Below are positions 1 through 64,000 of a stretch of DNA of 64,000 nucleotides, in pieces. The notes beneath the pieces are model-generated. The model searched no databases. It had not been told where the DNA came from and saw only the letters and a list, made by a program, of their open reading frames with translations. Where the stretch lies: the NCBI RefSeq assembly GCF_000765475.1, contig NZ_JRHO01000010.1:62001-126000 (forward strand). Reading direction: 5' to 3'. Position 1 is the stretch's first letter, and each line of letters starts with the position of its first letter. Source of the DNA: Methanococcoides methylutens (lineage in GTDB: Archaea; Halobacteriota; Methanosarcinia; Methanosarcinales; Methanosarcinaceae). Both the position numbers and the translations under genes were made by a program.

Positions 1-370
1 TATAGGCTCTGGTGACCCTTTCAAGTTCACCTCGGCTAAGTTCTTTGGTATTGGCCACGATACCGCCTTTTGCTCCACCGAATGGTATGTCAACAAGAGC
101 ACATTTTATGGTCATCAGAAAAGCGAGGTCCTGAAGATATTCAATGGTAAGGTCTGGATGATACCTTATTCCTCCCTTGGTGGGACCTCGGGCATCATTG
201 TATTGAACCCTGTGGCCGATGAACATCTTCATTCTTCCGGAATCCATGCGAACAGGGAAATGTACTGTAAAAGAACGTTTTGGCAGGTCTAGCAGGTCGA
301 TCTCTTCTCTTGACATGGCAAGGTCATCATAGAGGTATTCCATTTCCTGCATGCACAGTTTACAGGTCAT
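1..370 (-). CDS. gdhA: Glu/Leu/Phe/Val dehydrogenase, N-terminal part (cut by window edge)
   Basis: The reverse strand encodes the N-terminal ~123 residues of a glutamate dehydrogenase family protein, which interconverts glutamate and 2-oxoglutarate plus ammonia in the cytoplasm. The substrate-domain signature is clear: RVQYNDARGPTKGGIRYHP followed by DIPFGGAKGGI, which carries the family's conserved lysines. The reading frame runs off the left edge, so the NAD(P)-binding half is missing here. The start is the ATG at 368-370. The frame stays open upstream to a stop at 440-442, and a TTG at 410-412 would add 14 residues, so the start is uncertain. Cofactor preference cannot be judged from this part. 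Confidence 0.85.
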   Translation of the reverse strand, partial: MTCKLCMQEMEYLYDDLAMSREEIDLLDLPKRSFTVHFPVRMDSGRMKMFIGHRVQYNDARGPTKGGIRYHPDLTIEYLQDLAFLMTIKCALVDIPFGGAKGGIVANTKELSRGELERVTRAY

Positions 371-655
371 TGCACTATCCGCATGGAACCTTTCGATTTT
401 ATTTTCTATCAAAATTGCACTTCCTGATCTTCCCTTATGCTAAATTCGAGTAATCGTTTTCCTTTACCAAAATGGAATGGCCAGTATTATATCAATTCTC
501 TGACTGGCAGTGACCTATGGTAATTTCCAATAGGTACAATATTTTATTGTTCTTAGAACTTATAACCTGAACTGATGTTCCATTAACATCAGCTACCTTC
601 CGCCAGCTATCTGGTATGAAAACTATTACCATCAAGTAGTATCAGGTATCTATCA

Positions 656-2950
656 TCAACCATAGACCGGGCTTTCTATCTCTCTGGACCTCTTTGTCTT
701 CAGGTCGCCTTTAAGATCCTCGTAATATTTCATGGTGTCAGAGGTGACAGATGTTCCCGTTTCAGCAATAGCTTTCAGGAAGTGTTTTTGTGAAACTTCT
801 TTTGCCATGAGGTCTTCACGAAGGGCAAAGCGTCCTGCTTTTTTACAGACCGCAGCAACATCAGCTCCGGTATATTTGTCTGTTGAAGTCACGAGTTCCT
901 CTATATTGACATCACTTGCAAGTGACATCTTTTTGGTGTGGACCGCAAAGATCTTACGCCGTGTGGGCAGGTCAGGCACAGGGACAAGTATGAGCTCATC
1001 AAATCTTCCCGGGCGGAGAAGTGCCGGATCGATGATGTCAGGTCTGTTCGTAGCACCCACGATCACAACACCGTGGAGTTCTTCAAGACCGTCAAGTTCC
1101 GAGAGTAACTGGTTCACGATACGTTCAGTAACCTGTGGTTCTCCCATTGCTCCTCCGCGTATGGGTGCAAGTGCATCAAGCTCATCAAGGAAAACGATGG
1201 ATGGTGCTACCTGACGTGCACGGGCGAACATTTCTGAGATGTGCTTTTCAGATTCTCCATACCATTTTGAAAGCAGGTCACTTCCCTTTGAGGTTATAAA
1301 ATTAGCATTGGATTCATGTGCAATAGCCTTTGCCAGCATGGTCTTCCCGGTTCCAGGTGGTCCATAGAGCAATACTCCTTTTGGAGCTTCCACTCCGATA
1401 CGCTGGAATGATTCCGGATTTTTAAGAGGCCATTCTACAGCTTCCTTGAGTAGCTCCTTTACATCTTCCAGTCCTCCGACATCCTCCCATCCTACATTTG
1501 GCGTCTCGATCATGATCTCGCGCATGGCGGAGGGTTCCACATCTTTCTGTGCCAACTTAAAATCTTCTGAGGTAACACTCAGCTTTTCAAGGATCTCGGC
1601 AGGGATGTGTTCTTCTTCAAGGTTGATCTGGGGAAGTATCTTTCTGAGCGAGCTCATTGCCGCTTCACGACAAAGTGCTGCAATATCGGCTCCCACAAAA
1701 CCATAGGTGGTTTCAGCCAGTGTTTTAAGGTCCACGTCATCTGCAAGTGGCATTCCGCGGGTATGTATCTGGAATATTTCCAGCCGTCCGTCCTGATCAG
1801 GTACATGTAGCACTATCTCACGATCGAACCTTCCGGGACGGCGCAGTGCCATGTCTAAAGCTTCCGGACGGTTGGTTGCACCAATAACGATGACATTTTT
1901 ACGTTCCTTCAGGCCGTCCATCAATGAAAGAAGCTGTGAGACTACCCTCCTTTCGACCTCTCCGGTAACTTCTGCTCTCTTCGGTGCGATGGAATCGATC
2001 TCGTCAAGGAATATGATGGCTGGTGCATTCTTCTCGGCATCATCGAATATCTCACGAATCTGATGTTCGGATTCACCATAGTATTTTGACATTATCTCGG
2101 GACCGTTGATGGATACGAAATAAGCATCTGATTCATTGGCCACTGCTCTTGCCAGCATTGTCTTCCCGGTCCCGGGCGGGCCATGCAGCAGCACACCTCT
2201 TGGTGGTTCTATTCCCAGCCGGTCAAATAGCTCCGGGTGCTTTAATGGCAACTCGATCATTTCCCTTACTTTGGAAATAGCCGGTTTAATGCCTCCAAGA
2301 TCCTCATACATTACAGTAGGTATCGACTGCTCTGGAGGGAGCTCTACAGCTTCGGGTAGTAACTGAAGTTCTGTTATTTCAGTGATCTTGACAATGCCCT
2401 TTGGGGATGTTGAGACTACCTGCATCTTGATCTCGCCCAAACCGAACGATAGGTCAAAAATGTCACTGAACATGTCCTCAAGCATCATGCTTCGTGCAGG
2501 GCTTTCCTTTGACCTCTTGAAATGTGTGGTAGAGATGAAATCTCCTTTTGAGACTGTCCTGTTCCTGAAAACGGATGCAAGGATGTTACTTGAGGCTGAA
2601 ATGTGCATCCCTTTGCTCACAGGTGCGAGACTTACATTAATTGCTTCCTTCCAGTCTGCTTTTCTGACCTCGACATAATCTCCTATGCTAATCTTCGCGT
2701 TGGCACGTATAAGCCCGTCCATTCGGATAATATCAAGCCCGGAATCTGCAGGATTAGTGTTTATCGCAAGTGCAGATGTTGTACGATCTCCTTCGATCTC
2801 TACAACTCCGTATTCTTCAATACCAATCTTCTCTCTGTACACTGGATCGATGCGCACGATACCTTTTCCAACATCTTCCTGAGTTGCCTCAGCTACCTTT
2901 AGTTTGATGCTATCCCCGTTCGAATTGCCTTTCTCTACAATTGTTGGCAT
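656..2950 (-). CDS. cdc48: CDC48/VCP-family AAA ATPase (proteasome-linked unfoldase)
   Basis: A 764-residue double-AAA protein of the CDC48/p97/VAT family, which uses ATP to unfold proteins. The layout is an N domain (about 1-200), D1 with Walker A GPPGTGKT at about 257-264 and a DEID Walker B, and D2 with a second GPPGTGKT. D2 has DELD in place of the usual DEID. The chain ends in VYG, a hydrophobic-Tyr-X tail of the kind that docks ATPases onto the 20S proteasome; psmA lies 24 kb away. The ATG at 2948-2950 (protein start MPTIVEKG) is preferred over one 16 codons upstream because a GGGAGATAGGG Shine-Dalgarno stretch precedes it. The link between N domain and D1 is longer than in VAT. Confidence 0.93.
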
Positions 2951-3161
2951 ATCCCTATCTCCCACAGATATTCTAAATATATGATATGTCAACTTCAAGT
3001 ATTTATTATTGTTTGGAAGTAATGTGGGAGTTTTTCAAATGGGTTTGCAGAATTTACTTTAAATATATGCTATCGATAAACTTCCAGATAACAAATTCCG
3101 ACAGGAAAATGGTCATTGGCCATTGTGTAGGGTCAACATGGCCCTTAATCCCGGAACATTG

Positions 3162-3372
3162 TTACTCTTCACGCTCAAAATAAGAATATTTAATTGCACC
3201 AAGTGCTATCGTAGCGGCTCCAAATCCTTTTCTCCGAACGTTCGTCTCTTTGAATATCAGTGTCTCGAATACCACACTGAACAGTGCATTAAATCGTTTC
3301 ACGGAAATGACGTATGGGACTATCTGCATGCTCAATGCAATATTTACTGATACAGCGATTATTTGGATGCAT
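3162..3372 (-). pseudogene. C-terminal remnant of an EamA/DMT-family transporter
   Basis: The reverse-strand frame is open from 3372 to a stop at 3162-3164 and reads like the last two membrane helices of a drug/metabolite (EamA) transporter: MQIVPYVISVKR, then FETLIFKETNVRRKGFGAAT and a hydrophobic end (IALGAI). There is no start codon. An in-frame stop lies just upstream and the rest of the gene is absent, so this is a truncated gene. It ends about 10 bp from the integrase remnant at 3381, which suggests the break is the edge of an inserted or deleted segment. The family call rests on motif resemblance alone. Confidence 0.55.
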
Positions 3373-3380
3373 CTCTATAT

Positions 3381-3759
3381 TTAGATTAGGGTAAAAGCTT
3401 GCTTTTCCATCCACCGTTTTAAGTTGTTGTTCCGGGCCTGTTGAGGTGGTGGTTTCTTACCTTGGAGAAATGTCAAAGTACTGATTCAAGTTGTGGGTGG
3501 ATGTATCGTTCAAGTTGCTTTCGTTTAGCCTTCCTCTGAGCTTCCTCTGGCAAATGTCTGGTCCGTCTCTCCTTCATAATCCATTGGGGTTAGCATAGAG
3601 CCTTTAAACCTCTACGTATCGCATACCTGACCAGAAACAAACCTCTAATATTCCTGAGGTAATCTTTTTCAATGTTTGCAACCACTTATCATAGTCGAAA
3701 GGACCTAAGATCCGAACTCCTTTTACTTTGGCAGGCTTTATTGATCTCACCGGGAGAAT
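3381..3759 (-). pseudogene. Decayed archaeal tyrosine recombinase (integrase)
   Basis: Three adjoining reverse-strand reading-frame pieces join into one integrase-like sequence. Piece 1 contains KGVRILGPFDYDKWLQ and WSGMRYVEV, where the Arg matches the first catalytic Arg of the family. It ends in a TAA codon within RYVEV*RLYANP. After a frameshift, piece 2 reads ERRTRHLPEEAQRKAKRKQL. After a second break, piece 3 reads FLQGKKPP and NNNLKRWMEKQ, then stops. The C-terminal part with the HxxR box and catalytic Tyr is missing. The gene is clearly dead. Its position about 300 bp beyond the 3' end of tRNA-Glu, on the same strand, is typical of elements that integrate at tRNA 3' ends. Confidence 0.75.
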
Positions 3760-3857
3760 CTACGAATCAACAAAGCAAGCAATAGTAATAAGCCTACAAT
3801 TGCTATTCCGCCCATTCCCAATTTAACAATGAGTAATATCTCGTATGGGTTCATCAT
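3747..3857 (-). CDS. Possible 36-residue single-pass membrane peptide
   Basis: An open frame starts MMNPYEILLIVKLG and continues as one long hydrophobic helix (GIAIVGLLLLLALL) ending IRRFSR, a good transmembrane segment with a positive C-terminal end. An A/T-rich TATA-like stretch (TATAAAAG) lies about 30 bp upstream. No clear ribosome binding site is visible, and the 3' end overlaps the first bases of the integrase remnant in another frame. It may be a real micropeptide, a leftover of the decayed element, or chance. I recognise no family. Confidence 0.35.
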   Translation of the reverse strand: MMNPYEILLIVKLGMGGIAIVGLLLLLALLIRRFSR

Positions 3858-4049
3858 TCATGTTTATGCTTTAATAAAACTTAAACTTTTATAGACAATT
3901 ATCCGAAGATCTTGAAACGTCTGAGTTATTTGTGTGAATAGGCACCTCAAATACATTCTAGTGTGCACTCATCTCTTGAAAATCGGTTAAAATCTCTCGA
4001 AAAGCAGGTAGAATTGTTAGTAAAACCGTTATCCACAAAAGAAAATGTT

Positions 4050-4127
4050 TGGTGCTCCGGCCGGGATTCGAACCCGAGTTTTCAGCTCGAAAGGCTGGAA
4101 TGATTGACCGGACTACACTACCGGAGC
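4050..4127 (-). tRNA. tRNA-Glu (anticodon TTC), CCA encoded
   Basis: The reverse strand folds as a full tRNA: acceptor GCTCCGG/CCGGAGC with discriminator A, and a T arm with loop TTCGAAT. The anticodon loop CTTTCGA at 4087-4093 gives anticodon TTC at 4089-4091. The CCA end is in the DNA at 4050-4052. The outermost anticodon-stem pair (27:43) is a C·A mismatch; all other stem pairs are standard or G·U. No intron is seen. The 3' end faces the decayed integrase, so this tRNA is the probable old integration target. Confidence 0.95.
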
Positions 4128-4198
4128 ACGCTGTTTTTTGCTTACCTTGAAGCGACCCTAGTAGGCAGGTTTAGAATATAAACCTTTCGCCCCGTGGG

Positions 4199-4552
4199 TC
4201 ATTCTTCGTCTTTTTCTACCTCGTCTTCCATTTTTATCTGGTTGATCCAGGTGGAGAGTAGTTCGCAGATCTCGGGTTGGCAGGCTAATCTGCAGCCTGC
4301 GCAGGGTGAGAACATCTCTCCTGCTAGAAGAAGGTCAAAGGATTCTTCTTCCGGTTTAACTACTTTGATCAAATAGGTCCTGGCACCGTTGTTGACCGCA
4401 GACTCACGATATATGAGGTTTGCGTTCATCAACTTGGTGATGACCCTTGAACACTTGCGACTGTCGATCTCCAGCATCTTCCAGAGTTCGTTCTGGTAGA
4501 CACCGTCTTTGCTGTCGCCTATCAGTTTGAGAGTTTTTTCTTCTATTTCCAT
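4199..4552 (-). CDS. Winged-helix regulator with a C-terminal four-cysteine cluster
   Basis: A 117-residue protein. The first ~65 residues form a winged helix-turn-helix (a helix with GVYQNELWKMLEID, then SRVITKLMNANLI as probable recognition helix), as in small archaeal MarR/Lrp-like regulators. A cysteine cluster follows, CAGCRLACQPEIC (CX2CX3CX4C), which should bind an Fe-S cluster or zinc. The tail is very acidic. It is probably a DNA-binding protein that senses redox state or metal; target and ligand are not known from the sequence. It is transcribed in the same direction as the Sm-like gene upstream, 25 bp away. Confidence 0.75.
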   Translation of the reverse strand: MEIEEKTLKLIGDSKDGVYQNELWKMLEIDSRKCSRVITKLMNANLIYRESAVNNGARTYLIKVVKPEEESFDLLLAGEMFSPCAGCRLACQPEICELLSTWINQIKMEDEVEKDEE

Positions 4553-4577
4553 GGTCTATGTCCGGAAAATAAAAGTT

Positions 4578-4829
4578 TTAGTTTTCTACAGGTACGATCA
4601 GGATTATGTTGTTTCCTCTCAATACAACGGAACCAAGAGAGCGCAGGCGCTGTCCGTCAGCTATCTCAACAGTGTCCACAAGGTGAAGGTTAAGGTAATC
4701 GTCAGCACTTTCTAATGTACCTTCAAGAATATGCTGGTTACCTTTCATCTCTACCTGGACCTTAGATCCTACCAATTTCTGAACTTTCTTATTTGGGAAC
4801 AAGATCGTATCCTCACACGTATTATTCAA
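4578..4829 (-). CDS. Sm-like (LSm/SmAP) RNA-binding protein
   Basis: An 83-residue protein made almost entirely of one Sm fold. The Sm1 part holds GSKVQVEMKGNQHILEGTLE and DDYLNLHLVDT. The Sm2 part has the RGNNI signature within GSVVLRGNNIILI. Archaeal Sm proteins form rings that bind U-rich RNA, and oligomers would be expected here. The start at 4829 adds an N-terminal tail of about 15 residues before the fold, and no strong ribosome binding site marks it. The winged-helix gene follows 25 bp downstream, so the two may be co-transcribed. Confidence 0.88.
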   Translation of the reverse strand: MNNTCEDTILFPNKKVQKLVGSKVQVEMKGNQHILEGTLESADDYLNLHLVDTVEIADGQRLRSLGSVVLRGNNIILIVPVEN

Positions 4830-5008
4830 AGATAATTAACAATATGATCTGCAATATGTATTACTACGTATTGGAAAAAGTAAACTGTCCAACCTACTAT
4901 TTATTACTACCGATTAGAAAGCCGAATAAGCTTCCATTATGCTATTATTATAGTAGATATGCAGCTAACTTCTTCAAGTTTAATTTTAGTCTTAATTTTA
5001 ATTTAGTT

Positions 5009-5380
5009 TTAGATATATCCCTGTATCTCGGATGTATCCTCAGGCTGCTTCATTTTTGGTGGCTGCTTCTGCACTCTGGTGATCGGTCCGAACATTGCCT
5101 CATAGTCGCGGATGTGCTGCTCAAGCCAGTGGGAAAGCTCCAGTGCCGCAAGAGGGGATAATATCACTTCTGTCTCAATGCTTCTCTGGACCACCTGTGA
5201 ATTAGATGACTTGTCGAATCCCTTTGGGCTGTCATTGTAGAAGCCGATCCTGAAGTCATATGGGCTATGTCCTCCAAGTGCACCGATTGCATAAACCTGT
5301 TTGAAGTCCTCAGGTTTCCTGATCTCGATCTTCAACTTCTTTGCCACTTTACCTTCAGGATTCTTTTTCTCTTCTGTCAT
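5009..5380 (-). CDS. DUF3467-family protein
   Basis: A 123-residue soluble protein starting MTEEKKNPEGKVAKK. The core has VYAIGALGGHSPYDFRIGFY, then a segment ending VILSPLAALELSHWLEQHI, the pattern of the DUF3467 family, whose function is not known. The Q/P-rich tail is probably disordered. The start chosen is the ATG at 5378-5380, nine bases after AAGGA. Another ATG two codons upstream sits too close to that site, and the longest open frame (to 5437) has no ribosome binding site. It lies about 90 bp downstream of the helicase gene on the same strand. Confidence 0.7.
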   Translation of the reverse strand: MTEEKKNPEGKVAKKLKIEIRKPEDFKQVYAIGALGGHSPYDFRIGFYNDSPKGFDKSSNSQVVQRSIETEVILSPLAALELSHWLEQHIRDYEAMFGPITRVQKQPPKMKQPEDTSEIQGYI

Positions 5381-5474
5381 GGTCATGTATCCTTCAAAAG
5401 CCATACCTAATTTGGAAAAGTAATTGTTACCATACATTAAAAGGTTTTGTTATTATTGATCCAAAGGGCGGTCT

Positions 5475-7952
5475 TCATCTCACGATAAGCTTCTTAAGGT
5501 GCTTCGCTGAACTTGCCAGGTCCTTCTTTGAATAAGCCTTTGCGATCTTTTCAACAGCATCAAGGTTGCGTATCGCATCATCCAGGTATCCAAGCAGGTC
5601 TCCCGGGTACGCAGTAATGCCATATTTGTCCTCAAGGTAGTTCACGATCTGTATGGGGTCATAACCATCCACCCTCAGGTTAATGATCTTCTCTGAGAAC
5701 AATCTCTCAGGACAACCACAATAAGGACTTTCCTTACAACCGCAGGTCAGGAAATCAGTAGCAAAGTTCAGGATCTGGTCCTGCATCTTCATCTCGAGCC
5801 TGGAAAGGTTCTCACCCTCAAGCACAATGTCCATGGAAGCTCCCTGGAACACCCTTGAAGGCATGTTGATCTTCAATGCAGTGGATATCTGCGCTGCGTA
5901 CTTGAAATAGACCGCTTCAAAGAACTCCAGGTTGGTTATTATTTCCACTGGCTGGTGATCGGAAAGTACTGCATCTCTTATCAGGAATGCCTTTGAAACA
6001 GAAAGGAAATGCCCGGCAGCAATGCTTCCTAACTTCGTAAGTGCTATGTTGTCCCCTTTGATGGTCAGGAACTTCTTTTTCTGGAGCCTTGAAAGGAGTG
6101 CCTTCAAAGAATAATTTGCAAGCATGCCCTTATGTATCGCCTCCAGGTCACGCTTTGATGATGTCACTGCAGCAGTGGCCAGGATCTCCTCCATCTGTTC
6201 CTCTTCGCCATATTCCACATCGGTGTGTTCCATCTCTCCGTTAAGGAGCTTGATGGCAACCTCCTCCTCTGTGCCGGTCTGCTCGCTTGTATAGCTCTTC
6301 TGTGGAGTAGCAAGTACCACTACCACGCCCCTGTCATGGAAATCCGGCCTTCCTGCACGTCCCAGCATCTGCAGGAACTCCTGCATGGTAAGCCACTCGA
6401 TACCCATTGAAAGGGATTCGAATATAACCTGTGATGCAGGGAAATCAACACCTGCTGCAAGTGCAGCGGTTGTGACCACGACGGGTAGCTCTCCTTTCTC
6501 AAAACGTCTCTCTACCTTCTTCCTCTCCTGCATGGAAAGGCCTGCATGGTATGGAGCAGTAGATATTGGAAGTGCCTGAGCTATTCGATGGCAGTTCCTT
6601 CGGGAATTTGTAAAAATGATCGTCTGTCCCTTGTGACCTTTGGATGATGTTTTGGCATACTCATCCTGCACAAGCTTTGACATAAGTCTGATCTTGTTGC
6701 TCTCCGGGCAGAATAACAGGTGCCGCTCAATAGGCACAGGCCTGTATTCATACTCCACAAGCTCGGCATTAAGCCTTTTTGCAAGCAGTTTCGGTTTAGC
6801 CACGGTTGCTGAAAGATATATGAACTGTGCACCAGATGCAACGTACTTCAGCCTTCCGATAAGCCCGTCCACTCTGTGGCCACGCTCTGCATCTTCGATC
6901 ATGTGGACCTCATCGATAACAACAGACCCTATCTGACCCAGAAGGTCGGAATCCTTGGATCTTAATATGTAGTCAAGACCCTCATATGTGGCCACAATTA
7001 TGTCCGAATCAAGTGTTCTTCGCATGGACTTTGTCTTCGATGTCCGTATCCTGGAACTTCCTACTCTTATGGATGCCTTAAGGCCGAGTTCAGAATATCT
7101 CTTATTGAACTGGTCATACTTCTGGTTCGCTAGTGCCACAAGTGGTACGAGATATAGCATCTTCCCCTGACCACGTATGATGTTCTCAATGCCGGCGATC
7201 TCTCCAATGAGCGTTTTTCCGGTAGCAGTTACCGATGTCACAAGCTGATTTCTGCGCTTTAACAGTCCCTTTTCCACCGAGAGGGATTGTACAGGCAGCA
7301 GTGTATCGGACTTCTTTAGTAATATCTTCTTAAACTTCTTTGACAGAGGTATGTCCTTTATCTTTATCTGCGTGAACTGAGTCTGAGCTTCTATCGTATC
7401 AAAACGTGTGTACTCAAGGTCAAGGTCTTCCGGGCTTAACATGCCTATTGTGCGGTCAAGGTCCCGTGTGGTGAGCATGATCTGCTGGATCCGTTCTGCT
7501 GCTTCATCTCCGAAATAGCTATGTGCATTTCGAAGTGCACGGTCCAGTTCTTCTTTTGCACATTCCTCACAAATAAGCTCATGATGGTATTTGATGGATT
7601 TTTTATTAATAAAGTTGAATCTCTTTTTCAAAAGGCAGAACCTGCACACATGTGCATGCTCCCAATCAAGATGGAAACCTGCAAGTAGCTCCTTAACATC
7701 CTCTGCTCCCTTCTTCTCGCTTTCGATGTCGATGAGAATACGTTCTGACATCCTTAGCAGGTCTATGAACTCTTGAGGTGGCCTGAGTTCGTCCTTTTCA
7801 TCCCTGAATATACGGAACTTATGTGGACGTGGGCCTGCGTCTGTTTTTCTAAGGATAAGCTCTCCGGTGAACTGGGGGAGTCGTTTCCTGTCCTTAATGG
7901 CCATTACAATGACCTTGGCCTTTTCGGCCTTGAGAAATGTCCACAGAGTCAT
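5475..7952 (-). CDS. Archaeal SF2 DEAD/DEAH-type helicase with zinc-binding N-terminal region (DUF5814 type)
   Basis: An 825-residue superfamily 2 helicase. The N-terminal ~200 residues carry two CXXC pairs (C103/C106 and C128/C131), probably a zinc site. The motor has motif I ATGKT at 243-247, DEVH as motif II, SAT as motif III, and QMLGRAGRPD as motif VI, the Ski2/Hel308-like pattern. A second Cys cluster (CGCKESPYCGC) lies near the C terminus. It should unwind nucleic acid using ATP; DNA or RNA cannot be told from sequence. The start at 7952 keeps the conserved-looking KAKVIV segment. An ATG at 7904 after AAGGT is an alternative. It diverges from the KaiC-like gene. Confidence 0.87.
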   Translation of the reverse strand: MTLWTFLKAEKAKVIVMAIKDRKRLPQFTGELILRKTDAGPRPHKFRIFRDEKDELRPPQEFIDLLRMSERILIDIESEKKGAEDVKELLAGFHLDWEHAHVCRFCLLKKRFNFINKKSIKYHHELICEECAKEELDRALRNAHSYFGDEAAERIQQIMLTTRDLDRTIGMLSPEDLDLEYTRFDTIEAQTQFTQIKIKDIPLSKKFKKILLKKSDTLLPVQSLSVEKGLLKRRNQLVTSVTATGKTLIGEIAGIENIIRGQGKMLYLVPLVALANQKYDQFNKRYSELGLKASIRVGSSRIRTSKTKSMRRTLDSDIIVATYEGLDYILRSKDSDLLGQIGSVVIDEVHMIEDAERGHRVDGLIGRLKYVASGAQFIYLSATVAKPKLLAKRLNAELVEYEYRPVPIERHLLFCPESNKIRLMSKLVQDEYAKTSSKGHKGQTIIFTNSRRNCHRIAQALPISTAPYHAGLSMQERKKVERRFEKGELPVVVTTAALAAGVDFPASQVIFESLSMGIEWLTMQEFLQMLGRAGRPDFHDRGVVVVLATPQKSYTSEQTGTEEEVAIKLLNGEMEHTDVEYGEEEQMEEILATAAVTSSKRDLEAIHKGMLANYSLKALLSRLQKKKFLTIKGDNIALTKLGSIAAGHFLSVSKAFLIRDAVLSDHQPVEIITNLEFFEAVYFKYAAQISTALKINMPSRVFQGASMDIVLEGENLSRLEMKMQDQILNFATDFLTCGCKESPYCGCPERLFSEKIINLRVDGYDPIQIVNYLEDKYGITAYPGDLLGYLDDAIRNLDAVEKIAKAYSKKDLASSAKHLKKLIVR

Positions 7953-8047
7953 TTTCGGGTTTCAAAGAGATGTACTTGTATATAAATCATGTTTATTTAG
8001 GGATCTAACAATTGGATGTATTTTGTGTGTTCACATGTGTTCATACC

Positions 8048-8056
8048 TTTTATATG
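8048..8056 (+). promoter_or_regulatory. TATA box of the KaiC-like gene
   Basis: TTTTATATG lies 69 bp before the ATG at 8125 in an A/T-rich divergent intergenic region. Transcription would be expected to start about 25 bp downstream, giving a leader of roughly 45 nt. This is inferred from position and composition only. Confidence 0.5.
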
Positions 8057-8124
8057 CATGTACATGCCTACATTTAATTAAGTATGCCGAATCTGATCGT
8101 GTAATCGACATGGGGTGTAAAAAA

Positions 8125-9060
8125 ATGTCAAGTCAACTTTCTGTGGGTACGGAGGTAATAATAACTCCAAGAACGTCGCAACATAAAGTAGCGGCGGAAC
8201 CAGAGTTATCTCTTACAGAAGATGCCCATGTCCAGAGGAAGGTTGAGCTGCGTACTGTCACGAAGGAAACTGCTCCTGTAACTGAAACAAAGGCTGTCGG
8301 TGAGATCCCCGTAAAAAATGAGGTGAGAGGCGTCCAAAAGAATGTCTGCAATGGTCCTGTTGTCGTTCCAACTGGCATCTATGTATTGGACAGAACTCTT
8401 GGGGGAGGCCTCCCTCTTAATTCCATGGTCTATTTCTCTGCAGATCCAAGGTCTATGTCAGAAGTATTCTTTTACGAGTTTACACAATCTCGTAAAACCT
8501 ATTACTTTACCACTGGACGCAGGCCGAAATATGTACGCCAGGATATTATGAACCAGAATCTGGATACTTCAAATATCATATTTGTGGACATCTACAGTGA
8601 GTATTATTTTACTTCCATGGGGGACATGGTGGATAATCTGGGTAATAGGCACATTGATTCCAAGATCATAGAGTATGCCGAATATAATTTGCACACCATC
8701 CTGAATGATTCACAAGGTGAAGAGATCAATATTATTTTTGATAATTTCTCGTTCTTCATGAACCTCAATGTGAATCCTGGACTTCTCAAGCGTCTGCTCA
8801 ATCTTCTCTATGAGACCACAAAGGAAGCAAACAGCATTACATTCCTCTATTCTTTGAAAGGAAGCCATGATGAACGGGCGGAAAACGAGATTCTCAATGC
8901 ATCAGATGTTATTTTTGATGTAGATGTTGAAAAACATCCTGATAAGCTCATGAGCAAGCTTTCGATCCCAAAGATACGTGGAATGGCACCTGAAACAGAT
9001 GTTATCAAGTTCAATGTCTCAGAAGGCATCAACATTGATACATCAAAGGATATTGCTTAA
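8125..9060 (+). CDS. KaiC/RadA-like protein with a degenerate P-loop
   Basis: A 311-residue protein. Residues 1-75 are a polar, probably flexible tail. The rest resembles KaiC/RadA-type RecA-fold proteins: TGIYVLDRTLGGGLPLNS at about 83-100, and a Walker B-like strand INIIFDNFSF at 201-210. Where the Walker A loop should be, the sequence is FSADPRSMSE, which lacks GKT/S, so it probably does not hydrolyse ATP normally. It may be a signalling or scaffold relative. The ATG at 8125 is chosen because GGGGTG lies eight bases upstream; the longer open frame overlaps the divergent helicase gene. A poly-T tract follows the stop. Confidence 0.65.
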   Translation: MSSQLSVGTEVIITPRTSQHKVAAEPELSLTEDAHVQRKVELRTVTKETAPVTETKAVGEIPVKNEVRGVQKNVCNGPVVVPTGIYVLDRTLGGGLPLNSMVYFSADPRSMSEVFFYEFTQSRKTYYFTTGRRPKYVRQDIMNQNLDTSNIIFVDIYSEYYFTSMGDMVDNLGNRHIDSKIIEYAEYNLHTILNDSQGEEINIIFDNFSFFMNLNVNPGLLKRLLNLLYETTKEANSITFLYSLKGSHDERAENEILNASDVIFDVDVEKHPDKLMSKLSIPKIRGMAPETDVIKFNVSEGINIDTSKDIA

Positions 9061-9086
9061 TTTCCTTTTTATTTTCTTCTTTTTTA
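9061..9086 (+). terminator. T-rich terminator after the KaiC-like gene
   Basis: Directly after the stop codon come several runs of T (up to six). Such tracts terminate archaeal RNA polymerase. The converging phosphorylase gene ends at 9133. Confidence 0.5.
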
Positions 9087-9132
9087 AATTCTATTTAATT
9101 AGCCTTAAGCTTGGAATTCGATCAGAATAAGC

Positions 9133-9897
9133 TCAAAGCCGTGCTCCTTGCGTAGCGTTCATGCATTCACATTCACGTGTTGCAGGAATGCAGTCAATAA
9201 CATTGGTTAGGACTTCCAGCAGGATCTCCTGTGTAGTGCCAAGCTCGACCACGACCTCATCGGCTGTTATTTTGTTCTCGGTAAGTCCGCATGCCTGGTT
9301 CGTTATGGTGCAAATGGATGCATAGCATAGTTCCAGTTCTCGTGCAAGGGCAACTTCCGGCAACCCTGTCATACCCACAATATCTCCGATCATGCTCATC
9401 ATCTTTATCTCTGCACGGGTCTCAAAGCGTGGCCCTTCGGTACAAACGTATGTCCCTCTGGTATAATCAACTCCCTTCTTCTCAAGCGTATCCATAAGGC
9501 ACTTACTTATCTCCGGACAATATGGCTCTGTCATATCAACATGAACTGTGTTCTTGTCATAGAAAGTGGATATGCGGCTTTTGGTAAGGTCGATAAAATC
9601 ATCAGGGATGACAAAACTGCCAATGGCATGATCTTTCATGGTTCCCACGGAATTGGTGGCTACTATTTTCTCCACTCCAAGTTCCTTTATCGCCCAAATG
9701 TTGGCACGATAGTTGATCATATGTGGGGGAACATGTTCAGCAGCTCCTGAATGCCGGGGTACTATGGCTATGGTCTTATCATTCAGTTTGCCAATGTAAA
9801 CGCCAACATCTCCGTAAGGTGTATTGACGATCTTTGCAGATCCTTCTATAAAAGATGAGAATCCGACACCACCAAGTATTGCTGCATCGATTTTCAT
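9133..9897 (-). CDS. mtnP: S-methyl-5'-thioadenosine/thioinosine phosphorylase
   Basis: A 254-residue member of the PNP/MTAP phosphorylase family, which splits methylthio-nucleosides with phosphate in methionine salvage. Visible family blocks are ILGGVGFSSF near the N terminus, PRHSGAAEHVPPHMINYRAN (phosphate and substrate loop), VATNSVGTM, YVCTEGPRFETRAEI and GMTGLPEVALARE. In some methanogens the homologue acts on methylthioinosine after deamination, so either substrate is possible. The C terminus has a Cys pair (ECEC). The stop is 70 bp from the converging KaiC-like gene, and the DUF373 gene lies 18 bp upstream on the same strand, probably in one operon. Confidence 0.9.
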   Translation of the reverse strand: MKIDAAILGGVGFSSFIEGSAKIVNTPYGDVGVYIGKLNDKTIAIVPRHSGAAEHVPPHMINYRANIWAIKELGVEKIVATNSVGTMKDHAIGSFVIPDDFIDLTKSRISTFYDKNTVHVDMTEPYCPEISKCLMDTLEKKGVDYTRGTYVCTEGPRFETRAEIKMMSMIGDIVGMTGLPEVALARELELCYASICTITNQACGLTENKITADEVVVELGTTQEILLEVLTNVIDCIPATRECECMNATQGARL

Positions 9898-9915
9898 GCG
9901 TGGTAATAGGGCTGT

Positions 9916-11043
9916 TTAGTTTTTAGCTTTATGCTTCCCTTTTTTCGGAAGTTTTTCGGGGGATGGATTGGTCATGGATATCTTGATGCCAAGAAGTGCG
10001 ATCATTATAGCGCCTACCACAGAATAAACAAAATACTGCAGGCTCAGTTCACCATTTGCAGTCTCACCTGCAAGGGCACTAACTGAGAGTATATAAGTGC
10101 TTGCACCCCAGAATAGCAGACCGACTGCTATTATGAAAAGAGCCGGTGATATCTCTTTTATTGTGAAAGTTTCGCTTATTTTCTGGTCGACCATCTTCCC
10201 TATGTCTGCAAAAAGGATGGCTATAACGTACCACCAGATGGTAACATTAATGAAAACGGTAATGAGGGTGACTATTCCATAGTACCAGCTACCGCCGGTA
10301 ATGTGATACTGCCAGAGTGTCACAGCTCCTATCATTGTAGCGATCACTCCAAGGATAGCAGCTATTGTGTAAGTGATAAAGGTCATCTGGCCTTCATAAA
10401 AAGAATCCTTCATTCTTTCTCTTAAAAGGGCGAAAGGCTGGTCGAGGTTAAATCCTCTGTAAAGCATGTACATTCCGATCGCAGCTGAAATACCTATAAT
10501 TGCGCCTTCCGGATATCTTGCCAGCAGGAAAATTGCATAGATAAGTGCTGCAAGTCCCAGCGGAACAAAGAAGGTCTGTGAAATTTTCGGATCGTTCAGT
10601 GCATTTTTCAGGATATAGTAAGTACTCTCGAGGTTTGCACTTTGCTTAACCACGATACGCTTGACAGAATCGATCTTAATACGGGATTGAACTATGGGCA
10701 GGAGTGTCTCGTCCTCTGCTCCATCGGATATGAATATTGCATTTGTGATCTCATTCTCGCTCAGGAAAGCATCCAGCTGGGCAGATATTTTCTGGTCTGA
10801 TATGACTCCCACATTCTTGTCACCTGCAAATGTGATGATCTGGGCATCAAGACCCTTTGTAAGCAGTTCATCAAGAACATTCACGCCGCCAAATATTGTA
10901 TTGCTGTCGGAATCCTCCGGATCTGCAGTTGCAAGTTTCACTGCTGCATCGATGTTCTCTTCACGTCCTATGATTGGAGTGGTAACATCTGCTTTTTCAC
11001 CAAGATCATTGTCTCTGTCAATGCATATGACTAAAGTTTGCAT
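9916..11043 (-). CDS. DUF373-family membrane protein
   Basis: A 375-residue protein. The first ~150 residues are soluble, with MQTLVICIDRDNDLG and IFGGVNVLDELL, the start typical of archaeal DUF373 proteins. The rest has about six transmembrane helices and a Lys-rich C-terminal tail (KKGKHKAKN). The function of the family is unknown; the Asp-rich N-terminal domain is probably cytoplasmic. The start ATG at 11041-11043 follows a weak ribosome site (AGAGG). It lies 18 bp upstream of the phosphorylase gene on the same strand. Confidence 0.8.
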   Translation of the reverse strand: MQTLVICIDRDNDLGEKADVTTPIIGREENIDAAVKLATADPEDSDSNTIFGGVNVLDELLTKGLDAQIITFAGDKNVGVISDQKISAQLDAFLSENEITNAIFISDGAEDETLLPIVQSRIKIDSVKRIVVKQSANLESTYYILKNALNDPKISQTFFVPLGLAALIYAIFLLARYPEGAIIGISAAIGMYMLYRGFNLDQPFALLRERMKDSFYEGQMTFITYTIAAILGVIATMIGAVTLWQYHITGGSWYYGIVTLITVFINVTIWWYVIAILFADIGKMVDQKISETFTIKEISPALFIIAVGLLFWGASTYILSVSALAGETANGELSLQYFVYSVVGAIMIALLGIKISMTNPSPEKLPKKGKHKAKN

Positions 11044-11453
11044 GAAACCTCTTTATATTGTAAATTAGTACGAATACATCCTTTTTCCTATCGCGATGTC
11101 AAAATGCAGTACGTAATCACAGAAGTATTACAATTAAAAGAATATAAAGGATGCTATCTAGGCTTTGAGATTATTGCATCTGATGTTGTATTCTTATCTA
11201 ACTGCATTATTGTCTAATACTGTAATTTCTTGATCTCTTTGTTAGTTCTTTATCCAGTAAATAAGCCTTAGAAATCCAACTAGTGAAGTTCACTATGTCA
11301 CTTAATCATGCCCGGGTTAAGATATTTAGCAGTTTGATCAATTGCCTTGAATAGAATAATGAGGTTATCTCGAAGCAATTGTGTACTTCCCGATCATGTT
11401 TAAAAGGGTCTTAAAATTGAAATAAATTGTAGTTCCTTTCAGTGTAGTAGTAA
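11044..11453. other. Intergenic stretch, no gene seen
   Basis: An A/T-rich spacer between the DUF373 gene and the hairpin downstream of katG. I see only short broken frames and scattered TATA-like strings (for example ATATAAAGG near 11150, which could belong to a promoter). The 3' ends of any katG transcripts would fall at its right edge. Confidence 0.4.
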
Positions 11454-11506
11454 CCACCGTGAAACCAGAATTGATTGGAAATCAGGATATTTCAGTTTCA
11501 CGGTGG
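11454..11506 (-). terminator. Long inverted repeat downstream of katG
   Basis: Perfect 12-bp arms, CCACCGTGAAAC at 11454-11465 and GTTTCACGGTGG at 11495-11506, enclose 29 bp that contain a second small inverted repeat (TGATT/AATCA at 11472-11484). The structure lies 85 bp past the katG stop. It may be a terminator or mRNA-stabilising hairpin, or the end of a lost insertion. No strong T-run follows directly on the minus strand, so simple termination is not certain. Confidence 0.45.
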
Positions 11507-11590
11507 GCATTAAACATTTCATCGCAATGCAGTCTTACTCTTCAGTGGCTTTTGCACGTTCAGAAGCCCTCGAAGACGTTGATGCTACGA

Positions 11591-13963
<2,373 letters not shown>

Positions 13964-13970
13964 CTAATGT

Positions 13971-13997
13971 TCAGACAGTTTGCCCCCAATTGTCTGA
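13971..13997. repeat. Inverted repeat upstream of katG (1)
   Basis: TCAGACA at 13971-13977 and TGTCTGA at 13991-13997, a perfect 7-bp inverted repeat with a 13-bp spacer. It lies 44 bp upstream of the TATA-adjacent palindrome and could be a second regulator site. Confidence 0.4.
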
Positions 13998-14008
13998 TAC
14001 AAAATTTA

Positions 14009-14040
14009 TGCTTACATCTTATTTATCTATTCTGTAAGCA
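14009..14040. repeat. Inverted repeat upstream of katG (2)
   Basis: TGCTTACA at 14009-14016 and TGTAAGCA at 14033-14040, perfect 8-bp arms with a 16-bp spacer. The rest of the 14041-14211 spacer is A/T-rich with no gene visible. Confidence 0.4.
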
Positions 14041-14211
14041 GGGTCTGGCAATAAACTCTGTAAGCTATATTGATGTCGATTATTTGTAGTTTTTAATATG
14101 TGGCGGATTGCTACACTGAAAGCTGGCCAATAATCTCTTTGTATTGTCTATTAAGAAAATGCATTGGTTTTGCAATAAAACCTATATTATCAAATTCAAA
14201 AAAAGAAAGTT

Positions 14212-14835
14212 TCAGAAAGCCCCTAAGAGCCTCTGTGCCCACTTGAGCTTCTTTTCCTTCATAGGCGTAACATCCTTGTCATAGAAATCAAAACCAACAA
14301 GGGTTATGCTTTCAGCATTGAACTCGGACGCAAGGAAGACGCATCTGTCTCCGTCTGTGAAACCACCGAAGTTGTGGATGTTTGCAAAAGGTGCTGCCTG
14401 GGTGGTGCCGATAACGTTTCTGAACTGTGGCACGTATCTTAGCAGTTTTTCAGTATTGTCGCCATGTGCATGGATGACCATTATTGAACCTTTCTGGTTT
14501 GCCTGGATCTCTTTTTCCACATCACCATCAAGGTCTGTTACAATTACATGTGGGACAATACCCTTATCAACCAGGGGTGCTGTGGCGCCGTCGGCTGCTA
14601 TGATCACGTAGTCTTCTACGTTGACCTCCTTCAGGTCGATCAGAAGCTTTGGCGCATTGCCACAAACAAGGACGTCCTTTCCGCTGATAAGCTCCTCAAG
14701 TGTGTTCGTATCAGCAGTACCTGATCCTATCAATAGATTGGAAAGGAGGATGGCGGAATTCTCATCATCCTCCCTGGAGAAGCCGAAATCCTCAAGAATC
14801 GCTTCATAGATCGGCTCCCACTTTTTAAAATCCAT
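14212..14835 (-). CDS. mptE: 6-hydroxymethyl-7,8-dihydropterin pyrophosphokinase (MptE type)
   Basis: A 207-residue protein of the archaeal DUF115/MptE family, which transfers pyrophosphate from ATP to 6-hydroxymethyl-7,8-dihydropterin in methanopterin biosynthesis. The recognisable blocks are VLVCGNAPKLLIDL near residue 55, IIAADGATAPLVDKGIVPHV with the acidic TDLDGDVE just after it, HAHGDNTEKL, and GFTDGDRCVFLA with GFDFYDKD near the end. Its length is usual. It lies 15 bp after ileS on the same strand. The pathway supplies the C1 carrier used by methanogens. Confidence 0.88.
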   Translation of the reverse strand: MDFKKWEPIYEAILEDFGFSREDDENSAILLSNLLIGSGTADTNTLEELISGKDVLVCGNAPKLLIDLKEVNVEDYVIIAADGATAPLVDKGIVPHVIVTDLDGDVEKEIQANQKGSIMVIHAHGDNTEKLLRYVPQFRNVIGTTQAAPFANIHNFGGFTDGDRCVFLASEFNAESITLVGFDFYDKDVTPMKEKKLKWAQRLLGAF

Positions 14836-14850
14836 GATTCTCCCTCGGTT

Positions 14851-17800
14851 TCATTCTTCCTTTGAGATTGCAATGTGCATTGGAATACCTTCGACATTCC
14901 AGTCCTTTGCAAGCTCACCGGTGGTATCGACATCTAAACCGATCACAAGAACCTTTGCACGCACTTCCTTTGCGATGTAGTTCTCAAAGTCAAGTACAAG
15001 GTCAAGAACCCTTTCATCATCGATCTGGATGTGTGCCTTTATGCTGTCATCAACATCGAGGTCAAGCTCCTTGCGCATGTCCTGTATCCTGCGGATAACT
15101 TCCCTTGAGTATCCTTCGGATTCGATCTCGCGGGTAAGGTTTGCATCCACAAAGACTACTCCGCCTGCAAATTCAGCACTTGCTACAGCTTCCGGAAGGG
15201 TTTCGCTGAAGTTAACCATCTTTTCTGTGATGGTGATATTTGTGCCATCTGCAAGAGGTATCTCCATTTCTCCGTCTGCAAGTCCCTTCTTTAGTTCCAT
15301 GTCATCCATTGAAGCGATCGCTGCATTCACCTTGCCGGCATCTCCCTTGAAGACAGGTCCGATTGCTCCGGGGTTTGGTGCAGCCTCGACTCCGAGTTCC
15401 TTCCAGCTTTCGCCTATCTCAATAAGTTCGATATACTTGGCGTTGGTCTGATCCATGAGAACATAGCGAAGTTGTTCAACGGCTGCAACGGTGTTCTCAT
15501 CGGTAGGGCTGACCACGATACGTGATACAGGCCATCTGAGCTTGCGTCCAACCTTCTGGCGTGCATTTGATGAGGATTCTACCATGGAGCGTACCGCTTT
15601 CATATGTGCTTCAAGGTCAGTGTCCACAAGTGCCTCGTTGACAGTTGGCCAGTCGCAAAGGTGGATGGTTGCAGGAGCATTCTCATCGACATTCCTTACA
15701 AGGTTCTGGTACATCTCTTCTGCAAGGTGTGGCATGAATGGTGCGATCACCTTTGCAGTTGTCACGAATACATCGTAAAGCACCCTGTAAACTGCAAGCT
15801 TGTCAGGATCGTTTGCTTCGGTCCATGTCCTTGGCCTGATAAGCTGGATATACCATCTTGAAAGGTCCTCAAGAACGAATTCATTAACAGCACGCATTGC
15901 CTTGTGCAATAATCTCTCATCCATTGCCTTGTTGACATCCGCAATGACGGATTGCATGCGTGAAAGGATCCACTTGTCCTCGCTTCTTAAGTGTGCTTCA
16001 ACGGATTCGTAGGAAACTTCCTGTGGGTCGAATTTGTCAAGTGCCATGTATGGAAGCGGGAAACGATAGACATTCCACAGAATGTTGTTTGTCCTGTGTA
16101 TGGTTGCGATCTCGTCCCAGTTGAACTTCAGATCTTCCCATGGTGCGCTGGAGGCCAGTACATATGCCCTTAGGGTGTCAGCACCGAATTTTTCGATTAC
16201 CTCAGCAGGTTGTATGACGTTACCAATGCTCTTTGACATCTTCTTTCCGCTGCCATCAAGGGTAAAACCGTGCATCAGCACGTTCTTGTATGGTGCTTTG
16301 CCAAATGCTACCATGCTGGCGCCAAGTTGTGAATAGAACCATCCGCGGGTCTGGTCGTGTCCCTCGGTGATAAAGTCAGCAGGCCACCACTCATCGAACT
16401 GTTCCTTTGTTTGCGGGAATCTGAGTGTAGCCCAGGATGCCACTGCAGAGTCGAACCATACGTCGAAAACATCTTCCACACGTTTCATGGTGCCGCCACA
16501 GTCACAGGGTATGGTGATCTTGTCAACATACGGTCTGTGCAATTCAATATCTGCATCTGCACCTGAACGCTCTACAAGCTCTTCCTTTGTGCCGATCACA
16601 TCGATCTTTGCACACTTTGAACATTTCCATACAGGAATTGGGATACCCCAGTAGCGCTGCCTGGAGATACACCAGTCACGTGCACCTTCGATCCAGTCCT
16701 TGAACCTTGCAGAACCTGCCCAGTCGGGTGTCCAGTTGACCTTCTTGATCTCTTCAAGCATAGCTTCTTTGAGATCACCGATCTTCAGGAACCACTGTTC
16801 GGTTGCAAGGTATATGATGGGGGTCTTACATCTCCAGCAGTGACCATATCTGTGGCTGATGGTCTTCTCGGAGATAAGCAGTCCTTTCTCGAGGAGGTCA
16901 TCCATAACAACGCGGTTTGCGTCACGGATGTTCATGCCGGCGTATTTTCCTGCTTCATCTGTGTAGCTACCGTTTGAACCAACAGGGCAGAAGATAGGCA
17001 GGTTGTTCTTGACACCGACTTCGAAATCGTCAACACCATGTCCGGGAGCAATGTGGACACAACCGGTGTTCTCTGCTGTAACATAATCTGCATTGTAAAC
17101 TTTGTGTTCGATCTCTGCCTGAAGTGGCACGAGGTCTGCAAGAGGATGTTCATAGGCCATGCCTGCAACATCTTCTCCGCTCATGGTCTCAAGGATCTCG
17201 TAGTTTGCGTACCTTCCTATTCTTAGTACGTTCTCTACAAGTTCAGTAGCCATTATCAGTGTTTCAGTGTCACCTTCGGCGTTGTATGCTTTTACTCTTG
17301 CATACTCGAACTCCGGGTGTACTGCCACAGCAATGTTGGATGGAATTGTCCACGGGGTGGTGGTCCATATAACGATGAATGCATTCTCTTCATCTTTTAA
17401 TTTGAACTTGATGTAGATCGAAGGATCGTCGCGGTCCTCATATTCGACCTCAGCATCAGCGATAGCTGTTTCGCATCTGGGGCACCAGTTGACGACTCTC
17501 TTTCCGGTATCAAGCAGATTTTTTTCCTGTGCCTGTTTCAATGTCCACCATGCAGCTTCGATGTACTCATCCTTGAGTGTCATGTATGGATCTTCCCAGT
17601 CAAGCCATGCGCCAAGGGTGCGGAACTGGCCGGTCATGTCATCCTTCTGGCGAAGTGCAAATTCCTTGCATTTCTCAATAAAATTGCCGACACCATATGC
17701 CTCAATGTCTTTCTTTGACTCAAAACCAAGTGCACCCTCTACCTTTACTTCAATAGGGAGTCCGTGCATATCCCAGCCTGCCCTGTCAAGGATGTCATGG

Positions 17801-18027
17801 TTGTTCATGGACATGTATCGCAGGATGGAGTCCTTTATTATCTTGTTCCAGGCAGTGCCGAGGTGGATGTGGCCTGTTGTATATGGTGGTCCGTCCACAA
17901 AATAGAACTTCTTGGCGCCTTTTCTGTGCTCACGTACTGCTCTGTATGCATTATTTGCTTCCCAGAACTCGTGAACCTTCATTTCGATCTCATTAGCATT
18001 GTACTGATCAGTAACTTCTTTTATCAT
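14851..18027 (-). CDS. ileS: Isoleucyl-tRNA synthetase
   Basis: A 1058-residue class I synthetase that charges tRNA-Ile in the cytoplasm. The HIGH-type motif HIHLG follows VDGPPYTTG near residue 50. The KMSKS motif is present as [10 protein letters not shown], and the editing domain follows the usual order ([11 protein letters not shown] near the CP1 start). Between them is a CXXC pair (CSKCAK) with a second Cys pair (CDCGG), probably a zinc site. The N-terminal and anticodon regions are full length for the archaeal/eukaryotic form. mptE follows 15 bp downstream, so the two are probably co-transcribed. Confidence 0.97.
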
Positions 18028-18146
18028 GCTGGTGGCCTCCCGGATAGGTCCAGTTTCTTGGCTACGTTATAGATACCATCCTAATGCAGTAACCAATTTA
18101 AATATTATTGTATGATGCTGCCACAATGAAAATTAAAACAAAAAGT

Positions 18147-18183
18147 GTGTGCGCACAGATCGTGTGCGCACAGATCGTGTGCG
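18147..18183. repeat. 15-bp tandem repeat, 2.5 copies
   Basis: GTGTGCGCACAGATC occurs at 18147-18161 and 18162-18176, followed by a partial copy (GTGTGCG). Each unit holds the palindrome TGTGCGCACA. It lies between the end of the KamA-like gene and ileS, in front of the ileS promoter region. Confidence 0.75.
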
Positions 18184-18216
18184 TTTAAATCTCGATAAGG
18201 AAGTGGTAAGTTCCTC

Positions 18217-19512
18217 TTACTCAAAGAAGAACTTCTCTTCTCCCAAAGCGGGTTCAAGATCTGTAAGCCATGAAGCTGTAGGGGAATATTTTGCAAAGAA
18301 TGGCTTGCGTACCCATTTACTTTCCCGTCCCTGCAGGAACTCCAGAAGGAATACTTTTTCATCGTTAATTTCCTGAACACCGAGAATATTGATCTTTCCG
18401 GGGTCAGTGGACATGCTTGGTCCGCGAACAGTTCTTGCAAGCCCGCTGACGTTCTGGTATGCGTTCTGGAAGATCTCCCAAGCTCTTGTCATAGGTACGT
18501 CGAAATAATGTTTTGCACCCGTATTCCTCACCATGAACATATAATACGGTATGCAGCCCAGGCGAACTTGCTCGCTCCACATCTGTTCCCATAGTGCAGG
18601 ATCATCATTTATATGTGCTATCAGAGGTGATTGGGTTCGTATCTGTGTACCTGTTGCACGGATGTTCTGTATCGCTTTCTTTACAGTATCAGTGGTAAGT
18701 TCCCTGGGGTGGTTGAAGTGGGCCATAAGTGCCATGTGCTTTTTGTGTTCTGTAACATTGCTGAAAAGGGATAGGATGTCTTCGCTATCCTTATCAGAAA
18801 CAAAACGCTGGGGCCAGTAACTTAATGATTTGGTGCCTATCCTTATGTTCTCAATGCTGCGAATATCGGCTTCAAGGATCGGTTCAATGTATTTTTTGAG
18901 AAGGCCTGCACTCATGGTCATAGGGTCTCCGCCGGTGAAAAGTACATCCTTGATCTCCGGATGTTCCTGCAGGTATGATATTAGTAGTTCGATCTCACGA
19001 CTGGCAAATTTCAGGTCATCCATGCCGATGAATTGAGCCCACCTGAAACAGAAAGTACAGAATGCATGGCAGGTCTGGCCCTGTGCAGGGAAAAATAGGA
19101 TCGTTTCATCGTATTTGTGCTGCATTCCACTGATTATCTTTCCATCATGTTCCGGAACGTTCTTCTCCAGTTGTCCTGCAGGGTGGGGATTCATGCTAAG
19201 GCGTATTTTCTGAATCTCACTTTGTATATCTTCTTCCGGCGCATCATTTCTTAAAAGAGTTGCCATTTTTTCATAATGCTGTGGAAGAAGCATATCCCTG
19301 TTTGGGAATGTCAGTGTAAACATCGGATCATTTGGTACATCATCCCAGTTGATAAGTTCCTCTACCACATAATTATTAACACGGAATGGAAGTATCCGTG
19401 CAGCAATTTCTATCTCTTCCAGATGTTGCTGGCTTAGATCCTGTATCTGGGGAATGTCTTTGTAATTCGAAAGGGTATATGCAGAATACTTCTTTCTCTC
19501 AGCATCACTTAT
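18217..19512 (-). CDS. KamA-family radical SAM protein (lysine 2,3-aminomutase-like)
   Basis: A ~431-residue radical SAM protein with the cluster-binding motif CHAFCTFC (CX3CX2C) and the block DVLFTGGDPMTM, as in lysine 2,3-aminomutase relatives. It probably rearranges or modifies an amino acid; the substrate is unknown. Conventional starts give only 383 residues (to 19368). The same frame continues upstream as YSAYTLSNYKDIPQIQDLSQ, which fits the family's N terminus, with no ATG/GTG/TTG. The strong Shine-Dalgarno GGAGG at 19520-19524 is seven bases from an in-frame ATA at 19510-19512, so I place the start there; a frameshift or lost start is the alternative. Confidence 0.8.
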   Translation of the reverse strand: MSDAERKKYSAYTLSNYKDIPQIQDLSQQHLEEIEIAARILPFRVNNYVVEELINWDDVPNDPMFTLTFPNRDMLLPQHYEKMATLLRNDAPEEDIQSEIQKIRLSMNPHPAGQLEKNVPEHDGKIISGMQHKYDETILFFPAQGQTCHAFCTFCFRWAQFIGMDDLKFASREIELLISYLQEHPEIKDVLFTGGDPMTMSAGLLKKYIEPILEADIRSIENIRIGTKSLSYWPQRFVSDKDSEDILSLFSNVTEHKKHMALMAHFNHPRELTTDTVKKAIQNIRATGTQIRTQSPLIAHINDDPALWEQMWSEQVRLGCIPYYMFMVRNTGAKHYFDVPMTRAWEIFQNAYQNVSGLARTVRGPSMSTDPGKINILGVQEINDEKVFLLEFLQGRESKWVRKPFFAKYSPTASWLTDLEPALGEEKFFFE

Positions 19513-19896
19513 GCTATGGCCTCCATAATTCGTTTTTTAGAAAACAGTAAAGTTGAACGGTTATAATGTAGTTATTATGATATATCTCTATTGAGTTTTT
19601 TAGTTAATGCTAATTGCAGTGAAGTAATTGTAATATAGTATATGTATCATTCGACCACTTGTGCTAAACATTTTCGATCTCTAATGTTTCTTGTTGATTG
19701 TAGCAGTTCAGGTATTTCAATCATATAATATAAGCGATGGTTCTTTTTTGTCATGATCGAAAGGAATTGGAAGATTACCTTAAATTATGATCTCGATTCA
19801 TTACTTGTTCCTTTCGATAGCGACTGCGCGAAACGTTTAAGGGTAAATGATGCTTAATGTGTTGCAAGCTAATATTTTCTTATCAAAGGTGGTAAG
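19513..19896. other. Intergenic stretch between the KamA-like and PUA genes
   Basis: A 384-bp A/T-rich divergent spacer. A TATA-like string (ATATAATATAAG, about 19723-19734) lies about 160 bp before the PUA gene. I see no gene, repeat or RNA fold in it. Confidence 0.4.
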
Positions 19897-20382
19897 TTGA
19901 AAATAAAGTCCAGAGTTCAACTACGAAAATCTGCAAAGAACAAATTGTTGACTTCCCTTAGGTCCTCCTTTGGCGATGTCATTGACAAGATTGAAGAGCG
20001 AAAATTAGAAAGTGCTACGGCTGACTGGTTTAAGATCATAATAGTGGATGGGGATATCCTTTTCTTCCAGGAAGGGGAGGGTGATCCTTTCCCAACTGTC
20101 AGGGGTGTACTGGAGCTTGGGCTTGATTGCTGTAAAGTGACAGTGGATTCCGGAGCAGTGAAGTTCGTTGTCAACGGTGCAGATATAATGTGTCCGGGTA
20201 TCGTAAGTGCTGATCCTGAAATTGCGGCGAATGACCTTGTTATTATCACCGAAGAGGCTCATGGCAAACCGCTTGCTATTGGTCGTGCACTGGTACCTGC
20301 AAGCGAGATGGTCGGAAAGTCCGGAAAGGCAGTAAAATCCATTCATCATGTCGGGGACGACCTGTGGAATCTTGAAGCGTAA
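19897..20382 (+). CDS. Archaeal PUA-domain RNA-binding protein
   Basis: A 161-residue protein. The N-terminal ~80 residues (SRVQLRKSAKNKLL, then IIIVDGDILFFQEGE) precede a C-terminal PUA fold with VVNGADIMCPGIV, the signature of PUA proteins such as MCT-1/Tma20 relatives and the archaeal tRNA-guanine transglycosylase C-terminal domain. It should bind structured RNA; the partner is unknown. The start is TTG at 19897-19899, three bases after GGTGG. It stands alone, with sepF 185 bp downstream behind its own leader. Confidence 0.75.
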   Translation: MKIKSRVQLRKSAKNKLLTSLRSSFGDVIDKIEERKLESATADWFKIIIVDGDILFFQEGEGDPFPTVRGVLELGLDCCKVTVDSGAVKFVVNGADIMCPGIVSADPEIAANDLVIITEEAHGKPLAIGRALVPASEMVGKSGKAVKSIHHVGDDLWNLEA

Positions 20383-20566
20383 TGTATCTGTGATATTTTA
20401 TGCATGCAAAGCCATCATTAAAATATGATGACCATGCATAATAAATCTGTTAACATTGCTGCAAAGCTAAAAATTCCTAAAACGGCTAATGGCTTAAATA
20501 TTAAAAGACTTAATAAAGATATATTCTATATCCATTCAATAAAATTTTAACACAAAGGTGCGGACT

Positions 20567-20947
20567 ATGGCAAATTTCATGGACAAATTATTTGGAAGCG
20601 GATCAAAGGGTGCAACAGATGCTGACGAATATACCGAGCTTGATCTCGGCAAGTTCGAACAGGAAATGGCAGATGAACCTGCAGAAACCTACATTAGAGT
20701 GGCAGAACTTACGAACCTGAATGAGCTTCCAGGTCTTAAGAAAGAGGTCTATGATGGCAATATCCTCATGATCGATATCTCCAATATCAAAGCTGACAAG
20801 CTCATGCTTGACAGGGCACTCAAGGACCTGAAGGATGTAGTCATCGATGTGCATGGTGATATTGCAGGTATCAAGGATGATCAGGTACTTGTCACACCAA
20901 CAGGCGTAAAGATAGACAGGTCAAAGATAGTTGGTGGAAGGTATTGA
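20567..20947 (+). CDS. sepF: SepF-like cell division protein
   Basis: A 126-residue SepF homologue. In archaea SepF anchors FtsZ filaments to the membrane. The N terminus MANFMDKLFGS is a likely membrane-binding amphipathic helix. After an acidic linker, the C-terminal SepF domain starts near residue 42 and includes GNILMIDISNIKADKLMLDR and ALKDLKDVVIDVHGDIAGI. The start is the ATG at 20567, six bases after AAGGTG; a GTG inside that ribosome site (20558) is less likely. The stop overlaps the start of the next gene. This suggests FtsZ-dependent division, which matters for the ESCRT-like genes at 52-53 kb. Confidence 0.9.
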   Translation: MANFMDKLFGSGSKGATDADEYTELDLGKFEQEMADEPAETYIRVAELTNLNELPGLKKEVYDGNILMIDISNIKADKLMLDRALKDLKDVVIDVHGDIAGIKDDQVLVTPTGVKIDRSKIVGGRY

Positions 20948-21609
20948 ACACAGAGAACAATTCCGGGGGGGAATCCCGGAATTCTTTTGAAACACGAACA
21001 TCATGTCCTCTTTGCCATGAGGAGCTTGTTATTAAGTGGAATAACGATGAGATTCCCTATTTCGGGGAAGTAATGTATATTTCGACTACTTGTTCTAACT
21101 GCAGCTTCAGGTTCACTGACACTATGATCCTGACCCAAAAAGAACCAGTGCGTTTCGAAATGATGGTAGAGGGCCTGGAAGATCTTAATGCAAGGGTAAT
21201 TCGTTCCACTTCAGGTACTATCCGCATTCCTGATCTGGGAATTGACGTTGAGCCGGGTTCAGTTTCAGAGTCCTATGTGACAAATATTGAAGGTATCCTG
21301 GAAAGGGTCAGAGCTGTTGTCGTGACCGCCACTGAGTGGGTAAAGGATGAACCTGAAGCACATGAACGTGGCTTAGAGCTACAGAAGATGCTCGAAGAAG
21401 CTATTCAGGGCGAACTTCCATTAAAGGTAATTATCGAAGATCCTCTTGGGAACAGTGCTATCATTTCTGAAAAAGCTACATCTCGCACTCTTTCTAGTGA
21501 AGAGGCAGCTAATCTCCATAGCGGCATGGTGATCTTTGATGTCGATTCTTCCGAGCTGGAAGTCGATTCTTCTGACAAGATCCAGCCTATTGGAAATGAA
21601 TATAAATGA
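20944..21609 (+). CDS. ZPR1-type zinc-finger protein
   Basis: A 221-residue protein with one ZPR1 unit. The zinc finger CPLCHEELV and CSNCSFRF (two CXXC pairs) is followed by a beta-rich domain with RVIRSTSGTIRIPDLGI. In eukaryotes ZPR1 acts in EF1A folding; archaeal versions are single-unit and less studied. The start TTG at 20944 overlaps the sepF stop (TTGA), with GGAAGG just before it, so the two genes are translationally coupled. The C terminus is acidic. Confidence 0.82.
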   Translation: MNTENNSGGESRNSFETRTSCPLCHEELVIKWNNDEIPYFGEVMYISTTCSNCSFRFTDTMILTQKEPVRFEMMVEGLEDLNARVIRSTSGTIRIPDLGIDVEPGSVSESYVTNIEGILERVRAVVVTATEWVKDEPEAHERGLELQKMLEEAIQGELPLKVIIEDPLGNSAIISEKATSRTLSSEEAANLHSGMVIFDVDSSELEVDSSDKIQPIGNEYK

Positions 21610-21679
21610 TGCATGTATTAGCTGAGACAATTCTAACTAAATATTCTAATTGAATCATTTTGATCTTATTGGTGACATT

Positions 21680-23116
21680 ATGGCCGAACAAGAAAAAGAA
21701 GCAGCGCTTCCTCCAAAAGAGAACTTCAGTGAATGGTATAACGACCTGCTCCAGGTAGCAGAGATCATGGATGTACGTTATCCTGTGAAGGGCTCATACG
21801 TATGGTATCCTTTTGGTTTTTCCATTCGCAGGAACGTGTATGGAATAATTCGTGAACTTCTCGACAAGGACCATCAGGAAACGATGTTCCCTCTTTTGAT
21901 ACCTGAAAATGAGTTCATGAAGGAAGCTGAGCACATTAAGGGTTTCGAGGATGAGGTTTACTGGGTATTGAACGGAGGCACAACTCCTCTGGATGTGAAG
22001 CTTGCACTTCGTCCTACCAGTGAGACCGCAATTTACCCTATGTACCGTCTCTGGGTTCGCTCACATGCTGATCTTCCATTAAAATTGTATCAGATCGTCA
22101 ACACTTTCAGATATGAAACAAAGCATACCCGTCCACTTATACGCCTTCGTGAGATCACATCTTTCAAGGAAGCACATACGGTACATGCTACATGGGACGA
22201 TGCTGCGGCACAGGTGGATGAGGCCATAAGGATCTACTCTGAGTTCTACAGGAGGCTCGCAGTTCCTGTTCTGCCTTCAAAGAGACCTAACTGGGATAAG
22301 TTCCCGGGTGCTGATTATACGATCGCAGTGGATGCACTGATGTCTGATGGCAAGACATTGCAGGTTGGAACCGCTCATCATCTGGGTGACAATTTTGCAA
22401 AGACCTTCGATATCAAATATGAGGATGCTGCTGGGGAACAGGTCTATGCTCACCAGACCTGCTATGGTGTTTCTGAACGTTGCATTGCTGCTCTGATCTC
22501 CATCCATGGTGATGACAAGGGGCTTATCATGCCGCCTGAGGTTGCACCTGTCCAGGCAGTGATTATTCCTATCCTGTTCAAGAAACCTGAAGCTGTTCTG
22601 GCTGCATGTAATGATGTAAAGGAAACCCTTGAAGCTGCAGGTGTCCGTGTTACTATCGATGATAGTGACAAGCGTCCTGGCTCCAAGTACTATAAATGGG
22701 AAATGAAAGGTGTTCCTTTAAGGATCGAGATCGGTCCTAAGGACCTTGAGAAGGAAGCTGCCATGCTTGTAAGGCGTGATACTGGTGAGAAAGAACAGGT
22801 ACCTCTTTCATCTATTGCTAATGAAGTGATCGAGAGGTTCGCTGTCATCCAGTTCTCTCTCCTGGAGAATGCAAAAGAGAACCTTAAAGCACGTATATTC
22901 GATTGTAATACTATAGAAGAGATAAAAGAGAAGGTCTCTGAAGGTATTGCACATGTCCCTTGGTGTGGCGAGGAGAAATGCGGACTTGAACTGGATGAAG
23001 AGGTTGGTGCAGGTATACTTGGAATTCCTACAGATCAGGATGAAGAAGGGAACTATAAGTGTCCTATGTGTGGCAAAGATACCAGTATAAGGGTTTACGT
23101 TGCAAAGACCTACTAA
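21680..23116 (+). CDS. proS: Prolyl-tRNA synthetase (archaeal/eukaryotic type)
   Basis: A 478-residue class II synthetase that charges tRNA-Pro. Motif 2 is seen as [19 protein letters not shown], and the proline-binding block follows it ([10 protein letters not shown]). The C-terminal extension has a four-Cys zinc site (CGEEKCG and CPMCGKD) and the chain ends in Tyr, as in this class. The ATG at 21680 follows GGTGAC; the open frame extends ten codons further upstream without a ribosome site. cobT follows 30 bp downstream on the same strand. Confidence 0.96.
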
Positions 23117-23146
23117 TATTGTAAATACATGGGAGGGTGATCAATA

Positions 23147-24193
23147 ATGGAATCTCTGATAGCTAATGATAAGAAACCTGAAAAGCCACTTTTCATTTGT
23201 GTGCTGGCAAATACTGAAACTGCCTACATTGAAAAGATATCTGCAGCAGGAAAGACTGCCAAACTGACGGACTATACTCCGACAGGGGATGCAGAACTTG
23301 TGGAGACCGGTGGCATCATCAGTACTCCGGTGATCCCAATGACCCCTCCGTACAATACTCCGACTCCGGGTCTTATCACACGTGCATCTTTACAGCTTTC
23401 AAATGTTCCTCATCTATTCGTTAATTCCGGTTTAAAGATCGCTCCTAAGGTTCCATTTGAGGACCTTAAGGCAAAGCCTGGTGAGGATATCCGTAAGGAG
23501 ATCGCGGTTCATGATGTTGAGGTTATTATTGAGCGTGCACGTGAGGTGGGTGAGAAAGTACGTGATGATCATGATATGTTCGTGATCGGAGAAAGTACTC
23601 CTGCCGGAACCACTACTGCAATGGGCGTACTCAATGCACTTGGGTATGACGGTCATGTGAGCAGCAGTTCTTGCGAGAACCCTGTTGACTTAAAGCAGAA
23701 AGTTGTCTGTGAGGCAATGGCTGTATCCGGTATTACAAAAGGATGCCTGAAGTCAGACCCTCTACGGGCGGTTTCCTGTCTTGGCGATCCTATGATGCCT
23801 GCAACTGCAGGTCTTGTGGAGGGTCTTAAAGGCAAGCGTGTCATCCTTGCAGGTGGTACTCAGATGGCAGCCGTTTATGCTTTCATGAAACACATGGGTA
23901 CTGACCTCAGCAACGTTTCCATTGTTACAACCAGTTATGTTGCAGACGATGAAAGCGCTAATTTCACAGAGATCATTGGAGCACTTGGTGCAGATATGCA
24001 TGCTGTTGATCCCGGATTCGGTCGTTCTTCCCACAAGGGCCTGAGGCAGTATGAGCTTGGGTATGTCAAGGAAGGGGTCGGTGCAGGTGGTGCACTTTAC
24101 CTTGCAGGCCTTCTGGGTGTATCTGTGGACAGCATTCGTGAAGAGATCGAGAACATTTGTGTCGAGCTTGCTGATCTCATAAATGCAGAATAA
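23147..24193 (+). CDS. cobT: CobT-like nicotinate-nucleotide phosphoribosyltransferase (archaeal family)
   Basis: A 348-residue protein of the archaeal CobT-related family, assigned to the lower-ligand step of cobamide (B12) synthesis, important for methyl transfer in methanogens. Family-like blocks are [39 protein letters not shown], and [14 protein letters not shown]. The start ATG at 23147 follows GGGAGGGTGATC. A hairpin lies 20 bp after the stop. The exact base transferred in archaea is not shown by sequence. Confidence 0.85.
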
Positions 24194-24212
24194 TTGATAG
24201 TATCGTGGTTGT

Positions 24213-24232
24213 GAATGTATTTCGGTACATTC
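24213..24232 (+). terminator. Hairpin after cobT
   Basis: GAATGTA at 24213-24219 pairs perfectly with TACATTC at 24226-24232 around a 6-nt loop containing TTCGG. It probably ends or stabilises the proS-cobT transcript; no long T-run follows. Confidence 0.45.
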
Positions 24233-24312
24233 TAAATCCGATTTATCAGCCCCTCATACCGATACCTATATCATTAATGAGATGTATTTGAGGGTTGCAA
24301 TCGCAAGGTTGC

Positions 24313-24511
24313 GGGGCTGTGGCCTAGCCAGGAATGGCGACGGGCTCCAGCGGATAAATGATGAACAACGGGTCTGCTGAGATCTACCCGACGGGGTAGG
24401 TCGGTGAGGAACCGTTGGAGCACTGATGTGTGTTCTTTAAGAACATTTACTGTCGTAATGGCAGTGTTCGGAGAGACCCGTCGATCGTGAGTTCGAATCT
24501 CACCAGCCCCA
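24313..24511 (+). tRNA. tRNA-Trp (anticodon CCA) with a 125-nt intron
   Basis: The exons at 24313-24350 and 24476-24511 join into a 74-nt tRNA: acceptor GGGGCTG/CAGCCCC with discriminator A, anticodon stem ACGGG/CCCGT, and T loop TTCGAAT. The loop is CTCCAGA with anticodon CCA at 24347-24349. The intron falls after position 37, the usual archaeal tRNA-Trp site cut by the splicing endonuclease. No CCA end is encoded. The intron holds a box C/D guide (separate entry). Confidence 0.95.
24351..24475 (+). ncRNA. Box C/D guide RNA inside the tRNA-Trp intron
   Basis: The intron has box C ATGATGA (24358-24364), D' CTGA (24377-24380), a C'-like GTGAGGA (24404-24410) and D CTGA (24423-24426). The 9 nt before D' (ACGGGTCTG) pair with CAGACCCGT across the spliced exon junction, and the fifth nucleotide from D' faces C39. 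The bases before D (TGGAGC) pair with GCTCCA, and the fifth faces C34. So it should guide 2'-O-methylation of positions 34 and 39 of its own tRNA, as is known for intron-containing tRNA-Trp in other euryarchaea. The 3' part of the intron forms a separate stem. Confidence 0.85.
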
Positions 24512-24626
24512 CGTCCTTTCTTTCTATTTTCTTAATTTTCAAATCGAGTAGCTCTGCATCTTTTGGTTTTCTTTCCATACAAAGCTTTAAATGCTATGTT
24601 GTATGTACTAACCGATGTTTCATTGT

Positions 24627-24669
24627 CGGGATGAGAGTCCCGTAGGAGTGTGGCCGAAGTAACTTTGGC
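24627..24669 (+). promoter_or_regulatory. Structured leader in front of rpl15e
   Basis: Two hairpins precede the superoperon: CGGGA/TCCCG (24627-24631 with 24638-24642) and GCCGAAG/CTTTGGC (24653-24659 with 24663-24669, one G·U pair). They lie 36-80 nt before the rpl15e start and after a TATA-like CTTTAAATG near 24584. They may be a control leader; no known riboswitch is recognised. Confidence 0.45.
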
Positions 24670-24705
24670 TGAACCGTGAAACTAACGTGAAACAAGGTGA
24701 ATAAA

Positions 24706-25299
24706 TTGTCAAAATCATTTTATGGATATGTAAGAGACGCATGGAAGAACCCCGGAGATTCATATGTTCGTGATCTCAGGTGGGAAAGACTTCAGGTATG
24801 GAGAAAGGAAGGCTCAGTTACAAGGATCGAGCGCCCAACCCGTATCGACCGTGCACGAGCACTTGGTTACAAGGCAAAGCAGGGTATCGTAGTAGCTCGT
24901 GTAAAGGTACGAAGGGGTAGCATGAGAAAGTCACGCTACATCCGTGGTAGGCGTACTCAGCACACAGGTAAGAACAAGATAACTGTCGGCAAGAGCATCC
25001 AGAGGATCTCTGAAGAGCGTGCAAGCAGGAAATTCCCTAACATGGAAGTACTTAACTCTTACTGGGTTGGCGAAGACGGTAAACAGAAATGGTACGAAGT
25101 TATCCTTGTTGACCCAAGCCACCCTGTTATCAAAAGCGACAAGAATCTCAACTGGATCTGTGACAAGGCTCACAGCGGAAGGGCATTCCGTGGAAAGACC
25201 AGTGCAGGTCGCAAAGGCAGAGGTATGAGGAGCCGAGGTACTGGTACCGAGAAGACCAGGCCAAGCATCAGATCAAACATCAACAGCAGCAGAAAGTGA
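24706..25299 (+). CDS. rpl15e: Ribosomal protein eL15
   Basis: A 197-residue, very basic large-subunit protein starting [16 protein letters not shown], the family's usual N terminus. It contains [20 protein letters not shown] and ends in a Ser/Arg/Lys-rich tail. The TTG at 24706 is chosen because AAGGTGA ends five bases before it; a GTG nine bases upstream is part of that ribosome site. It is the first gene of the exosome superoperon, and its stop overlaps the next start (GTGA). Confidence 0.95.
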
Positions 25300-25751
25300 T
25301 TCACTATATCTCTGTGCGTGTAACCGCACATGCTACTGAGGATGAGTCCAGAGTAAGAAATGCTCTGGACCTATTTTTATTAAATTCATTTGACAAAGGC
25401 AAATGTACTGATACTGGGAAGTATGTTGAGGTACTTAATGTCGAAGGTTATCATGGTAACCCCATTTCCCTTTTGAGCGCTACCATCAAACGAAAACCCG
25501 ATACACGTGCTTTTGCAACATTTGTTCGTAGTAACATGTCTCCTGAGGACGTGGAACTGCTTAGAAGTGAAATGCCTGACAGGCTGGATGAAGACCAGAT
25601 GTTCCACTTAAGGTTCGATAAGCAGGCGGCATATGATGGCAAGGTAAAACTTTCCTCTTCTTCTGATGCTATTATTGTGAAGTTGAAGATCGAAACATAC
25701 CCAAAGGACCGCCAGCAGGCTGGAAATATCGTGGAGGAATTATTTGGCTGA
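25296..25751 (+). CDS. RNA-binding protein of the exosome-operon family (COG1325-like)
   Basis: A 151-residue protein starting from GTG at 25296, overlapping the rpl15e stop by four bases. It resembles the small RNA-binding protein conserved at this place in archaeal exosome operons: [18 protein letters not shown] near the start, [17 protein letters not shown] in the middle, and [16 protein letters not shown] near the end. Exact function is unknown. The operon points to rRNA or tRNA processing. Its stop overlaps the following RNase P gene. Confidence 0.75.
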
Positions 25752-26475
25752 TCCTGTGTTCTATGATCTTTGTGTTCATTGCGCACCAGATGGCAAAAGT
25801 ACTCAGGAAGAAATGGTTGCAATGGCAAAACATCTGGGTTTTGGTGGCATTGCACTAACTAATCATTCAAATTCTGATTCCCTTCCAAAAGGCAGTTCAG
25901 ACAAAGGCTTTGATATTTTAAGAGGCGTCGAGCTGGTCTCCTCCAATCCTTCAAAGCTTCATGGGCTTGTGGGAAAATATCGCAAAAAAGTGGAGATACT
26001 TGCTGTACATGGCGGCGATGATGGAATAAATCGTGCAGCGGTGGAAAATCCAAATGTGGATATACTTTTACATCCCGGCACTCCAAAGGGCTGTGGATTG
26101 AACCATGTGCTTGCAAAGTCTGCAAGTGATAATAATGTCGCAATTGCATTCGATATGGCTTCCCTGATAATGTTACGCGGAGGCCGGCGCGTGCACACTC
26201 TTTCCCATTTTAGGGAGGTCCTGTCACTTGCAAGGAAATATGATGTTCCTTTCTTGCTTACGAATAATGCATCATTATCTTATGGTATGCGTGCTCCGCG
26301 AGAGATGATGGCTCTGGCAACACTTTTTGGAATGGAGCGCGACGAGACCTTAATGGCTTTGAGCGATACTCCGGCAGAGATCATTAGGCGAGTTCGTCGT
26401 GGTAATAACTTCATCTGCGAAGGTGTGGAGATACTTGAAGATGATCTTTCATGTATGGAAGGTGAGGATAAATGA
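25744..26475 (+). CDS. rnp3: RNase P protein component 3 (Rpp30)
   Basis: A 243-residue PHP-like TIM-barrel protein, a protein subunit of RNase P that trims tRNA 5' ends. It starts from TTG at 25744, inside the end of the preceding gene. Family blocks are FYDLCVHCAPDG, MAKHLGFGGIALTNH, LAVHGGDDGINRAAVEN, DILLHPGTPKGCGLNHVLA and VPFLLTNNASLSYGMRAPRE. It overlaps the next gene by four bases. The Pop5 partner comes directly after it, as in other euryarchaea. Confidence 0.93.
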   Translation: MADPVFYDLCVHCAPDGKSTQEEMVAMAKHLGFGGIALTNHSNSDSLPKGSSDKGFDILRGVELVSSNPSKLHGLVGKYRKKVEILAVHGGDDGINRAAVENPNVDILLHPGTPKGCGLNHVLAKSASDNNVAIAFDMASLIMLRGGRRVHTLSHFREVLSLARKYDVPFLLTNNASLSYGMRAPREMMALATLFGMERDETLMALSDTPAEIIRRVRRGNNFICEGVEILEDDLSCMEGEDK

Positions 26476-26834
26476 AGATACTTCCTCCCACACAGCGTAC
26501 TAATAAAAGGTACTTTGCTTTTGAACTTATAGGTGGGGCTGGTGTGGATCGGAGTGACCTCCTTCGCGAAATATTTTCGTGTGCAGGGTCGCTTATCGGT
26601 GATCAGGGGTCAAGTGAATGTGATATAAGGTTACTTGATTTTGAGGATTCCAAAGGCGTTGTACGTTGCCTCAGGGAAAGGACTGATATGACACGTGCAG
26701 TTCTTGCTTCTGTGAGTTCAGTCAATGGTAAACCAGTTATTGTTCATGTTCTGGGTATATCGGGTACTGTTCATGGGGCAACAAAAAAGTATTTAGAAGA
26801 ATGCACGGTATATAGTCCTGAAGAAAAACCATGA
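26472..26834 (+). CDS. rnp2: RNase P protein component 2 (Pop5)
   Basis: A 120-residue RNase P subunit that pairs with Rpp30. It starts MKILPPTQRTNKRYFAFEL and includes RCLRERTDMTRAVLASV and IVHVLGISGTVHGATKKYL, the usual Pop5 pattern. The ATG at 26472 overlaps the rnp3 stop (ATGA). A 114-bp A/T-rich gap with TATA-like strings separates it from psmA, so the proteasome gene may also have its own promoter. Confidence 0.93.
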   Translation: MKILPPTQRTNKRYFAFELIGGAGVDRSDLLREIFSCAGSLIGDQGSSECDIRLLDFEDSKGVVRCLRERTDMTRAVLASVSSVNGKPVIVHVLGISGTVHGATKKYLEECTVYSPEEKP

Positions 26835-26948
26835 ACATCCATTTATAGAATAATTTAAATAAGTTATAAGTGAACTAGGTGAATGTGCAGAAACTCTATT
26901 CATACGTTTTTTAGCATCACGAAAGTAAATATTAGGAGATAAAAGATC

Positions 26949-27722
26949 ATGCAAATGGCACCACAAATGGGTTATGATAGAGCAATTACTGTTTTTAGTC
27001 CTGATGGAAGGCTTTTCCAGGTAGAATATGCAAGGGAGGCTGTCAAGAGAGGTACTACGGCAGCTGGCATAAAAGCAAAGGACGGTGTGGTTCTGTTGGT
27101 AGATAAGAGGATCACAAGCAGATTGATAGAGGCAGAGTCAATTGAGAAGATCTTCCAGATAGATGAGCACATAGGTGTTGCAACATCAGGCCTTGTTGCA
27201 GATGCACGTGCACTTGTAGACCGCGCAAGGGTCGAAGCTCAGGTCAATATGGTCACATATGACGAGCCTATAGGTGTAGAGGTCCTTTCCAAGAAGATCT
27301 GCGACCATAAGCAGACCTATACTCAATATGGCGGAGTTCGCCCGTACGGTACCGCTCTTTTGATAGCAGGCGTTGATGACAACAAACCAAGGTTATTCGA
27401 AAGTGATCCAAGCGGCGCACTTCTTGAGTACAAGGCAACTGCTATTGGAGCAGGCAGGAATACCTTCATGGAAACCTTCGAGGAAAAACACCGCGATGAC
27501 ATGACCATGGATGAAGTTGTTATGCTTGGAATGGAAGCACTTTACAGAGCAACAGATATGAAACTGGATGCATCCACACTTGAAGTGGGTATGGTAACTC
27601 TTGAAGACCACCAGTTCAGAAAATGTCCTGAAGAAGAGGTCGCATCCTTTGTGGAACGCATTCTTGAAGAGCACAAAGAAGACGACGAAAAGGAAGAGTC
27701 AGAGGGACAGCAGGAAGAGTAA
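26949..27722 (+). CDS. psmA: 20S proteasome alpha subunit
   Basis: A 257-residue alpha-type subunit of the 20S proteasome. The N terminus [20 protein letters not shown] has the alpha-type pattern ([20 protein letters not shown]) that forms the gate. [13 protein letters not shown] is the conserved ring-pocket region. The C-terminal ~20 residues are very acidic ([11 protein letters not shown]). It would work with the CDC48 protein at 656-2950, whose VYG tail fits the alpha-ring pockets. No beta subunit gene is in the window. Confidence 0.96.
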
Positions 27723-27763
27723 TGTATTTTCAGCATTGCTAAGTAAACAGGAGGGAGTAGAGT

Positions 27764-28456
27764 ATGGTATCACTTGATGAATCATTGGTTGCAAGGTTAA
27801 AGAAAGGCAGCGTACAGTATGAAGTACTTGTGGATCCTGATGGAGCATTGGAGTTCAAGAAAGGTGGCAAGGTAAAGATCGAGGATATTCTTGCAGTTGA
27901 GGCCATCTTTGAGGATGCTGGCAAAGGATACCACGCGTCTGAGTCCGATCTGTCCAATGCATTCGAGACCACTGATGTGTTCGAGATCGCAGCACATATT
28001 ATAAAGCACGGTGAACTTCAGCTTACTAAAGAGCAGAGAAAACACATTCTTGAAGAAAAGACCAAGCAGGTAATTTCCACTATTGCACAGAATGCGATAA
28101 ATCCACAGACAAGGACTCCTCATCCACCGGCACGTATCGAGAAGGCTATGGAAGAGGCAAAGGTCCACATTGACCCATTGAAAAGCGTCGATGAACAGGT
28201 CACCATTGTGATGAAGGCAATCAGGCCAATTATACCAATTCGCTTTGAAGAAGTGGAGGTAGAGGTCAAGATTCCTGCAGACTATGCTGGTAAATCATAT
28301 GGGGATATTGCAAAGTTCGGCACTATGCTCAAAGATAGGTGGGAGAATGATGGATCATGGGTTGCTGTGGTCAAGATGCCTGCCGGATTGCAGAATGATT
28401 TTTACGGTCTTGTAAACCATCTGACAAAAGGGGACGCTGAAACCAAACTTTTGTAA
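27764..28456 (+). CDS. SBDS/Sdo1 ribosome maturation protein
   Basis: A 230-residue SBDS-family protein, which helps release aIF6 from new 50S subunits. The N-terminal domain starts VSLDESLVARLKKGSVQYEV and has FEDAGKGYHASESDL. The middle domain has KEQRKHILEEKTKQVISTIA and HPPARIEKAMEEAKV. The C-terminal ferredoxin-like domain has RFEEVEVEVKIP. The length is normal. It follows psmA by 42 bp (GGAGGG before the ATG) and precedes rrp4 by 11 bp. Confidence 0.95.
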   Translation: MVSLDESLVARLKKGSVQYEVLVDPDGALEFKKGGKVKIEDILAVEAIFEDAGKGYHASESDLSNAFETTDVFEIAAHIIKHGELQLTKEQRKHILEEKTKQVISTIAQNAINPQTRTPHPPARIEKAMEEAKVHIDPLKSVDEQVTIVMKAIRPIIPIRFEEVEVEVKIPADYAGKSYGDIAKFGTMLKDRWENDGSWVAVVKMPAGLQNDFYGLVNHLTKGDAETKLL

Positions 28457-28467
28457 GAGGTAAATTC

Positions 28468-29256
28468 ATGGATCGGAAAATCGTAATCCCCGGACAACTC
28501 CTTTCTGATAAGGAGAAAACGGCGGGACCGGGAACATATGTAAAGGACGGCAAGGTCTATTCCTTGCTTTATGGAATTGCAAACGTCAAGAACAAAGTTT
28601 CAGTTGTACCTTTTTCAGGAAAGTATTATCCTTCACGCAAGGATTTCATAATCGGTACTGTAATTGATGTAACTCCTTCGAATTGGATAATGGAAACTGG
28701 TTCTCCTTATGACGGATTGCTTCATGTTTCCGAATATCCAAAGCGCGTAGATTCCTCAGAAATGAGGGGATGTATGAGCATCGGGGATTGCGTAATTGTT
28801 CGTGTAAAAGATGTCAGCAAGTCCATGAAAGTGGAACTTACCATGCGTGAGCCTGGTACGAGAGTGCTGACAAAAGGTCGTATCATCGATGTTGCACCTG
28901 CAAAGGTCCCTCGTGTGATCGGTCATAGTGGTTCCATGGTCTCGATCCTTAAGAAGGAGTCGAACTGTGATGTGTTCGTAGGAAAGAACGGCCGTATCTG
29001 GATCAACGGAAGATCCGGTGATATGGATCATCTGGCGGATGCTATTGAAATGATCGAACGTGAATCTCATATATCCGGTTTGACGGATAAAGTGGGCAGG
29101 TTCCTGAGAAATGAACCGGAAAAGGTTGCGGAGTCGGATGCGGATGAGCTGATAGAGGAAGAAAGGTCAACTCTGCCCGCAAAAGAAGACAACGTTACAG
29201 AAGAAACCTGTCGTAAGGTCGATGCCCTTCTTGATGATGAAGTGGATGAGGCATGA
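28468..29256 (+). CDS. rrp4: Exosome RNA-binding subunit Rrp4
   Basis: A 262-residue cap subunit of the archaeal exosome, which feeds RNA to the Rrp41/Rrp42 ring. An N-terminal segment (RKIVIPGQLLSDKEKTAG) is followed by an S1 domain with MSIGDCVIVRVKDVSKS and a KH domain with IGHSGSMVSILKKESNCDV and VGKNGRIWING. The last ~40 residues are acidic and probably disordered. It starts 11 bp after SBDS with AAGAGGT ahead of the ATG. Confidence 0.95.
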   Translation: MDRKIVIPGQLLSDKEKTAGPGTYVKDGKVYSLLYGIANVKNKVSVVPFSGKYYPSRKDFIIGTVIDVTPSNWIMETGSPYDGLLHVSEYPKRVDSSEMRGCMSIGDCVIVRVKDVSKSMKVELTMREPGTRVLTKGRIIDVAPAKVPRVIGHSGSMVSILKKESNCDVFVGKNGRIWINGRSGDMDHLADAIEMIERESHISGLTDKVGRFLRNEPEKVAESDADELIEEERSTLPAKEDNVTEETCRKVDALLDDEVDEA

Positions 29257-29306
29257 ACAGGACCTGCTGAACTATGGGAGAAAAGAGATGAAATTGGAGA
29301 TTGAAT

Positions 29307-30335
29307 ATGAGTGATAAACCGGAAAAATTTATTGATGAAAACGGGATTCGCCTTGATGGTAGGCGTGTTGATGAGATTCGCCCCATGACTGTTGAGATGG
29401 GCGTACTCTCAAGGGCAGATGGTTCATGTTATCTTGAATGGGGTAATAATAAGGTTCTTGCTGCAGTTTATGGCCCAAGGGAACTTCACCCACGCAGGCT
29501 TCAGCGCCCAGGTGAGGCGCTTGTAAGGTACAGGTACAATATGGCAGCATTCTCTGTTGAGGACCGCATACGTCCTGGTCCAAGCAGGAGGAGCACCGAG
29601 ATATCCAAAGTAAGTGGAGAGGCATTCGAACCTGTTGTTATGAAACAGTTTTACCCATCAGCTGTTATTGATGTGTTCGCAGAGGTCCTTCAGGCCGATG
29701 CCGGAACAAGAACAGCTGCGATCAATGCTGCAACACTTGCATTGGTGGATGCCGGTATCCCTATGAAGGGACTGGTGGCTGCCTGTGCTGTCGGTAAGGT
29801 GGATGGTCAGCTTGTGATCGATCTTAATAAACCTGAGGACAACTATGGTGACGCTGATCTGCCTATTGCAATGACTGAAGATGGTGAGATAACTCTCTTA
29901 CAGATGGACGGAAACCTGACTGTTGAGGAGATCAACAAGGGTGTCGAGATGGTCAAGGCAGGCTGTGAGCAGATATTTGCAATACAGAAAGCTGCTCTTC
30001 TGGAAAAGTTCGGAACTGCTGAAGAGGATGAGGTCCTTGAAGACGCTGGGCTTCAGGCTGAGATATCCTCCGAGGAAAATGTTTCTGAAGCTGTTGAAGA
30101 AGTAGAGGAGCTTGTAGAAGAGGCTGCTGCAGAGGAGACCGAAGTCCCTGAAGACGAAGAGGTCGAAGAAGCTGAAACCATGTTCGAAGAAGACGTCGCT
30201 GAATTTGAAGATGATGAGGAAGAGAACGGAGAAGAGCTCGAAGTAGTAGTGACAGAAGTAAGTGAAGAAGAAATCACTTCAGAGTCAGAGGACATTGAGT
30301 CCAATGAGGAAGAGGGTGACAAATATGAGCAATGA
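29307..30335 (+). CDS. rrp41: Exosome catalytic subunit Rrp41 with a long acidic tail
   Basis: A 342-residue RNase PH-type exoribonuclease subunit. The core (about 1-242) starts MSDKPEKFIDENGIRLDGRR and has AFSVEDRIRPGPSRRSTEIS and VIDVFAEVLQADAGTRTAAI, including the catalytic region. After that come about 100 residues made mostly of Glu, Asp and Val, far longer than the usual C terminus. The ATG at 29307 is used because GGAGA ends six bases before it; an upstream TTG (29301) is too close. It overlaps rrp42 by 11 bp. Confidence 0.95.
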   Translation: MSDKPEKFIDENGIRLDGRRVDEIRPMTVEMGVLSRADGSCYLEWGNNKVLAAVYGPRELHPRRLQRPGEALVRYRYNMAAFSVEDRIRPGPSRRSTEISKVSGEAFEPVVMKQFYPSAVIDVFAEVLQADAGTRTAAINAATLALVDAGIPMKGLVAACAVGKVDGQLVIDLNKPEDNYGDADLPIAMTEDGEITLLQMDGNLTVEEINKGVEMVKAGCEQIFAIQKAALLEKFGTAEEDEVLEDAGLQAEISSEENVSEAVEEVEELVEEAAAEETEVPEDEEVEEAETMFEEDVAEFEDDEEENGEELEVVVTEVSEEEITSESEDIESNEEEGDKYEQ

Positions 30336-31107
30336 AGCTGTATCAAGGCTGAAAAAAGATTTTATTTTCAATCTGGCTCTCAAGGGTCAGCGTGAGGACG
30401 GTCGTGCATTCGATGAGATGCGTGACATCAAACTTGAGACCAATGTTATAGACAAAGCAGAAGGTTCTGCAAAGGTCTGCTACGGCGATACCCAGGTTAT
30501 TGTAGGTGTAAAGCTTCAGGTCGGTACACCTTTCCCGGATTCTGCTGATAAAGGTGTCATAATCACCAGCATGGAATTGAACCCGATCGCTTCACCAGAC
30601 TTTGAGGCAGGTCCTCCAAGGCCTAAAGCTATTGAAATGGCACGCGTGGTCGACCGTGGTATCCGTGAATCAGGCGCAATTGATTTAAACAAGTTGTGTA
30701 TTACGGAAGGAGAAGAGGTCTGGATGGTCTTTTTAGACGTCCATGTCTTAAACGACTGCGGAAACCTGCTGGATGCAGCATCACTTGGTGCAATTGCAGC
30801 TCTCATGACAGCAACAATCCCGGCAGAACGCGAAGGCCGTGGAGAGGATACGAAGATGCCTATTCGTGAGATGCCTGTATCACTTACCTTCGTTAATGTT
30901 GGTGGTGAGTATTTCATTGATGCAAGCAACAACGAGGAGTCGATCTGTGATACAAAGGTCACTATCGTTTCCAATCAGGATGGTTCGATCTGTGCAATGC
31001 AGAAGAGCGGCGCAGGCTCACTTTCAGAGGCAAAGTTCCTGGAAGCTGTTGAAAAATCACGTGAAATAGGCGCTAAGATAAGGGAGGAATACCTCCTTAA
31101 CATATGA
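30325..31107 (+). CDS. rrp42: Exosome ring subunit Rrp42
   Basis: A 260-residue RNase PH-fold partner of Rrp41; it completes the ring without its own catalytic residues. It starts MSNEAVSRLKKDFIF and has GQREDGRAFDEMRDIKLE, GDTQVIVGVKLQVGTPFPD and FLDVHVLNDCGNLLDAASL. The ATG at 30325 lies inside the rrp41 end, preceded by GAGGGTGA. It is followed by a 93-bp gap to rpl37ae. Confidence 0.95.
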   Translation: MSNEAVSRLKKDFIFNLALKGQREDGRAFDEMRDIKLETNVIDKAEGSAKVCYGDTQVIVGVKLQVGTPFPDSADKGVIITSMELNPIASPDFEAGPPRPKAIEMARVVDRGIRESGAIDLNKLCITEGEEVWMVFLDVHVLNDCGNLLDAASLGAIAALMTATIPAEREGRGEDTKMPIREMPVSLTFVNVGGEYFIDASNNEESICDTKVTIVSNQDGSICAMQKSGAGSLSEAKFLEAVEKSREIGAKIREEYLLNI

Positions 31108-31200
31108 GTTTGATCGATGCTCATCGTAGCAGTTCATGACGATTTATCCGATCATTATAAGCTCGATTATTAAGGAATCCACATCAAGGAGACGATTATA

Positions 31201-31488
31201 ATGGCAAAAAAATACACGAAGAAAGGACGTGTGTCCCGGTCTGCAGGAAGGTTCGGCACACGCTATGGTAGAAGAGACCGTAAGTTGGTTGCGGATCTTG
31301 AAGAAAAGATGCACATGCCACACAAGTGTGCAAACTGTGCACGCCTGACTGTAAAGAGAGTTGGGACTGGCATCTGGAAATGTAAAAAGTGTGGATATAC
31401 CTTTGCAGGTGGCACATACCTTCCAACTACTACAGTAGGTAGTACTGTAATGAGGTCTGTTAAGAAAGCCACTGAACAGGTTGAGTAA
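31201..31488 (+). CDS. rpl37ae: Ribosomal protein eL43 (L37Ae)
   Basis: A 95-residue zinc-ribbon protein of the large subunit. The N terminus is [19 protein letters not shown]. The zinc site is CANC...CKKC ([13 protein letters not shown] and [14 protein letters not shown]). SD AAGGAGACGATT precedes the ATG. It is directly followed by rpoP. Confidence 0.96.
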
Positions 31489-31492
31489 TCAT

Positions 31493-31633
31493 ATGGACTA
31501 CAAGTGCACTCGATGCAAGCGCCCAGTCGAGATCGACTATGAGTATACAGGTATCCGCTGCCCTTATTGTGGACACAGGATCCTTGTAAAGGAAAGGCCG
31601 CAGGCATCGATCAAAACAGTCAAAGCCGAGTAA
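31493..31633 (+). CDS. rpoP: RNA polymerase subunit P (Rpo12)
   Basis: A 46-residue zinc-binding subunit of archaeal RNA polymerase. It starts [18 protein letters not shown] and has [11 protein letters not shown], giving two CXXC pairs (CTRC and CPYC), and ends in KTVKAE. The start at 31493 lies four bases after the rpl37ae stop; its ribosome site (GTTGAG) is weak, suggesting coupled translation. The position between rpl37ae and the Brix gene is typical. Confidence 0.95.
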
Positions 31634-31639
31634 GAAGTC

Positions 31640-32107
31640 ATGTTGATAACTTCTTCTCGCAAACCTTCTGCCAATACTCGCACTTTGTGTAAGTATTTGG
31701 CATCATTTTTTAATTGTGCATATTTGACCCGGGGTAAAATGGGTCTTGCTGATGTTATATCATGTTCCGACGATAGTAATGTATTAGTCGTTGGTGATTA
31801 TCATGGAAGTCCCGGAAGCCTCATGTTCTACGATAAAGATGGAGCAGAGCTTTTGTCCATTCGTTTGAGCATTTTCTATCCGGATGGCTACAAATTTTCT
31901 AACCTAAAATCCATGGAACCTGTTCTAATGGGGGATAGTGAACTTGGAAATATGCTGTCATTTTACTTTGGCATTCCTCAGTATGAATGTGATGGGATAG
32001 CAAAGTGCATCCGTGTGGAAGATGACAGGATGGAGTTCCTTTATTCAGGCAGTTTACTATTCAGACTCAACGTAAAGAGCTACAGGGTACCGGAGGTAGC
32101 TGATTGA
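31640..32107 (+). CDS. Brix-domain ribosome biogenesis protein (Imp4-like)
   Basis: A 155-residue archaeal Brix-domain protein. MLITSSRKPSANTRTLCKYL and YLTRGKMGLADV form the family's N-terminal half. The LLSIRLSIFYPDGYKFSNL segment, with VLMGDSELGNML, makes the second half. Eukaryotic relatives work in rRNA processing, and the operon supports that role here. The ATG at 31640 lies six bases after the rpoP stop. It overlaps the next gene by four bases. Confidence 0.88.
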   Translation: MLITSSRKPSANTRTLCKYLASFFNCAYLTRGKMGLADVISCSDDSNVLVVGDYHGSPGSLMFYDKDGAELLSIRLSIFYPDGYKFSNLKSMEPVLMGDSELGNMLSFYFGIPQYECDGIAKCIRVEDDRMEFLYSGSLLFRLNVKSYRVPEVAD

Positions 32108-32358
32108 AGCTATTTTCGGAATCTGTTATAATGATGGATGATGCCGAAGCTGTCTACCGGTCTATTCTGCCTGAGCTGGAGACCACTGTAACTGACAGGT
32201 CTTCTGTCAATGTAGGGGTCAGGAATTCTTCTCTCGTGATGCGCGTAAGTGCCGATGATATAATTTCCATGCGTTCCACATTGAATACGTGGCTCCGCCT
32301 TGTGCAGATCGCACATGATATCTGTGTGGTCGGCAAGAATGCCTGTAAAGGTATATGA
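32104..32358 (+). CDS. pcc1: KEOPS complex subunit Pcc1
   Basis: An 84-residue protein with the small alpha/beta Pcc1 fold: AVYRSILPELETTVTDRS, then SSLVMRVSADDIISMRSTLN and TWLRLVQIAHDI. KEOPS makes the t6A modification on tRNAs that read ANN codons. The start is TTG at 32104, overlapping the Brix stop (TTGA). Its place in the exosome operon matches other archaea. Confidence 0.85.
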   Translation: MKLFSESVIMMDDAEAVYRSILPELETTVTDRSSVNVGVRNSSLVMRVSADDIISMRSTLNTWLRLVQIAHDICVVGKNACKGI

Positions 32359-32442
32359 GATGCCTGCTTTTTGTTTTACCTTGTTTCATGATAGAAACAT
32401 TAAAATCATTTCAGGTTTATTGACTGGTCAGGTGAAACCAAA

Positions 32443-32796
32443 ATGAGTTCAGAAATACCCCCACAAGTACAGAACCAGCTTGCACAATTGCAGCAGGTTC
32501 AGCAGCAGGCGCAGTCTCTTGCAATGCAGAAGAACCAGATGGCTTCTATGCAGAAAGAGTCCGAAATGGCGCTTGAGGAGCTTGAAAAGCTTTCAGATGA
32601 TGCTGTTGTTTACAGGGCTGTAGGAGACCTTCAGATCCAGTCCACCAAGGAAGAGACCGTAACAAAGCTCAAAGAGAGACTTGATACACTTTCATTGAGA
32701 CTTCAGTCACTATCCCGTCAGGAAGAGCGCATCTCAAAGCGTTTTACCCAGCTCCAGGAACAACTTCAGCAGGCAATGGGTACGCAGGGACAGTAA
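32443..32796 (+). CDS. pfdB: Prefoldin beta subunit
   Basis: A 117-residue coiled-coil protein: a Gln-rich N-terminal helix (VQNQLAQLQQVQQQAQSLAM), a central beta hairpin (SDDAVVYRAVGDLQIQSTKE), and a C-terminal helix with LQSLSRQEERISKRF. Prefoldin hexamers hold unfolded proteins for the thermosome. SD AGGTGA precedes the ATG (32443). Confidence 0.92.
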   Translation: MSSEIPPQVQNQLAQLQQVQQQAQSLAMQKNQMASMQKESEMALEELEKLSDDAVVYRAVGDLQIQSTKEETVTKLKERLDTLSLRLQSLSRQEERISKRFTQLQEQLQQAMGTQGQ

Positions 32797-32862
32797 TCCT
32801 TGTAAACCCACCGATTATCTTTTCAAAGAATCGATGTTCTTTGGGAAAGATGAGAGGTAGAA

Positions 32863-33828
32863 ATGCAGGTTGATGAAGTTGGCTTTTACAATCGACTTCT
32901 GGATTATCACAACATCTTATATCTATGCCATCGCAATGCCGATCCCGATGCTATAAGTAGTGCATTTGCACTCTCTGAAGCAATAGGGGGGACCGTAGGT
33001 CTGGTAGATGGTAGCAACAGAGTTGCATCCCTTCTTGTTGATAAGCTGGATATCGATGTAGTAGAAAGTCCAAATCCAGAAGATTATGATCTGGTAGTGG
33101 TAGTAGATACATCTACCAGCGCACAGCTAAATGATATCAAACTTTCTAATTACTGCGTGATAGATCATCATGCAACTACTGCACTTACGGAAAATGCTGC
33201 TTTTTACCTTCACCGCAATGCAACATCTGTGGCGGAGATCGTCTACGATGTACTAACCTGCATGGGTGCTCCTATCATGCATCGACTTGCATTGGGCCTG
33301 ATGGCAGGGATCGTTACGGATACCGGTCATTTCAAGCATGCTACAAGCAAGACCTTCAAGACATTTGGTGAGATAATCGAGTCAAGTGGTGTGGAGTATG
33401 CAGAAGTGCTTGACCTGATGGCTTCAACTCCTCAGGATGTCTCAATGAGGATCGCAATGCTCAAGTCTGCTTCACGTGCAAGTATAGAACGTATCAATGA
33501 CTGGCTTGTGGTAACGTCTAATGTAAGTTCCTTTGGCGGCTCTGCATCATCCATGCTGATCAATATTGGCGGGGATGTTGCTTTTGTTGGTACTGCCCGT
33601 GGCGATAACATTAGGGTTAGTGGTCGTGCAAAACGTGATGCTGTAAATGCAGGGGTAAATCTTGGAAAGATCATGGAAGAGATCAGCGGTCACTATGAAG
33701 GTACCGGTGGAGGCCATGCAGGTGCAGCAGGCATCGATGTCATTGCCGATATGGACACTGTTCTTTTCGAATGTGTCGAGTCGGTTAGAGAAATTTTGAA
33801 GGATAAGAAAAACCCGTTGAGTTTATAA
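32863..33828 (+). CDS. DHH-family phosphoesterase (NrnA/RecJ-like)
   Basis: A 321-residue DHH/DHHA1 protein. Metal-binding motifs in order are HRNADPDAISSAFAL (near residue 24), VVVDTSTSAQL, VIDHHATT (the DHH box, near 105) and GIVTDTGHFKHAT. The DHHA1 part ends with RVSGRAKRDAVNAGVNLG and EGTGGGHAGAAGID. It should cleave small RNA, DNA or nucleotides such as oligoribonucleotides; the substrate is not shown. It lies 66 bp downstream of prefoldin beta, and could close the superoperon. Confidence 0.9.
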   Translation: MQVDEVGFYNRLLDYHNILYLCHRNADPDAISSAFALSEAIGGTVGLVDGSNRVASLLVDKLDIDVVESPNPEDYDLVVVVDTSTSAQLNDIKLSNYCVIDHHATTALTENAAFYLHRNATSVAEIVYDVLTCMGAPIMHRLALGLMAGIVTDTGHFKHATSKTFKTFGEIIESSGVEYAEVLDLMASTPQDVSMRIAMLKSASRASIERINDWLVVTSNVSSFGGSASSMLINIGGDVAFVGTARGDNIRVSGRAKRDAVNAGVNLGKIMEEISGHYEGTGGGHAGAAGIDVIADMDTVLFECVESVREILKDKKNPLSL

Positions 33829-33878
33829 GTGGTTATGACGAATCCTCATCAATATTAATCAACAATAGCGTGATAAAT

Positions 33879-35183
33879 ATGATAGAATACTGGAATCCAC
33901 AGATCGAGAGAATGCCTGTTGATGAGTTAAAAAAAGTACAGGAACAGAAGTTGTGCCAGCTCGTAAAATATGTTTATGAGCATTCTCCTTTTTACAAAAA
34001 GAGATTCGATGATGCGGGTGTAAAACCTGAGGACATAAAGACACTGAATGATGTTACAAAGCTACCATTCACATTCAAGAAAGACCTGAGGGATACCTAT
34101 CCGACAGGTATGTTCTGTGTTCCTAACAACAAGCTTGTACGTTTCCATGTTTCATCAGGGACTACGGGTAAGCCTACTGTGGTCGGTTACACTGATAATG
34201 ACATTAAAGCATGGTCAACTTCCCTTGCACGTGCCTTGACATCCATTGGTGTAGGAAGAGATGATGTCATGCAGATAGGTTATGGCTATGGTCTTTTCAC
34301 AGGTGGCCTTGGTATGCACTATGGTGCAGAGGAAGCCGGATGTACTGTTCTTCCGACAAGCTCTGGAAATACTGACAGGCAGATCGAACTTATGCAGGAT
34401 CTTGGGTCCACTGTCATTGCCTGCACTCCATCATACCTTTTGTTCATGATCGAGGCTGCAAGGGATGCCGGCATCAGCTTCCAGAATGATACAAAGCTTC
34501 GTCTAGGTGTACTGGGTGCCGAGCCATGGTCAGAAGAGATGCGCAAAAGGATCGAGGATTCCACAGGCATCAAGGCCTATGATATATTCGGAACGTCCGA
34601 ACTTAGTGGTCCTCTTTTCACTGAATGTCAGTCTCAGAATGGTATCCACATATGGGCAGACCAGTTCCTTGTAGAGGTCATCAACCCTGATACCGGTGAA
34701 CCTGTGGCAAATGGTGAACGCGGTGAGCTTGTGATCACAACACTTGTGAAGGAAGCATTGCCGCTTATCAGATACCGGATCGGTGACATAACTGTTCTGA
34801 ACTGGGATGAATGTGAATGTGGTCGTACACATCCACGTATCATGCGTGTACTGGGTCGTGCTGATGACATGCTTATCGTTCGTGGCATCAATGTCTTCCC
34901 GGGACAGGTAGAATCCGTTCTGATGGACATCCCTGAGGTTGGCGAGCACTTCATGATCATCGTTGACAGGGTCAATGAACTGGATATCATGAAAGTGCAG
35001 ATCGAAATGAATGACGCTGCTTTCAGCGACAAGGTCACTGATATAATAGACCTTGAAAAGAAGGTAGGTGCAGCTCTTAAAGGCGTGCTGAACCTTGCTG
35101 TCAAAGTGGAGCTTGTCGAGCATGGGTCATTGCCACGTTCAATGGGCAAGGCAAAGAAAGTTATCGATAACAGAAAGATATAA
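33879..35183 (+). CDS. PaaK-like phenylacetate-CoA ligase
   Basis: A 434-residue AMP-forming aryl-acid CoA ligase. It begins MIEYWNPQIERMP. The P-loop is HVSSGTTGKPTVVGYT, with YGLFTGGLGMHYGAEEAG, LGAEPWSEEMR, and the C-terminal hinge and Lys region RADDMLIVRGINVFPGQVE. The C-terminal Lys region is present (SMGKAKKVID). It could activate phenylacetate or indoleacetate made from aromatic amino acids. The ATG at 33879 is chosen over GTG at 33870, which lies too close to GTGAT. The ACT-domain gene follows 45 bp later and is a usual neighbour. Confidence 0.9.
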   Translation: MIEYWNPQIERMPVDELKKVQEQKLCQLVKYVYEHSPFYKKRFDDAGVKPEDIKTLNDVTKLPFTFKKDLRDTYPTGMFCVPNNKLVRFHVSSGTTGKPTVVGYTDNDIKAWSTSLARALTSIGVGRDDVMQIGYGYGLFTGGLGMHYGAEEAGCTVLPTSSGNTDRQIELMQDLGSTVIACTPSYLLFMIEAARDAGISFQNDTKLRLGVLGAEPWSEEMRKRIEDSTGIKAYDIFGTSELSGPLFTECQSQNGIHIWADQFLVEVINPDTGEPVANGERGELVITTLVKEALPLIRYRIGDITVLNWDECECGRTHPRIMRVLGRADDMLIVRGINVFPGQVESVLMDIPEVGEHFMIIVDRVNELDIMKVQIEMNDAAFSDKVTDIIDLEKKVGAALKGVLNLAVKVELVEHGSLPRSMGKAKKVIDNRKI

Positions 35184-35228
35184 AACTTTAGAAGGAGTCA
35201 TTCTAATAGAACTTAAGGGGTTGATCTC

Positions 35229-35666
35229 ATGGAAGAGAAAATGATCAAACAGATCTCATTATTTGCAGAGAACAAGCCGGGAAGGCTTGCAAACATTGCT
35301 GAGAAATTTAAGGAATCCGGCATCAACATTCGCGCTTTTACTATTGCCGAAGCCGGAGACTTCGGTATAATTAGGATGGTTGTAGATAATCCCGATTCAG
35401 CTCATAAAGTGCTCCATGATGCAGGATTCACTGTGTCCGAGACAAATGTTCTTGGTGTTGAAATGGAGGATGTACCCGGGCAGCTCGCCATGATCGCAGA
35501 TGTTCTCAGTGAAAAGGACATCAACATCGATTATGCTTATGCCTTTGTCACAAAGACCGAAAAAGCATTCCTTATCATACGCGTAAATGATATCAGGGGT
35601 GCTGTCAAGGCTCTTGATGACGCAAAAGTCCGTCTGCTCGATATGGGCGACGTGCATGATATTTAA
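35229..35666 (+). CDS. Tandem ACT-domain protein
   Basis: A 145-residue protein made of two ACT domains: first KQISLFAENKPGRLANIAEK and INIRAFTIAEAGDFGIIRMV, then VEMEDVPGQLAMIADVLSE and INIDYAYAFVTKTEKAFLII. ACT domains bind amino acids. Next to a PaaK-like ligase, it probably senses aromatic amino acids. It may be regulatory rather than catalytic. A hairpin with a T-rich tail follows the stop. Confidence 0.85.
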   Translation: MEEKMIKQISLFAENKPGRLANIAEKFKESGINIRAFTIAEAGDFGIIRMVVDNPDSAHKVLHDAGFTVSETNVLGVEMEDVPGQLAMIADVLSEKDINIDYAYAFVTKTEKAFLIIRVNDIRGAVKALDDAKVRLLDMGDVHDI

Positions 35667-35676
35667 GTGGATTAAG

Positions 35677-35690
35677 GCACCGAACGGTGC
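35677..35690 (+). terminator. Hairpin terminator after the ACT gene
   Basis: GCACC at 35677-35681 pairs with GGTGC at 35686-35690 around GAAC, and T-rich sequence starts within ten bases. It ends the PaaK-ACT unit. Confidence 0.6.
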
Positions 35691-35808
35691 ATATCCCTTT
35701 TATTTCTTTTTTTCTTTCAGTTCACTCTAACTTACTTTTTCCCCATCTATTTATTCTTGACTTATATATGTCAGTAATGTTTTTATATCAGCTTTTCAAA
35801 TTTCGTGC

Positions 35809-36156
35809 ATGGAAGATAATTCGATTAAAAATTGGGAAGCATCGTTAAAAGGGAAACTTCATGGTGCTCATTCCACTGTTATAGGTGAACGTCAGGGGAA
35901 AAAGATCCTCGGTATCATAAGCCAGCACGAAGAGGTAAAAAGCATTATTCCATCCGTTATAACTGTCAAAGGAAAGAGCTCACCTGGGGGGAATCTTGCT
36001 GCAAAGGTCCTGCGTCCTGATGAAAGGGGTAACCTGCGCATGCTTTTGTCCCACGGTACTTCCTCACAGGAAATAAGGATCGTTACGACAGTTGCTACTC
36101 ACGATGAAGGTGAGCGTGTGATGGAAGAGCTTAACGCCATGCTTTTTGATATCTAA
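35809..36156 (+). CDS. DUF2103-like predicted metal-binding protein
   Basis: A 115-residue protein (MEDNSIKNWEASLKGKLHGA) with SIIPSVITVKGKSSPGGNLA and MLLSHGTSSQEIRIVTTVAT, resembling the archaeal DUF2103 family, described as predicted metal-binding proteins. Function is unknown. A TATA-like TTATATATG lies about 50 bp upstream. The methanogenesis marker 12 gene starts 18 bp after its stop, so the two form a small operon. Confidence 0.65.
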   Translation: MEDNSIKNWEASLKGKLHGAHSTVIGERQGKKILGIISQHEEVKSIIPSVITVKGKSSPGGNLAAKVLRPDERGNLRMLLSHGTSSQEIRIVTTVATHDEGERVMEELNAMLFDI

Positions 36157-36174
36157 TATTTCAAGGTGTTAATA

Positions 36175-37152
36175 ATGTTCATCGGGGTTGATCACGGTAC
36201 CAATGCAATGCGTTTTGCCGGGGTCGGTAAAGGCGATGTAAAAACTTTTGAACTCCCGCGTTCAGAAGTAGCAAGTATGTCCGGACCGGAGATCCTTGAT
36301 TCGTTCACTTCCAATCTGGGTGTTGATATTTCGGATATTGAACTTGCTGCTGTTACCTATTCTATGGGTGATGGCATAGCTGCCATTGAAGACCTTAAGG
36401 ATGTATCATCCCGAGGAGTTATCAGTATTGAGGGTGTCGGCAAAAAGACCGGTGCAGGTACTCGTATTTTTGATGCTATCAAGGAGTCCGTAATACCTGC
36501 AGTGTTGATTCCCGGTATTCATTCTAAAAGCAACACTGACCCCCGCATGAACGTTTTTTCACATTCAACGAGCCCGGAAAAGATCGGGATCGCATACAAT
36601 GCTTACTGTAGAGGCGTGGATGATTTTGTAGTTTCTGATATCAGTTCCAATACTGTGACCGTAGGTGTCTGTGGAGGAAAGCTTGTAGGTGCGATCGATG
36701 CCTGCATATTTGCTCCGGGAACTCAACATGGACCCCTTGACCTTGAAGCTATCAGGGATGTCGATGCAGGCAAATGCAGTGCAAATGATGCTTTCATGAA
36801 TGCCGGTGTATTGAGCCGTAGCCCCTATTCAAGTGTTAATGAGCTTCTCGAGGCTCTGAAGGGCAAAGAGGACGAGGCTGTACTTGCAATGGACCGTATT
36901 TCACTTTTTGCAGCCATGGAGATCGCTGCAATGCAGGTCCTGATGGAGGACCATGGGGCAAGAGGTGAGGTTTTCCTTGCTGGTTCCATGGGTGAAGAGG
37001 ATCATGTCGTAGGCCGGATCGGAAGGCATATGGGCGTTACACCTGCTGTACTTGGCAAATGGAGTGCTTCTATTGGCTGTGCAGAGATCGCCCGTGATAT
37101 TGCCGGTGGTGCAGGTCGCATACTCGGACTTGATGTTAATTTTAGTTTCTGA
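36175..37152 (+). CDS. Methanogenesis marker protein 12
   Basis: A 325-residue protein of the ASKHA (actin/sugar kinase) fold family named methanogenesis marker 12, found almost only in methanogens. It begins MFIGVDHGTNAMRFAGVGKG, where GVDHGT is the phosphate-1-like loop. Later parts have VAGKCSAND-like and EVFLAGSMGEEDHVVGRIGR segments. Its role is unknown; a link to cofactor F430/MCR biogenesis is often assumed but not proven. The ATG at 36175 is used because AAGGTG ends seven bases upstream. It converges with the nitrilase-like gene, only 8 bp away. Confidence 0.85.
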   Translation: MFIGVDHGTNAMRFAGVGKGDVKTFELPRSEVASMSGPEILDSFTSNLGVDISDIELAAVTYSMGDGIAAIEDLKDVSSRGVISIEGVGKKTGAGTRIFDAIKESVIPAVLIPGIHSKSNTDPRMNVFSHSTSPEKIGIAYNAYCRGVDDFVVSDISSNTVTVGVCGGKLVGAIDACIFAPGTQHGPLDLEAIRDVDAGKCSANDAFMNAGVLSRSPYSSVNELLEALKGKEDEAVLAMDRISLFAAMEIAAMQVLMEDHGARGEVFLAGSMGEEDHVVGRIGRHMGVTPAVLGKWSASIGCAEIARDIAGGAGRILGLDVNFSF

Positions 37153-37160
37153 TCTTGATC

Positions 37161-38039
37161 TTAGTAAAGTTCAGGTCTCCGGTCATCAAAGACTGGTATT
37201 GCTTTTCTTGTATCTTTCATCATTTCAGGATCGATCTCGTGAATGATGAAGCATTCTTTATCTTTTGCATCTGCCAGAACGTTTCCAAGGGGGTCAAGGA
37301 TCATGCTGGCTCCAAAGAACGTAGAGCTGGGGTCTGCACCAGTTCTGTTGCAGGCAATATGATATATCTGGTTCTCAACAGAACGTGCTGTGGCAAGTGA
37401 CCTCCACTGGTATTCTCTTGGGTTTGGGAATTCTGCAATGGTTACAAGTATATCAGAACCGTCGATCGCTAACTTCCGTGCAATTTCCGGAAAACGCATC
37501 TCATAGCAAATTTCCAGTCCGATGGTAAGGTCATAGCTTTTAAGGTTGATCGGTTCTATCTGGTCGCCGGGTGTAAAATAGTTCTTTTCCTTTCCGAATG
37601 GATGTGTTTTGGTGTATGTTCCTGCAATATCGCCATTCTCGATACAGAAACCCATATTCGTGAAGTTGTTTTTTCCCCGTCCTTCTCTCCTTTTTCCTTT
37701 TAAATCAATTTCTCCTTCTCCTTCTCCTCCTTCTCTTTCCCTTTTTTCACTTTCTTGTACTTCTTCATTGTTGTGTTTCTGTATTATGGATCCGATCATA
37801 ACACAGGAGTTCTGCTTTGAGAAATCTCTCAGCTGTTCGATGGTAGGGAAGGGTTCTGATTCTCCTGAGTTGTCAAGTTCTTCGTAGCAGAATCCGGTAG
37901 AGAAAACTTCAGGAAGGACTATGAGCTCTGCACCATGTGATATTGCATTTTCAGACAGCATGAGTGCTTTGTTGATGTTGTCCTGTTTTTTGCAATGGGA
38001 AATGTCCATCTGGATGGCTGCGGCTTTTATAGGTTTCAC
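37161..38039 (-). CDS. Carbon-nitrogen hydrolase (nitrilase family) with a charged insert
   Basis: A 292-residue enzyme of the nitrilase/omega-amidase family, which hydrolyses C-N bonds in small amides. The triad is visible: Glu in ELIVLPEVFSTGF (near 43), Lys in YTKTHPFGKEK, and Cys in GLEICYEMRFPEIAR. Between residues about 89 and 125 there is a low-complexity charged insert (ESEKREREGGEGEGE and onward), coded by polypyrimidine DNA on the plus strand, that is not part of the normal fold. The substrate cannot be told. It is transcribed toward the marker 12 gene. Confidence 0.88.
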   Translation of the reverse strand: MKPIKAAAIQMDISHCKKQDNINKALMLSENAISHGAELIVLPEVFSTGFCYEELDNSGESEPFPTIEQLRDFSKQNSCVMIGSIIQKHNNEEVQESEKREREGGEGEGEIDLKGKRREGRGKNNFTNMGFCIENGDIAGTYTKTHPFGKEKNYFTPGDQIEPINLKSYDLTIGLEICYEMRFPEIARKLAIDGSDILVTIAEFPNPREYQWRSLATARSVENQIYHIACNRTGADPSSTFFGASMILDPLGNVLADAKDKECFIIHEIDPEMMKDTRKAIPVFDDRRPELY

Positions 38040-38177
38040 TTGATATCCTCTCTTACTTTTAGACTGATTCTCTTGCTCTCTGTATATATCAATTTGTTCT
38101 GTAACGTTACATTAATATGGAACTACTTTCTTTTACAGCCCAAATTAAGCTAAATAAATTCTAATGAGGCTATTATT

Positions 38178-39317
38178 GTGAGTGATGAACTTTTTGATCT
38201 GCAGATTGGTTATGTCAAATTCAGCAACCCTATAGCTCTTGCACCAATGGCAGGTGTTACTAACAGTGAATTTGCAAACAATTATGCAAAGAATGCCGGT
38301 CTTGCTGTGATCGGCGGCTATAATCTGGATGGGGACACTAATATAGCGGCTAAGGCGCTTGTTGAGAACGGTCGGGATGAGTTCATAACCGATACTCCAC
38401 TGGAATTTTTGGAAAATGAGGCTAAAGCTATCAATATTGACGGTGCTGTAGCCTTCAATGTAAGAAGTACGACTCTCGAACCATTGCTCAAAGCTGCTGA
38501 GATCATAAAAAATGCCGGTGGGATCCTTGAGCTGGATGCTCATTGCAGGCAGGATGAAATGGTATCCATCGGTGTTGGTGAAGCATTGATGAAGGACATG
38601 CCAAGGCTTGCAGACTGGATCTCTAAGATCAAGGAAACGGGTGTTGTTCTTTCTGTAAAGGTAAGGGCAAATGTGGTCGACGATATTGCTCTTGCAAGGA
38701 CCATTGAAAATGCTGGTGCCGATATACTTCATCTGGATGCTATGATGGAAGGTGCAGGTGCGGATCTTGGTGCTATATTGCGTGTACGTGATTCTACAAG
38801 GATGTTCCTCATAGGAAACAATTCTATTCTTGATTTTAATGATGCTAAAGAGATGTTCTCAAAAGGTGCTGACATGGTCTCTGTCTCAAGAGGCGTGCTT
38901 CAGGACGCGCATCTTATTGATCATCTTGTTGAGGAAGTTACCCTGCTTCAGGAGCAGATGGGCTGGTACAATTCACCCAAGCATGTTTGCCGTGGCGAAG
39001 GGGACCTTCGGGGACTTGCATTCTGTTGTTTGCCTGTTAAGCCGTGTGCTGTTCATAACAAGGCAGGACAGCTTGGATACAGTCCTAAGGAATTTGCCAA
39101 TGTCAAGATGGAATTTGCAAAAGGCACCCCTCTTGAGTTCGGGGATAGTACCTGTTTTGGCAGTCTTGTTTGGTGTTGTAAAATCTCAAAACCCTGTTAT
39201 TTAAGGGATGGAGTTCTTGATTTGCTTGATCTTTCTGCATCAGATTACATGAAACTGAAGAAAGACCTTGCAACTTATATATTAGATAATGCTAAAAAAC
39301 CTGTGAATGAATCTTAA
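38178..39317 (+). CDS. Methanogenesis marker 9 protein (dihydrouridine synthase-like barrel plus Cys-rich domain)
   Basis: A 379-residue protein. The first ~255 residues form a TIM barrel like that of tRNA-dihydrouridine synthase (NPIALAPMAGVTNSEFA, DILHLDAMMEGAGAD, ADMVSVSRGVLQ). The last ~125 residues are Cys-rich (FCCLPVKPCAVHNKAG and VWCCKISKPC), the feature that marks the methanogenesis marker 9 group; it may bind Fe-S clusters. Substrate and function are unknown. The start is GTG at 38178. It overlaps the CitG-like gene by 11 bp. Confidence 0.85.
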   Translation: MSDELFDLQIGYVKFSNPIALAPMAGVTNSEFANNYAKNAGLAVIGGYNLDGDTNIAAKALVENGRDEFITDTPLEFLENEAKAINIDGAVAFNVRSTTLEPLLKAAEIIKNAGGILELDAHCRQDEMVSIGVGEALMKDMPRLADWISKIKETGVVLSVKVRANVVDDIALARTIENAGADILHLDAMMEGAGADLGAILRVRDSTRMFLIGNNSILDFNDAKEMFSKGADMVSVSRGVLQDAHLIDHLVEEVTLLQEQMGWYNSPKHVCRGEGDLRGLAFCCLPVKPCAVHNKAGQLGYSPKEFANVKMEFAKGTPLEFGDSTCFGSLVWCCKISKPCYLRDGVLDLLDLSASDYMKLKKDLATYILDNAKKPVNES

Positions 39318-40278
39318 TTATCAAGGTACAACATCCAATGGACTGAGCTGCAGCGGGAAGTCTGTAGCATCATATATTGCGCGTTGTGCCCAACTTGCAA
39401 TGATCCTGGAGGTCTCAGCTTCTCCCAAGCCGGGAAACATAGACCGTCATCATGATTACGATGACACCAGGTATGAGCATTTTCTTGCATCTGCTGTAAG
39501 CATCTCTCCTGTAATTGAAGATGCGACCAGGGGATGCACAGGTATTGGTGAGAGCTTAAAGGATGCTGTTTGCCAGAGCAATTCCTGGCAGGCTGGCGGT
39601 AACACACATTTTGGTGCATTTCTTCTCCTTATACCGCTTTCCATGGCTGCAGGGGAACTTCTGGAAAAGGATGGTTCTTTCGATGTGGATCAGCTTATCA
39701 GTCGCGCCCATGAGATCGTAATGTCAACGGGCACAGAGGATGCCCTGGATTTCTACAAATGTTTCAGTTCCGCGGGCGTGCGAGTGAATGATGTAGATGA
39801 GTTCGACCTTCAGGATGAAGGGTCCCTGGGCTCATTGGAGGAAAAAGGAGTTACATTATACGACCTGATGGTGATATCACAGGGGTATGACCAGATCGCG
39901 AATGAGTGGGTCAATGGTTTTAAAACATGTGCATACTGTGCACAGACCATCACTCGCTTAATGACTGCTCAGGATGGTGAATTTTCGATCCCTGACATAA
40001 ATCAGGCCATCGTTTACACATTCTTGAAGTTGCTTTCGGAAACTCCGGACACGTTCATCCAGACAAAGACTAATATAGAAACAGCGGAAAATGTTTCTAT
40101 GCAAGCAAAGTATATTATTTCAAAAATAGAGAATAACGATTACAAAATGTCTTTATTCTGGGGAGACATCGAAACTTTCGATGAGGATTTACTTGATTGC
40201 AGATTAAATCCCGGGTCTACAGCAGATATGGTAATAGCAGGCATTTTCATAGCGTTGCTTGGGGGTTTGAGATTCTAA
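39307..40278 (+). CDS. CitG/MdcB-like triphosphoribosyl-dephospho-CoA synthase family protein
   Basis: A 323-residue protein of the CitG family (COG1767). Key blocks are LEVSASPKPGNIDRHHDYDD and SNSWQAGGNTHFGAFLLLIP. Archaea do not use citrate lyase, so the real product is probably different. The same family plus a DUF447 gene also occurs among tetrahydromethanopterin-related genes in bacteria that use that cofactor, and DUF447 is the next gene here (overlap TAATG). A role in C1-carrier or cofactor synthesis is therefore likely but unproven. Confidence 0.82.
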   Translation: MNLNYQGTTSNGLSCSGKSVASYIARCAQLAMILEVSASPKPGNIDRHHDYDDTRYEHFLASAVSISPVIEDATRGCTGIGESLKDAVCQSNSWQAGGNTHFGAFLLLIPLSMAAGELLEKDGSFDVDQLISRAHEIVMSTGTEDALDFYKCFSSAGVRVNDVDEFDLQDEGSLGSLEEKGVTLYDLMVISQGYDQIANEWVNGFKTCAYCAQTITRLMTAQDGEFSIPDINQAIVYTFLKLLSETPDTFIQTKTNIETAENVSMQAKYIISKIENNDYKMSLFWGDIETFDEDLLDCRLNPGSTADMVIAGIFIALLGGLRF

Positions 40279-40874
40279 TGGCAAAAATTGATCTTGATAC
40301 GTTTGGTATAAATGAAGGCATTAGTGAAATGATAGTTACTACCTATCAGGGTTGGTCTCCAAATGCTGCTCCGATGGGTATCATTCGTAAGGATGATGAG
40401 TTGCTTGTGCGACTTTTTAAAGGCTCTACAACATATAGCAATGTTCTGGCAGAGCACAGGCTCGTGGCAAATCTTGTCTATGATCCTCTGCTTTTTGTGC
40501 GTACAACGTTTGGTGATCTCGATGATTCCGAATTCGATGTTTTCACTCACGATGAACGAGGGTTTGCAGTACTCAAGGATGCCGTCTCATGGGCTGTTTT
40601 TGAATGTGTTGACATAAGGGAAACGTCTGAAGCTCTGGTGGCAAAATTAAAACCTCTCCATGCGCGGATGAACAAACATGTTTTTAGATCGGTAAACCGC
40701 GGTTTCAATCTCGTTATTGAATCTTGTGTGCATGCGACACGTTATGAGCTGACAAATGATGAAAAATATATGAGGCTCATCAAGGCTTATTCCTGCACTG
40801 TGAACAAATGTGGTGGTAAAGCTGAAAAGGATGCAATGAAGTTTCTTCTAAATTACCTTGAGGGGAAAAAGTAA
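40278..40874 (+). CDS. DUF447-family protein
   Basis: A 198-residue protein (MAKIDLDTFGINEGISEMIV) with TYQGWSPNAAPMGIIRKDDE and LLVRLFKGSTTYSNVL, the pattern of DUF447, a split-barrel fold similar to flavin-reductase proteins. The reaction is unknown. The ATG at 40278 shares its A with the stop of the CitG-like gene. The neighbours (marker 9, CitG-like, deaminase) suggest a shared cofactor pathway. Confidence 0.78.
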   Translation: MAKIDLDTFGINEGISEMIVTTYQGWSPNAAPMGIIRKDDELLVRLFKGSTTYSNVLAEHRLVANLVYDPLLFVRTTFGDLDDSEFDVFTHDERGFAVLKDAVSWAVFECVDIRETSEALVAKLKPLHARMNKHVFRSVNRGFNLVIESCVHATRYELTNDEKYMRLIKAYSCTVNKCGGKAEKDAMKFLLNYLEGKK

Positions 40875-40877
40875 CGT

Positions 40878-41345
40878 ATGTCTGATAACTTCATGGAAAT
40901 TGCTGTGGAGGAAGCACGCAAAGGCATGCAAAATAATGAAGGTGGGCCTTTTGGGGCTGTTATTGTAAAGGATGGAAAGGTCCTGTCAAAGGCACACAAC
41001 AAGGTGCTTGGCACCAATGACCCCTCTGCACACGCTGAAATTGTTGCGATACGGGAAGCTTCTTCAATTCTTGAGAACTTCGATCTTTCAGGTTGTGAGT
41101 TATATGCTACCACCATGCCATGTCCAATGTGCCTTTCAGCTATATGCTGGGCCCGCATCAGGAAAGTATATTATGGGACCAGCACCGATGAAGTTGCTTC
41201 CATAGGTTTTGATGATGGCATGATCTATGACATATTAAAAAAAGGTGCTTCCCCATCCGTATTGGAAAAAACCAATGTCGAATGCGAAGGCTGCCGTAAA
41301 TTGCTGGATGAATGGGAGGAAAAACCGGATAAGATGATGTATTGA
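40878..41345 (+). CDS. Nucleoside/guanine deaminase
   Basis: A 155-residue zinc-dependent deaminase of the cytidine/guanine deaminase superfamily. The active site is HAEIVAIREAS (zinc His and catalytic Glu) and TTMPCPMCLSAICWARI (two zinc Cys). The C terminus has ECEGCRKLLDEW, matching guanine deaminases such as Bacillus GuaD. It starts three bases after the DUF447 stop. It ends directly against the converging TPR gene (41345/41346). Confidence 0.88.
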   Translation: MSDNFMEIAVEEARKGMQNNEGGPFGAVIVKDGKVLSKAHNKVLGTNDPSAHAEIVAIREASSILENFDLSGCELYATTMPCPMCLSAICWARIRKVYYGTSTDEVASIGFDDGMIYDILKKGASPSVLEKTNVECEGCRKLLDEWEEKPDKMMY

Positions 41346-42251
41346 TCATCTATCGGTTTTCGGCTCATATTCAAGCGTTTCTTTTGCTTCTTCCGCCCTT
41401 CCAAGTTTTAAGAGTATCTCTGCTTTGTTCTCACGTGCAGCGTTGAAATCCGGTTCGATATGAATTGCATTAGTAAAAGCCGTTAATGCATCCTCATTCC
41501 TTCCTAACTCTGCAAGACAGTTGCCAAGACAATACCATGCATCAGGGAATGCTTTTTTTATTTCAAGAGCGCTTTTGTATGCTTCGATAGCTTCTTCCTG
41601 CCTTCCCATCTTATCAAGGGTATTTGCTTTGGCATACCACACTCCGGCAGCATTTGTCTTTAATGTGGGGTCGGGATCTATGTTCAGGAGGGAATAGCGT
41701 GGGAACTCAAAATTCATTATGCCTGCATATTCGATGGCTTTCTCATATGCTTCAAGCGCATCTTCGAAACGTTCGATTTGGTAGAGAGCATTCGCCTTGC
41801 AGTACCATGCATCAGGTAATTCCGGCTGCATCTCAATGGCCTTATCAAGTACCTCTAGTGCCTCTTCATATCGGCTGATGCTGAAAAGAACAAAGCCTCT
41901 GCTGAAAATGATCTTTGGGTCTTCGGGAGTTTCAATTAGTGTCTCATCGATTATCTCAAGTGCATCTTCATATCGTTGAAGTTTGAAAAGAATAAAACAT
42001 TTGTTGAACCGGGCATCTCTTGCTTTTTTCTCGAGCCTTTTTGATTCATCTTCCATGTCACTTTCAAGCAACATCTGCTGTGTTTCTTTCAACATGGATG
42101 CAGCTTCATCGTATCTTTCCAGTGCTTCTTCGTAGCGTCCCATTTCAAAAAGAACGTAACCTTTTCCAAATACGCTGTCTGCTGTTTTTTCCATCTGCTT
42201 TAGTTTTCGTTTGTCAGATGTTTGACTAAAGATATCCTTGAAAATTCCCAT
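41346..42251 (-). CDS. TPR-repeat protein
   Basis: A 301-residue protein of about seven tetratricopeptide repeats, each ~34 residues with the W-LG-Y-A-A-P spacing, such as GKGYVLFEMGRYEEALERYD and AWYCLGNCLAELGRNEDALT. TPR arrays mediate protein contacts. There is no signal peptide or membrane helix. The start at 42251 sits in an A/T-rich stretch; the tandem repeat region lies just upstream. Confidence 0.85.
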   Translation of the reverse strand: MGIFKDIFSQTSDKRKLKQMEKTADSVFGKGYVLFEMGRYEEALERYDEAASMLKETQQMLLESDMEDESKRLEKKARDARFNKCFILFKLQRYEDALEIIDETLIETPEDPKIIFSRGFVLFSISRYEEALEVLDKAIEMQPELPDAWYCKANALYQIERFEDALEAYEKAIEYAGIMNFEFPRYSLLNIDPDPTLKTNAAGVWYAKANTLDKMGRQEEAIEAYKSALEIKKAFPDAWYCLGNCLAELGRNEDALTAFTNAIHIEPDFNAARENKAEILLKLGRAEEAKETLEYEPKTDR

Positions 42252-42378
42252 ACATTAAATTAGAATATGTCTGTTGATATAGTTTTTGCAGAATAGTGTT
42301 TGTTTTATGTCTTGTTGGCTATGTTTATTGTATCAATCGTAATTAATGTGTTATCCTTGGTAATCTTTTATTGTAGTC

Positions 42379-42538
42379 ATTGTTCTGTCCTTGGTAATCT
42401 TGTATTAGTTATTGTTCTGTCCTTGGTAATCTTGTATTAGTTATTGTTCTGTCCTTGGTAATCTTGTATTAGTCATTGTTCTGTCCTTGGTAATCTTGTA
42501 TTAGTCATTGTTCTGTCCTTGGTAATCTTGTATTAGTT
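42379..42538. repeat. 32-bp tandem repeat, five copies
   Basis: The unit begins ATTGTTCTGTCC and runs 32 bp. It repeats five times head to tail at 42379, 42411, 42443, 42475 and 42507, differing only in the last base (T or C). Decayed part-copies flank both sides (about 42347-42378 and from 42539). There are no unique spacers, so it is not CRISPR. It lies between the TPR and PAS/GAF genes, upstream of both. Confidence 0.9.
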
Positions 42539-42784
42539 ATTGTTCGATTCTTGTTTCTCTTGTGTTGTAATTATTGTGTTATCTGTAGTTATTGTACCAG
42601 TTATCCAATTTTGACCGGTTAAGGCAAATTGTTTTCTAAAATACAACATACTTATAAAGAACAAAATGAATTTTTGTATCTTCTTTGTATTAATGTATAA
42701 ATAGGTTCAATCTCTAATTGATAGTTACAAACCTTTGGGGTTGATTACATTACTGCAGGAAAAACGAATGTAAATAAGGCAAAA
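42539..42784 (+). promoter_or_regulatory. Upstream region of the PAS/GAF gene
   Basis: An A/T-rich region without a gene. Two TATA-like strings, CTTATAAAG (about 42650) and GTATAAATAG (about 42695), are the best promoter candidates for the sensor gene at 42785. The second would give a leader of about 65 nt. Confidence 0.45.
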
Positions 42785-45328
42785 ATGCCTTTTCTTGATT
42801 CAGAATCTATGGAAGAGGTCTTCTCATCCGTGGTCAACTCAAGTCCTGCAGTTGTCTTTATCTGGAGGGAAGATGAAGGCTGGCCTGTGGATTTTGTTTC
42901 AGAGAACATTTCTCAGTTCGGTTATGATCCGGATGAGTTTACTTCCGGTAAGGTCCGATATGTTGATATTTTACATCCTGATGATGCAGGCATGGTCATG
43001 TCCGAAGCATCCCGGCATGTTAGCAAGGAAGATACAAGCTTTGATCTAAGGTATCGTATTCTCACCAGATCAGGGGATGTCAGGTGGGTAGATGAAAGGA
43101 CATCTGTCCATTATGATGATTCTGGTAAGCTCAAGTTCTATCATGGGATTGTTGTTGATATAACTGAACAGAGAATGGGTGATATTGCACTGCTTGATGG
43201 TGCACTGGAAATGAAGAACACATTGGAATCTGTCATAAATTCCAGTCCTGTGGTTGTTTTCTTATGGCGTGCTGAAGAAGACTGGCCCGTTGAGTTTGTC
43301 TCGAAGAACATTGATATGTTCGGGTATTCTGTGGAAGAGTTCACCTCGGGGGAGCTTGTTTATGCTGACATTGTACACCCTGAAGACATCGGTCGGGTTC
43401 GTGCAGGGGTTTCGAAATCTACTGAAGGCGGTTACTCTGATTTCTTCCAGGAATATAGGATATTGACAAGATCGGGTGAAGTCCGGTGGGTGGACGAGAG
43501 GACACATCTTCATCACAATTCAAAGGGTGAGGTCACATATCTCCAGGGTATTATCGTTGATATCACCGGACGTAAGAAGATCGAAAATGTGCTGCACACC
43601 GAGGAGATGCGTATCGAGGCAGTGTTGAACCTTTATCAGATGACCGATTCATCCGTTCAGGAGATCATGGATTTTTCGCTGGAAGAAGCCGTAAAGCTGA
43701 CCGGAAGCCATGTTGGATATCTTGCTTTTGTGGATGTGGATGAAACTACAGTTACGATAGACTCATGGTCCGGGGAAGTGATGGGGGAATGCTCCCTCAA
43801 AGATAAGAAGCCAGGATCCCATTTTGATCATAAATGTCTCTGGACTGAATCTCTAAAGCAGAAACTGCCTATTATCATCAATGATTATTCTGCAGAGAAT
43901 CCTTCCAAAAGAGGCTATCCTGAAGGACACATGAATATCACAAGGTTCCTGAGTATTCCAATATTTGAAAGGGATCATGTTGTTGCTCTTGTTGGTCTGG
44001 GCAATAAAGTCGAGGATTATGACCTCTCGGATGTGAGGCAGGTATCACTTCTAATGAATGGGATGTGGAATATTCTGTTACACAAAAAGGCGGATGCGGA
44101 ACTTCGTCGCTCTCTTGACATTCAGAAGATCCTGGGTGATGTGATCAAAAGCAGTCCTGCAGTTGTGTTCCTGTGGCGTGCTGAGGAAAACTGGCCTGTT
44201 GAGTTCGTATCCGAGAATGTTGCTCAGTTTGGTTATTCGGTTGATGATTTTATTTCGGGGAAGCTTGTATATGGAGATATAGTCCATCCATATGATCTGG
44301 AGCGTGTGCAAAAAGAGCTTGCCAAAAGGGTGGATGCAGGCTTCATGGACTTTAATCAGGAGTATCGCATATTTACTAAGTTCGGGGACGTACGCTGGGT
44401 TGATGAAAGGACATTCATAAAACATGATGAGGCGGGAAATGTAAGGTACTTGCAGGGTATTATTGTGGATGTAACTGACCGGAAACATTCAGATGATTTC
44501 ATGCATGTGCAGCTTGACCTTGATACGGTCCTTAGTTCTGCAAACACAATTGAGGAAACATTTGAGCAGATGCTGAGCTTCAGCTTGAAGGTTGATCCGG
44601 TGGATTCCGGCAGATTTTATCTTCTGGACGATGTAACGGGTGACCTGAAGCTTGTTGCACACGAAGGCCTGTCGGAGCGATTTGTTAAAGATACTTCCGT
44701 TTTCCCTAGGAACTCTGTCCAGAACCGTCTGGTCATGACCGGGCAGCCTGTTTACAAACATCATTCCGAGTTGAATGCTATTGGTACCGGGGAGAAACTC
44801 CGTTACGAAGGCCTTCATGGTACTGCCATCATTCCTGTGAAGCATGAAGGTAATGTGATAGCAGCGCTTTGTCTTTCATCACACAGTGAATATGAGATCC
44901 CTGATAATTCGCGTAGTTCCCTTGAAACGATAGCTAACCAGATCGGTATTGCCATCTCTAAAATGCGATCCTCATCCGGTATTGCTCAGAAATATAAAGA
45001 TCTTCGGTCTCTCGTTGATATGATGGATGAGTTATTGGTAGTGACGGATATGGAAGGTTATGTCCTTTATGCCAATAGGGCAGTAGTGGACTACCTGGGA
45101 TTTTTGGAAGATGATCTTTCTGGTATGCATTATCTGGAATTGCACCCGGATTCTGAATGGGATCGGCTGGATTCGATCTTGTCGAAAGTGAAGGTTGGGA
45201 AAACGATAGTTTTCGAGACATCCATGCTTGGTGCCAAAGGTTCTTTGCATAGAGTTGAGACAAGACTGATGTGTGGTGAATGGTCAGGTCACCCTTGTGT
45301 GATGGCAACATCACGTTTTCTGGATTAA
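42785..45328 (+). CDS. PAS/GAF multi-domain sensor without a kinase
   Basis: An 847-residue cytoplasmic protein. From the order of motifs it is PAS (about 10-130), PAS (145-265), GAF (275-430), PAS (440-565), GAF (570-720), PAS (730-847). The first three PAS units are close copies: each starts like SSPAVVFLWRAEE and ends in GIIVDITxRK, so the gene grew by internal duplication. There is no histidine kinase, output or DNA-binding domain, and no transmembrane segment. It probably works with a separate kinase or other partner. The ATG at 42785 follows AAGGC. The 32-bp repeats lie upstream. Confidence 0.85.
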   Translation: MPFLDSESMEEVFSSVVNSSPAVVFIWREDEGWPVDFVSENISQFGYDPDEFTSGKVRYVDILHPDDAGMVMSEASRHVSKEDTSFDLRYRILTRSGDVRWVDERTSVHYDDSGKLKFYHGIVVDITEQRMGDIALLDGALEMKNTLESVINSSPVVVFLWRAEEDWPVEFVSKNIDMFGYSVEEFTSGELVYADIVHPEDIGRVRAGVSKSTEGGYSDFFQEYRILTRSGEVRWVDERTHLHHNSKGEVTYLQGIIVDITGRKKIENVLHTEEMRIEAVLNLYQMTDSSVQEIMDFSLEEAVKLTGSHVGYLAFVDVDETTVTIDSWSGEVMGECSLKDKKPGSHFDHKCLWTESLKQKLPIIINDYSAENPSKRGYPEGHMNITRFLSIPIFERDHVVALVGLGNKVEDYDLSDVRQVSLLMNGMWNILLHKKADAELRRSLDIQKILGDVIKSSPAVVFLWRAEENWPVEFVSENVAQFGYSVDDFISGKLVYGDIVHPYDLERVQKELAKRVDAGFMDFNQEYRIFTKFGDVRWVDERTFIKHDEAGNVRYLQGIIVDVTDRKHSDDFMHVQLDLDTVLSSANTIEETFEQMLSFSLKVDPVDSGRFYLLDDVTGDLKLVAHEGLSERFVKDTSVFPRNSVQNRLVMTGQPVYKHHSELNAIGTGEKLRYEGLHGTAIIPVKHEGNVIAALCLSSHSEYEIPDNSRSSLETIANQIGIAISKMRSSSGIAQKYKDLRSLVDMMDELLVVTDMEGYVLYANRAVVDYLGFLEDDLSGMHYLELHPDSEWDRLDSILSKVKVGKTIVFETSMLGAKGSLHRVETRLMCGEWSGHPCVMATSRFLD

Positions 45329-45485
45329 GTTTTGATCTATATGGCGATAGAATAAACTTCAAACTTATTTTTTTGTATTGGGGCAAAACAAAGAACCTTA
45401 TATATGAGTATGTAGATAGGATGTTCCAACTTTTTAAAAAGTGCTTTTATTAAAGCACCTCTAATATTTATCCTGGAGTGTATAA

Positions 45486-46331
45486 ATGAATCAGAAATAT
45501 ATAGCGATCTTTTTGGCGGTCATTATGGTAATGTCCATACTGCCTTTCTTTTTCACTGGAAATTCGAATAAGGCAAATGGGGACAGTTCATCCATAGAAT
45601 CATCCAGCTTTGATTCCATACCTGGCAAACACGTAGATTATGAATTGAACTCTGTTGCTGATGGGCTTGCAGTGACTTCAGATGGTGCTGTTGCTGTTCA
45701 GTATTATGATGCACAGGCGGTCAGAGGAACTCCTCTTGAGCTGATAATGGGAAACACGTCCCAGCTTGATGGCATCTATGGCTCACAGGTTAATAAGGTG
45801 TATACTGCACAATATCTTGACGGAACCTGGTTTAATATGCATGAGATCTCTCCGCAGGTCGTTGCTTTCCAGTATTACCTGTCACCGGACCTATACAATG
45901 GGTACCAGATTCTATCTCGTGGTAACGATGTGTACAATGTGGTCGGTGAACCAATGTTATTCGGTGAGAAAGCTCAATTGGAATCTGTTCTGGATGCAAT
46001 TGAAGGTGAATCTGCACCAAATTCCGAGTTTGACCGGATACTTGAATTCGTAGAACCTGGGGCAGAAATGCAGCGTTTGCTTGTAGTGGAAGATGGTTTT
46101 GCTGACCAATATTATCTCGAGATGAAACTTGAGGATGATATGTCATACTCAAGGACCACGGTCTATCTGAACCCAACAGAAGGTACCATTAATAACGTGA
46201 CCTCTCTTGCAGCTAACAGTTCAGAACGCGCTCTCTTCTATGATGTCTATTCAGAGGATGATATACTGAAAGTTACTGTAAGTTCCGATGCTTCGAACAT
46301 CTATTCTCTGGCTATGGAACCTCAATGGTGA
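45486..46331 (+). CDS. Exported or membrane-anchored protein of unknown function
   Basis: A 281-residue protein with an N-terminal signal anchor (KYIAIFLAVIMVMSILPFFF) followed by a Ser-rich linker (SSSIESSSFDS) and a globular domain of ~230 residues that should lie outside the cell. It has no Cys after the signal, so it is not a lipoprotein. I recognise no domain. A TATA-like TTATATATG lies about 85 bp upstream. A strong terminator hairpin overlaps its stop. Nearby genes give no clear function. Confidence 0.65.
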   Translation: MNQKYIAIFLAVIMVMSILPFFFTGNSNKANGDSSSIESSSFDSIPGKHVDYELNSVADGLAVTSDGAVAVQYYDAQAVRGTPLELIMGNTSQLDGIYGSQVNKVYTAQYLDGTWFNMHEISPQVVAFQYYLSPDLYNGYQILSRGNDVYNVVGEPMLFGEKAQLESVLDAIEGESAPNSEFDRILEFVEPGAEMQRLLVVEDGFADQYYLEMKLEDDMSYSRTTVYLNPTEGTINNVTSLAANSSERALFYDVYSEDDILKVTVSSDASNIYSLAMEPQW

Positions 46332-46352
46332 GATCCTTTCTCACCTTTTTTT
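46327..46352 (+). terminator. Hairpin terminator with T-run
   Basis: GGTGAGA (46327-46333) pairs with TCTCACC (46339-46345), followed by seven T. The stem includes the stop codon of the exported protein gene. Confidence 0.75.
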
Positions 46353-46548
46353 CTTTATTGATATCTTTTCTGCAATATGCGCTGGGGTTTGGCGCAAGCT
46401 ATATATGTGACTGTGGCGATTCATACCAAATACTTCGGCGTATGTAAGTGTTGTTCCATTTGGGAAAAATAGCTTGCTGCGTTTAAGTGAATTACAATGA
46501 ATAATGACAAGCCGCGACATAAGGAGCGGTTTCGAAGGAGAATTTAAT

Positions 46549-46902
46549 ATGGCAAAATTTGACGTTCCTGACGAATTAGCAGATAAAGCACTTGAAGCAA
46601 TCGAACTCGCAAGAGACACCGGAAAGATCAAGAAAGGTACAAACGAAGCAACAAAAGCTATCGAGAGAGGCATTACAAAGCTCGCTGTCATTGCAGATGA
46701 CATTGAGCCAGCAGAAGTTGTTGCTCACATTCCTGCTCTTTGCGAGGAAAAGAACACACCATACATTTTTGTAAAACAGCAGAAAGAGCTTGGTGCAGCC
46801 TGTGGCATAGGTGTCGGCTGTGCAGCTGTTGTGATCACTGATGCAGGAAAGGGCGGCGAACTTGTAGAAGACGTTGCACAGAAGATCAGTGCACTCAAAT
46901 AA
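46549..46902 (+). CDS. rpl7ae: Ribosomal protein eL8 / L7Ae
   Basis: A 117-residue K-turn-binding protein of the large subunit. In archaea it is also a core part of box C/D and H/ACA guide RNPs and of RNase P. It starts [19 protein letters not shown] and has [20 protein letters not shown] and [14 protein letters not shown]. It would bind the tRNA-Trp intron guide found at 24351-24475. The ATG at 46549 follows GAAGGAG; the upstream leader (46500-46548) has a hairpin and may be self-regulated. Confidence 0.96.
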
Positions 46903-46909
46903 ACGGTAA

Positions 46910-47140
<231 letters not shown>

Positions 47141-47145
47141 TGATA

Positions 47146-47334
47146 ATGGAACAGAGAAAATGTTCATTCTGTGGTGAGCCACTTGAGCCGGGAACCGGCT
47201 TACTCTTCGCAAAGAAAGATGGTTCTTCCTATTATTTCTGTTCTTCAAAGTGCAAGGGCAACTTCGATCTTGGAAGACTTCCAAGACGTACTGTCTGGAC
47301 AGAACAGGGTAGGATATACCTGAAGAAAGCATAA
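47146..47334 (+). CDS. rpl24e: Ribosomal protein eL24
   Basis: A 62-residue zinc-finger protein of the large subunit. It starts [18 protein letters not shown] (CXXC) and has [19 protein letters not shown] (second zinc pair). The start at 47146 lies five bases after AGGTGA, which overlaps the rps28e stop; earlier start codons are inside that site. It is followed by ndk. Confidence 0.95.
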
Positions 47335-47347
47335 GCGGGTGTTTCTG

Positions 47348-47797
47348 ATGGAAAGAACTTATGTTATGATCAAACCTGATGGCGTTCAGCGCGGTCTTGT
47401 CGGAGAGATCCTTTCAAGGATCGAGAAGAGAGGCCTTAAGCTCGCAGCTTTGAGGATGAACGTAATGGACGAGGCTACTGCAAAGGAGCACTATAAAGAA
47501 CACTCAGAGAGGCCATTCTTTGGTTCCCTCGTTTCATATGTGACCTCAGGGCCATCCGTTTCAATGGTTGTAGAAGGCAAGGATTCTATCAAGATCATGC
47601 GTGCCGTCAACGGTGCGACAAATCCTGTAGAAGCAGTACCTGGCACCATCCGTGGTGACTTTGCTATCGAGACCGGAAGGAACGTTGTCCATGCATCAGA
47701 TGCTCCTGAATCAGCAGAGCGTGAGATCGCTCTTCACTTTGAAGAGTTTGAGATCACAGGCTATTCCAGGATCGATGAAGGGCAGCTTTACGAGTAA
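47348..47797 (+). CDS. ndk: Nucleoside diphosphate kinase
   Basis: A 149-residue enzyme that balances NTP and dNTP pools by phosphate transfer through a phospho-His. It starts [20 protein letters not shown]. The active site His lies in [20 protein letters not shown]. The start at 47348 follows GGGTG with six spacer bases; the longer frame (47339) is less likely. The gene sits between rpl24e and infB as in other archaea. A terminator-like hairpin follows. Confidence 0.96.
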
Positions 47798-47878
47798 GCC
47801 TAAAAGGATCGAACCATCAACAAATGAATGATATTCTGAAGCGTCAGGTCGGACCAGCTCCGGCCTGTCGTGGACGTC

Positions 47879-47917
47879 ATATTCAAAGGGTCATATTGGC
47901 CCTGAATATATTTTTTA
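47879..47917 (+). terminator. Hairpin and T-run between ndk and infB
   Basis: ATATTC at 47879-47884 and AGGG at 47887-47890 pair with CCCT at 47900-47903 and GAATAT at 47904-47909, with a 2-nt internal bulge, then ATTTTTT. It may end the ribosomal protein-ndk message or lower read-through into infB. Confidence 0.55.
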
Positions 47918-47960
47918 TCACTGATCTGATCAATAAGATAATTCCAAAGGGAGCTGCACT

Positions 47961-49736
47961 ATGGCTGTAAAGGATGACTTAAGGACCCCTATCGTATGTG
48001 TAATGGGGCATGTGGATCACGGAAAGACCTCACTGCTCGATAACATCCGCGGAAGTGCGGTTGTGTCCGGAGAGGCTGGTGCTATTACCCAGCATATCGG
48101 TGCAACCGAGGTTCCTATAGGATCCATTGTGGAGAAATGTGGAAATCCCGGTTTACTGGACCAGTTTGTTGTTCCAGGTCTTTTGTTCATTGATACTCCC
48201 GGGCATCATGCTTTTACGACCCTTAGGAGTCGTGGCGGAGCTCTTGCGGACCTTGCTGTTGTTATAGTGGATATTAATGAGGGTTTCAAGCCCCAGACCA
48301 TTGAAAGCCTGCATATATTGAAGCAGCACAAAACTCCTTTTGTAGTGGTTGCCAATAAGATCGACAAGATACACGGCTGGAATCCACAAAAGGATTCTCC
48401 TTTCATGGCATCCTACAACAAGCAAAGCGAGCATGTGAGGACCAGTCTGGACAACAAGTTCTATGAGGTTATCGGTGAGCTTTATAATCATGGATTCAGC
48501 TCGGACCGATACGATCGGGTGGCCGATTTCCAGCATAATATTGGTGTCATACCTATCAGTGCTATCACCGGGGAAGGAATACCTGACCTCTTGATGGTGC
48601 TTCTGGGACTGGCACAGAGATTTCTGGAATCCAACCTCCATTACGATGCAACTGGTCCGGGTGTCGGAACCGTGCTTGAAGTAAAGGAAGAACGCGGTCT
48701 TGGAACCACTGTTGATCTTATACTTTATGACGGAACGCTGAAAAAAGGCGATACTATCGTAGTTGGAAGCCTGGATGAGCCTATACAGACAAAAGTGCGT
48801 GCGGTGCTGAAACCTCGTGTCCTTTCCGAGATCAATGTGGAGGACAAGTTCAAACAGGTCAGCAAAGTAACAGCCGCTATAGGTGTAAAGATCTCAGCTC
48901 CTAATCTTGATGGAGCCCTTTCAGGCGGGTCTGTGAGAGTAGCAACTCCTGAGACCCTTGAGACGGTTGTTGAGGAAGTTCGCAGTGAGGTTGAGGATGT
49001 TCAGATCGATACTGACCAGAGCGGTATAGCCATCAAAGCAGATACTATCGGATCTCTTGAAGCTCTCGTAAATGAGTTGAAGAAAGAAGATATTCCTATT
49101 CGCAAAGCAGATGTGGGTGATATCTCCAACAGGGATATTGTGGAAGTTTCAGCTATTGAAGACCCATTCCACTCTGTGATAGTTGGATTTAATGTTAATA
49201 TTCTTCCTGATGCAAAGGAGAAGTTACAATCTACAAATGTCAAACTGTTCATGAACGATGTCATCTATCGTCTTATTGACGATTATAAGGACTGGGTGAA
49301 AGAGCAGCGTGCACTTTCTGAGAAAACGATCTCCGAGACCATCATCAAGCCCGGAATGTTCACTATCATGCCTGATTGTACATTCAGGCAGAGCAAACCG
49401 GCTGTTGTAGGTGTAAGGGTCATTGGCGGTGTTGTAAAGACCAAGGTAGATGTAACCAATGAAGATGGCATTGTTGTTGGTACTATAAAAGGCCTGCAAT
49501 CCAGAGGGGAGAATGTTGGCGAAGCACGTATTGGGATGGAAGTTGCTATGAGTCTCGAAGGCCCAACAGTGGGGCGACAGATACACGAAGGCGACGTCCT
49601 GCATGCTAATATACCTGAAAGACATGCCAAGATCCTTGAGCATGAACTTTACGATTCACTTTCGGCGGACGAATTAGACGCAATGGATGCATTTCTTGAG
49701 ATCAAAAGAAGGGGCAACCCCTTCTGGGCGAAATAA
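47961..49736 (+). CDS. infB: Translation initiation factor IF-2 / aIF5B
   Basis: A 591-residue GTPase that helps join ribosomal subunits. G motifs: G1 GHVDHGKTSLLD, G3 DTPGHHAFTTLRSRGG, G4 NKID. It then has the usual IF2 domains II-IV (GPGVGTVLEVKEERGLGTTV, and IIKPGMFTIMPDCTFRQSKP). The short N terminus is typical of the archaeal factor. SD AAAGGGAG is ahead of the ATG. rps6e follows 84 bp downstream. Confidence 0.96.
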   Translation: MAVKDDLRTPIVCVMGHVDHGKTSLLDNIRGSAVVSGEAGAITQHIGATEVPIGSIVEKCGNPGLLDQFVVPGLLFIDTPGHHAFTTLRSRGGALADLAVVIVDINEGFKPQTIESLHILKQHKTPFVVVANKIDKIHGWNPQKDSPFMASYNKQSEHVRTSLDNKFYEVIGELYNHGFSSDRYDRVADFQHNIGVIPISAITGEGIPDLLMVLLGLAQRFLESNLHYDATGPGVGTVLEVKEERGLGTTVDLILYDGTLKKGDTIVVGSLDEPIQTKVRAVLKPRVLSEINVEDKFKQVSKVTAAIGVKISAPNLDGALSGGSVRVATPETLETVVEEVRSEVEDVQIDTDQSGIAIKADTIGSLEALVNELKKEDIPIRKADVGDISNRDIVEVSAIEDPFHSVIVGFNVNILPDAKEKLQSTNVKLFMNDVIYRLIDDYKDWVKEQRALSEKTISETIIKPGMFTIMPDCTFRQSKPAVVGVRVIGGVVKTKVDVTNEDGIVVGTIKGLQSRGENVGEARIGMEVAMSLEGPTVGRQIHEGDVLHANIPERHAKILEHELYDSLSADELDAMDAFLEIKRRGNPFWAK

Positions 49737-49820
49737 ATATAATATATATGTCTGTTAGACATATACCAGATCAAATTAATTAAACAATAGATAAATATTA
49801 CTAATATTTGGAGGCAAATC

Positions 49821-50228
49821 ATGGCAGATTTTAAAGTTGTAGTTTCAGATCCAAAAACCAAGACCTACCAGTTCGATATCACTGGTGCTGAATCAAACCA
49901 GTTCATCGGTAAGGCTATTGGCCAGACCGTAGATGGTTCAACAGTAGGTCTGGATGGATACACCCTGACAATCACAGGCGGTACTGATGACAGTGGTTTC
50001 GTAATGAGCCCTGACCTTCCTGGTTCTAAGAGACAGAAGGTCCTTGTTGCAAGAGGCGTCGGTTACACGCCAAAAGCAAGAGGTGTACGCCGCCGAAAGT
50101 TCCTTCGTGGAAGGGAAGTCGCAACCGATATTACCCAGATCAACACAAAGGTTACTGCATACGGTGACAAGACCATTGAGGACATCCTCGGTGGCGGTGC
50201 AGAAGCTGAAGCACCTGCAGAAGAGTGA
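49821..50228 (+). CDS. rps6e: Ribosomal protein eS6
   Basis: A 135-residue small-subunit protein ([20 protein letters not shown]) with [39 protein letters not shown] and [14 protein letters not shown]. The end is acidic and Ala-rich. SD GGAGG precedes the ATG. A terminator hairpin overlaps its stop. Confidence 0.95.
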
Positions 50229-50260
50229 TCCTTTCACTCTTTTCTTATCTTTTTTTAATT
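50221..50260 (+). terminator. Hairpin terminator after rps6e
   Basis: AAGAGTGA (50221-50228) pairs with TCACTCTT (50234-50241), 8 perfect bp with a 5-nt loop, followed by T-rich sequence with a run of seven T. Confidence 0.75.
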
Positions 50261-50412
50261 TTAGTTTATTTATTAGCTCTTATCGAATTTAACTCGTTTA
50301 ATTTAATTCATTTAATCCAATAGTTAAATCTATCAACAAGTTCATTTCGTTAGAAAAAGTAAAGCATCAATAGTTATGTTCTATTGATTGATTCTTTATG
50401 CCTGACCTTGCA

Positions 50413-51705
50413 TTATTTTGATCTTGTATATTTTGGTGTGCCCAGCCCAACATCGATGAGCACTTTCTTCTTGACAAGACCATCTATGAATTTTTTAGCC
50501 CCGGTCAAGTTAAGCCCGGAATATTCCATAACCTCGCCGAGGTCAAAGTATTCTTCCTCTTCAATGAGTTGATCCACGATCTCTGTCAATTTGGTCCGGG
50601 TTCCATTTGAGGAATGCCAGAATGCGAATTTCCGATTATTTTCATCAGTTTCATTGTATATAAGATCGTCTTCCACTAGATCGTATAGGAAAAATCCCAG
50701 TCTCTGATGTGAATATGTCCTTGCCCAATCCTTTATACTTTGATCCCAGGAACTGTTGATAAAACACAGGCTCATATACTGGTTTTGTTCGATGGTATTT
50801 GCTTTTGCCTGTATCATCTCGATGATTTCTCTCTTGTCGTCTATGGATTTCCAATAATTGTCTACGATAAGCATTGGAGTTTTGAACCTGCCTTCTTTTA
50901 TGGAACCACGGACACTTCTTTTTGAAAGTTCGACCTTCCATTGCTTGTCTGCGATATATTCTCCATTATAAGATACCTCAGGATGTTGTTTCTCAAATTT
51001 TTGCTCCAGGGTATTAATGTAACGGTAGAGTTTTGAAAGGGTTTCAGTATCAAGTTCACTTTTTTTAGCAGGGGCCTGTATGTCATACCGGGCTGATGTT
51101 TCATCTTCAATATCATCAGCTGGATTGGTCTTGGTTTCGGAGGGGAATGTTTCAGATGTCTCAGACATTTCGATTTTGTCTTCTGCAGGGGCTTTTTCCT
51201 CAGCTTCCTTCTGGTCCTGCTCTCTTAGTTCCTTTTCCTGCCTTTCCCTTTCCTCTCTTTGAGCTTGCTTTTTACTTACGATCCTGTTCTCATATTCGCT
51301 CAGGTTCTTGCTTGTAAGTTCGATCCTGTGGCTAAATCCCATCTCTATTTTATCCACAAGGTCACTGATGGTAAAAACATCGATACTCTCGCCGGTAGCA
51401 AGTGCATTCTCCACTTCCTGAAGCAGCATCCTAGATGTTTCTACGAATCTTTCTTCATTCTCGTAGAAATCATCAATATTGCCTTCGTGACTTCCGAAGG
51501 AGTCAAGTTCTTTCTTTTCAGCTTCTGATACTAGTCCTGTTATTCTTGTCCGAAGCTGTCGAAGTTGTGATGTCGCGGCTGAATCCTTTTGTTGATAGGT
51601 CTTCTGGATCAGTTTTTCTATACGTGAATGCGTGCTCTTCAAGAGTTCATGCACTTTTTTCCTGTTCTCTTCCTGCAATGTTGTGGGATGGGATTCCAGA
51701 TCCAT
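50413..51705 (-). CDS. Coiled-coil and winged-helix protein of the ESCRT-like cluster
   Basis: A 430-residue cytoplasmic protein of no family I can name. The N-terminal ~130 residues are helical with coiled-coil character (EENRKKVHELLKSTHSRIEK). A Glu/Lys-rich stretch with QREERERQEKELREQ leads to a long acidic linker. The last ~70 residues look like a winged helix (EYFDLGEVMEYSGLNLTGAK and KFIDGLVKKKVLIDVGLGTP). The ATG at 51705 is used because of GAGTGA a few bases upstream; a GTG at 51714 is possible. It follows the MIT-AAA gene by about 20 bp. It may act as a bridge to the ATPase, as winged-helix proteins do in ESCRT systems, but this is speculation. Confidence 0.6.
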   Translation of the reverse strand: MDLESHPTTLQEENRKKVHELLKSTHSRIEKLIQKTYQQKDSAATSQLRQLRTRITGLVSEAEKKELDSFGSHEGNIDDFYENEERFVETSRMLLQEVENALATGESIDVFTISDLVDKIEMGFSHRIELTSKNLSEYENRIVSKKQAQREERERQEKELREQDQKEAEEKAPAEDKIEMSETSETFPSETKTNPADDIEDETSARYDIQAPAKKSELDTETLSKLYRYINTLEQKFEKQHPEVSYNGEYIADKQWKVELSKRSVRGSIKEGRFKTPMLIVDNYWKSIDDKREIIEMIQAKANTIEQNQYMSLCFINSSWDQSIKDWARTYSHQRLGFFLYDLVEDDLIYNETDENNRKFAFWHSSNGTRTKLTEIVDQLIEEEEYFDLGEVMEYSGLNLTGAKKFIDGLVKKKVLIDVGLGTPKYTRSK

Positions 51706-51723
51706 ATCGTTCACTCTCTGTTA

Positions 51724-52872
51724 TCAGTGGAATAGCTCGCTAAAGACTTCCTCTTCGCCGCTCTTCTTTATTTCACGCTGTGCTTCGGAATACCAGCTAG
51801 TGATGGACGGTTTCCTTTGCTCAAGTACTTTGATGAAATCATTCATCTTTATCTTCCGGGGCTCTGCACCACGAAGTGCCTCTCCAAGAGGAATGTCAGC
51901 AGCTTCTTTGCAGATTGCTGAAATGTCTGCTCCGGAATATGATCCGGTCATCTCTGCAAGTTTATCGACATTAACATCATTATCGATCGGCCTTTTTTTA
52001 AGGTTAAGTTTAAAAATAGCGATCCTTGCAGGAAGGTCAGGTTCCGGTACGAATACAAGTTTACTGAAACGTCCCGGTCTGCGAAGTGCGGGGTCAATGG
52101 CCCATGGTTCGTTGGTAGCTGAAAGAACAAGCAGGTTGTCATCGGCTGTATCCACTCCATCCATCTGGGCAAGCAGTTCGTTGACCACCCTTTTGGCATA
52201 GTCTTCTGCTTCGCTTCTTCTGCCTGCAATAGAATCGATCTCGTCAAAAAAGATGATCGCTTTCTCACATTCCCTGGCAGTGTCAAAGACTTTTTTTATG
52301 TTCTTCTCGGAAGCACCTACCCACTTGCTTACAATACTACTGGTCTTTACACTGATGAAGTCAGCACCGCACTCCTTTGCAGCTGCCTTTGCCATCATTG
52401 TCTTTCCACAACCAGGAGGTCCGTGCAGTAGTATTCCTTCACCGGCCTTCTGTCCGTACATCTGGTATAGTTCCTTGTGGGTGAATGGGTATATGATGGC
52501 TTTTCTGATATCCTCTTTCACAGTCTCAAGGCCTCCGATATCCGAAAATCCGATATCAGGCTTTTCTGTCATTATCAGGTCATCTTTTGATAATGATGAT
52601 TCGTCGGTATCCTCTTTTGTTCCTGTGCCTGAGCCAGAATATTGGACGCCTGAACTTTTGAATGACTGCGCCTTTGCAAAAAGATGTTCTGCAAGGTCAT
52701 GTTGTGTATTCTTGTCGATTTTGTCAGTTGAGAGCTTTGAAGCTTCATTGTAGAGCTTTGCAGACTTGAGATAAAGTTCCCTTGCTCTCTCTTTTTCATT
52801 CTCTTCTTCCAATGTCTTAGCAGCTTTTGCATAACCCCTTGCCTGTGCTGCCAGTGAACTTGCAGATCCCAG
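51724..52872 (-). CDS. Vps4/CdvC-like AAA ATPase with an N-terminal MIT-like domain
   Basis: A 382-residue protein. Residues ~1-75 are three helices resembling an MIT domain (ARGYAKAAKTLEEENEKER, ARELYLKSAKLYNEASKL, HDLAEHLFAKAQSFKSSG). A Ser/Gly/Thr-rich linker leads to one AAA domain with Walker A GPPGCGKT (~151-158), pore loop SKWVGASEK, Walker B FFDEIDSI (~208-215) and the Arg-finger block ALRRPGRF. The pore loop nearly matches that of Vps4 (SKWMGESEK). It has one AAA domain, unlike CDC48. The track-style start TTG (52812) would cut the first MIT helix; GGAGGTG lies five bases before an in-frame CTG at 52870-52872, which I use. Confidence 0.78.
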   Translation of the reverse strand: MGSASSLAAQARGYAKAAKTLEEENEKERARELYLKSAKLYNEASKLSTDKIDKNTQHDLAEHLFAKAQSFKSSGVQYSGSGTGTKEDTDESSLSKDDLIMTEKPDIGFSDIGGLETVKEDIRKAIIYPFTHKELYQMYGQKAGEGILLHGPPGCGKTMMAKAAAKECGADFISVKTSSIVSKWVGASEKNIKKVFDTARECEKAIIFFDEIDSIAGRRSEAEDYAKRVVNELLAQMDGVDTADDNLLVLSATNEPWAIDPALRRPGRFSKLVFVPEPDLPARIAIFKLNLKKRPIDNDVNVDKLAEMTGSYSGADISAICKEAADIPLGEALRGAEPRKIKMNDFIKVLEQRKPSITSWYSEAQREIKKSGEEEVFSELFH

Positions 52873-52917
52873 ATTTGCACCTCCAAAGTATCTGTAGGTC
52901 AGTATGATCCTGCTGGA

Positions 52918-53487
52918 TCATTCTGACTCGGCCATTTCTGATTTGATCTTCTTTGATAGTTCATCTTTGGATGATGTGTCAGTGCTAAGTTCTGCCAGTA
53001 ACTCAGACCTGAGTGAATCCTGTATTTCGCTGAGTTCTGAACCTCCGTTCATAGCGGCATCCATTGAAGAAGTCATCATACTGGTGGCGGTGTTCACTTT
53101 TTCCATGGATGTACGAATATTGGTGACCGCTCCCTCAAGCTTTGATGTATCAAAACCAAGTTCTTTTTGCCATTTTCCGAGGTTATCTCCTATTTCAACT
53201 ACTTCTTTTAGTCCGGTCTGCATTTCGATAACGTCGGTCATGGACTGTGCCATCTCTACCATGCTGCCGATGGTATTCACCTGTCCATCGACCATCGAAT
53301 ATCTGCGGGAGGCTACCCTAAACTCTCTGTCGTTACCTTCCGAAAGAGCTTCTTTGGCCTTTGCACGAGCTGCTTCTCTCTTTTTGCCAAGTTCTTTTTC
53401 TCGTGCTGTTAGTCTCTGTTCAGACATTGATAACTTTGTTTTCAGTTCTTCAGGTGATACTTTCTTGAATGGATTGGTGAATCCCAT
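52918..53487 (-). CDS. ESCRT-III/Snf7-like coiled-coil protein
   Basis: A 189-residue, all-helical protein. Residues 11-65 are strongly basic and coiled-coil (SEQRLTAREKELGKKREAAR), then helices with VNTIGSMVEMAQSMTDVIEM and KLEGAVTNIRTSMEKVNTAT, and an acidic C-terminal part (SELLAELSTD, KDELSKKIKSEMAES). This basic-then-acidic helical plan is that of ESCRT-III proteins, and LSKKIKSEM may be an MIT-binding helix. The next gene encodes an MIT-AAA ATPase, which strengthens the call. No membrane helix. AGGAGG lies seven bases before the ATG, which shares its T with the regulator's stop. Confidence 0.68.
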   Translation of the reverse strand: MGFTNPFKKVSPEELKTKLSMSEQRLTAREKELGKKREAARAKAKEALSEGNDREFRVASRRYSMVDGQVNTIGSMVEMAQSMTDVIEMQTGLKEVVEIGDNLGKWQKELGFDTSKLEGAVTNIRTSMEKVNTATSMMTSSMDAAMNGGSELSEIQDSLRSELLAELSTDTSSKDELSKKIKSEMAESE

Positions 53488-53642
53488 TATATTTCCTCCT
53501 CCATTTTCTTTTGTTTGGCATACCTTATACATATTTTCAATGCTTCAGAAGTGTTGATGGCAACTCCTTCTTCAACAAGATGTTGTAGGTATTGTTTGCT
53601 GTCTTCTGAGACTCTTGCACTGACTGGATACGAGCGACCCAT
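53487..53642 (-). CDS. Small ribbon-helix-helix DNA-binding protein
   Basis: A 51-residue protein: a strand (YPVSARVSED), a helix (SKQYLQHLVEEG), then a second helix (TSEALKICIRYAKQKK). This is the ribbon-helix-helix plan of CopG-like repressors, and the residue spacing fits. It is the first gene of the ESCRT-like operon and overlaps the next start (TAATG). SD AGAGGAAA precedes the ATG at 53642. A TATA box at about 53673-53685 should drive it. It probably binds the inverted repeat in the divergent promoter and represses both units. Confidence 0.75.
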   Translation of the reverse strand: MGRSYPVSARVSEDSKQYLQHLVEEGVAINTSEALKICIRYAKQKKMEEEI

Positions 53643-53671
53643 TTTATTTCCTCTCATTCTATTTTATTGAT

Positions 53672-53686
53672 GTTATATATATATTA
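53672..53686 (-). promoter_or_regulatory. TATA box of the RHH/ESCRT-like operon
   Basis: On the minus strand AATATATATATAAC lies 30-44 bp before the RHH start at 53642, giving a short leader. It is the strongest TATA-like string on that strand in the divergent spacer. Confidence 0.6.
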
Positions 53687-53704
53687 TTTTGTGCAGTTGA
53701 CCTG

Positions 53705-53739
53705 TTTTTATTGATATGTCTCTTATTGCTCAATAAAAA
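53705..53739. promoter_or_regulatory. Perfect inverted repeat in the divergent promoter (probable operator)
   Basis: TTTTTATTGA (53705-53714) and TCAATAAAAA (53730-53739) are perfect 10-bp arms with a 15-bp spacer, placed upstream of both TATA boxes. Ribbon-helix-helix proteins bind such symmetric sites. It should be the site of the regulator encoded at 53487-53642. Confidence 0.55.
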
Positions 53740-53779
53740 ATCAGCTCTGGTGTATGCCCATGTATACAATAGAAAACAT

Positions 53780-53790
53780 TATATATAATA
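53780..53790 (+). promoter_or_regulatory. TATA box of the SPFH gene
   Basis: TATATATAATA lies about 55-65 bp before the SPFH start at 53844, so transcription would start near 53810. Confidence 0.55.
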
Positions 53791-53843
53791 TTTGTTCAAT
53801 GTTAATCTATAGCATATTGCCGGATGATGGAGGTATTGGAACT

Positions 53844-55130
53844 ATGGTGTTCAAATGGAAGAAGGATCTTGATGATATTGCACGTGTTATCCCTAAGAAG
53901 AATGTAAAAGGTTTCTTCAGCAAGTCAATTACGCTCTCACCTAATGAGAAAGCTGTTATGATTAAGAATGGTGTAGTTGAAGACATCATCGACAGTGGGA
54001 AAATGAGAGTTGGTGGCCTGCTAAAACCAGGGAACTTACGCAAAGATGTGGATATTGCTCTGATCGATACCTCTTTTAAGGAGCTGAGGTGGGAAGTTCC
54101 CGGCCTGTGGACCCGTGATGATCAGGAAGTTGGATGTGGGGGCATACTGAGATTTACGATTAATGATCCAAAAAAGTTCTTCAGCATGATATTTTCCTAT
54201 ACGGTTGCGGAGAAGAACGGGGAAAGGAATCTCTCAATATTCGATATCTACGATCGCCTTGAGAGTGAAACGATAACCCGTGTCCTTGAACCGGAAGTGC
54301 ATGGTGAGGACATTGAATCTCTTTATGGTAATCGTGATCTTCAGCTGAGGATGGAAAATGAGCTTGAAATGCAGCTTAAGGATACTCTTTTGCTATGGGG
54401 TATCGAGCTTGTAAAATACACTTGTGAGTGGGACTTTGGCAACTATGGTGTTGTGAGAAAGGAACGCAGTGGATTTCAGGTTAAAGAGGAGCTCAAGGAA
54501 ATGTCTACCCTTGAAAGGGAAGGCGATCTGGACCGTGACAGCCGGATAAATGTTGCTTCAACAAGAGCTGGCTTTGCGGAAGAAACAGTGAGTGCAGCTC
54601 ATTACAGGACAGAGGAAGAGAAAGATACTCTTCACAGGTCCAGGATCTCGCAGATCGAGAATCAGGCCGATGCTGCTGAAGCTAAACAGGCGATCGAAAC
54701 CTTTTCTTCATGGAGGGAAGCAAAGACCGGAGCCCGAAGGGTTGATTTGGAACTTGATGAGGACATGAACGACCGCAAACATGCCCGGGACATGGAATAC
54801 ATGGGCAATGTCATGGAAAAGGGTGGTTCAGATGTTGCTACCGTCATTGCACAGGGCAGGGAGTTCCAGAACATGTCTCCTGAACAGCTAGAGGCCCTTG
54901 CCAAAATGAAAGAGGCTGAGAGCATTGCAAAAGAGGACAAGGTCCGGTTCATGATGGATGTTGAAGACCGCGAACGTGAGGATTCATATCGCAGAAAGGA
55001 ACTGGATGCTGAAATTATGGGTGCAGCACAGACCCGCAGGGCACCGGGTGTTAAAAAATGCCCTGGTTGTGGCAGTACAGTCCCTGCAGAAGCACATTTC
55101 TGTGGTCAATGCGGTACAAAGCTTGATTAA
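53844..55130 (+). CDS. SPFH (band 7)-domain protein with C-terminal zinc ribbon
   Basis: A 428-residue protein. The SPFH-like domain covers about 20-210: FFSKSITLSPNEKAVMIKNG, GLWTRDDQEVGCGGILRFTI and LLWGIELVKYTCEWDFGNYG. A long charged helical region follows, rich in Glu, Arg and Ala (MKEAESIAKEDKVRFMMDVE). The end is a zinc ribbon, CPGCGSTVPAEAHFCGQCG. SPFH proteins form cages or scaffolds at membranes. The ATG at 53844 follows GGAGGT; an earlier ATG (53754) overlaps the TATA box. It diverges from the ESCRT-like operon and sits before the PEGA protein. Confidence 0.75.
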   Translation: MVFKWKKDLDDIARVIPKKNVKGFFSKSITLSPNEKAVMIKNGVVEDIIDSGKMRVGGLLKPGNLRKDVDIALIDTSFKELRWEVPGLWTRDDQEVGCGGILRFTINDPKKFFSMIFSYTVAEKNGERNLSIFDIYDRLESETITRVLEPEVHGEDIESLYGNRDLQLRMENELEMQLKDTLLLWGIELVKYTCEWDFGNYGVVRKERSGFQVKEELKEMSTLEREGDLDRDSRINVASTRAGFAEETVSAAHYRTEEEKDTLHRSRISQIENQADAAEAKQAIETFSSWREAKTGARRVDLELDEDMNDRKHARDMEYMGNVMEKGGSDVATVIAQGREFQNMSPEQLEALAKMKEAESIAKEDKVRFMMDVEDREREDSYRRKELDAEIMGAAQTRRAPGVKKCPGCGSTVPAEAHFCGQCGTKLD

Positions 55131-55270
55131 ACTCAATGTAAGGGGCAAAGATCGACCTTTTAAAAAATATGCCATTAAAAGGATATGAATTATCTTTCTA
55201 GCTTTGCTCTGGAAAGAACTAATAGCAATCAAACTTAACATAATATACTAGTTTCCACAGGTGTCCGATC

Positions 55271-57067
55271 TTGATAGAAAAACACGTGAAAATACTGATA
55301 TTATTATCCTTTTTAGTCCTGTCATTATCCGCTGTTGGCAGTGCTTCGTCAACTCTGGACTATGGTGTTGTATTCTCAGAGGGTGATTCCTTCTGGTTGG
55401 AGGAAGGGTATGTTCTCAACATAATCGATATTGATCCATACAACAACTATGCGCAGATGTCTGTGACATGGAATGGCTATGAGGTCCAGAATGCCATCTA
55501 CTATGAGGGGGACTATTTCTATTACGACGACGGTCTTATTTCCCTAGAATTTGAGGTATTGGACATATATTCGGATTCATATGTTGACTATATGGATATT
55601 GACGGTCTTTATATATTCTATAAGGACTTCCCTCAGGGTGCCATAGTGCTCTATTCCATCCCGTCGGGATATGATGTATATCTCGATGGTTATTATCAGG
55701 TTACAAGTGATGGATATACCTTGATACAGTTAAATTATCTGGAACCTGGTTATCATGCAGTAACACTGGAATCTTCAGGATATGAGGGTATGGAAGGCAG
55801 TTTCTATGTCTCATCAGGTGAGGTCCAGTACTATTCTGTCTCTGACTTTAGCAGGTCTTCATCTACTGATACTGATAGAATAGATCCCACATTGTATGAC
55901 GATTACGATGATAGTAGCAATGGTGCTAATGGGGCCGGCGTCCTTTTTCTTATTCTGGCCTTCATCTTTGTGGTGCTATTTTTAAGAGGCATCATTAAGG
56001 CACGAAGGCGGAACAAGAAGTCCAAAATATCCGGAACCGGTGGTTCTAGAGTTACTCCATCCGAAAAGAAAGATCGTTACACGAAGATCGCCAGTAAGCC
56101 TGAGCCTGTTCCGGGGGAAGTTATTGAAACCAAAAAAGCTTCATCCATGCCAATGGGAGCAAGTGTCGGAAAAGCACCATCTTTGCCTTTGAAGGAAAGT
56201 AGTTCTATTGTGGTAAAATCTGCGTTCTATTACCGTGGTGCTGTTCTTCAGTATAAAGTAAAGGTCGAGAACCATACTTCTGAGCCGATAGGTGATATCA
56301 GAGTTAATCTTTTCGTACCTGATGTTTTCCTGCTAAAAGAGGCTGAGAAAACTATCTCTATGCTTGAACTCGGTGAAGGTAAGACAGTTACATTTGAGGT
56401 CCGTCCTACTGGTGAATGTGGTGATTGTAAGATCTCCGCAGGCATTGATTACTACGATTATAACACAAAGAAGCGTAGCCATGTTGATCTTGAAGGCAAG
56501 ATGGTAAGCGTAGTGTGTCCGGTGCTTCATGTAAGCAAGATCGATGAACCTTCCTGGAGGTCGGTGGTTACTACCCTGATCTCGGCAGAAGAGGATTCCA
56601 AAGATCTTGAGATCCCCGCAGAGAACCTGTTCGATATTTCTACAAGGGTGCTCAAAGACATGAACATGTACATGATCGAGCCGGAGATAACGTCAACACC
56701 AAGTCTTTTTACGGGTGTTGCAAGGTTCTATGCTGAAGGTGTCAGCGGTCTGAAATATGCTTCCTACGTTGAAGTTGTGGGCAAGCGCAGATCACGTCTT
56801 ATACTGAGGGCCTGGGCTGAAAAAGAAGATGCACTTACCGGTTTCTATCATAAGATGTTGGAAGAGATCGAAAAGAGGACTGACATCAAACTTTTCGTTG
56901 ATGAGGGGTCCATGCAATACAACATAAGAACTACAAATATCACTGACAGCCTCATCCAGCGTTCTACTATCGGTTCGGAGGCAGAGGTCAGAAAGTGTCC
57001 AAATTGTGGAAAAGAAGTAAAGGATAATGCAAAGTTCTGTGAAGAATGTGGGGAAAGGCTGGACTGA
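55271..57067 (+). CDS. Signal peptide, PEGA-like domain, membrane helix and zinc-ribbon protein
   Basis: A 598-residue protein. An N-terminal signal (ILILLSFLVLSLSAVGSASS), then an outside domain of ~95 residues rich in Tyr and Asp, a PEGA-type domain (AIVLYSIPSGYDVYLDGYYQ, LNYLEPGYHAVTLESSGYEG), a transmembrane helix near 222-245 (GVLFLILAFIFVVLFLRGI), and a long inside part. It ends with the zinc ribbon CPNCGKEVKDNAKFCEECG, the same type as the SPFH protein's, which suggests they share a partner. It starts from TTG at 55271 after AGGTG. It follows the SPFH gene by 140 bp. Confidence 0.72.
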   Translation: MIEKHVKILILLSFLVLSLSAVGSASSTLDYGVVFSEGDSFWLEEGYVLNIIDIDPYNNYAQMSVTWNGYEVQNAIYYEGDYFYYDDGLISLEFEVLDIYSDSYVDYMDIDGLYIFYKDFPQGAIVLYSIPSGYDVYLDGYYQVTSDGYTLIQLNYLEPGYHAVTLESSGYEGMEGSFYVSSGEVQYYSVSDFSRSSSTDTDRIDPTLYDDYDDSSNGANGAGVLFLILAFIFVVLFLRGIIKARRRNKKSKISGTGGSRVTPSEKKDRYTKIASKPEPVPGEVIETKKASSMPMGASVGKAPSLPLKESSSIVVKSAFYYRGAVLQYKVKVENHTSEPIGDIRVNLFVPDVFLLKEAEKTISMLELGEGKTVTFEVRPTGECGDCKISAGIDYYDYNTKKRSHVDLEGKMVSVVCPVLHVSKIDEPSWRSVVTTLISAEEDSKDLEIPAENLFDISTRVLKDMNMYMIEPEITSTPSLFTGVARFYAEGVSGLKYASYVEVVGKRRSRLILRAWAEKEDALTGFYHKMLEEIEKRTDIKLFVDEGSMQYNIRTTNITDSLIQRSTIGSEAEVRKCPNCGKEVKDNAKFCEECGERLD

Positions 57068-57200
57068 TCGTGTGAACAATTTCTGTTCTGCAAATATTCA
57101 CCCCTTATTTTTTTTCTTTTTTCACTGAAAAAACATATAACTTATGATTTGATTCTTACATATTGTTTACTTTATATATTTTATAATCTAAAAAGGTGGT

Positions 57201-58592
57201 TTGGTGTTAGAACATTTAGAATTGGTCATAAAGAAAAAATGTGCCAAAAGAAGAACGCTGCTTTTGCCAGTGTTAATTTTACTTTTATTTACATTATCAA
57301 CGATTCCTGTAAGTGCTTCTCCTGTAACTGAATGGGTGGCAAGCGGGAATGATATGCTTGAAGAAGGAGATTATGAAGGTGCATTGGACGCATTCGACTA
57401 TGCTATCAGTTTGCACCAGACACATCCGGCTGCATGGTTAGGTAAAGGGGATGCATACTATTCTCTCGGAAACTATGAGGAAGCAATCGCAGCTTATGAC
57501 AAAGCACTCCTGTACAATCCGGGTTCTATGGATGCATATGCAGGTAAGGCAGATTCTCTCATAAGACTTGGAAGGTATGATGAAGCATGGTCTATTTATG
57601 ATGAAGCAACGGTTATGGGTGATGACGATGCCCAGATCTGGTATAGAAAGGGTAGGATCCTTTACGAGTTTGGCCAGTATGGAGACTCCCTTGAAGCATA
57701 CGACATGTCCTTATCAATTGATCCGGGTTTCGTGTATTCATATTCAGGCAAGGGCTATTCACTTCTTGAAATGAACAGGTATTCGGAAGCTCTCGATAAC
57801 TTTGAATCGGCAATTGAGCTGAATGAGGATTATCTGGTTGCATGGGTAGGTAAGGGCGATGCTCTCTATGGTCTTGGACTTTATGAAGAATCTATTAATG
57901 CTTATGACCATGTGATCTCAGCAGATGCTGGATATGTTTCTGCTTGGTCCGGGAAAGGCTATTGTCTTTATGAGATGGGAAAATATGAAGAATCAATAGA
58001 TGCTTTTGATGGGGCAATATCTATTGAGCCAGGGTATGTGAATGCGTTAAGTGGAAAAGGTTTCTCACTCTTTGCTCTTGGTGAATATGAACAGGCTATC
58101 GAACTATTCGATGAAGCAATAGGGTCAGACCCAAACTATGCAAAAGCATGGGCCGGCAGGGGGGATTCTTACTCCGAACTCGGTTACCCTGAAGAGGCAC
58201 TGAGTTCCTATGAAAGGTCAGTTGAGATCTTTGCAGGGGATGTGGATGTTCTTTATAACCTGGGTCGTGTACTTTATGATCTTGGCAGATATGAAGAAGC
58301 ATTAGCTGCCTTTGAATCAGCACTTGAGCTCGAGCCCGAACATTCCCTTGCACTTATCGGTCAGGGTTATACCTTGCATGAGCTTGGTGAGCATGAAGAG
58401 GCACTGGAATCATTCGATAAGGCACTGGTTGTTGATCCTGATCACGAAAGTGCCCTCGAAGGTAAGACCATGGTCGAGTCCCAGGTAAAGATGGGCTGGC
58501 TGAGAAGTCCACTTTCTATCGCAGTGATCCTGATAGCTTTATCTTCAATTGTGATCTATTTCTATTACAGGAATAAGAAGCAGGGTATGTAA
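57201..58592 (+). CDS. Exported membrane-anchored TPR protein
   Basis: A 463-residue protein. After a basic start (KKKCAKRRTLLLPV) comes a signal or membrane helix (LPVLILLLFTLSTIPVSAS), about eleven TPR units with GKGDAYYSLGNYEEAIAAYD and AWSGKGYCLYEMGKYEESID, then a C-terminal transmembrane helix (LSIAVILIALSSIVIYFYY) and a basic end. The TPR array should lie outside the cell. The start is GTG at 57201 after AAAGGTGG. It is about 130 bp beyond the zinc-ribbon protein and may or may not belong to the cluster. Confidence 0.82.
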   Translation: MVLEHLELVIKKKCAKRRTLLLPVLILLLFTLSTIPVSASPVTEWVASGNDMLEEGDYEGALDAFDYAISLHQTHPAAWLGKGDAYYSLGNYEEAIAAYDKALLYNPGSMDAYAGKADSLIRLGRYDEAWSIYDEATVMGDDDAQIWYRKGRILYEFGQYGDSLEAYDMSLSIDPGFVYSYSGKGYSLLEMNRYSEALDNFESAIELNEDYLVAWVGKGDALYGLGLYEESINAYDHVISADAGYVSAWSGKGYCLYEMGKYEESIDAFDGAISIEPGYVNALSGKGFSLFALGEYEQAIELFDEAIGSDPNYAKAWAGRGDSYSELGYPEEALSSYERSVEIFAGDVDVLYNLGRVLYDLGRYEEALAAFESALELEPEHSLALIGQGYTLHELGEHEEALESFDKALVVDPDHESALEGKTMVESQVKMGWLRSPLSIAVILIALSSIVIYFYYRNKKQGM

Positions 58593-58637
58593 TAATTAAA
58601 AAGTTGAACAATCAAAAATGTCTGATCATTGTTGAAT

Positions 58638-58674
58638 AATGGAAATATCTCTGCTATTTCCATTTTACTTTTTT
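58638..58674. terminator. Two-way hairpin between the TPR and MATE genes
   Basis: AATGGAAATA (58638-58647) and TATTTCCATT (58655-58664), ten perfect bp with a 7-nt loop, are followed by T-rich sequence. It sits between converging genes. Confidence 0.75.
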
Positions 58675-58714
58675 TAATCTGATCGATTATTTTTACTTAT
58701 ATCTTTTCCGGAAT

Positions 58715-60061
58715 TTAATGCTTCATCATAGCGATCTCTTTCTTTGTGATGAGTACTGCGACCACACAGGCAAGGAAATCCGAGATCGGGAATGAGATCC
58801 ATATCCCATTGAGGCCGAAGAACCATGGCAATATGATCACCAGTGGTGGAAGGAATATGATCTGCCTGGAGAGTGTCACAATAAGCGATTCCTTTGATTT
58901 TCCCAGTGATTGCAAGAGTGCAGTGGTAACCACCTGGTAGCCGATAAACGGCATCATTAGGAAAGAGATCTTCAGGGCAGTGATGCCCATGTCGATGAGC
59001 TGCGGGTCATTGCTGAAAACACGCATGATCTGCTCAGGTATCAGGAAAACTATTACGGTGCTTACTATACACATTGCTGTAACGATATAATTTGATAGGC
59101 TGATCGTCTTTTTTACCCTTGCAAACTCGTTAGCTCCATAGTTATATCCTACGATCGGCTGTATTCCCTGTTTTATTCCGATGATTGGCATTAGTGTCAG
59201 CATGAATACCTTGATGACGATACCAAAGACTGCGATCGCTACATCCTCTCCATATATCAGCAAACTCTGGTTGAAAAGAAGGAAGAGTGCACTTTCCACC
59301 ACGTTGAACACGAATTCTGACATTCCGATGGAAATTGTCTCAGACATTATTCCGGTCTCCGGTCTCATGTAGGATACGATCAGGTCCACCCTGCTCATGC
59401 TGCTTGCATAATAATAGACGACCATGACACAGCCGACAACTTGTGAGATCACAGTGGCAATCGCTGCTCCCTTTACTCCCATTCCGAACTCGAAGATGAA
59501 CAGGGGGTCCAGAATGATGTTCGTAATGCTGGAAACCAGCATTATAGCCATTGCAAACTTTGTATTTCCTTCTGCACGGATAGCATTGCTCATGGCTGCA
59601 GAGAATGTGAAGAACGTCGTTCCAATGACAATATACTTCGTGTACTCGCTGGCAAAAGGAAGTACGATATCAGAAGCACCAAAGATCTTTAGCATGGGGT
59701 CCAGAAAGATCAGGCCAAGAATCGTAAAAGCTACACTGACTGTTACTACCAGTGTTACCATATTAGCAACGGTTCTTTCAGCTTTTATTATGTCTTTTTT
59801 GCCAAGTGCCCTTGAGACTATGGACGAACCTCCGATCCCAACTCCCAGAGCGATCGCCATCATGAGGATCTGTACAGGGAAAGCCACGGATATGCCGGCG
59901 ATGGCCAGCATGCTTTGCTCTCCCAATCCCCTTCCGACAAAGATCGTGTCTACAAGGTTGTATAACGCCTGTACAAGCAATCCTACTATGGCGGGTGCAG
60001 ATAGTTTGACTATGAGGTTGCCGATGGATTCGTTACCTAGCATTACATCTTTAGTATGCAT
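58715..60061 (-). CDS. MATE-family multidrug/cation antiporter
   Basis: A 448-residue integral membrane protein with about twelve helices, the normal MATE length. The N terminus MHTKDVMLGNESIGNLIVKL and SAPAIVGLLVQALYNLVDTI, FVGRGLGEQSMLAIAGISVA and GSSIVSRALGKKD match the NorM/DinF/MATE pattern. It would export drugs or organic cations using Na+ or H+. Substrate unknown. It converges with the TPR gene. Confidence 0.92.
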   Translation of the reverse strand: MHTKDVMLGNESIGNLIVKLSAPAIVGLLVQALYNLVDTIFVGRGLGEQSMLAIAGISVAFPVQILMMAIALGVGIGGSSIVSRALGKKDIIKAERTVANMVTLVVTVSVAFTILGLIFLDPMLKIFGASDIVLPFASEYTKYIVIGTTFFTFSAAMSNAIRAEGNTKFAMAIMLVSSITNIILDPLFIFEFGMGVKGAAIATVISQVVGCVMVVYYYASSMSRVDLIVSYMRPETGIMSETISIGMSEFVFNVVESALFLLFNQSLLIYGEDVAIAVFGIVIKVFMLTLMPIIGIKQGIQPIVGYNYGANEFARVKKTISLSNYIVTAMCIVSTVIVFLIPEQIMRVFSNDPQLIDMGITALKISFLMMPFIGYQVVTTALLQSLGKSKESLIVTLSRQIIFLPPLVIILPWFFGLNGIWISFPISDFLACVVAVLITKKEIAMMKH

Positions 60062-60310
60062 TCTTTTAGTTCTCTTTCAGGTATATTTGAAGGAATAACC
60101 TGATAGAAGACTTCTTGTACTTATACTAGTTGGAACTGTGGAAGAGTTGTTGAATCTGAAGAAGTTAGTTACATATATGAATACTATGAATCTTTTATTA
60201 TATTATTGAGTATTAAATAATCTAATGGTAGATCAATTAGTGAAGCTACAATCAGGAGGGTAAATTGTGGTGGCTACGTATGGGATGAATGGTATTAAAG
60301 GAATAATATC

Positions 60311-62362
60311 ATGAAGAACGAACTTGGAATGGATGTTCCCCCTTTTGTATGCAAAAAAGCAGAAGAAAAGAGATGCCATCAGGGAGTTAAGTACGTTTAT
60401 TTGGATGGAAATTACGGTGGTGAGCTTCCAGTATCAAGTATTGGTGGCAAGAAGGCTACACGCTTTAATAAAATTGATATTGCAAATGCAAATAAAGTTC
60501 ATCTGGGGGCTGGCTGGGTTGCATTTACATCCCCCTTAGATGCTGATCTAAATATTCCTCTGGATGGAATCAGCAAACAGATCATAAAACCTGATACGAG
60601 TTCTCAATCTACTTCTTCGCTTTCCCCTTTTAATAACACTGAATTGCATTCTATGTTACCTCTGGGATTGAAAGCTACAGATTTTGAAATCAAACTGCAT
60701 GAAGCAACAAGGATGTGGAGGGAAAATGAAGAGAAAAAGAGAAAACAAAATGCAGGGGATGAATTGCTGAATGAGTTGGATGGGTCAGAGATACCGGGTC
60801 TTGAAGATGAATTGCTGAATGAGTTGGATGGGGCAGAAATACCGGGTCTTGAAGATGAATTGCTGAATGAGTTAGATGGAGCAGAAGTACCGAGTCTTGA
60901 AGATGAATTGCTGAATGAGTTGGATGGGGCAGAAATACCGGTTCTTGAAGATGAATTGCTGAAAGAGTTGGATGGGACAGAAATACCAAGTCTTGAAGAT
61001 GAATTGCTGAATGAGTTGGATGGAGCAGAAATACCGGGTCTTGAAGACGAATTGCTGAATGAGTTGGATGGGGCAGAAATACCGAGTCTTGAAGATGAAT
61101 TGCTGAATGAGTTGGATGGAGCAGAAATACCGAGTCTTGAAGATGAATTGCTGAATGAGTTGGATGGGGCAGGAATACCGAGCCTTGAAGATGAAGTGCT
61201 GAAAGAGTGCGATGGTACAGAAAGAAAGCAGCTTGAAGAAGGAAATTCTCATAAAGAGCAGGCTAAAACTTCAAAAAAAGAGCCTGAATTCGATAAATTG
61301 AGCAAAATTCATGTTAATTCCGCAAAGAGTCCGTTTTCAGACTCCCAATTCCATAAAGTGCAGGGGGGACCATCAAAAAAGCGGCTTTCCGATGGTCGGT
61401 TACGGAAGGAACAGGAAAATACAAAGAGAAAGCATAAGGATGTTGTGAACCCTCATAAATCGATGAAAGTTACTCTGGTTAAATGGTTATCTATCATAAT
61501 AGCAACCTGGCTTGTTGTTAGTTTCATTGTCATTCCTCTTATTGATGATTCGGAAGCAGTTCCCTCTCAATATCTGGAAGCCTTAGGCAAGAATTCAATT
61601 GTTATTGCATCTGAAAATAGTAATGATGATATTTTCAAAGATGAAGAAGTCATGAGTTCGCAGGAAATTCCTGAGAACTATATCAATTCCATTGGTATGA
61701 AGTTTGTACTGATTCATGATGGTGAGTTCATGATGGGTTCTCCTGATGATGAAGAAGGCAGGTACTACTATAGGGAGGGGCCTGTCCATGAAGTAATGAT
61801 CGGAAATGATTACTATCTTGGCAAATACGAAGTTACCCAAAAGCAATGGGCTATGGTTATGGGCAATAATCCTTCTTATGTTGTAGGAAATAATCGGCCT
61901 GTTGAAGGAATTTCGTGGGATGATGCACAGGAATTTGTAAAAAAACTGAATTCACTGGAAGGCACGGATAAATATCGTCTTCCATCCGAAGCAGAGTGGG
62001 AATATGCCTGCAGGGCAGGCACAAACACCAAATATTACTTTGGGGACGATGAAGCTGATTTGCATAAGTATGCATGGTATGGAGAAGATATTTATTCAGT
62101 AGGGCATCTGAATCCCAATAGCTGGGGCCTTTATGATATGCATGGCAATGTCTATGAATTTGTTCAGGATGAATGGCATTCTGGCTATGAAGGTGCTCCG
62201 AAGGTTGGAACTGCCTGGGATGAGGGTATTTCTGATATCCGAACCCTGAGAAGTGGCAGTGTGAATGCAGATCCAAGTACCTGTCGTTCTGCCAGTCGTA
62301 CATCTATCGAGGCTGATATTAGTTTAAACAATGTAGGATTCCGCCTTGTAATGGATGTTTGA
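60311..62362 (+). CDS. Formylglycine-generating-enzyme-like protein with ten 16-residue acidic repeats
   Basis: A 683-residue protein with a soluble N-terminal ~145 residues, then ten units of 16 residues (DELLNELDGAEIPGLE type) at about 150-309, coded by a 48-bp DNA repeat. A charged linker is followed by a transmembrane helix (LSIIIATWLVVSFIVIPLI) near 395-415. The rest, probably outside, is an FGE-sulfatase (SUMF1-like) domain: GMKFVLIHDGEFMMGSPDDE, YEVTQKQWAMVMGNNPSY, YRLPSEAEWEYACRAGTN, GLYDMHGNVYEFVQDEW. It may be a non-catalytic binding fold. No chaperone partner is seen. Confidence 0.8.
   Translation: MKNELGMDVPPFVCKKAEEKRCHQGVKYVYLDGNYGGELPVSSIGGKKATRFNKIDIANANKVHLGAGWVAFTSPLDADLNIPLDGISKQIIKPDTSSQSTSSLSPFNNTELHSMLPLGLKATDFEIKLHEATRMWRENEEKKRKQNAGDELLNELDGSEIPGLEDELLNELDGAEIPGLEDELLNELDGAEVPSLEDELLNELDGAEIPVLEDELLKELDGTEIPSLEDELLNELDGAEIPGLEDELLNELDGAEIPSLEDELLNELDGAEIPSLEDELLNELDGAGIPSLEDEVLKECDGTERKQLEEGNSHKEQAKTSKKEPEFDKLSKIHVNSAKSPFSDSQFHKVQGGPSKKRLSDGRLRKEQENTKRKHKDVVNPHKSMKVTLVKWLSIIIATWLVVSFIVIPLIDDSEAVPSQYLEALGKNSIVIASENSNDDIFKDEEVMSSQEIPENYINSIGMKFVLIHDGEFMMGSPDDEEGRYYYREGPVHEVMIGNDYYLGKYEVTQKQWAMVMGNNPSYVVGNNRPVEGISWDDAQEFVKKLNSLEGTDKYRLPSEAEWEYACRAGTNTKYYFGDDEADLHKYAWYGEDIYSVGHLNPNSWGLYDMHGNVYEFVQDEWHSGYEGAPKVGTAWDEGISDIRTLRSGSVNADPSTCRSASRTSIEADISLNNVGFRLVMDV
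60758..61237 (+). repeat. 48-bp in-frame repeat, ten copies
   Basis: Ten head-to-tail units of 48 bp inside the FGE-like gene. Inner copies are almost identical; the fifth and the last differ most. The last unit (DEVLKECDGTERKQLE) is degenerate. Confidence 0.95.
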
Positions 62363-62460
62363 TGTTTATACAGTACATTTCAGATCAAATTATTGTATAA
62401 TTTCTTTTTTTGTACATGAATTATTTATTTCATCACTGCCATTAATTATTTGGGGATAAT

Positions 62461-62853
62461 ATGCAAGATGAACTTATCGCAGAAGCAACTGATAATAATT
62501 GGGAACAAATAGTTGAAAAAGAACCATTGCCAGTAGTTGTAATGTTCTATCTTACTACATGTCCACACTGCAAGGCAATAGAACCTTATTTCCAGGAATA
62601 TGCCAGTGAGTTCAGTAAATCCTGCAAATTTGTCAGGGTTGATGCAGAACAGAGTCCCTGGACTGCGGAAAGATATGGGGTAGAAGGGACGCCCACGTTC
62701 GTATTTCTTTGTGGGGGCACTTTTTTACAGGGTCTTGCCGGAGTATCTCATCCTTCAGCACTTAAAAGCAATATAGAGGATTTCATTAAACATGGGGCCA
62801 CATGTGCCTCTAACATCACTAAATTGAAGTACGATATCTCTTTATATGAATGA
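62461..62853 (+). CDS. Thioredoxin-like protein (CPHC)
   Basis: A 130-residue thioredoxin-fold protein. The active site is YLTTCPHCKAIEPYF (CPHC, typical of DsbA/glutaredoxin-type centres) and the cis-Pro loop is VEGTPTFVFLCGG. No signal peptide, so it is probably cytoplasmic. It would reduce or form disulfides. It follows the FGE-like gene by 98 bp, with its own short leader (GGGGATAAT before the ATG). Confidence 0.88.
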   Translation: MQDELIAEATDNNWEQIVEKEPLPVVVMFYLTTCPHCKAIEPYFQEYASEFSKSCKFVRVDAEQSPWTAERYGVEGTPTFVFLCGGTFLQGLAGVSHPSALKSNIEDFIKHGATCASNITKLKYDISLYE

Positions 62854-62955
62854 AGGTACGGAATTGCGATGGATGCTAGTAAATCGTTGTAATATTGCGA
62901 TTGAATAAGAGATTTTAAAATATAATGGTTGGAACAAAACTGTTAAAAAGAATGC

Positions 62956-62980
62956 TAAAGGGTCATTTGAAGACCCTTTA
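62956..62980 (-). terminator. Hairpin terminator of the acyl-CoA synthetase gene
   Basis: TAAAGGGTC (62956-62964) and GACCCTTTA (62972-62980) form a perfect 9-bp stem with a 7-nt loop. On the minus strand it follows the synthetase stop and is followed by a T-run. Confidence 0.7.
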
Positions 62981-62994
62981 ATAGATGTCTGCGC

Positions 62995-64000
62995 TTACTT
63001 ATCCTTGTTTTCCAGTAGTTCCACTGCCATGTCCCGCAGCTTGAACTTCTGAACTTTACCGCTGGCTGTTAGTGGATACTCCTCAACTATGAAGATATGT
63101 TTTGGAACCTTGTAGCGTGCGATCTTTGTCAGGCTGTGATCCCGTATATCCTCGGGGGTAAGATTTGAATCATCGTTAAGGATCACGAATGCACCTACTA
63201 TCTCTCCGTATTTTTCATCAGGGATACCGACTACCTGTGCATCCTTAATACCATCAATTGTATAGAGGAATTCTTCGATCTCCCTTGGGTAGATATTCTC
63301 TCCACCGCGTATGATCATGTCCTTTATTCTTCCAGTAATGCGGTAGTAGCCGTCCTCGTCTACTGTTGCCAGGTCACCGCTGTGCAGCCAGCCGTCTTTA
63401 TCAATGGCTTTTTCGGTCATTTCAGGCATCTTATAGTAGCCTTTCATAACATTGTAGCCGCGGCAGCATATCTCGCCCTGTTCGTTAGGCTTGACGATCT
63501 CTCCGGTCTCAGGGTCCACTATCTTGACTTCAATGTATTCCATTGAAGTACCTACTGTACTCACACGACGGTCAATAGCATCATCGGTACTTGTCTGGGT
63601 GAACACAGGTGATGCTTCTGTCAGGCCGTAAGCGATGGTAATGTCCTTACAGTTCATGTCATCGATGACCTTCTTCATGGCCTCGATCGGACATGGGGAA
63701 CCTGCCATAATACCAGTCCTCAGGGAGGACATGTCGAACATGTCGAACATTGGGTGTGAGAACTCTGCGATGAACATTGTCGGGACGCCGTAGAGTGCAG
63801 TACATTTCTCTTTTTGTATCGCAGCCAGTACAAGAAGCGGATCGAACAGTTCTATCATTACAAGAGTTCCGCCATGTGTGAGGGTTGCGAGAACGCCGAG
63901 AACGATACCGAAACAGTGGAAAAGTGGTACCGGGAGGCAAAGCCTGTCCTCTTGTGTGAACTTCTGCCTTTCACCGATGTAGTATCCGTTGTTAAGGATA
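62995..64000 (-). CDS. AMP-forming acyl-CoA synthetase, C-terminal part (cut by window edge)
   Basis: The last ~335 residues of an AMP-binding ligase; the frame runs open to the window's right edge. Motifs: [47 protein letters not shown], and the hinge region [20 protein letters not shown]. The C-terminal catalytic Lys lies in [16 protein letters not shown]. It activates a carboxylic acid, probably a medium or long-chain fatty acid, by AMP then CoA. The N terminus is outside the window. It ends in a terminator hairpin. Confidence 0.92.

Follow-up and report, generated by a model that had tools for sequence, protein, structure and literature searches.

Which DNA does the small ribbon-helix-helix (RHH) protein at the head of an ESCRT gene cluster in Methanococcoides methylutens recognise in the divergent promoter beside its gene? 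A sequence-only reading of this region had placed the site in a perfect inverted repeat lying between two divergent TATA boxes, and had proposed that the protein represses both transcription units from there. We examined this proposal in the 64,000-nucleotide stretch of DNA analysed here (the window), and across orthologous loci. The genes concerned are the following:

50413–51714, minus strand: 433-aa protein with no family match, last in the leftward unit
51724–52890, minus strand: Vps4/CdvC-like AAA ATPase
52918–53487, minus strand: ESCRT-III/Snf7-like protein, 189 aa
53487–53642, minus strand: 51-aa RHH-type regulator, its stop codon overlapping the next start (TAATG)
53844–55130, plus strand: SPFH/Band 7 protein with a C-terminal zinc ribbon
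55271–57067, plus strand: 598-aa PEGA/zinc-ribbon protein, probably the adaptin-appendage component

The 51-residue protein is classed as an RHH-type regulator from its profile matches and motif pattern. Among 24 orthologues, RHH_1 matched 10 (best 9.9e-4) and RelB 12 (best 0.003), with a marginal match for the window member itself (0.045). The RHH fold is dimeric, with an N-terminal strand and two helices in each chain; a monomer model contained two helices (residues 7–24 and 31–50) and no strand, and a fold search of the PDB with this model gave no significant match and retrieved no RHH structure. A histone-fold reading (similarity to NF-YB, E 0.03–0.06) was rejected as weaker than RHH, since RHH_1 or RelB match about half of the orthologues and 51 residues are short for a histone fold. 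The TAATG at 53487, in which the RHH stop overlaps the ESCRT-III start, suggests coupled translation of the two proteins. Six RHH orthologues from two other families (L015, L016, L065, L066 (g21), L011 (g23), L061 (g19)) seemingly have no ATG, GTG or TTG start, their first aligned codon being ATC or ATA after a good Shine-Dalgarno sequence; such a non-canonical start may keep the regulator scarce.

For the neighbouring genes, the Snf7 profile matched 11 of 12 orthologues of the ESCRT-III-like protein weakly (best 2.7e-4, the window member falling below the curated cut-off), and its top fold matches were CdvB, Asgard ESCRT-III and CHMP1B (best E 0.03, probability 1.0). The CdvC model aligned with residues 11–365 of the ATPase at 1.3e-74, below the model's cut-off, and no separate MIT match appeared among the families shown. 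The SPFH protein matched Band_7 (3.4e-5) and Zn_Ribbon_1 (1e-5), both above cut-offs. On these assignments the gene set, compared through its ESCRT-III, Vps4/CdvC-like, SPFH and PEGA/zinc-ribbon members, fits the published Meth_adaptin ESCRT system, which combines MIT-Vps4, ESCRT-III, an SPFH protein with coiled coil and zinc ribbon and a zinc-ribbon adaptin-appendage protein, and also lists two adaptin-appendage proteins, one with a GOLD domain, and ProX (PMC10936438). Further along the window, 60311–62362 encodes a protein of 683 aa in which ELLNELDGAEIPxLED is repeated in tandem about nine times; the part after these repeats resembles, by eye, formylglycine-generating enzymes.

A search of 186 genomes of the order recovered the RHH protein from 36 of them, spread over 12 genera and three families, with Methanococcoides, Methanolobus, Methanomethylovorans and Methanoperedenaceae among the positive groups; no match occurred outside the order in the 393 genomes of the phylum that were searched. 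RHH and ESCRT-III genes occur together and adjacent in 36 of 37 genomes. The sole exception, G109 (L126), holds an ESCRT-III remnant with neither RHH gene nor operator, and is a decayed copy of the module. Wherever examined, the SPFH gene diverges from the RHH gene; among the first 60 genomes, 16 gave a strong SPFH match, and these are precisely the 16 that carry RHH. Genes resembling infB and that of ribosomal protein S6e adjoin the module both in Methanococcoides (window 47961–50228) and in Methanolobus (L127), and this conserved neighbourhood suggests old vertical descent with repeated loss. A mobile origin was considered and rejected, as no plasmid, phage or viral-contig relatives were found.

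The inverted repeat is real and lies exactly where it had been placed. Its arms, TTTTTATTGA (53705–53714) and TCAATAAAAA (53730–53739), match exactly across 15 nt; its centre (about 53722) falls close to position 53731 or so, midway between two TATA-like runs at 53674–53684 and 53780–53788; and the first gene to its left (53642–53487, minus strand) does encode the 51-aa RHH-like protein. An extra copy of the arm, TTTTATTGAT, is present at 53662–53671. Its proposed role is another matter. The search of orthologous promoters that the sequence-only reading had itself put forward as a check found the palindrome missing from all four sister Methanococcoides loci and from the 31 loci of other genera, every one of which keeps the RHH gene. 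This is the outcome which that reading had named as its refutation, and on conservation the repeat was rejected as the operator. Within these Methanococcoides species the RHH protein is 94–98% identical, so its DNA site should not differ between them. The spacer that holds the repeat is 72% AT, and arms of at least 10 arose in 9, 15 and 37 per 1000 dinucleotide shuffles for loops of up to 15, 30 and 60 nt, that is, in 1–4% of shuffles; the repeat is mildly unusual at best for a single spacer and unremarkable for a 64-kb scan. Binding of the RHH protein to TTTTTATTGA/TCAATAAAAA is therefore very improbable, even with the RHH gene beside such exact arms, and the aligned loci place the repeat in a spacer added in Methanococcoides, outside the operator. 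What survives of the proposal is a small RHH-type protein as the obligate neighbour of a divergent promoter, with some palindrome at that promoter very probably serving as its operator; the repeat as the protein's site and the left-hand TATA box, private to the window species, do not. The Methanococcoides spacer (window 53643–53757 and the four sister loci) also contains an inverted repeat of the form GNNGAT...ATCNNC, with two compensatory pairs among the five species; it may be an RNA hairpin and is statistically weak.

The conserved DNA lies to the right of this spacer. The elements of the intergenic region are, from left to right:

53674–53684, minus strand: TATA-like run near the RHH gene, confined to the window species; an optional additional promoter for the leftward unit
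53705–53739: the inverted repeat flagged earlier, 10-bp arms and 15-nt loop, species-specific
53752–53757: GTATGC, partly conserved, at a distance of one helical turn (10 bp) from GTATAC and perhaps a second half-site
53755–53759, minus strand: predicted start site for leftward (RHH/ESCRT-III) transcription, placed at about 53757, which is the near-universal C of position -3
53759–53770: candidate RHH operator, a palindrome with consensus ATTGTATACAAT; window form CATGTATACAAT, core TGTATACA at 53761–53768
53772–53777, plus strand: BRE (GAAAAC) of the rightward SPFH promoter
53780–53788: palindromic TATA box TATATATAA, proposed for both operons
53790–53795, minus strand: leftward-promoter BRE, reading ACAAAT on this strand
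53808–53812, plus strand: predicted start of the rightward (SPFH) transcript

A block TGTATACAATRGAAAACNNTATATATAA (window 53761–53788) is nearly invariant in 34 of the 36 orthologous divergent loci. The anchored alignment of all 36 carries almost full information at positions 2 to 17 and 20 to 28, has a sharp left edge, and yields two palindromic centres unprompted: GTATAC and the TATA box. The conserved block is composed of the palindrome, a BRE and the palindromic TATA box, with a second, opposite-facing BRE beyond. The ATTGTATACAAT palindrome lies about 40 bp to the right of the flagged repeat, fused to the BRE and TATA box of the SPFH promoter; in the window species one of its flanks is imperfect. 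Many Methanococcoides and Methanolobus loci also share a GTAT placed one helical turn further left, and this element, GTATGC in the window, may be a second half-site. The palindrome is the likely operator of the RHH protein. The two exceptions, G149 and G151, belong to one genus and have the RHH gene and the TATA box, but TTTAATACTTTG replaces the palindrome. A different palindrome occurs further left in both, CATTTGTCACAAATG in G151 (L063) and the same with one mismatch in G149 (L064), downstream of the predicted RHH transcript start; it is possibly a relocated operator.

Genome-wide, the pattern WTGTATACAATRGAAAAC, with at most one mismatch, occurs a single time in each of 34 of the 36 genomes that carry RHH. 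The 150 genomes without RHH gave four matches, each with a mismatch, and reversed-pattern controls gave a few. Inspection of the matches in G084, G021 and G134, which have no RHH gene, revealed no comparable promoter or module, and two exact copies of the decamer TTGTATACAA at other places in the genome of the window species were rejected as extra targets, both lying within reading frames. As the promoter belongs to the module, its co-occurrence with the RHH gene is partly circular. The single site per genome nevertheless favours a dedicated local regulator over a global factor.

The same alignment points to one promoter serving both directions. BRE-like hexamers flank the TATA box on either side (mean 5.1 and 5.4 of 6 by direction, versus 3.8 in shuffled flanks), and the AA pair of the leftward BRE (53792–53793; TT at +32/+33) is invariant in 36 of 36 loci. 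Outside Methanococcoides, the RHH start codon lies 20–44 nt past the palindrome and the predicted transcript start; a Shine-Dalgarno-like sequence is usually present, and in these genera no other TATA box fits in the leader. Such a short leader leaves no room for one, and both operons must then use the right-hand TATA box. The RHH gene of Methanococcoides lies 84–115 nt away, with a strong nearby TATA-like run in the window species only; there, this second run could act as an RHH-gene promoter. The two opposite starts are predicted to be about 53 bp apart. In Methanolobus psychrophilus, starts lie 19–22 nt from the promoter element (PMC5378194), while BRE-TATA-BRE promoters of Pyrococcus furiosus fire both ways in vitro from starts 49–50 bp apart (PMC6640164); both match the geometry predicted here.

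The previous observations lead to the hypothesis of a compact two-way promoter with one operator, at which a dimer of the RHH protein represses its own operon. Mechanistically, the palindromic TATA box, with a BRE on each side, would direct transcription leftward into the RHH/ESCRT-III/Vps4 operon and rightward into the SPFH and zinc-ribbon genes. The dimer would recognise ATTGTATACAAT and, bound in the interval that separates the TATA box from the predicted RHH start, would block RNA polymerase in the leftward direction, so that the RHH/ESCRT-III operon would be negatively autoregulated. Towards the SPFH genes, ATTGTATACAAT ends just outside the BRE, and the dimer would touch only the upstream edge of that promoter, so rightward transcription might be tolerated, with no competitor left for the TATA box, or might be dampened via TFB. 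Conservation, geometry, co-occurrence and the single site per genome support this model, to which we assign a probability of roughly 0.6. Its likeliest part is autorepression, suggested by the geometry, while the effect on the SPFH genes may be release, activation or co-repression. More broadly, a tiny DNA-binding protein probably controls an ESCRT membrane-remodelling cluster in methane-making and related archaea. A bolder version, which we put forward as speculative and rather doubtful, is a direction switch, in which the protein would stop the ESCRT-III/Vps4 half and hand the TATA box to the SPFH/adaptor half; if true, the ratio of filament to membrane-scaffold components would be set by a 51-residue protein.

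Two other readings accept the palindrome and differ in what happens there. Another host factor, such as a general activator, might bind ATTGTATACAAT while the RHH protein acts elsewhere: the site is just upstream of a BRE, as is typical of archaeal activators, and conservation alone does not give the identity of the binder. A general factor should, however, have several sites per genome, whereas the extended element has one and the additional TTGTATACAA decamers both fall inside reading frames, which makes this reading unlikely. The RHH protein might instead activate the SPFH operon from ATTGTATACAAT and leave its own operon unrepressed. The palindrome is some 40–50 bp upstream of the predicted SPFH start, and CdrS sites lie 41–110 nt upstream of starts and are thought to be activating there (PMC8406309). 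Read on the other strand, though, the palindrome takes up the interval from the TATA box to the RHH start, the classical position of a repressor, and we give activation without autorepression only about a one-in-five standing.

The remaining alternative concerns the Methanococcoides spacer, flagged repeat included, which might fold into an RNA hairpin if the RHH leader is long. A 6-bp stem occupies the same place in all five species (one pair being broken in the window species), two pairs are compensatory, and the G008 sequence folds with z = -3.8. Yet only five sequences are involved, 45 shuffles in 500 score as high for covariation, z lies between -0.8 and -1.6 in the other four species, and the hairpin is absent outside the genus. 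We regard it as improbable. The two-way promoter with autorepression through ATTGTATACAAT remains our preferred reading, and the locus offers a dedicated regulator gene and a control element conserved base by base, so that it is directly testable.

No description of the regulation of euryarchaeal ESCRT systems was found in the literature searched, and the main text of the Meth_adaptin report mentions neither the RHH gene nor its promoter (PMC10936438). The promoter resembles the P. furiosus BRE-TATA-BRE arrangement in having one near-symmetric TATA box, BREs on both sides and starts about 50 bp apart; in that species the reverse transcript is taken to be antisense noise (PMC6640164), whereas here mRNA is proposed in both directions, with a palindromic candidate operator on one side. 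If true, this would be a natural archaeal BRE-TATA-BRE promoter that is functional and regulated both ways.

The closest working parallels, by analogy, are CdrS/FtsZ2 and aCcr1/CdvA. CdrS of haloarchaea (cdrS-ftsZ2) is likewise a very small RHH regulator encoded directly upstream of a cytoskeletal or membrane-constriction gene, with probable co-transcription and a symmetric DNA motif; its partner is FtsZ2, it is widespread, and Haloferax contains 18 of its sites (PMC7439475, PMC8406309), whereas the RHH protein described here pairs with ESCRT-III, is confined to some Methanosarcinales and has one site. aCcr1 is an RHH cell-cycle repressor of Saccharolobus that controls the ESCRT-linked gene cdvA (PMC7617429), and the two systems share a small archaeal RHH protein and an ESCRT-linked gene. 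aCcr1 represses cell-cycle genes at several places, whereas the site proposed here occurs once per genome and the regulator is encoded inside the ESCRT operon. If our reading is true, this would be the third case of small-RHH control of archaeal membrane-constriction machinery, after CdrS/FtsZ2 and aCcr1/CdvA.
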